Source: a virus
IMG/VR virus record: IMGVR_UViG_3300035698_025380
Span: 1-21,324 of that record
Reading direction: 5' to 3' (one strand)
DNA length: 21,324 nucleotides
The notes beneath the pieces were generated by a model. The model saw nothing but the letters and a program-made list of their open reading frames with translations. It was not told where the DNA came from and did no database searches. This document shows positions 1-21,324 of the stretch, one piece after another (the stretch's first letter is position 1; every line of letters starts with the position of its first letter). A program made the position numbers and the translations under genes.

Positions 1-586
1 CTGTGGTTAATAATTTTGAATTTGTTCCAAATAAAGCCGTACTGTTTATAGCAGTTAAATTAAAGCTTCCTCCTCTTACTGTTTCCGAAATAGCAGTAGA
101 TGAGAAAGGTTTTCTAGAACTTGAAGTTAATGCTGATTTTGCTTCTATTCCTGCGAATGAAATTAATAATCTTCTATCAGCGATTGTTGCCATATATCCA
201 CCTGGTTCTTTTAGTGCTGCAGACCCATTAAAGTTTAAAGTTGAAGGGTTTAATAGGAAAGAAGAACCAATAGAAAGTGTAATCTTAGGGATATTAGCAG
301 TTACAATTGGTAGTTTACTAGTACCACGAGGTAATGTTATTAACTTATGAAGCATAATATTATTCTCATCTGGAAACGCTTCTATCAAGGGCATATTCTC
401 AATTGCTTCTCCTGAATACTGTGACCCATTTGGATGGTTTTCATTGAATAGAGTATAATCAATTTCATCGTCACCTAGAGCAAATTGGGTAATTTTGAAA
501 GACCCATCATTTCTTGAAAGAAGTTCTCTACCTCTTTTTGTTAATATCGCATCTACCGTGATGCTACTATTGTCTAAATATCCCAT
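1..586 (-). CDS. Conserved phage virion protein, 3' end beyond the left edge
   Basis: A minus-strand frame opens with ATG at 586 and stays open for 195 complete codons to the window edge, so the C-terminus is missing. The protein begins MGYLDNSSITVDAILTKRG and continues with GDDEIDYTLFNENHPNG around residues 47-63. From memory, this kind of N-terminus occurs in proteins encoded after the baseplate genes of uncultured marine T4-like phages, but I cannot name a T4 counterpart. It has no signal peptide or membrane segment. It is the last gene of the tail module seen here. A 30-nt gap separates it from the 457-residue gene upstream, and that gap holds a candidate late promoter exactly 16 nt before the ATG, so it probably starts its own late transcript. 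The plus-strand frame over the same bases is an antisense shadow. I am confident it is a gene; the virion role is inferred from context. Confidence 0.8.
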   Translation of the reverse strand, partial: MGYLDNSSITVDAILTKRGRELLSRNDGSFKITQFALGDDEIDYTLFNENHPNGSQYSGEAIENMPLIEAFPDENNIMLHKLITLPRGTSKLPIVTANIPKITLSIGSSFLLNPSTLNFNGSAALKEPGGYMATIADRRLLISFAGIEAKSALTSSSRKPFSSTAISETVRGGSFNLTAINSTALFGTNSKLLTT

Positions 587-602
587 TAGTGTTGTATTTT
601 GT

Positions 603-611
603 TATAAATAT
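603..611 (-). promoter_or_regulatory. Candidate late promoter, ATATTTATA
   Basis: The minus strand reads ATATTTATA here, 16 nt before the ATG at 586. The same nonamer, or a variant with one changed base, stands before four other genes and the tmRNA in this window. I infer it is the recognition element of the gp55-like sigma factor encoded at 13502-14269. Confidence 0.55.
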
Positions 612-616
612 AAAGT

Positions 617-1990
617 TTATCTGCCTCTACGTGGAGCCTTATTTGTTACTGTTTTTTCGATTAATCCTGCTTTTTCGAGGTAGTAATCTATATTATCTTT
701 AACGCGGCGATCTGTTTGTTCTGGTATTATTACATACCCTTTTTCCCCAATACCATTAGGGAGATATTTTTCTTTAGGTATATTGGTTATTAAAGTATGT
801 GCCTTGTCTAGGAAAGAGAGTTCGTATGTGAAACCACCTGAATATTTAGGTGTTTCTAGTTCTGCTTGTGCATTACTTACATAAACAATTAACTCACTAA
901 TGTCCAGTTGGGCAAAGGGCTGGCATGTACCCCCATCATGGTATATCCAGTTTTCCTGAGTAGAGCTTATAGAAACAGGGGTGGTTGTGGGCCAAAATTT
1001 ACTTCCCTTTTGTCCCTTAAGACTTAAAAAATTTAATGATAACCCTCCCCCCAAACATGGGGTTCTAGCATTTAGTCCTTGTATATTACTATCTATTTCA
1101 AATGTACTTATACTTCTTTCGTCATTAAAACCTGGGGCTAAATCAAAAGTACCCTTAAATAAAGTTAAATGAACCTCTGTATTTAGAATTTCAGCGTTTA
1201 AATAATCTAATGTTTCTCCTCCTAAGAATTTACTAGCTGAGCCAAAAGCCCCAGAGGATCCTGTATTAAAGGGGGGGAATGAATAACTTCCCGAATAATA
1301 ATCATCCGTAAATTTATTGGAAATTATCGATGCGGAAACATATGAGGGACTATAGTCTGCTAGACCATCATATGTTTTTTTACTTCCAAACTGAAAATTA
1401 AGGTAATTTGGGGATATATAGGCGTTCCAACCCTGCCCACTACCACTGGTAATAAGTCCTAAAGAAGCTGTATGTATTTCTTCATCATCATTATATAATA
1501 CTTCCTCCCCATATTTAAAACTCTTCAACAGCCACCCTTTATTCATCTTAACATAATATTCGCTAGTAGCATCTAGAGAATTAGGGATAGAGAAATCTAA
1601 TAATCTAATATTAAAAGATCCCCCAGTTGGTAAATCATTTGTTATAAAACGATGGAAGGGTTCAAATTCCTCCTGTGTTGAATCTAAAATTGTTACATCT
1701 TCTGTTTCTGGGTTAATTATAAGAATTCTATTGATACTAACATAAGAATGTTTCTTTATGTGAGCATATTGTGGGTCTTCATCCTCACCTCCTATTATAG
1801 TATTACCAATATATAATGCTGTGGTTTTATTTGTAATTACAGGGTTTAAACCATAAGTAATATCACCTTCGTTCCATTCGTTAATTTTTTTTCCTGTTAA
1901 TTTTGACCCTTCATATCTAGGATTTTTCCATCCATCTAAATCTAAAAGAGCATCATCGAACTCTACGCTAAAACTTTTTGTAACTGCCAT
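617..1990 (-). CDS. Putative virion/tail structural protein (457 aa)
   Basis: This is a full-length 457-residue ORF starting MAVTKSFSVEFDDALLDLDG. I do not recognise a specific family. The composition is rich in Ser, Thr, Asn, Gly and aromatic residues, with many short alternating stretches, as expected of a beta-rich virion protein such as a tail fibre, baseplate-periphery or receptor-binding component. The C-terminus turns basic (TVTNKAPRRGR). There is no signal peptide or membrane helix. The start at 1990 is favoured because it follows the stop of the 1117-residue gene by 2 nt (TAATTATGG), which implies the same transcript and possibly translational coupling. Its place after a gp6/P2-I-like series suggests a peripheral baseplate or fibre-attachment role. 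That role is inference only. Confidence 0.7.
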   Translation of the reverse strand: MAVTKSFSVEFDDALLDLDGWKNPRYEGSKLTGKKINEWNEGDITYGLNPVITNKTTALYIGNTIIGGEDEDPQYAHIKKHSYVSINRILIINPETEDVTILDSTQEEFEPFHRFITNDLPTGGSFNIRLLDFSIPNSLDATSEYYVKMNKGWLLKSFKYGEEVLYNDDEEIHTASLGLITSGSGQGWNAYISPNYLNFQFGSKKTYDGLADYSPSYVSASIISNKFTDDYYSGSYSFPPFNTGSSGAFGSASKFLGGETLDYLNAEILNTEVHLTLFKGTFDLAPGFNDERSISTFEIDSNIQGLNARTPCLGGGLSLNFLSLKGQKGSKFWPTTTPVSISSTQENWIYHDGGTCQPFAQLDISELIVYVSNAQAELETPKYSGGFTYELSFLDKAHTLITNIPKEKYLPNGIGEKGYVIIPEQTDRRVKDNIDYYLEKAGLIEKTVTNKAPRRGR

Positions 1991-1992
1991 AA

Positions 1993-4900
1993 TTAATAAT
2001 CAAATTCTTGTCCATTATCTAAACTCCTATAATACCTACTAGACACTTTTCCTTTAGTTGCATTTCCTAGAAGGGTATTTGAGGTATATTTTTTATATCC
2101 TTCTGGCTTTGTTGTAGTATATGGTTTTATAGGTGCCTGTGCTGCTTCTTGTGATTCATCTAATATATATCCACTAACATTTATAGTTGTGTTGGTTCCT
2201 GTTTCTGTTCTTTGACCCGTACTTCCTGTTATGTAAGATAGGTTATTTGTAGAAACTGGCGATCCCTCTAGGGTAAAGGCCCTCTCGGGGTCAATTTGGA
2301 AATCGAGAGTTGTATATGATCCCTCTGTCATTGTTTGACCATAATCGATTACAGGCACTTGTCTTGCAAATTTGTTTCTCTCAAGATAATGTGGTTCAAT
2401 TAGAAGGCCTGTTTTTAAGTTGGCTTTCATTGGTACCCATTGCTCTATTAGTTTAAATAGAGTGTGATCTATTTGTTGTACTAATTTGATATAATCCATA
2501 TAATTATATCTTTTATCTACTTTTTTAAAATAAACGTCTCTAATATCTTTTAAATTAGTATAAGTATCCGCAGTTTGTGCTGAGGGGAGGGGGGAACCAA
2601 TATAGTCGTCCATTCTAAATGCTCCTAAAGTATAAACTATATCTTCGTTAAGTTCGGTTGTGGGTGAGAAAAATACACCTAAATCTTCGAAATCCTGTGG
2701 TTGTCTATCTAATGTGGAGGTTTCTCCTTTTATAGTAGGAGATAATATATCATCATCAACTGTGCCTGTGTCAATTCTTACTTTTTCAGAAGTCATTGAT
2801 GCTCCTACTGTGTCAGGGGAGGGTAGATGGTGTGTTTCTATTACTTCTTCCCAACTTGTGGTTGTTGTAGAGGTAGCTACCGTATTAGCATTTGTTAAAG
2901 AAGTGTTAGGTACGTGGTTTTCGAATGTTTCTACATCGGTACTTCCTAAAGGTAATCTTATTAGTAAGTTATCATAAGAGGAAGAAATTGTGTTACCAGC
3001 GTACATGAAAGGTTCAAGGGCGTGTTTTGTAAGGGTATCATGGGATAATATTTCGCCCCAGTGTGCTCTTACTTCTTGGATAGAACCATTAAAATAATTA
3101 TTACCTACTATTAAATTTGTTGCTCCTCCCCCAGACGTACTCCCAAAATTAGCCCCATAGCCTGTATTTGCACTACTATATCCTGTGTAATTAAATATAT
3201 TTTTTAGATAATTTGATTTATATGCTCCAAAATAAACGTTACTCCCCTCACCTGACATATGAATATTCCAAAAATCACCATCATATATTGGGAAATATTC
3301 TGTGTAAGCACTCGCTAATGATGATGATTGTAACCATAATCTACCAAATTTATTATTATCCCCTGATGTGTATATATCTGTTCCTGATGAAGATACTTGT
3401 ATGGATAATTTTAAGGCCTCTAAAGTGAATATATTAACATTATGGGAGGTGTCCCTTTCTGGTTTAACTCTTACTTGGATAGTTTTAGAATTACTGGCAT
3501 TATTATTAGATGCCCAAGGAAAAGATATTAAGTGATTTGAAAGTCCTGTGGTTCCTTTTAAAGCTAACCCTGATTTCTCATAGCTAAATGTTTGATAGGT
3601 AGTTTTATCAGATGTAGAACCCCCATATTCCTTTACATTTAATAGTGTTGAAGGTACACCATAACAACTCATTAACGCCTTTAAACCCCTCTCTGTTCCT
3701 TTTGTTTTTAAAAGGTAGGGTGCATTATGGTATAATCTTTTCCAAATATTTTTAGTAATATCTCCTTTAGGGATTGAACCTTCATTCGAAGCAGTCACAT
3801 ATGACTGTGAGAAGGGTGTATCATAAAATGCACTTCCTGTATTTCCCTCACCTAAAATGTATTCTATTAGGTTTGAATTCTCAAATTGATCGAATGTTTC
3901 TAAACCTAAGCTTTTTAATTGATAATAAACTAAATCCTTAGATATGCCCCTTGTATGATGAGTATCATTTATTTTAGTGATGTGATGAATGTGTATCCAT
4001 ATTTGGTCAAAATGTTGACCCACCATATTAATAAAGGTTGAATAAAAATCATTTGCAGAATTATCAGTGATATGTTTAGGTACTAAATCTATTAAAGCAT
4101 ATTCATTTTGTCTATCAAAAAGAGAAGCAGATAATAATTGTCCCCCATATAAAGGGTAGGTATCTTTTTCATCTCCTAACCACGTTTGAACCTGGGGTGA
4201 GGTTACAGGATAAAGAGTGTAAGGAGTAGTAGTATTAGATTTAGGCCAAGCTAAGGATCCTGATGTATAATATAAAAATCTTTCATATCCATCGAAAGCT
4301 TTTAACAATCTTGTTATTTTATCATTAAGAACTTCAAGATTTTCTTGAATGGGTATAGTCGCAGATACATCACATTCGATGTTCTCTATGTCTGTTATTT
4401 GGCCGTTGTATAATTCAATTAACTTTATTTTATATTCGAAGTTTTTTAGGCGCTCAACAGCACTACTAAAATGAACAAAATTTTCAAAGTGTGTGGGATA
4501 ATAATCTCCTACCCCATTGCTTTCAGAAACAGGTCTTATATAATCGTAAGATACCGCTGGAACCTCATGGTTCTCTAGTTTATTTAAAACATTTTGATAA
4601 GATGAGGTTAAACTATAAGTTAATATATCATCATATGTTTTAAAGGATGAAGGAACACTGTTGTTTAATCTAACATCTATTTTAAAGTTAGGCCCCTTTA
4701 GGGGGGTGCTAGTATCTATTATTTGTGGTTCCCCTAAATCTATATTTAAAGTAATAGGATCTGTTATTTCTTCTCTTATACTAAATGTATCTCCTAAAGA
4801 TATATCTTGGGGGAGGGGATCTAATAATTTTATTAAGAGTTCATATTTAGTGGGATATGTATTTAATACTAAATTGACACCTAAGGGGTTTACATTTTTT

Positions 4901-5346
4901 TTAAAGTTTAAAATAAACTCCTTAAAAAATATAGATGATTCTATTTCACTTATATATGATTTTGAATATAAGTTTAATGTATTGTTGTCGGCCTTATTAG
5001 CTATGACTCTTATTTCCTTTCGAGAAGGTGAAATTTCTTTAACAGAGAAAGGGTTTTTTGAACTTAGTATTTTATTTCTATGGACGTTAAAAGTTAAGTT
5101 ATATTTTCCTGTTTTAAAACCTTTTGATTTTAGAATATCATGAGGTTCTATATTTAATTCAGATGATAGAGGTTCTGATAAATTGTCTGGGAATTTATAT
5201 TTTATAAAGTTATAATCAGAAGATATTAAATCTCCATTAGTATTATAAATATGTAATTCTATTATATCTTCCTCCTTCCCAAATTTTCTTGATAGTTCTC
5301 TTGAAGATACTGATTTATTTAAATTAAGTTTATTCTCTCCCATCAT
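1993..5346 (-). CDS. Large baseplate/tail protein with P2 gpI-like and LamG-like regions (1117 aa)
   Basis: This is the largest gene of the window. An ATG at 5388 would give 1131 residues but overlaps the upstream gene by 41 nt. I prefer the ATG at 5346 (MMGENKLNLNKS), 1 nt after that gene's TGA. Residues about 537-576 carry a conserved block with LYHNAPYLLKTKGTERGLKA then YGVPSTLLNVKEYGG, which resembles the GT-containing core of P2 tail protein I and related baseplate wedge proteins. The next 200 or so residues look like a concanavalin/LamG-type beta sandwich (ISFPWASN, IQVRVKPERD, FWNIHMSG, GSIQEVRAHWGEIL). The C-terminal part is Thr/Ser-rich. The gp25-like, gp6-like, then gpI-like order mirrors P2 W-J-I, so a wedge protein, perhaps the gp7 position of T4, is plausible. 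The family assignment is from memory of motifs. Confidence 0.7.
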   Translation of the reverse strand: MMGENKLNLNKSVSSRELSRKFGKEEDIIELHIYNTNGDLISSDYNFIKYKFPDNLSEPLSSELNIEPHDILKSKGFKTGKYNLTFNVHRNKILSSKNPFSVKEISPSRKEIRVIANKADNNTLNLYSKSYISEIESSIFFKEFILNFKKNVNPLGVNLVLNTYPTKYELLIKLLDPLPQDISLGDTFSIREEITDPITLNIDLGEPQIIDTSTPLKGPNFKIDVRLNNSVPSSFKTYDDILTYSLTSSYQNVLNKLENHEVPAVSYDYIRPVSESNGVGDYYPTHFENFVHFSSAVERLKNFEYKIKLIELYNGQITDIENIECDVSATIPIQENLEVLNDKITRLLKAFDGYERFLYYTSGSLAWPKSNTTTPYTLYPVTSPQVQTWLGDEKDTYPLYGGQLLSASLFDRQNEYALIDLVPKHITDNSANDFYSTFINMVGQHFDQIWIHIHHITKINDTHHTRGISKDLVYYQLKSLGLETFDQFENSNLIEYILGEGNTGSAFYDTPFSQSYVTASNEGSIPKGDITKNIWKRLYHNAPYLLKTKGTERGLKALMSCYGVPSTLLNVKEYGGSTSDKTTYQTFSYEKSGLALKGTTGLSNHLISFPWASNNNASNSKTIQVRVKPERDTSHNVNIFTLEALKLSIQVSSSGTDIYTSGDNNKFGRLWLQSSSLASAYTEYFPIYDGDFWNIHMSGEGSNVYFGAYKSNYLKNIFNYTGYSSANTGYGANFGSTSGGGATNLIVGNNYFNGSIQEVRAHWGEILSHDTLTKHALEPFMYAGNTISSSYDNLLIRLPLGSTDVETFENHVPNTSLTNANTVATSTTTTSWEEVIETHHLPSPDTVGASMTSEKVRIDTGTVDDDILSPTIKGETSTLDRQPQDFEDLGVFFSPTTELNEDIVYTLGAFRMDDYIGSPLPSAQTADTYTNLKDIRDVYFKKVDKRYNYMDYIKLVQQIDHTLFKLIEQWVPMKANLKTGLLIEPHYLERNKFARQVPVIDYGQTMTEGSYTTLDFQIDPERAFTLEGSPVSTNNLSYITGSTGQRTETGTNTTINVSGYILDESQEAAQAPIKPYTTTKPEGYKKYTSNTLLGNATKGKVSSRYYRSLDNGQEFDY

Positions 5347-5347
5347 A

Positions 5348-6178
5348 TCATAAATTACCAAAGATATCATTATGTAAAAGACCTTCATCCCCTAATTCCT
5401 CCTCCCCTGACATATTTAGGGTAGTTTCATCGGGAGGTGTAAGAATATCAGAAATTAATTGTGAGGAGGTTTGTTTTGTAGGTCGAGTAAATTTCCCCAA
5501 TATAATATCACCATTTTCCTCTTTCATTTCTAAAAGTCTCCTGAGCTGAATAAATTGACCCTCAGTAAGATTTAAAGCATTTAAACTTGTTTTAATAGTA
5601 AAAAAATCTTGAGTTTTGGATGGTATGGTATAATCATAATCATTTAAATCTTGTTCTGTCTCTATGATTGGACCCGAGGGTATTCCTTCTAATGTTTCTG
5701 GTTGGACTATGAGGAATACTTCTTCATGGGACATTCCTCCTTTACCTGTTATCTTTACTAATGTTTCAACTAAATCCCATCCCTTTATGCTTCTTTTTCT
5801 CCCACTTTCCATTATATAAACTGCCCCTCCATTAAGGTTACTCGAAAGAAAAGAACCATTAACGAAAAAAGGATGTTCTTGGTCATTATCATTTGCTAAT
5901 TCTTCTTCCAAAACTTCAATACGATCTATAAGAGCATCTATTTCAGAATCTTTAGGATCTATATAATCCCTAACATAATCTAAACTTCGTTGAATAAAAG
6001 AAGTATGTGATTTATCACCTACCTTAGGAATATCATAAAAGAGTTCATTATATATTTTAAATAACATGCCCGTGTTCACAGGTTCTTTAGTCTTAAATAA
6101 TTCAGAAAAAGATGTATCAACAACCTCCCCCGCAGATCTGACCCCATATAATTTTTTATGTAATTTTATATTAATCAT
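5348..6178 (-). CDS. Putative baseplate-associated protein (276 aa)
   Basis: A 276-residue protein beginning MINIKLHKKLYGVRSAGEVV, of a family I do not recognise. Residues about 75-95 (DSEIDALIDRIEVLEEELAN) look like a short coiled coil. The middle is a mixed alpha/beta region with GGAVYIMESGRKRSIKGWD, and the C-terminus is acidic (GEEELGDEGLLHNDIFGNL). It has no signal peptide or membrane segment. Its ATG overlaps the stop of the 380-residue gene by 1 nt (TAATG), and its own stop is followed 1 nt later by the preferred start of the 1117-residue gene. It is therefore tightly embedded in the wedge operon, which argues for a stoichiometric virion or assembly component. Confidence 0.7.
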   Translation of the reverse strand: MINIKLHKKLYGVRSAGEVVDTSFSELFKTKEPVNTGMLFKIYNELFYDIPKVGDKSHTSFIQRSLDYVRDYIDPKDSEIDALIDRIEVLEEELANDNDQEHPFFVNGSFLSSNLNGGAVYIMESGRKRSIKGWDLVETLVKITGKGGMSHEEVFLIVQPETLEGIPSGPIIETEQDLNDYDYTIPSKTQDFFTIKTSLNALNLTEGQFIQLRRLLEMKEENGDIILGKFTRPTKQTSSQLISDILTPPDETTLNMSGEEELGDEGLLHNDIFGNL

Positions 6179-7320
6179 TATCTAATTATCTTGAAGTGAT
6201 ATTTTTCATCATAAATAGTTGTTTCATCATTATTAATATGTTTAAATAGGAGACGATAATATCTTTCAGGTTGAAGACCCTTCATGTTTATGTTAAAGTA
6301 CATCCCCTCCGTATCAGCACTCATTTTAGTAAATGTATTATCAAAAGGGATAACTTCTTCTTCTGTGTGAGCGTCTCTTATGCTATAATAAGAGGAAGTG
6401 GTAAAATAACCGGTGTTAAGGTAATTTGAAGATGAAGCAAATTGTCTTGTAGGGTATTTATCCCTTACATGAACTCTAAATTTTGCTATATCATTCTGAT
6501 TATATTCATCTTTATTTCTATATAATGAAACATTTAACTCCCCACCAAGACTTGCAGATTCTTGGTATTCATGAGTGCTATCATCCCATTTGAAACATAA
6601 TTTAGGGGGATAAATTGTATGTGTATCTGAAGAAAAATATTTTAGTTCTCCAAAACTAGATGAAGTGTTAGTTTCCTCTGTAGATGTTTGTTTAACTATA
6701 AATCCCTGGTTTTCTATACCTCCCCCCGTAAATAAACTTGAGGAAAATTGAGTTACAATATTAGTTACATCTATATCAGTGTCTAACGTTTGATTTTTAC
6801 CAAATGACTGTGATCCTACATAATTACTTCCACTATACCATGTCCCTCCCCCCTCTAGCACCCCAGGGGCATTTATGGATCCCGATGTTTTTGTTGCAAA
6901 ACCTGAAATTGTCCACCCAGTAGTATTAATATTATTATCTCTATAAACCCAAGATGCCCCATTTGATAATAGGGGGACATTTGAAAATCTCCCTGTACCT
7001 TCATCCCATGATTGTGATAGAGCAAATGTCTCTAAATTTAAAGGAGATGTTAAGTTTTTATGTTCTGATGAAAAAAGTTTTAAGGTAATTTTGGATATTC
7101 CATCATTAAATTTAGAAGATCCCACTATGTCTTTAATAGTGTCTTTTATATCATCATCCTTAAATTTTATTAGGATTCTTGAGGGATAATAAATAGAATC
7201 ACTTGATCCTTTTTCTTTTACAATTTCCAGAATTTCATCATTACCCGAATTCAGTTTAGTTCTGTTAGGGTGGCTATAAAGTGTTGTATCTTTTTCAGGA
7301 TATATAAAGTAATATGCCAT
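6178..7320 (-). CDS. DNRLRE-like beta-sandwich virion protein (380 aa)
   Basis: The protein starts MAYYFIYPEKDTTLYSHPNR. It shows the hallmarks I associate with DNRLRE/CBM96-like phage structural proteins: an N-terminal 'DTTLYS' strand, then a hydrophobic strand SRILIKF, LNLETFALSQSWDEGTGRF near residues 95-115, a Trp/Gly-rich middle (GGGTWYSGSNY), DIDVTNIVTQF, and GFIVKQTSTE followed by LKYFSSDTHTIYPPKLCFKW. This fold usually binds carbohydrate or acts as a structural beta domain on a virion surface. The C-terminal 130 residues look like an additional beta domain. The start at 7320 lies 1 nt after the stop of the gp6-like gene. Family assignment is by motif memory, and a role in host-surface contact is inference. 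Confidence 0.65.
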   Translation of the reverse strand: MAYYFIYPEKDTTLYSHPNRTKLNSGNDEILEIVKEKGSSDSIYYPSRILIKFKDDDIKDTIKDIVGSSKFNDGISKITLKLFSSEHKNLTSPLNLETFALSQSWDEGTGRFSNVPLLSNGASWVYRDNNINTTGWTISGFATKTSGSINAPGVLEGGGTWYSGSNYVGSQSFGKNQTLDTDIDVTNIVTQFSSSLFTGGGIENQGFIVKQTSTEETNTSSSFGELKYFSSDTHTIYPPKLCFKWDDSTHEYQESASLGGELNVSLYRNKDEYNQNDIAKFRVHVRDKYPTRQFASSSNYLNTGYFTTSSYYSIRDAHTEEEVIPFDNTFTKMSADTEGMYFNINMKGLQPERYYRLLFKHINNDETTIYDEKYHFKIIR

Positions 7321-7321
7321 T

Positions 7322-9214
7322 TTAATATGTTGTTACGCGTCCTTTAATGTTAGAATTTGGTACCCTTAATTCAAATATACTAGGGTCTAATGAAGGATAA
7401 ATTACTCCTTTTCGAGTAGCTGCCCCAAAATCATATTTATATTGTGAATAACCTAATGCACTTCCATTTTTATTCGTTAATTCTACTTTTTCTACTGTTT
7501 GGACACCTTTTACTCCTCCAATTAATCCTTGTATTTCGGATATAATAATCGGTTGATTTATCTGCCATTTATCAATATTGAAATAGTCTTTTAACTCAGA
7601 TATACAATCTAATAATACGGCTTCATTGTTGAAGTTTTTAAAAGCACATATTTCAAAATCCAAAGCAAAATTTATTACAAACGCATCCTTAATATTAATA
7701 GCATCTGTTAACATTCTATATTGTTCTAAATAAGTAGCTAAATTGGTTTTTGTTGCATCATTTAGGGTGGTTAGTTGCTTTTTATTATTATAACCTAAAG
7801 TATAAAGATTTAAAGCAAGAGGGTTAGGAATATTTCCTGGTTTACTTGTTAATGGGGAAATTTGATCATCTTGTGTAATATAACATTTAGCTATTCTCCC
7901 AAATTTTGGAGGCATAGATAGTGTTCTTATGATATAATCATCCTTAGTTACTGTTCTTTGTTGGGCAGAAAAGGAAGCCATAGTATTCATTCTTATTTCT
8001 TCAATTGTATCTCCATCTCCTCCCCCTCTGGCTGCTTCTGGATTTGTAGAAGATACTGAGCTTTTTACAAAATTTAATAAAGAATTATTTAAACCTGCTC
8101 TATTAGTAATAAGTAAAGTACCATTTTCTGTGATGGTATTTGAGTTTACATTAGCTTCATATCCACCTCCTACCAAATATGATAATGTTAATGTGGTATT
8201 AGCAGGTACTTGTCCATATGCTCTTGTGTATAAAAAATTAGAAGGGTCATAAGACACATCTAGTTTTGATCTACCATCTTTTATTCCTAAACCAATATTA
8301 TCAGGGTTAGGGATAATTTGTTCATCTGCTTTGTCACTTATTCCCGCTCCAAACTGGATTTCTAATTCGTTATTATCTTTTAGTCTCGTTATAAATCTTT
8401 TGGAAGCCTGTTTTAATTTAATAAGATAGGGTGTTTGACCATTATACCCCTTCAATTCAGGATCATTAGCTCCCGTATTTTCTATCCCCTCAAAAATGGT
8501 ATCTTGGGCTAAATAGGGTACTTCATACCAATCATTTCCTTCAGAATCTACCATAGATTCAATAGATATTATTTTTGAATCAAATAAATTTAGGGTTTTA
8601 TATTGTTCAACTGACCCAATATTAAATGATTTTGATTTGGGGGTTGCTGATATTGCTGTGGTTTTTTTCTTTAAGAGGAAATATTCAGGATTTTTATTAG
8701 TAGCATATTGGTAAATACTTACAATTGTAGGGTCAAATGATGAAGAAAAACCAAAGTCTACTGTTTTAGTAGTATAAAATGTTGCTCCTTCTGTTGAGTT
8801 AAAAGTTGAATGTTCACTTATTTTTAAAGCATAACTATAATCAGGGTAGCATATCCCTTCATTATCAATAGAAGGTACTAACTGAAATATATCTAAATTG
8901 ACTGATGCTGCTGTTGTTACCTTTGGTTTATAACCCATAGTGTATGCTAGGTTATATAAGTTTTCTTTTTCTTGTGCTGTGTTTAAAAAAGATTCTCTAA
9001 GTTGTGTATCTGTATAGAAAGATAAAACATCCCCCACATATGACGCCATTTCCATAAACATCATTCCCGGATTTCCCTCACTAAAATCATTGAAATTGTT
9101 GGGGAAGTATACTTCCGCAAATTCCATTAGTTGGTTCTTAAAAGAATTATAGTCCTTATTTAGGTACTTAACATCTTTCTCTTGAGTTTTATTTAATACT
9201 TTATTATAGGCCAT
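7322..9214 (-). CDS. Baseplate wedge protein, gp6/J family (630 aa)
   Basis: At 630 residues it is close to T4 gp6 (660). The N-terminus has the signature seen in gp6/J-like wedge proteins of distant T4 relatives: YLNKDYNSFKNQLMEFAE, then GMMFMEMASYVGDVLSFY around residues 50-67 and ESFLNTAQEKENLYNLAYTM. The C-terminal half carries TKDDYIIRTLSMPPKFGRIA (423-442) and IQGLIGGVKGVQTVEKVEL (about 561-580), the regions typical of baseplate J-like proteins. In contractile tails this protein dimerises and forms the inner ring that links the wedges around the hub. Its ATG overlaps the gp25-like stop by 1 nt (TAATG), giving the same gp25-then-gp6 (W-J) order as other myophages. No Shine-Dalgarno is visible. 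Confidence 0.9.
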   Translation of the reverse strand: MAYNKVLNKTQEKDVKYLNKDYNSFKNQLMEFAEVYFPNNFNDFSEGNPGMMFMEMASYVGDVLSFYTDTQLRESFLNTAQEKENLYNLAYTMGYKPKVTTAASVNLDIFQLVPSIDNEGICYPDYSYALKISEHSTFNSTEGATFYTTKTVDFGFSSSFDPTIVSIYQYATNKNPEYFLLKKKTTAISATPKSKSFNIGSVEQYKTLNLFDSKIISIESMVDSEGNDWYEVPYLAQDTIFEGIENTGANDPELKGYNGQTPYLIKLKQASKRFITRLKDNNELEIQFGAGISDKADEQIIPNPDNIGLGIKDGRSKLDVSYDPSNFLYTRAYGQVPANTTLTLSYLVGGGYEANVNSNTITENGTLLITNRAGLNNSLLNFVKSSVSSTNPEAARGGGDGDTIEEIRMNTMASFSAQQRTVTKDDYIIRTLSMPPKFGRIAKCYITQDDQISPLTSKPGNIPNPLALNLYTLGYNNKKQLTTLNDATKTNLATYLEQYRMLTDAINIKDAFVINFALDFEICAFKNFNNEAVLLDCISELKDYFNIDKWQINQPIIISEIQGLIGGVKGVQTVEKVELTNKNGSALGYSQYKYDFGAATRKGVIYPSLDPSIFELRVPNSNIKGRVTTY

Positions 9215-9621
9215 TAGTTAAAGTTAAGTTGTATCGAATCATCAGATCCGTCCAGATTATACTGATATGTTATTTTAATGTATAATAGATTTTCGTCTGC
9301 TATAAATTCCACTTTAGTGTCTAAAAGAGATATCTCAGGAATAAAAATTCCCATTTGATGGCCTATAGATTCACTTAAACCATCCTCATCTATATTCTGT
9401 TCAAATAATAGATTTTTTAACCCAATACCAAAATCAGGTTGGTTAATTCTTTCTCCCTTTTCTGTCAGTAATAGGTTTAGTAAATTACTTTTTACTTGTT
9501 CTTTGACTGTTTGAGTACCTGAGAATAAGTTTATATCATCCAAAGGAAAAGCCACACCAATAGTAGTATTACCATTAAGGCTTAAAGGGTGTATATTTCT
9601 TTTACTTTGAATTATAGGCAT
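9214..9621 (-). CDS. Baseplate wedge protein, gp25/W family (135 aa)
   Basis: A 135-residue protein, matching the length of the gp25/GpW family. The diagnostic block is LLTEKGERINQPDFGIGL (residues 51-68) followed by LLFEQ. It corresponds to the family pattern in which a Gly-Glu-Arg turn precedes 'P.fG..l...lFe'. The N-terminus (VAFPLDDINLFSGTQTVKEQ) and the C-terminal strand (LLYIKITYQYNL) also fit. In T4 and related contractile injection systems, gp25 is a lysozyme-fold protein without enzymatic activity that seeds sheath assembly and joins the wedge core with gp6. It overlaps the gp6-like start by 1 nt and lies 3 nt after the 133-residue gene. Confidence 0.92.
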   Translation of the reverse strand: MPIIQSKRNIHPLSLNGNTTIGVAFPLDDINLFSGTQTVKEQVKSNLLNLLLTEKGERINQPDFGIGLKNLLFEQNIDEDGLSESIGHQMGIFIPEISLLDTKVEFIADENLLYIKITYQYNLDGSDDSIQLNFN

Positions 9622-9624
9622 TTA

Positions 9625-10026
9625 CTATTTTTTTTTATATATAGCTTTCATAAGTGAGCTATAATCTCTATTTATTGCTTCATTTATAGCTGGGGAAGAG
9701 GATTCTGGTAGAGGACCCTGCATTCCCCCCCTAGGACCATTTCCTTCTAAACTTGTATCTCCTTGTGCAGTTTCATTTAGAAGATTATTTAGTGCTATAT
9801 TATTTGTATAATTATATGTAGGGGTATCTTTAATTATTCTTGGGGTTTGATGAAGAAGGGGTGTTATTTGTAATGATTTATCGGGTTTTTCTATATGTTC
9901 TGTTATGGTTAAATTTCCCCCACTACTTAAATCCTCTTTGAGGATTCTTATTTCTCTACTAAGAGCATAGTCTATTTCTTCCCTAACTATCTTTCTTATT
10001 AAATTTTCAAATACTTTTGCTTTCAT
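9625..10026 (-). CDS. Small tail-module protein with N-terminal helix (133 aa)
   Basis: A 133-residue protein of unknown family. The N-terminus is a basic/acidic amphipathic helix, MKAKVFENLIRKIVREEIDY. The middle and C-terminus are Asn/Pro/Gly-rich and probably flexible, ending in a helical AINRDYSSLMKAIYKKK. The 'LIRKIVREEI' pattern resembles the LQKMIKEEL start of the acidic protein at 15965-16336. From memory, similar N-termini recur on several proteins of marine T4-like phages. A candidate late promoter lies 16 nt upstream of the ATG in a 32-nt gap, so this gene probably heads the transcript carrying gp25-like, gp6-like and the downstream wedge genes. A structural or assembly role is inferred from position. 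Confidence 0.65.
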   Translation of the reverse strand: MKAKVFENLIRKIVREEIDYALSREIRILKEDLSSGGNLTITEHIEKPDKSLQITPLLHQTPRIIKDTPTYNYTNNIALNNLLNETAQGDTSLEGNGPRGGMQGPLPESSSPAINEAINRDYSSLMKAIYKKK

Positions 10027-10042
10027 ATTAGCTGTTATTTAT

Positions 10043-10051
10043 TATAAATAT
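10043..10051 (-). promoter_or_regulatory. Candidate late promoter, ATATTTATA
   Basis: The minus strand reads ATATTTATA in the gap between the 285-residue gene and the 133-residue gene, 16 nt before the ATG at 10026. That is the same spacing as at 603-611. It would start a transcript for the gp25/gp6 wedge genes. Confidence 0.55.
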
Positions 10052-10058
10052 AACTCTT

Positions 10059-10916
10059 TTAGATTTTATAACGTTTATATCCAATTACTTGAAAATTAGC
10101 ATTATACATTTTTTCTATTACTTCTTTTCCCCCAAACACATCCAAGCTATCCATTATATTCATCCCTACTTCTATAATTGAGTTCATATCAAGTAGTTCT
10201 ACGTTAATATTCCCATCAATATCTATTGGTTCCTGATCACTTACATTACATATTTGTAAGAATTTTAAATATAAAAGTTCTAAAATTGCTATAAGAGAAG
10301 TAATAAGTACTAATAAACCTTTTATTGCTATAACTATAGGAACCATTATTGCTATTATTTTTAGTACTTTTTGAATGTTTTTATCTAATAAACTAGTAAA
10401 AGATTTTATAGCATTTTTAAATTGTCCTATCTTAGCTTTAGCTATATCTATCATATCCCCAAATTTTTTTATTACAGCACCATTAGCAGTTATCCCTATC
10501 ATGGTCCCCATAGCCATAGGAAGGGTCTTCACTATTAAATTTAATATAGTAATTATAACAGATAATGTTGCTAGTATTTTTTTTATTTTAGGAATTATTT
10601 TATCTTTTATATTAGTAAGTTTATTGTGAGTATTATCAGTTTTAGTTTGGATTTTTAATGTTATTGTTTGGGTTTTTTCTAATACCCTCTTTAATTTTTT
10701 ATATAATTTTTCTACCTGAGCTTGTCCCTTTATAGAGCAAGAACCTCGGGGATTTTCTATATAAGGTTTCATGAGGGATATTATTTCCTCCTTTGAAGGG
10801 ATCTCCTTTTTATATTCATTTAATTTAGAAGTTCCTTGGGTTTTAATTTCCCCCTTTACTTCTAAAAGTTTTTTATCTATTTGACTTTCTAAAATATTTT
10901 GGATCATTCCTATCAT
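10059..10916 (-). CDS. Hydrophobic multi-segment protein in the baseplate cluster (285 aa)
   Basis: I do not recognise the family. The N-terminal 110 residues are Lys-rich and helical, probably coiled coil (EKLYKKLKRVLEKTQTITLK). They are followed by long hydrophobic stretches at about 112-130 (KKILATLSVIITILNLIVK), 132-148 and 184-217 (IIAIMVPIVIAIKGLLVLIT and onward), which could be up to four membrane helices. The C-terminus is soluble and acidic, ending YNANFQVIGYKRYKI. Such hydrophobicity is unusual between a spike gene and wedge genes. It could be a tail-tip or hub protein released to form a membrane channel during DNA ejection, or a tape-measure-like protein, though it is short for that. 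The start lies 1 nt after the upstream TAG. Function is not established. Confidence 0.65.
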   Translation of the reverse strand: MIGMIQNILESQIDKKLLEVKGEIKTQGTSKLNEYKKEIPSKEEIISLMKPYIENPRGSCSIKGQAQVEKLYKKLKRVLEKTQTITLKIQTKTDNTHNKLTNIKDKIIPKIKKILATLSVIITILNLIVKTLPMAMGTMIGITANGAVIKKFGDMIDIAKAKIGQFKNAIKSFTSLLDKNIQKVLKIIAIMVPIVIAIKGLLVLITSLIAILELLYLKFLQICNVSDQEPIDIDGNINVELLDMNSIIEVGMNIMDSLDVFGGKEVIEKMYNANFQVIGYKRYKI

Positions 10917-10917
10917 A

Positions 10918-11388
10918 CTAAGCTAATTTTGTAATATTACTTTTTATAAAAGTTATTTGTTCTTTGATCATTTTTATCTCTGCTCTTCTTGTAGCTAACA
11001 TTGCTATATTTGCTGGGTTGGGTCCTGTAGGGGTTCCTGGTATTCCAGTAATAAATGTTACTTTATATAAAATATCATCAATTAAACCATCAATCATTTC
11101 TAACATATCATTTAATACCTCTTCTGTTTTATTCCCTAATAGTGCAGGTTCATTTGGGAAATTTCCGTTATCCTTTAATCCTAAATAAATATTTGGTGCA
11201 TTAATTATAAATTTATTTCCCTCTAAATTGGATGTGTCGAAATGAAAACTTCCATTTGTACTAAACCCTATTACCTTATTTGAGAATAAAAGTATAGAAT
11301 CCTTCTTAGCATTGAATAATAATCTATCTGAATTAATTATTACTTGTTTCCCTTGATATATGCCTGGGGCCTCTGGTTTATAATTCAT
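10918..11388 (-). CDS. Spike-like beta protein next to the hub (156 aa)
   Basis: A 156-residue protein. Residues about 17-70 form regular short beta repeats, each about 8-10 residues (VIINSDRLLFNAK, ILLFSNKVIGFSTNGSFHFD, FIINAPNIYLGLK). This resembles the C-terminal beta-helix of T4 gp5 and similar spike proteins. A helical region follows (TEEVLNDMLEMIDGLIDDIL), then a Pro/Gly linker and a C-terminal helix (RRAEIKMIKEQITFIK). Its ATG overlaps the hub gene's TGA by four bases (ATGA), so the two are translationally coupled. I infer that it supplies the spike or spike-base portion that in T4 is part of the gp5 polypeptide. It may equally be a hub adaptor. Confidence 0.65.
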   Translation of the reverse strand: MNYKPEAPGIYQGKQVIINSDRLLFNAKKDSILLFSNKVIGFSTNGSFHFDTSNLEGNKFIINAPNIYLGLKDNGNFPNEPALLGNKTEEVLNDMLEMIDGLIDDILYKVTFITGIPGTPTGPNPANIAMLATRRAEIKMIKEQITFIKSNITKLA

Positions 11389-13088
11389 ACGAATTCTTGT
11401 TTAGCTATTCCTATGTTATCTTGATACCTATCTCCTTCCCCTCTTCTGGTTCCCCCATATCTTTCATGAATGTTGGATTTATTAGAAGCTAATGTTGTTC
11501 TTTTTCTGTTATTTCCTGACTGGTAAGAAATATGAACCCATGAATTCCCATCCCACCCATCATTAAAACCAAGGGTACCTCTTTCAGGAAATTCCCATAC
11601 TAATTGGTTCCATTTGGGGATATTAATGGCTGCCCAATTAAATATCTCAGATGTTAGGGTATTGGGTATCTGAATATCAATAGCATAACCAAATCTATGT
11701 TCGCTTGAAGCAGACCCTCCAATAGATATATTTAATTCTGAACATCTAAATCCTGAACTTATTACCATTGAGGGGAATTTATCATATAAGGCATCCCCAC
11801 AATTTTCCATTAAATTTTTTAAATTATGAATAACCATTTCGGCTGAACTGCCTAATGCTTTATCTACCCCGGGGATATTGCTTATATTTTTAGCATTGGC
11901 AATATCCGATTTTAGAAAATGTTTTAATTGGAAATGTCTCCCTATTGGTTGGTTTAAATCAATATCTCCTATATCTTCTCTAGATATTTCAGGGAATGTA
12001 ATATCAGAAAAAGGATTTACATTATTAAATTCAGTTACATCTTCTATGATATACCCTCCTATATCTTCAGAACTACTCTCAATAAGATGGTCCCATGGAG
12101 ATAATTCGTCTTCTGTTTCTTGTAATGTTATAGGAGTTGGTTGAGGGGAATTTATAGGTGTTTCTTCTATTGTATCTTCAGTTATTTCCTCAATGGTATT
12201 TTCTATTATTGGTTCTACTATTTTCTTTGGAGGATTTATATTACTTAATTCTTGATCCCATGGTATTTCGGCTTCTATATTAGCCCCAAAGGATTGTTGG
12301 TTTAAGGATGCAGGTATAAAGTTAGTTATCTGTTGGTTATATGTCATATAAATAATAGAAGCGTCCTTATTTGAGTCTTCAGTTAAAGGTATCCACCCTT
12401 TGTTGTCTGTAATTTCGGGTTGGCCATTTCTTATAATAGTAATAGGGTCTCCCGTTTGTCCTTTTTGACTCCACTGGGATTTATTCTCATCAGGAATATT
12501 ATCTCCTATATTAGTGGAGCCAAATCTAATTGAATTACCAAATCTTCCTTCAATAATTAAATCACCCTCATAAGGTAATAAGGGTTTTATATTTGAGTTT
12601 TCATTAAAGTATTCTCCTAATTTTATATCAGTAGAGCCATCTTCTACCCTCCTAACAATACCATTTTCTGTTTCCTGATAATCATTTGCATTAGTTTCTG
12701 AATTTAAATTATTAATAGAGGGTAATGCATTATGGTGGGGATGATTCCATATATTTACTTGAGGGAGATAGTAATCTGTTTTACTGTCATTATAAATGTT
12801 TGTATCGTTAGTAGATAAAATTAATATAATCTCGTTTATTAAGGGGTAATATTTTAAATGTGAGAATAGTGGTTTAGCCATATTAGCCCCTCCTATATTT
12901 TCATTAGGGGTATTGTCGTCTAATTTGGTGTAAAAAATGGTCCCTATAGAATCATAACCTCCTAATTCCTCAAATTTAGGGTGATTCATATTTAATATAA
13001 TATCTAGAACTCTTACAGCTATCCACTTTTGTTTATTAGATGAATGTGAGGGAGTACTCTCACCACTTTTCCTAGAGTTAACTATCAT
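11385..13088 (-). CDS. Baseplate hub/puncturing protein: gp5-like N-terminus and M15 peptidase (567 aa)
   Basis: The N-terminal region has hub/OB-fold-like features (WIAVRVLDIILN at 22-33, KYYPLINEIILILSTND at 79-95, GDLIIEGRFGNSIRFGST at 175-192), as in gp5-type spike proteins. An acidic Pro/Thr/Glu-rich linker runs from about 285 to 345. The C-terminal domain (about 375-525) is a peptidase of the M15 type (D-Ala-D-Ala carboxypeptidase/L-Ala-D-Glu endopeptidase). It shows SGFRCSELN at 445-453, SEHRFGYAIDI at 462-472 giving the zinc ligands H464 and D471, QLVWEF at 495-500, and WVHIS at 517-521 giving the third ligand H519. All expected ligands are present. It would cleave peptidoglycan stem peptides locally during tail penetration, the job done in T4 by the lysozyme domain of gp5. 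It is coupled to the spike-like gene downstream. Confidence 0.85.
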   Translation of the reverse strand: MIVNSRKSGESTPSHSSNKQKWIAVRVLDIILNMNHPKFEELGGYDSIGTIFYTKLDDNTPNENIGGANMAKPLFSHLKYYPLINEIILILSTNDTNIYNDSKTDYYLPQVNIWNHPHHNALPSINNLNSETNANDYQETENGIVRRVEDGSTDIKLGEYFNENSNIKPLLPYEGDLIIEGRFGNSIRFGSTNIGDNIPDENKSQWSQKGQTGDPITIIRNGQPEITDNKGWIPLTEDSNKDASIIYMTYNQQITNFIPASLNQQSFGANIEAEIPWDQELSNINPPKKIVEPIIENTIEEITEDTIEETPINSPQPTPITLQETEDELSPWDHLIESSSEDIGGYIIEDVTEFNNVNPFSDITFPEISREDIGDIDLNQPIGRHFQLKHFLKSDIANAKNISNIPGVDKALGSSAEMVIHNLKNLMENCGDALYDKFPSMVISSGFRCSELNISIGGSASSEHRFGYAIDIQIPNTLTSEIFNWAAINIPKWNQLVWEFPERGTLGFNDGWDGNSWVHISYQSGNNRKRTTLASNKSNIHERYGGTRRGEGDRYQDNIGIAKQEFV

Positions 13089-13093
13089 TACCC

Positions 13094-13474
13094 CTATGCA
13101 CCTTTATATATAGGTAGCTCTATTTCTTTAGACTCATCAATACCTTTCGCTATTTCTTCAGCTATTCCTTGAAGTTGTTCCATTTCAATGTCAGTTAATA
13201 AACCCGTATCTCCTCCTGAAGAGGTGGATGATGTTAATCGTTGGACTATAGCTGCCATTTTTATTAGCTGGTCATCATTTTTAACCCCTATTTCTAAATA
13301 TTCTTTAATTAAAGGAATTACTACTGCAGCATCTCCTAAAGTTAGAATTAAGGGTTTTAATTCTGTTACTAGACCTGATATTTGTTTTGCTTTCTTTTTT
13401 TGATTACCATGAATCTCCTTTAAGAGATCTGAGAAAGTTTTATCGTCATATAGTACTTGTAATAATGGATCCAT
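13094..13474 (-). CDS. Helical tail-module protein (126 aa)
   Basis: A 126-residue, largely alpha-helical protein starting MDPLLQVLYDDKTFSDLLKE. The central hydrophobic helices (LVTELKPLILTLGDAAVVIP, LIKEYLEIGV) are amphipathic rather than clear membrane spans. A Ser/Gly-rich linker (about residues 81-89) precedes an acidic C-terminal helix. I do not recognise a T4 homologue. It is the first gene of the baseplate module: a candidate late promoter lies 11 nt upstream of its ATG, and the hub gene begins 5 nt after its stop. A tail assembly or structural role is inferred from this position. Confidence 0.65.
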   Translation of the reverse strand: MDPLLQVLYDDKTFSDLLKEIHGNQKKKAKQISGLVTELKPLILTLGDAAVVIPLIKEYLEIGVKNDDQLIKMAAIVQRLTSSTSSGGDTGLLTDIEMEQLQGIAEEIAKGIDESKEIELPIYKGA

Positions 13475-13485
13475 AATGTTTTAAT

Positions 13486-13494
13486 TATAAATAT
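13486..13494 (-). promoter_or_regulatory. Candidate late promoter, ATATTTATA
   Basis: The minus strand reads ATATTTATA in the 27-nt gap after the sigma-factor gene, 11 nt before the ATG at 13474. It would start the hub/spike transcript, separating late baseplate genes from the regulatory operon. Confidence 0.55.
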
Positions 13495-13501
13495 GAAAAA
13501 A

Positions 13502-14269
13502 CTATATTTTTACATATCCTTTATTATTATATTCTATATATAAATCTTTATGGATTATTTTTAATTTCTTATTTACTCGAGTAATTATAGGGGTATCTAC
13601 ACCTGTCATTTCTCTAATGTAAATATATAGAGCTTTTTTATTAAAAATATCAATATGTTCCCTTCTCTTAAATATAGTATTAATGGCATCACAAACTTTC
13701 CTATCTTTCTGTTTCTTGAATATAACAAACATATGTTTATCAATATATTTAGTAAAATAATCTATAAATTCCTTAATGTCTTCTTTTCTATCATCTCTAC
13801 CTAGTTGATATAATACATTATTGTCTTCATCTGCTGCTAATTCAGGGACTGTGACCTTTATTTTTTTATAATTGTTGTTATTATATAGGATAAGATAATT
13901 TTTACCTACAATAGAGAAATATGAAAATGCTTTGCTTCCTCTTTCTGGTTTAAAATAATCTAATTTCTCAAGCAGAAAGCAAATGACCTCATGTTTGAGA
14001 TCTTCCAATGAATCTACTTCAGTATAATAAAATTTAAAGGTATGTATTAAATTCTCAGCGAGTTTATAAAAAGGATACCATATTCTCTCCTTGAATATAA
14101 TATCTCTTTCATTTTGGTCTGTTGATGCTAAATATTCTGCTATTGCTTCCTCTGTATCTTCAGTGAAATATATTTTTTTTGTTCTTTTTCTTCCCCTCTT
14201 TTCTGAAATACTTAGAGGTGGAAGATTAGAATATGTATCATCAGGCTTTTTAGGTATAAAATCTGACAT
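13502..14269 (-). CDS. T4 gp55-like late-transcription sigma factor (255 aa)
   Basis: The protein is 255 residues long (T4 gp55 is 185). After a basic N-terminal segment (SEKRGRKRTKKIYFTEDTEE) comes a sigma region 2-like stretch at about 55-130. It contains DLKHEVICFLLEKLDYFKPE (90-109) and GSKAFSYFSIVGKNYL (111-126), which match the 'D...e....l..fdp.k..naFaYFt.i' pattern of gp55 and minimal sigma-70 region 2. Residues about 213-240 (YIYIREMTGVDTPIITRVNK) look like a region 4-like helix-turn-helix, which T4 gp55 lacks. It should direct host RNA polymerase to late promoters. The gene is last in an operon with HD-domain and membrane-protein genes, and that operon is not itself preceded by the candidate late motif, fitting expression before the late genes. 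Confidence 0.8.
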   Translation of the reverse strand: MSDFIPKKPDDTYSNLPPLSISEKRGRKRTKKIYFTEDTEEAIAEYLASTDQNERDIIFKERIWYPFYKLAENLIHTFKFYYTEVDSLEDLKHEVICFLLEKLDYFKPERGSKAFSYFSIVGKNYLILYNNNNYKKIKVTVPELAADEDNNVLYQLGRDDRKEDIKEFIDYFTKYIDKHMFVIFKKQKDRKVCDAINTIFKRREHIDIFNKKALYIYIREMTGVDTPIITRVNKKLKIIHKDLYIEYNNKGYVKI

Positions 14270-14277
14270 GCTTTAAT

Positions 14278-14538
14278 TTAATATTTTAATGTAAATTCAT
14301 TTAATGCTGCTTGGATGTCTTTTATGGCTGTAAAAAACCATCCTATATCATCGTCTGCTTTAAACATACCCTTAGAATCTATATCTTTTAATTTTAAATC
14401 ACAAACATTAATAGCATCACTTTGCTTAGATATGAAATCTAATAACTTTTCGTTTTTAATTAGTAAATTTCTAATTATGAATAATGAAATAACAATTACT
14501 ATTGTTAATAATATACTTAGGATAAAAATTGTAATCAT
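14278..14538 (-). CDS. Small membrane-anchored phage protein (86 aa)
   Basis: An 86-residue protein with one N-terminal membrane helix (about residues 3-26, ITIFILSILLTIVIVISLFI) and a soluble acidic C-terminal domain with LKDIDSKGMFKADDDIGWFF and a final helix. From memory, this arrangement, including the 'DSKGMF.ADD.IG.FF' block, recurs in small hypothetical proteins beside late-sigma genes of marine T4-like phages. No function is known to me. Its stop is 8 nt before the sigma-factor ATG and its start 5 nt after the HD-domain gene, so it belongs to the same operon. It is probably a cytoplasm-facing inner-membrane protein. Confidence 0.7.
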   Translation of the reverse strand: MITIFILSILLTIVIVISLFIIRNLLIKNEKLLDFISKQSDAINVCDLKLKDIDSKGMFKADDDIGWFFTAIKDIQAALNEFTLKY

Positions 14539-14543
14539 GGTTA

Positions 14544-15443
14544 TTAGTTAAAAAATGAATCTATGATGCTTAAGGTAGCTTTTGAAAGGTTAGGGTTATT
14601 ATTTGTATTTAATTTAGATGCTTCCCTTATTATCTTATCTCCTTTTGATGCATTTATAGGTTTAGAAACTTTGATTGGGTTATCTGAAAGGTTCTTAAAG
14701 GTAGGTGCAGAGGTAGATTCCTCCATGTTCTTAAGGGTAACGGTAGCAATAGATTCCGCTGTTTTAGTAGTAGGGATATCTGTATTAATTTTATTAAATG
14801 GTCCTCCATTTTTCCATATTTCAAACTCAATTTGAGAAGCCATATGATCTGCTTGGTGGAGTAATAGTGGTAGATGTGTTCTTAATCTAGTTTCTTTTTG
14901 ACCAGACATAAAGTAAAATTTATTACTATCATCATATAAACCATCGTGTATTTTAATTGCAAGGAATTCATTTTGAGATAACTTACATCCAATTTCCTGT
15001 AATAGAAATAATGAACGTTCAGGTACTTTCATAGCTGGAATATTAATATTAAATTTATAGACCTGTCCTAATTTATCAATATGCCATTTTGAATCATTAG
15101 GTTGGTAGTATTCTCCTTCTTGCTGACCCATTTTTCCTAGATCATGGAATAATGCAGCAAACTTCATTTCTTCGAGAGTATATGTAGATAAATCTCCACC
15201 CATTTCCCCCCAAGTATTATATAATTTAATTACACAATCAAACACACGTAAAATATGGTCAATATACCCCCCCGCAAATGCTGAGTGGTGCCAATTTTTA
15301 GATGATGCGGGCATCATCATAAGTCTATCTTGGTATTTTTCGGAGAATGAAATAAGCATAGATGCTCTTTCTTCAGGGAAGGTTTCATTAATAATTTTAA
15401 TGTAACGTTCCCAATTTTCGTATATTTGTTCTGCTGATAACAT
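14544..15443 (-). CDS. HD-domain metal-dependent phosphohydrolase (299 aa)
   Basis: The pattern of an HD-superfamily enzyme is complete: WHHSAFAGGYIDHILRV at 51-67 supplies the first histidine, FHDLGKMGQ at 99-107 the HD pair (H100, D101), KIHDG at 164-168 a further histidine, and LLLHQADHMASQIEFE at 193-208 the last H/D residues. HD enzymes hydrolyse phosphate esters, often of nucleotides or signalling nucleotides. The substrate cannot be read from the sequence. The C-terminal 80 residues after FEIWKNGG are low-complexity and Ser/Thr/Lys-rich. It sits in the sigma-factor operon, 1 nt after the short helical gene. A role in nucleotide metabolism or host signalling is possible. Confidence 0.8.
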   Translation of the reverse strand: MLSAEQIYENWERYIKIINETFPEERASMLISFSEKYQDRLMMMPASSKNWHHSAFAGGYIDHILRVFDCVIKLYNTWGEMGGDLSTYTLEEMKFAALFHDLGKMGQQEGEYYQPNDSKWHIDKLGQVYKFNINIPAMKVPERSLFLLQEIGCKLSQNEFLAIKIHDGLYDDSNKFYFMSGQKETRLRTHLPLLLHQADHMASQIEFEIWKNGGPFNKINTDIPTTKTAESIATVTLKNMEESTSAPTFKNLSDNPIKVSKPINASKGDKIIREASKLNTNNNPNLSKATLSIIDSFFN

Positions 15444-15444
15444 A

Positions 15445-15660
15445 TTATAGGTGTCCTGTGTTAGGAATGTTTCTTACTCCTCCTGTATTGACGGAAGATA
15501 TTGTGATTATGTTTTGTAATTCCTCGAAACGTTCTTTTAATTCCTCACCCATAAATTGGAGAGCTTGTTGGTTTCTATTTTTAGATATTAATCCATGTAG
15601 TCTTGCTAGGGATTCGTCTAGTCTATCTAATGACGTTTGTGCTTGTGCTGAGTATTTCAT
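15445..15660 (-). CDS. Short helical protein, first gene of the sigma operon (71 aa)
   Basis: I place the start at the ATG at 15660, giving MKYSAQAQTSLDRLDESLAR and a 71-residue helical protein with LISKNRNQQALQFMGEELKE. The frame stays open for 48 more codons upstream to 15804. That extension reads through a GC-rich heptamer repeat, gives Arg/Cys-rich sequence unlike phage protein, and lacks a sensible leader. I therefore treat it as non-coding. The protein family is not recognised by name; similar short helical proteins occur in marine phages. Its stop is followed 1 nt later by the HD-domain gene. The ATG is preceded by an A-rich leader (AATAAAAAACATG) of the Bacteroidota type. Confidence 0.7.
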   Translation of the reverse strand: MKYSAQAQTSLDRLDESLARLHGLISKNRNQQALQFMGEELKERFEELQNIITISSVNTGGVRNIPNTGHL

Positions 15661-15667
15661 GTTTTTT

Positions 15668-15697
15668 ATTATATAACTGCTTTCTTGGGCATCCAAA
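15668..15697 (-). promoter_or_regulatory. Possible host-type promoter for the sigma operon
   Basis: On the minus strand a TTTG (15697-15694) is followed after 20 nt by TATAAT (15673-15668), just before the ATG at 15660. The -33 TTTG fits the Bacteroidota consensus and the -10 is a plain TATAAT. The start site would lie almost at the ATG, giving a nearly leaderless mRNA, which weakens the call. Confidence 0.25.
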
Positions 15698-15708
15698 TGT
15701 TCTCTATA

Positions 15709-15795
15709 ACACCGTTGCGAACCGAGCGGACCTGAATATATAGCGAACCGAACACCGAACACCGAACACCGTTTGCGGACCGAAACACCGTTGCG
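15709..15795 (-). repeat. GC-rich short-repeat block upstream of the sigma operon
   Basis: In an otherwise very AT-rich genome, this segment is visibly GC-rich and repetitive. On the plus strand, ACCGAAC is repeated in tandem about 3.6 times at 15747-15771. ACACCGTTGCG occurs at 15709-15719 and again at 15785-15795, with a variant, ACACCGTTTGCG, between them at about 15766-15777. The block lies between the terminator of the upstream operon and the sigma operon. It carries no plausible gene. It could be a protein-binding array, a structured RNA leader, or acquired sequence. Confidence 0.7.
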
Positions 15796-15890
15796 GCAAA
15801 ACACCTATATCCCTATACCCCTACAGTGATAGGGTACATAAAACCCGGCGGTAAGCCTAGTTTTTTTGTGGAAGTCTTTGAAAATAAGAA

Positions 15891-15910
15891 GGCCACCTTG
15901 TAGGGTGGCC
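15891..15910 (-). terminator. Hairpin terminator after the 327-aa/acidic-protein operon
   Basis: GGCCACC (15891-15897) pairs with GGTGGCC (15904-15910) around a 6-nt loop. On the minus strand the hairpin is followed by TTCTTATTTTC, a weak U-rich tail. It lies 55 nt past the stop of the acidic-protein gene, at the end of that operon. The rest of 15796-15890 also holds a short inverted repeat (TACCC with GGGTA near 15816-15836) but no gene. Confidence 0.6.
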
Positions 15911-15964
15911 CTCATTTAGTCCTTTAGACTATTTCAATAATAAATTTATATAATTATAAAGGGG

Positions 15965-16336
15965 TTAATCTTTAATTATATTTGCTAATTTCTTGAATCT
16001 CTCTTGCAGAGAAAAACTAGATTCTTCGATTTCTTCTTCTTCTTCATCCTCAAAATCACCTTCTGGCTCTTCTGCTGGTAAAGTTTCATCTTCGAAATCA
16101 TCTACTTCGCCCCCTTCAGAATCGAAATATGCTGCTAGTTGATCATAAATCCCACGCAATACCTCTTCAGAACCTAAGTCCTCGATTTCGTTTCCATCAA
16201 CGTCTATATCACCGGCGTCTACATCTACATCGATTTCAGGAGCCCCTAAATCAGTTGATACGTCGAATTCATCTTCGTTTTCGTTATAAGAGGTAAGTTC
16301 CTCTTTTATCATTTTTTGTAATTCTTTTAAAGTCAT
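15965..16336 (-). CDS. Acidic protein, possible prohead-core/scaffold-like (123 aa)
   Basis: A strongly acidic 123-residue protein. It has an N-terminal helix MTLKELQKMIKEELTSYNEN, a low-complexity Asp/Glu-rich middle (for example EIDVDVDAGDIDVDGNEIED) with a helical insert LRGIYDQLAAYFD, a poly-Glu run, and a basic C-terminal helix FSLQERFKKLANIIKD. This layout resembles small acidic virion, core or scaffold proteins in T4-like phages, but I cannot assign a T4 equivalent. The 'LxxxIxEEL' start resembles that of the 133-residue tail-module protein. It is the last gene of its operon, followed by a hairpin terminator. The leader is A-rich (TAAAATAAAACAAAATG). Confidence 0.65.
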   Translation of the reverse strand: MTLKELQKMIKEELTSYNENEDEFDVSTDLGAPEIDVDVDAGDIDVDGNEIEDLGSEEVLRGIYDQLAAYFDSEGGEVDDFEDETLPAEEPEGDFEDEEEEEIEESSFSLQERFKKLANIIKD

Positions 16337-16364
16337 TTTGTTTTATTTTAAAGTTATTATTGAA

Positions 16365-16586
16365 TTATTTTAATTTTTTTCTTTTAAAGGCATCCATAAC
16401 ATCTTTAGATTCTGATGCTGCTTTTTTAAGAGCAAGCTTAACGTCTGCTAATTCTCTTTTTATTGCCTTAATACGATTTTTTGCTTCCTCTAAAGCAGCT
16501 TCTGCCTTTTCATCTGCTTCTGTTTTAGCCCAAAGGGATTTCCACATATTAATAATATAGTTTTTTATTTTTTTTAGTAATTTCAT
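16365..16586 (-). CDS. Small basic coiled-coil protein (73 aa)
   Basis: A 73-residue Lys/Ala/Glu-rich protein, MKLLKKIKNYIINMWKSLWA, followed by a continuous helix with heptad-like spacing (AEAALEEAKNRIKAIKREL) and a basic tail (FKRKKLK). The N-terminal 20 residues are amphipathic with two Trp residues and could bind the membrane surface, but they are too charged for a clear span. No family is recognised. It lies 4 nt after the 327-residue gene and 28 nt before the acidic gene, in the same operon. Confidence 0.6.
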   Translation of the reverse strand: MKLLKKIKNYIINMWKSLWAKTEADEKAEAALEEAKNRIKAIKRELADVKLALKKAASESKDVMDAFKRKKLK

Positions 16587-16590
16587 TATT

Positions 16591-17574
16591 TTAACTATTT
16601 GTGTGAATACCTTTCATGAATCCTTCTTGGTAAGATGTTTTTGCTATTTCATAATATACCTTAATATTGCCTGAACCTTCAGTTAATGAAACTCCTGCTT
16701 CCTTAATAATATTAAGAATTTCAAGATGGGTTGATTTTTCCATCATTGATTTGGCTACTTCTCTTCTCCCTAATTTTTCAGATAAATTAATATCATCCTT
16801 TTCTTTTAGAATTTCTTTAAGACGTTCATTAATTTCCTTAATTTTATCTGTAAATTCTTTAGTTTCTTCTGTATATTCAGAGGATGTTAATTTTCCATCT
16901 TTATATTTTGCCAATGGTTTTTCAAAAGCCACTTGACATTTAATTTTTTCTTTAGCTAATGATGCCTCTTCTTTATCTAAAGATTTAAGTTGTTTTGCTT
17001 TCCCTTTTGCCCCCTTAACATCTTGGGTATCTTTAGATGCTTCTTTTACTTTTTTACCTTCAGAGTCATCACCTTTAAATTGATTCATATTTTTTAAAGT
17101 ATCTGGGTTTTTCTCTAAATCAACTGTGGGCATACCATCAAAATCTAACTTTATATCCTTATCAATTAAATCGTCGTTCTCTAAAATCATTTTTTTAACT
17201 CTAGACTTAATGGTTTCTTTTAATTCTTCCATCTTGTCACCTTTAAATTTATAATCAACCTCCTGCATTCTAAAATCTTCTTGTTTAGCAAGCCATTGTT
17301 TAAATGTAGGAGATTTATTAACTCCCTTAAAAGTAGTCTCATAAGTAATTAATGAAGTATAATATCCTCCATTTTCCTCTAAATTCTTAAGAACAGATTC
17401 AGTTGCTTTTTCTCTTTCTTCAACTGAAGATTCAGCTAACCTTGAACAACCAATATTGGTTAATTCATAATCCATCCCTTTCCTAAATTCATAGGGATTT
17501 AATCTATCTAAACGGTTCCCCTCTGCTTCTTTTGAAGGGTTAGGTGAGTATCCGTAAAATGCATTATTTGCCAT
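16591..17574 (-). CDS. Lys/Glu-rich phage protein, probably virion or assembly (327 aa)
   Basis: The protein starts MANNAFYGYSPNPSKEAEGN and continues NPYEFRKGMDYELTNIGCSR (residues 26-45). This N-terminal block is one I associate with conserved hypothetical proteins of marine T4-like phages. Residues about 170-265 are Lys/Glu-rich and predicted coiled coil (EEASLAKEKIKCQVAFEKPL and FTDKIKEINERLKEILKEKD). The C-terminus is a folded helical domain (MEKSTHLEILNIIKEAG). There is no catalytic motif or membrane span. A candidate late promoter lies 20 nt before the ATG, so it is probably expressed with late genes. That supports a structural, scaffold or core role but does not prove it. Confidence 0.7.
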   Translation of the reverse strand: MANNAFYGYSPNPSKEAEGNRLDRLNPYEFRKGMDYELTNIGCSRLAESSVEEREKATESVLKNLEENGGYYTSLITYETTFKGVNKSPTFKQWLAKQEDFRMQEVDYKFKGDKMEELKETIKSRVKKMILENDDLIDKDIKLDFDGMPTVDLEKNPDTLKNMNQFKGDDSEGKKVKEASKDTQDVKGAKGKAKQLKSLDKEEASLAKEKIKCQVAFEKPLAKYKDGKLTSSEYTEETKEFTDKIKEINERLKEILKEKDDINLSEKLGRREVAKSMMEKSTHLEILNIIKEAGVSLTEGSGNIKVYYEIAKTSYQEGFMKGIHTNS

Positions 17575-17594
17575 GTTATACTATGTTATTCTGT

Positions 17595-17603
17595 GATAAA
17601 TAT
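17595..17603 (-). promoter_or_regulatory. Candidate late promoter, ATATTTATC
   Basis: The minus strand reads ATATTTATC, preceded by a T-run, in the 67-nt gap upstream of the 327-residue gene. It ends 20 nt before the ATG at 17574 and differs from the other copies only in the last base. Confidence 0.5.
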
Positions 17604-17641
17604 AAAAAAATAATGGAAGCTATAAAGTGCATTAATGTGTA

Positions 17642-17833
17642 TTAATTAAGTCTCATATCGAAGGCGTCTGCTATTGTTTGTCGAAAATCATATAATTCTT
17701 CGTCTGTTAACTGCTTAAAAGCATTTGCTCTCAAATCATTAATTAATTTATCCGCTAATATATTGCCTTTACTTGTGCTATCTCCTTCATTAATAAATCT
17801 ATTAAATGCCTTATAATATTCTGTGTCTTTCAT
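17642..17833 (-). CDS. Small helical protein (63 aa)
   Basis: A 63-residue acidic helical protein, MKDTEYYKAFNRFINEGDST, with LADKLINDLRANAFKQLTDE and a C-terminal FRQTIADAFDMRL helix. No family is recognised. It follows the coiled-coil/membrane protein by 10 nt and has an A-rich leader (ATTAAACCAAATG), so it is probably on the same transcript. No function can be read from the sequence. Confidence 0.6.
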   Translation of the reverse strand: MKDTEYYKAFNRFINEGDSTSKGNILADKLINDLRANAFKQLTDEELYDFRQTIADAFDMRLN

Positions 17834-17843
17834 TTGGTTTAAT

Positions 17844-18200
17844 TTAATAAAACATTAATTTAAGTATTACCCCAACAACGGAGGCAAATATAACAGCTAG
17901 TCCCCCTTCTACCATTCTTTTCCACCTTAATACTCCCATAAATTGATCCAATAATTTTATTCTTTCAGGAGCACAAATTTCTCTAAACTCTTTACTCTTA
18001 TTGGTTTCGACTATTAAACCATTATCGGGATCAAATAATCTTTTTTGAATATTACTAACATCAACTTTCATTTCTTTTTGGACATCTTTAATTTCATTAA
18101 TAGAACTCTCTATTCTAATTATATTACCATTAGGTAAACCCTTTTCTAGACTTTCTATCTTAAGACATAAAGATTCTAATACTTGTTTTTGTGTAGTCAT
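17844..18200 (-). CDS. Coiled-coil protein with C-terminal membrane helix, possible holin (118 aa)
   Basis: A 118-residue protein. Residues 1-55 are coiled coil (QVLESLCLKIESLEKGL, INEIKDVQKEMKVDVSNIQK). A linker follows, then RWKRMVEGG and a single C-terminal membrane helix at about 97-117 (VEGGLAVIFASVVGVILKLM). This layout (cytoplasmic coiled coil, basic flank, one C-terminal span) is that of the XhlA-type haemolysin/holin helpers, which are usually somewhat shorter. Holin is therefore a plausible but unproven role. A partial lysozyme-like gene lies about 3 kb upstream. A candidate late promoter ends 17 nt before its ATG, and the tmRNA terminator lies just upstream. It could instead be a tail or membrane-anchoring protein. 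Confidence 0.6.
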   Translation of the reverse strand: MTTQKQVLESLCLKIESLEKGLPNGNIIRIESSINEIKDVQKEMKVDVSNIQKRLFDPDNGLIVETNKSKEFREICAPERIKLLDQFMGVLRWKRMVEGGLAVIFASVVGVILKLMFY

Positions 18201-18217
18201 TAAATTTTATATATAAC

Positions 18218-18226
18218 CATAAATAT
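18218..18226 (-). promoter_or_regulatory. Candidate late promoter, ATATTTATG
   Basis: The minus strand reads ATATTTATG directly after the U-tract of the tmRNA terminator and 17 nt before the ATG at 18200. It would restart transcription for the coiled-coil/membrane protein gene. Confidence 0.5.
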
Positions 18227-18259
18227 AAAAAAAGAAGGCAACCCGGGGGTTACCTTCTT
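18227..18259 (-). terminator. Strong intrinsic terminator of the tmRNA gene
   Basis: A 12-bp stem is formed by 18248-18259 and 18232-18243 on the minus strand (AAGAAGGTAACC ... GGTTGCCTTCTT, one G-U pair) with a 4-nt loop. It runs directly into seven or more T residues (18233-18227). It is the clearest rho-independent terminator in the window, at the 3' end of the permuted tmRNA gene. Confidence 0.9.
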
Positions 18260-18263
18260 CTAA

Positions 18264-18497
18264 TTTTGAACTTTAACGATACGATTGTTTCCAACCTTGC
18301 CCTATTAATACCGTTGGGTCAGGGTGCCTCTCAGGCAGCCATCGCCATATTCACTGTTTCGTCATTTAGACGTTGTTGATCTTCTTTACATCCTTATCCT
18401 CCGGTCAATTCCAAGTCACCCCCATATTTTTATAACATAGTGGAGGTGGAGGGGGTCGAACCCTCGTGTCGTTAGGTAGTAATGCACGTACTTGCGA
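18264..18497 (-). ncRNA. ssrA: Circularly permuted (two-piece) tmRNA gene
   Basis: On the minus strand the 3' tRNA half comes first. A T-arm GAGGG-TTCGACC-CCCTC (18465-18449) is followed by the acceptor strand CACCTCC (18448-18442) and discriminator A (18441). After a 17-nt spacer comes the 5' half, GGGGGTG (18423-18417), which pairs with CACCTCC over all seven positions. The only wobble is G3-U70, the alanine identity pair of tmRNA. Next come a degenerate D-arm, GACTTGGAATTGACCGG (compare 'TGGATTCGAC' of standard tmRNA), and a tag frame NDETVNMAMAA-stop (18366-18331) whose stop sits in a TGCCT/AGGCA hairpin (18325-18337). GNRA-hairpin and pseudoknot-like sequence follow, then the terminator. 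CCA is not encoded (CTA instead). A possible P2 helix joins AGGATGTAA (18386-18394) with TTACTACCT (18474-18482). Outer ends are approximate. It rescues stalled ribosomes and tags the nascent peptide. Confidence 0.87.
18331..18366 (-). other. tmRNA tag-peptide reading frame
   Basis: The frame AAT GAC GAA ACA GTG AAT ATG GCG ATG GCT GCC TGA encodes NDETVNMAMAA. With the alanine carried by tmRNA the tag would be ANDETVNMAMAA, close in form to E. coli AANDENYALAA and ending in the Ala-Ala expected for ClpXP recognition. The resume codon is uncertain: CTA or AAT fit the frame, and there is no GCN codon at the expected place. Confidence 0.7.
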
Positions 18498-18502
18498 TCA
18501 CC

Positions 18503-18511
18503 TATAAATAT
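18503..18511 (-). promoter_or_regulatory. Candidate late promoter of the tmRNA gene, ATATTTATA
   Basis: The minus strand reads ATATTTATA immediately upstream of the acceptor half. A start about 6 nt downstream (near 18497) would put the RNA 5' end shortly before the P2-forming sequence, leaving almost no leader to process. Confidence 0.55.
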
Positions 18512-18526
18512 ACGTAAATTATTAGT

Positions 18527-18652
18527 TCAATCCAAATAATCCCATATATTTTCTTTAATCTTATTAAGTTCAATCAATAGTTCCTCTATACTTAATTCTC
18601 CCACCTCTACTGATTCAATTACTTTTTCTAATTCTGCTAATATAAATTCCAT
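18527..18652 (-). CDS. Possible 41-residue acidic helical protein
   Basis: A short ORF in the gap between the RGRPK protein gene and the tmRNA gene encodes MEFILAELEKVIESVEVGEL followed by SIEELLIELNKIKENIWDYL and a final Asp. The amphipathic heptad-like pattern (I/L/V spacing, Glu/Lys flanks) looks like a genuine two-helix microprotein rather than random AT-rich translation. The leader is A/T-rich without Shine-Dalgarno (AATTATAAAATATGG), like neighbouring genes. A weaker copy of the late motif lies 27 nt upstream. The protein ends 16 nt before the tmRNA promoter. No function is known. Confidence 0.5.
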   Translation of the reverse strand: MEFILAELEKVIESVEVGELSIEELLIELNKIKENIWDYLD

Positions 18653-18679
18653 ATTTTATAATTTTAATATACCATTACG

Positions 18680-18688
18680 TATAAATAA
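18680..18688 (-). promoter_or_regulatory. Weaker late-promoter-like motif, TTATTTATA
   Basis: The minus strand reads TTATTTATA, 27 nt before the 41-residue ORF. It shares the TATTTATA core but has a longer spacing than the other copies, so it is less certain. Confidence 0.35.
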
Positions 18689-18705
18689 ACTGTATAAAAC
18701 ATATA

Positions 18706-19026
18706 TTATTTTTTCTTTTTGGGAATATCTTTGGGGTATGTTTTATAATATTCTTTCCAATATTTTTCCTCAAGCTTCTCCATATTTTGTTTATCATCCT
18801 TAGTAATCCTCTTTTTTCGCCCATTTTCTTGATATTTGGGTTCTTTTAATTTCTCCAGCTTAATATATAAGGTTTCCAATTTATTATAAGTAATACCTAC
18901 ATTCTCACATTTCCAAAAACCATTAGGGTTCTTATTAACATCGAAATGGTATTCCCAATCCCCATAACATCTAATATACTTTGTGGGGGCCACATCATCT
19001 CTTTCTTTAGGTCTTCCTCTGCTCAT
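18706..19026 (-). CDS. Small basic protein with RGRPK motif (106 aa)
   Basis: A 106-residue protein starting MSRGRPKERDD. RGRP is the core of an AT-hook, so minor-groove DNA binding is conceivable in this AT-rich genome, but one short motif is weak evidence. The middle (YIRCYGDWEYHFDVNKNPNG) looks like a small folded domain with Trp, Tyr and two Cys residues. The C-terminal half is Lys/Glu helical and ends in a basic tail (YPKDIPKKKK). No family is recognised. Its ATG overlaps the TGA of the 599-residue gene by four bases (ATGA), so the two are translationally coupled and may work together. Confidence 0.6.
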   Translation of the reverse strand: MSRGRPKERDDVAPTKYIRCYGDWEYHFDVNKNPNGFWKCENVGITYNKLETLYIKLEKLKEPKYQENGRKKRITKDDKQNMEKLEEKYWKEYYKTYPKDIPKKKK

Positions 19027-20822
19027 GATATCATATTTTTTACTAGAAATAATTTATTTAATGTTTTAGTTACTTCATTTATATTTTTAGGATCAATAAA
19101 AGATGATGACTTACCATACATTGTTTTAAAATTATTAACCAATATATCTCCTTCCGATAAATCTAAATCATCAGAAGTTATAAAATAACTTAATATACCA
19201 ACACCTTTATTTTTAATACTTCGTACTACCTTAGATGTATGATTTATAGCTCTTTTACCTTTATAAGAAATATTATTCTCAGTAAATATAGGATAACCAT
19301 CGCTCATATTAACTAAATAACTATCCAAATAATAAGATGAGGGAGGAATATAATCTTTTAAAACATCTAAACATATCCCCTCAGGAGTTAAGCCAATGGC
19401 TCTAAAATAACCTAGTCTTTTTAAATCTTTTATTGAATCTTTTTTACTATCAAAAGCTAAAAGTAATATGGGTACTTCTTTATTAAAAATATTTCCAGTG
19501 GTTCTAATAGAAATTGTTAAATGAATATTATCCATATTCAAAGAAATATACCCCAAAGATACAGTATTAATTAAAGTACTATCCCATTTAATTCCATCCA
19601 TACTCCCACTACCATCTATGGAAACATGTAATCTAATAGGTTTAAATGAGGTTATATTGGTTTTTTTAAATATATCATCAACAAACTCAGCAGCATATAT
19701 TCTACGAGGATCTATTTTCCCTTTTTTTAACCTATGTGAATCTAAAGATGTTTGTTCATTTCTTACTTTTAATTTTCTAAGTAATTTCTTTCCCATACTA
19801 ATACCTTTATTAATATCATCTTTTTTCCAATTTATACTATGAAAAATACCATATATATTATCTTTAACCACCTTATTTGAAATACCATTTATAACATGAA
19901 CTTCATAATTACTATCATATTTCCCATCTTCCTCTACTTTTACATTTTTAGTAAACACATTAGATTCTATTATACTTTTAATTTGTTTTTTAAGGCCCTG
20001 AGATATGGGGGATTTTAAAGAAGTACCATTTAAAAAATTTTCTTGTCTTCTAAATTCAACTTTAAGGTTGAATTTTGAAGGACCCATATAATCAATATCC
20101 TCTAAGTTCTTTTTATGGGGTTTAGCCTTCTGGTTACTAATATGAAGAGCTATTACTTTATATAAATCACATGCAACATCCAGAGAATCTTTGGTGGACT
20201 TTAATCTATCTATATTTTTTAAATCGATTAAATCGTATACTTCTTTTAATTTATCTAGGGCGTCTAAATCTGTGTTTGTATTAAATATATTAATAATCCT
20301 AAATAAATAACTTTCCCATTCTTCTTCTCTATAATTATTTCCTTTAAGCCCCTCATTTATTATATCATTATAAAAATATCTCTCATACATTGAATTATAA
20401 TACCTTTGATATCCTGGTGCCTCTTTATAAACAAGAGAATCAATCCTACGATCCTCAACAAAATTTAAAAACATAGATATTATAACTTTACCACCTAATA
20501 AATTCCCCTTTAAAGCTAAGTGATTTGTTATTCTTTTTAACACATTAAAATCCGTGTATTTACAATGCGACGCCTCATGAAGCGCCAGACCCACTATACT
20601 ATCAATGTTCTGCTCGTTAATCATTGATGATATGGTGATATTTTTACCATTTGTCATGGAATCTCCATCATTATTGGAATAAAACTCAACAGGGATTTCT
20701 TTTCCTGTCATTATTTTTACAAAATTAGTAATAGCACGCTGTGTATTTACTAATTCCATAAAACCAAATTTTTCTTTATGGTCTCTTGTTTTACTTAACC
20801 AGTATGCTGAATGGTATGACAT
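19023..20822 (-). CDS. HExxH metallopeptidase-VWA fusion protein, CobT-like (599 aa)
   Basis: The N-terminal part contains a zinc-peptidase motif, LALHEASHCKYTDFN, with HEASH at residues 82-86. It is followed by LNFVEDRRID (119-128), the N..ED.RI glutamate motif found with VWA-linked peptidases. A Lys-rich helical linker follows. The C-terminal von Willebrand A domain (about 395-560) has a full MIDAS set: DGSGSM (403-408), the threonine in GLTPEGICL (T479) and the aspartate in NMSDGYP (D508). This layout is like the CobT/VWA proteins that act with MoxR- or CobS-type AAA ATPases, and similar peptidase-VWA genes occur in large marine phages. No AAA partner is in the window. It overlaps the upstream gene by 1 nt (TAATG) and the downstream gene by 4 nt. 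The substrate is unknown. Confidence 0.8.
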   Translation of the reverse strand: MSYHSAYWLSKTRDHKEKFGFMELVNTQRAITNFVKIMTGKEIPVEFYSNNDGDSMTNGKNITISSMINEQNIDSIVGLALHEASHCKYTDFNVLKRITNHLALKGNLLGGKVIISMFLNFVEDRRIDSLVYKEAPGYQRYYNSMYERYFYNDIINEGLKGNNYREEEWESYLFRIINIFNTNTDLDALDKLKEVYDLIDLKNIDRLKSTKDSLDVACDLYKVIALHISNQKAKPHKKNLEDIDYMGPSKFNLKVEFRRQENFLNGTSLKSPISQGLKKQIKSIIESNVFTKNVKVEEDGKYDSNYEVHVINGISNKVVKDNIYGIFHSINWKKDDINKGISMGKKLLRKLKVRNEQTSLDSHRLKKGKIDPRRIYAAEFVDDIFKKTNITSFKPIRLHVSIDGSGSMDGIKWDSTLINTVSLGYISLNMDNIHLTISIRTTGNIFNKEVPILLLAFDSKKDSIKDLKRLGYFRAIGLTPEGICLDVLKDYIPPSSYYLDSYLVNMSDGYPIFTENNISYKGKRAINHTSKVVRSIKNKGVGILSYFITSDDLDLSEGDILVNNFKTMYGKSSSFIDPKNINEVTKTLNKLFLVKNMIS

Positions 20823-21115
20823 TATTCGTCTTTTTTATTTATTAAAGATATAAAATGTTTTTTACTCCCCCACAATTTATGGGCATATTGTTTAAAGTCT
20901 TTTTTATTAGTTCGAATTGTTATATGAATAATACAAATACCTATAGATATAATACATAGTCTTTGGTTTTTGGTCTTTAAATTAATAATACCCCAACGAC
21001 TTCGTGAACGTTTAAACCCTATGACAAAGGTCCTATATTTATGGTTAATAACAAAACCAACCCCATATAGTTCTCTTCCTTTTGAATATTTTTTAAACGA
21101 GCTAAAATACATCAT
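20822..21115 (-). CDS. Small basic protein of unknown function (97 aa)
   Basis: A 97-residue basic protein starting MMYFSSFKKYSKGRELYGVG. The N-terminal half is beta-prone with an Arg/Lys cluster (TFVIGFKRSRSRWGIINLK). Residues about 53-67 (LCIISIGICIIHITI) are very hydrophobic but short, either a buried strand pair or one membrane segment. The C-terminus is basic with WGSKKHFISLINKK. No family is recognised. Its TAA overlaps the ATG of the metallopeptidase-VWA gene (TAATG), suggesting a shared transcript and coupled translation. Confidence 0.55.
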   Translation of the reverse strand: MMYFSSFKKYSKGRELYGVGFVINHKYRTFVIGFKRSRSRWGIINLKTKNQRLCIISIGICIIHITIRTNKKDFKQYAHKLWGSKKHFISLINKKDE

Positions 21116-21117
21116 TA

Positions 21118-21324
21118 TTATATATTTTCGGCATATTGATTATTTATTTGACATTTAACCTTATCCCAATATTTTTGGGTAACTTCTTTTGTTAACCCCT
21201 TAGGACCTCCATTCCAACACCTAGCTTTAGCTTCATCATTTATTAATTTATAGTGACCACAATAAATATTAAAAATTTCTATCGATTTAGATCTATCCCA
21301 ACGATCTTTCATTTTATATGTAGA
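21118..21324 (-). CDS. C-terminal end of a lysozyme-like protein, 5' part beyond the right edge
   Basis: The frame has an ATG at 21312, but it stays open upstream to the window edge (four more codons), and the sequence reads like the end of a longer protein. DRWDRSKSIEIFNIYCGHY followed by KARCWNGGPKGLTKEVTQKYWDKV matches the 'D...s..i...yl.hy ... aRiwNGGP.G......YW.KV' ending of a lysozyme/transglycosylase-like family found in phages and plasmids. The catalytic part would lie outside the window, so activity cannot be judged. It ends 2 nt before the start of the 97-residue gene. It could be an endolysin or a virion-associated muramidase. A stand-alone 64-residue protein is the less likely alternative. 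Confidence 0.55.
   Translation of the reverse strand, partial: STYKMKDRWDRSKSIEIFNIYCGHYKLINDEAKARCWNGGPKGLTKEVTQKYWDKVKCQINNQYAENI

Follow-up and report, generated by a model that had tools for sequence, protein, structure and literature searches.

Two-piece tmRNAs encoded by permuted genes have already been described from phages. Buchholz et al. (2022, PMC9004378) described that of Methylophilales phage Melnitz along with 53 unique two-piece tmRNAs of phages, and Melnitz and Pelagibacter phage Mosig, like the phage considered here, are examples of permuted tmRNA genes in T4-like phages, in their case marine (PMC9004378). The Melnitz copy is of alphaproteobacterial descent, stands under a glutamine riboswitch and lies near an early promoter (PMC9004378), whereas the present locus has a late-type box and a Bacteroidota-like sequence. 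The original prediction judged that a compact permuted tmRNA with its own late-type promoter and terminator in a phage tail/lysis neighbourhood looked new. Permuted tmRNAs in phages are not new in themselves: besides that report, GenBank records annotate such genes, and a permuted-core pattern search matched 66 viral contigs in IMG/VR under a strict pattern. What looks new is the Bacteroidota-type lineage, although GenBank records annotate members of it. A literature search returned no paper describing permuted tmRNA from Bacteroidota or from phages of that phylum; the supplementary tables of PMC11915505 and PMC9004378 may list such genes.

The gene lies in a 21.3-kb phage fragment from IMG/VR, the whole of which was analysed (the window, 21,324 nt). 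It occupies 18500-18230 of the minus strand, in a non-coding stretch flanked by a small gene (18706-19026) and a gene at 17844-18200. Judged from its sequence, the locus is a genuine permuted tmRNA gene of the two-piece type, beyond what chance would produce. Its parts, all on the minus strand, come in this order: the T-arm with the acceptor 3' strand, a spacer of 17 nt, the acceptor 5' strand, what is left of the D-arm, the tag, the stop-codon hairpin and the terminator. The original prediction had given this order as far as the tag, and its coordinates and spacer length agree with our reading of the sequence.

A promoter-like box, TATATTTATA (18503-18512), ends 2 nt ahead of the inferred RNA 5' end. 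The RNA would begin with the 5' strand of an outer helix, UGAUC (18496-18500), whose partner GAUCA (18381-18377) was placed by the pair alignment of seven phages; the helix is 100% paired in all seven and shows a compensatory U-A to C-G change. Inside it are a P2-like helix 2 (5' strand 18481-18488, partner 18392-18385), with both-sided changes at six of its eight pairs among the seven phages, and helix 3 (5' strand 18472-18476, partner 18402-18398). The latter is the weakest helix, with 75.8% of alignment cells paired, both-sided changes at three of five pairs and two mismatches in the window copy.

The tRNA-like part starts with a T-arm at 18449-18465 (stem GAGGG/CCCTC, 18465-18461/18453-18449; loop TTCGACC), compensatory changes being found at two of its pairs. 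It is followed by the acceptor 3' strand CACCTCC (18448-18442) and discriminator A18441, together 18441-18448. CTA stands after the discriminator, so CCA is not encoded. The intervening spacer (18424-18440) was read from the sequence, and similarly short spacers occur in the aligned relatives. The acceptor 5' strand, GGGGGTG (18417-18423), was located by sequence reading, an Rfam RF04321 match and the relatives' alignment. The acceptor stem is complete with seven pairs, G3(18421)-U70(18444) being its single wobble, just as predicted; two relatives (L095 and L105) show a compensatory change from G-C to A-U in this stem, while G3-U70 is invariant across the seven phages. Comparison of D-loops assigns the remnant ATTGAC (18404-18409) to the Bacteroidota type, which has no C. 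The tag reading frame, GAC...TGA (18331-18363), was found both by reading and by ARAGORN and encodes DETVNMAMAA*, before which the alanine of the tRNA part would come. Its stop codon lies in a P5-like hairpin, UGCCU-GAG-AGGCA (18325-18337), with 100% of cells paired in the seven phages and one C-G to U-A change. An intrinsic terminator with a 14-bp stem and a T run is at 18230-18261.

The merged Rfam model for permuted tmRNA, RF04321, gives 18486-18331 of the minus strand a score of 52.0 bits, above its gathering score of 47 (E 8.9e-8 among 4227 Rfam families). The features of that model are present: the 3' acceptor piece before the 5' piece, a short spacer, a TTCGA T-loop, and a tag ending in small or hydrophobic residues and a stop. 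The clade relatives score 62-71 bits, and the window copy is far from the centre of the model, where Pseudomonadota genes reach 113-162 bits. The standard tmRNA model, RF00023, has no match in the window at its gathering score, and the permuted relatives score 14-31 bits with it against a cut-off of 47. ARAGORN misses the locus at its default threshold; with a lowered threshold it calls a permuted tmRNA with the tag DETVNMAMAA*, together with a spurious call on the opposite strand. Its calls at very low thresholds are mostly noise.

The narrow excess over the RF04321 cut-off (52 against 47 bits) and the silence of ARAGORN at default settings would speak for a chance fold or a decayed, non-functional remnant. 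Such a reading is hardly credible, given an intact tag and terminator and the evidence from related phages. A covariance model for which only six relatives were used, the window being left out, finds exactly 18500-18331 at 119.8 bits (E 2e-27) and has no other match in the window. Compared with shuffled sequences, the fold of 18500-18225 lies 3.06 sd lower, none of 200 shuffles being as low. The window and its relatives were aligned by structure over 170-174 nt, seven phages and five helices; 93.7% of cells are paired and both-sided changes are seen at 13 of 30 base pairs, so compensatory changes do exist in related phages. None of 500 shuffles reached the covariation score, and covariation holds likewise with the window excluded. 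Sliding the partner strand by one base lowers the pairing to about 50%; as the structure was drawn by eye on the same sequences, this control is biased towards it, whereas the shuffles and the window-free model are independent of that. The original judgement that chance was unlikely is thereby upheld.

Among the genes of the window are those for baseplate wedge proteins and an M15-type endolysin, in keeping with the tail/lysis neighbourhood first proposed. Five of the contigs matching the core pattern (L039, L058, L062, L068 and L069) also encode the window's tail/lysis neighbours, and L095 and L105 were found through an HD-domain neighbour gene and joined to the alignment. In the relatives, the tmRNA gene is upstream of the same tail/lysis module and has the tag GEQVELAMAA or GEQVEMAMAA. 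Going by the baseplate protein, the nearest cultured phages are Flavobacterium phage immuto (47%) and Microcystis phage Mel-JY01 (also 47%), which have the same gene order in the tail module. In neither does a permuted tmRNA exceed the cut-off, and a 15.9-bit match at 57018 of Mel-JY01 is spurious, being inside a helicase gene. Megablast against phage records gave no match, and the 599-aa neighbour protein yielded no relatives in IMG/VR.

Within the phage family, which is represented by fragmentary contigs, only five of 50 have a permuted gene and two a standard gene over the cut-off, and conservation of tmRNA across the whole family was rejected on these counts. No copy was seen in the contigs searched for the window's nearest relatives (L079, L085 and L089). 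A tree of the HD-domain gene places the permuted copies in a single cluster of seven, one member of which has no detected copy, and the window on a separate branch, its nearest relatives being without a detected copy. Gain, loss or exchange is thus frequent. Two related phages, L112 (6818-7167) and L154 (6932-7300), have a standard one-piece tmRNA in the corresponding position, some 2.8 kb upstream of this HD-domain gene; that of L154 has an unusually long tag of 23 residues. The R1 matches in these two contigs are the T-arms of the standard genes, and weak R1 matches in L133, L088, L142 and L100 were judged to be tRNA arrays or chance. L133, also a related phage, has repeated tRNA-like pieces with the common end AGGTTCGAATCCTGTCCTGACTAC at 400-900.

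The original prediction gave the gene a late-type promoter and terminator of its own. The terminator stands, and so does the box as to its presence, position and conservation: TATATTTATA occupies the same position in the aligned clade members and is also found ahead of tail genes in this and related phages. Enrichment does not bear it out, the 8-mer ATATTTAT being seen 11 times against 10.3 expected in the AT-rich window overall, so the term late promoter rests on the position and conservation of the box. The RNA seems to start directly behind it and would have little or no leader, since bases 1-5 are already engaged in a helix with the coding piece.

The phage is a T4-like tailed phage related to immuto, probably with a Bacteroidota host. 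Shine-Dalgarno sites precede only two of 18 genes in the window, and such scarcity is usual for Bacteroidota. They are more frequent in the relatives L058, L069 and L105, whose hosts may therefore differ, and the listing of Mel-JY01 from a cyanobacterium counts against regarding a Bacteroidota host as certain.

The gene quite likely encodes a functional, host-dependent rescue RNA for late infection, carried by a T4-like Bacteroidota-phage relative of immuto and belonging to a separate Bacteroidota-phage lineage. A single transcript would start near 18500 and end near 18230. The tRNA-trimming RNases of the host would remove the spacer, RNase P cutting 5' of G18423 and a 3' nuclease after A18441, and base pairing in the acceptor stem and in helices 1-3 would hold the two pieces together. 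Where the gene encodes CTA, the host would add CCA, and alanyl-tRNA synthetase would charge the RNA by way of G3-U70. Since SmpB is absent from the 23 phage records examined, many of them fragments, SmpB would come from the host and, with host EF-Tu, deliver the RNA to stalled ribosomes. The tag, (A)DETVNMAMAA, which has the AMAA end of many Bacteroidota tags, would then send the stalled product to host proteases. The likely use would be to keep up ribosome turnover late in infection. We infer all steps after transcription, including two-piece processing and the late-infection role, from sequence features.

The lack of an SmpB gene in these phages would also suit an RNA that acts mainly as a decoy, binding up host SmpB or EF-Tu and so blocking the host's trans-translation instead of adding rescue capacity. 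A decoy would need neither a tag frame ending in AMAA nor an in-frame stop within a conserved hairpin, yet both are kept across the clade, which makes this role quite improbable beside a functional rescue RNA.

The unusual part of the gene, going by these comparisons, is one that the original prediction overlooked: its poor fit to the alphaproteobacterial, betaproteobacterial and cyanobacterial models and its Bacteroidota-type signatures. RF04321 is exceeded, but none of the three lineage models (RF01849, RF01850, RF01851) proposed as a check reaches its cut-off; the best, beta_tmRNA, gives 29.5 bits for the window and 45.8-53.3 for the clade relatives, against a cut-off of 84. The D-loop TTGAC, lacking the usual C, is present in 7/7 clade members and 60/65 standard Bacteroidota tmRNAs, and in none of eight non-Bacteroidota standard genes with the same resume motif and none of 30 permuted Pseudomonadota loci; it lay outside the resume/tag pattern used for the search. 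The resume context is AACTGGCGAA in six relatives (as AACAGGCGAA in L069), from which that of the window, AAATGACGAA (TAAAT-GAC-GAA), has drifted. A genome scan for AACTGGCGAA followed by an AMAA tag context brought up Bacteroidota for the most part, besides some Chloroflexota and other groups; among the matches ARAGORN identified 74 standard genes, its only two permuted calls being doubtful and next to standard ones.

The window-free model gives 43-74 bits for other permuted genes of Bacteroidota phages (L055, L014, L294, L279) against 21-31 for Pseudomonadota, and only 21-27 for two crAss-like genes. Two viral permuted tmRNAs, in L055 (430-700) and L014 (300-500), are near each other in the clade model; for other viral permuted tmRNAs, in L017, L024, L027, L041 and L057, the tags are predicted to comprise about 26-33 residues, far above the usual length. 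In a tree of rotated sequences (74 columns, weak support), most clade members fall among Bacteroidota genes; this tree left out cellular cyanobacterial permuted genes and included no identified betaproteobacterial ones. The relatives' tag context, the D-loop, the three lineage models below their cut-offs and the preferences of the window-free model together point to Bacteroidota. They suggest a permuted lineage present in several kinds of Bacteroidota phage, nearer to the one-piece tmRNA of Bacteroidota than to the permuted form of Alphaproteobacteria, and a separate permutation event.

The gene could instead have been taken from a proteobacterial or cyanobacterial permuted tmRNA, the Bacteroidota-like D-loop and tag arising later as the gene adapted to SmpB, synthetase and proteases of the host; Bacteroidota descent has a live competitor in such convergence on host factors. 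The permuted order is otherwise known mainly from Alphaproteobacteria, Betaproteobacteria and Cyanobacteria, Melnitz carries an alphaproteobacterial copy across hosts (PMC9004378), and the best model of the clan is the betaproteobacterial one. AU tests on the short tree give p = 0.051 for grouping with the Pseudomonadota permuted genes, a one-origin constraint that narrowly avoids rejection at 5%, and p = 0.061 for strict grouping with the Bacteroidota standards, which avoids it likewise. We nevertheless consider such an uptake unlikely, since the lineage-specific scores are below cut-off, the alphaproteobacteria-type T-loops of the Pseudomonadota sample lack TTCGA where the window has TTCGACC, none of the 30 Pseudomonadota loci has the D-loop TTGAC, and the features are common to several unrelated types of Bacteroidota phage. 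An independent permutation is plausible. Taken further, to a fourth origin of permuted tmRNA, independent of the others, derived from Bacteroidota tmRNA and carried by phages instead of their hosts, the proposal is one that we put forward tentatively; the one-piece genes of L112 and L154 at the equivalent spot mean that the gene was possibly permuted in place.

A permuted gene in the host itself is unsupported. Only one of 395 Bacteroidota genomes (one of 199 in its family) has a permuted copy over the cut-off, and nine lower-scoring genome matches proved on inspection to be standard genes. The single copy (genome G294, contig C1 near 986 kb; L279, L292, L293) is in a prophage, beside phage RIIA, DNA polymerase, helicase and integrase genes, and has the tag GKVIQMNNAPVRLAA; the genome has its own standard tmRNA on another contig. 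The tag region of L055 (GKVI...APVRLAA) matches that of this prophage copy. Judging from these genomes, one-piece tmRNA is what Bacteroidota hosts use, and a two-piece form is present in some of their phages.

Should the lineage prove correct, the three bacterial lineages usually cited would be joined by at least one further origin of permuted tmRNA, in viruses whose hosts keep the one-piece form. Hosts that do not make a two-piece tmRNA could then still process and use one, which would directly test what processing enzymes this requires. The phage family offers both gene orders at an equivalent genomic place.

Among phages, Mosig reaches 40 bits with the clade model; the window, itself one of the sequences in that model, reaches 162. 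The crAss-like phages cr10_1 and cr125_1 and Chryseobacterium phage MA9V-3 also have the permuted order (R1 matches of 22.5-58.8 bits), and cr10_1 and cr125_1 share the Bacteroidota-type D-loop; their copies and that of MA9V-3 differ in a longer spacer and in their tags (GN...), and these phages belong to families unrelated to that of the window. All three genes are annotated only as SsrA, with the permutation unremarked (MA9V-3, L294, 2436-2794; cr125_1, L295, 2436-2885; cr10_1, L296, 2438-2823). The permuted tmRNAs of Alphaproteobacteria, Betaproteobacteria and Cyanobacteria (RF01849, RF01850 and RF01851, merged as RF04321) have the same gene order and tRNA-domain anatomy, but their D-loop is unlike that of the window, as is the T-loop in the alpha-type genes sampled. 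The standard one-piece tmRNA of Bacteroidota differs in its unpermuted order and greater length (about 360-400 nt), yet it resembles this lineage in the D-loop TTGACAG, the resume context AACTGGCGAA and tags of the form GE...AMAA.
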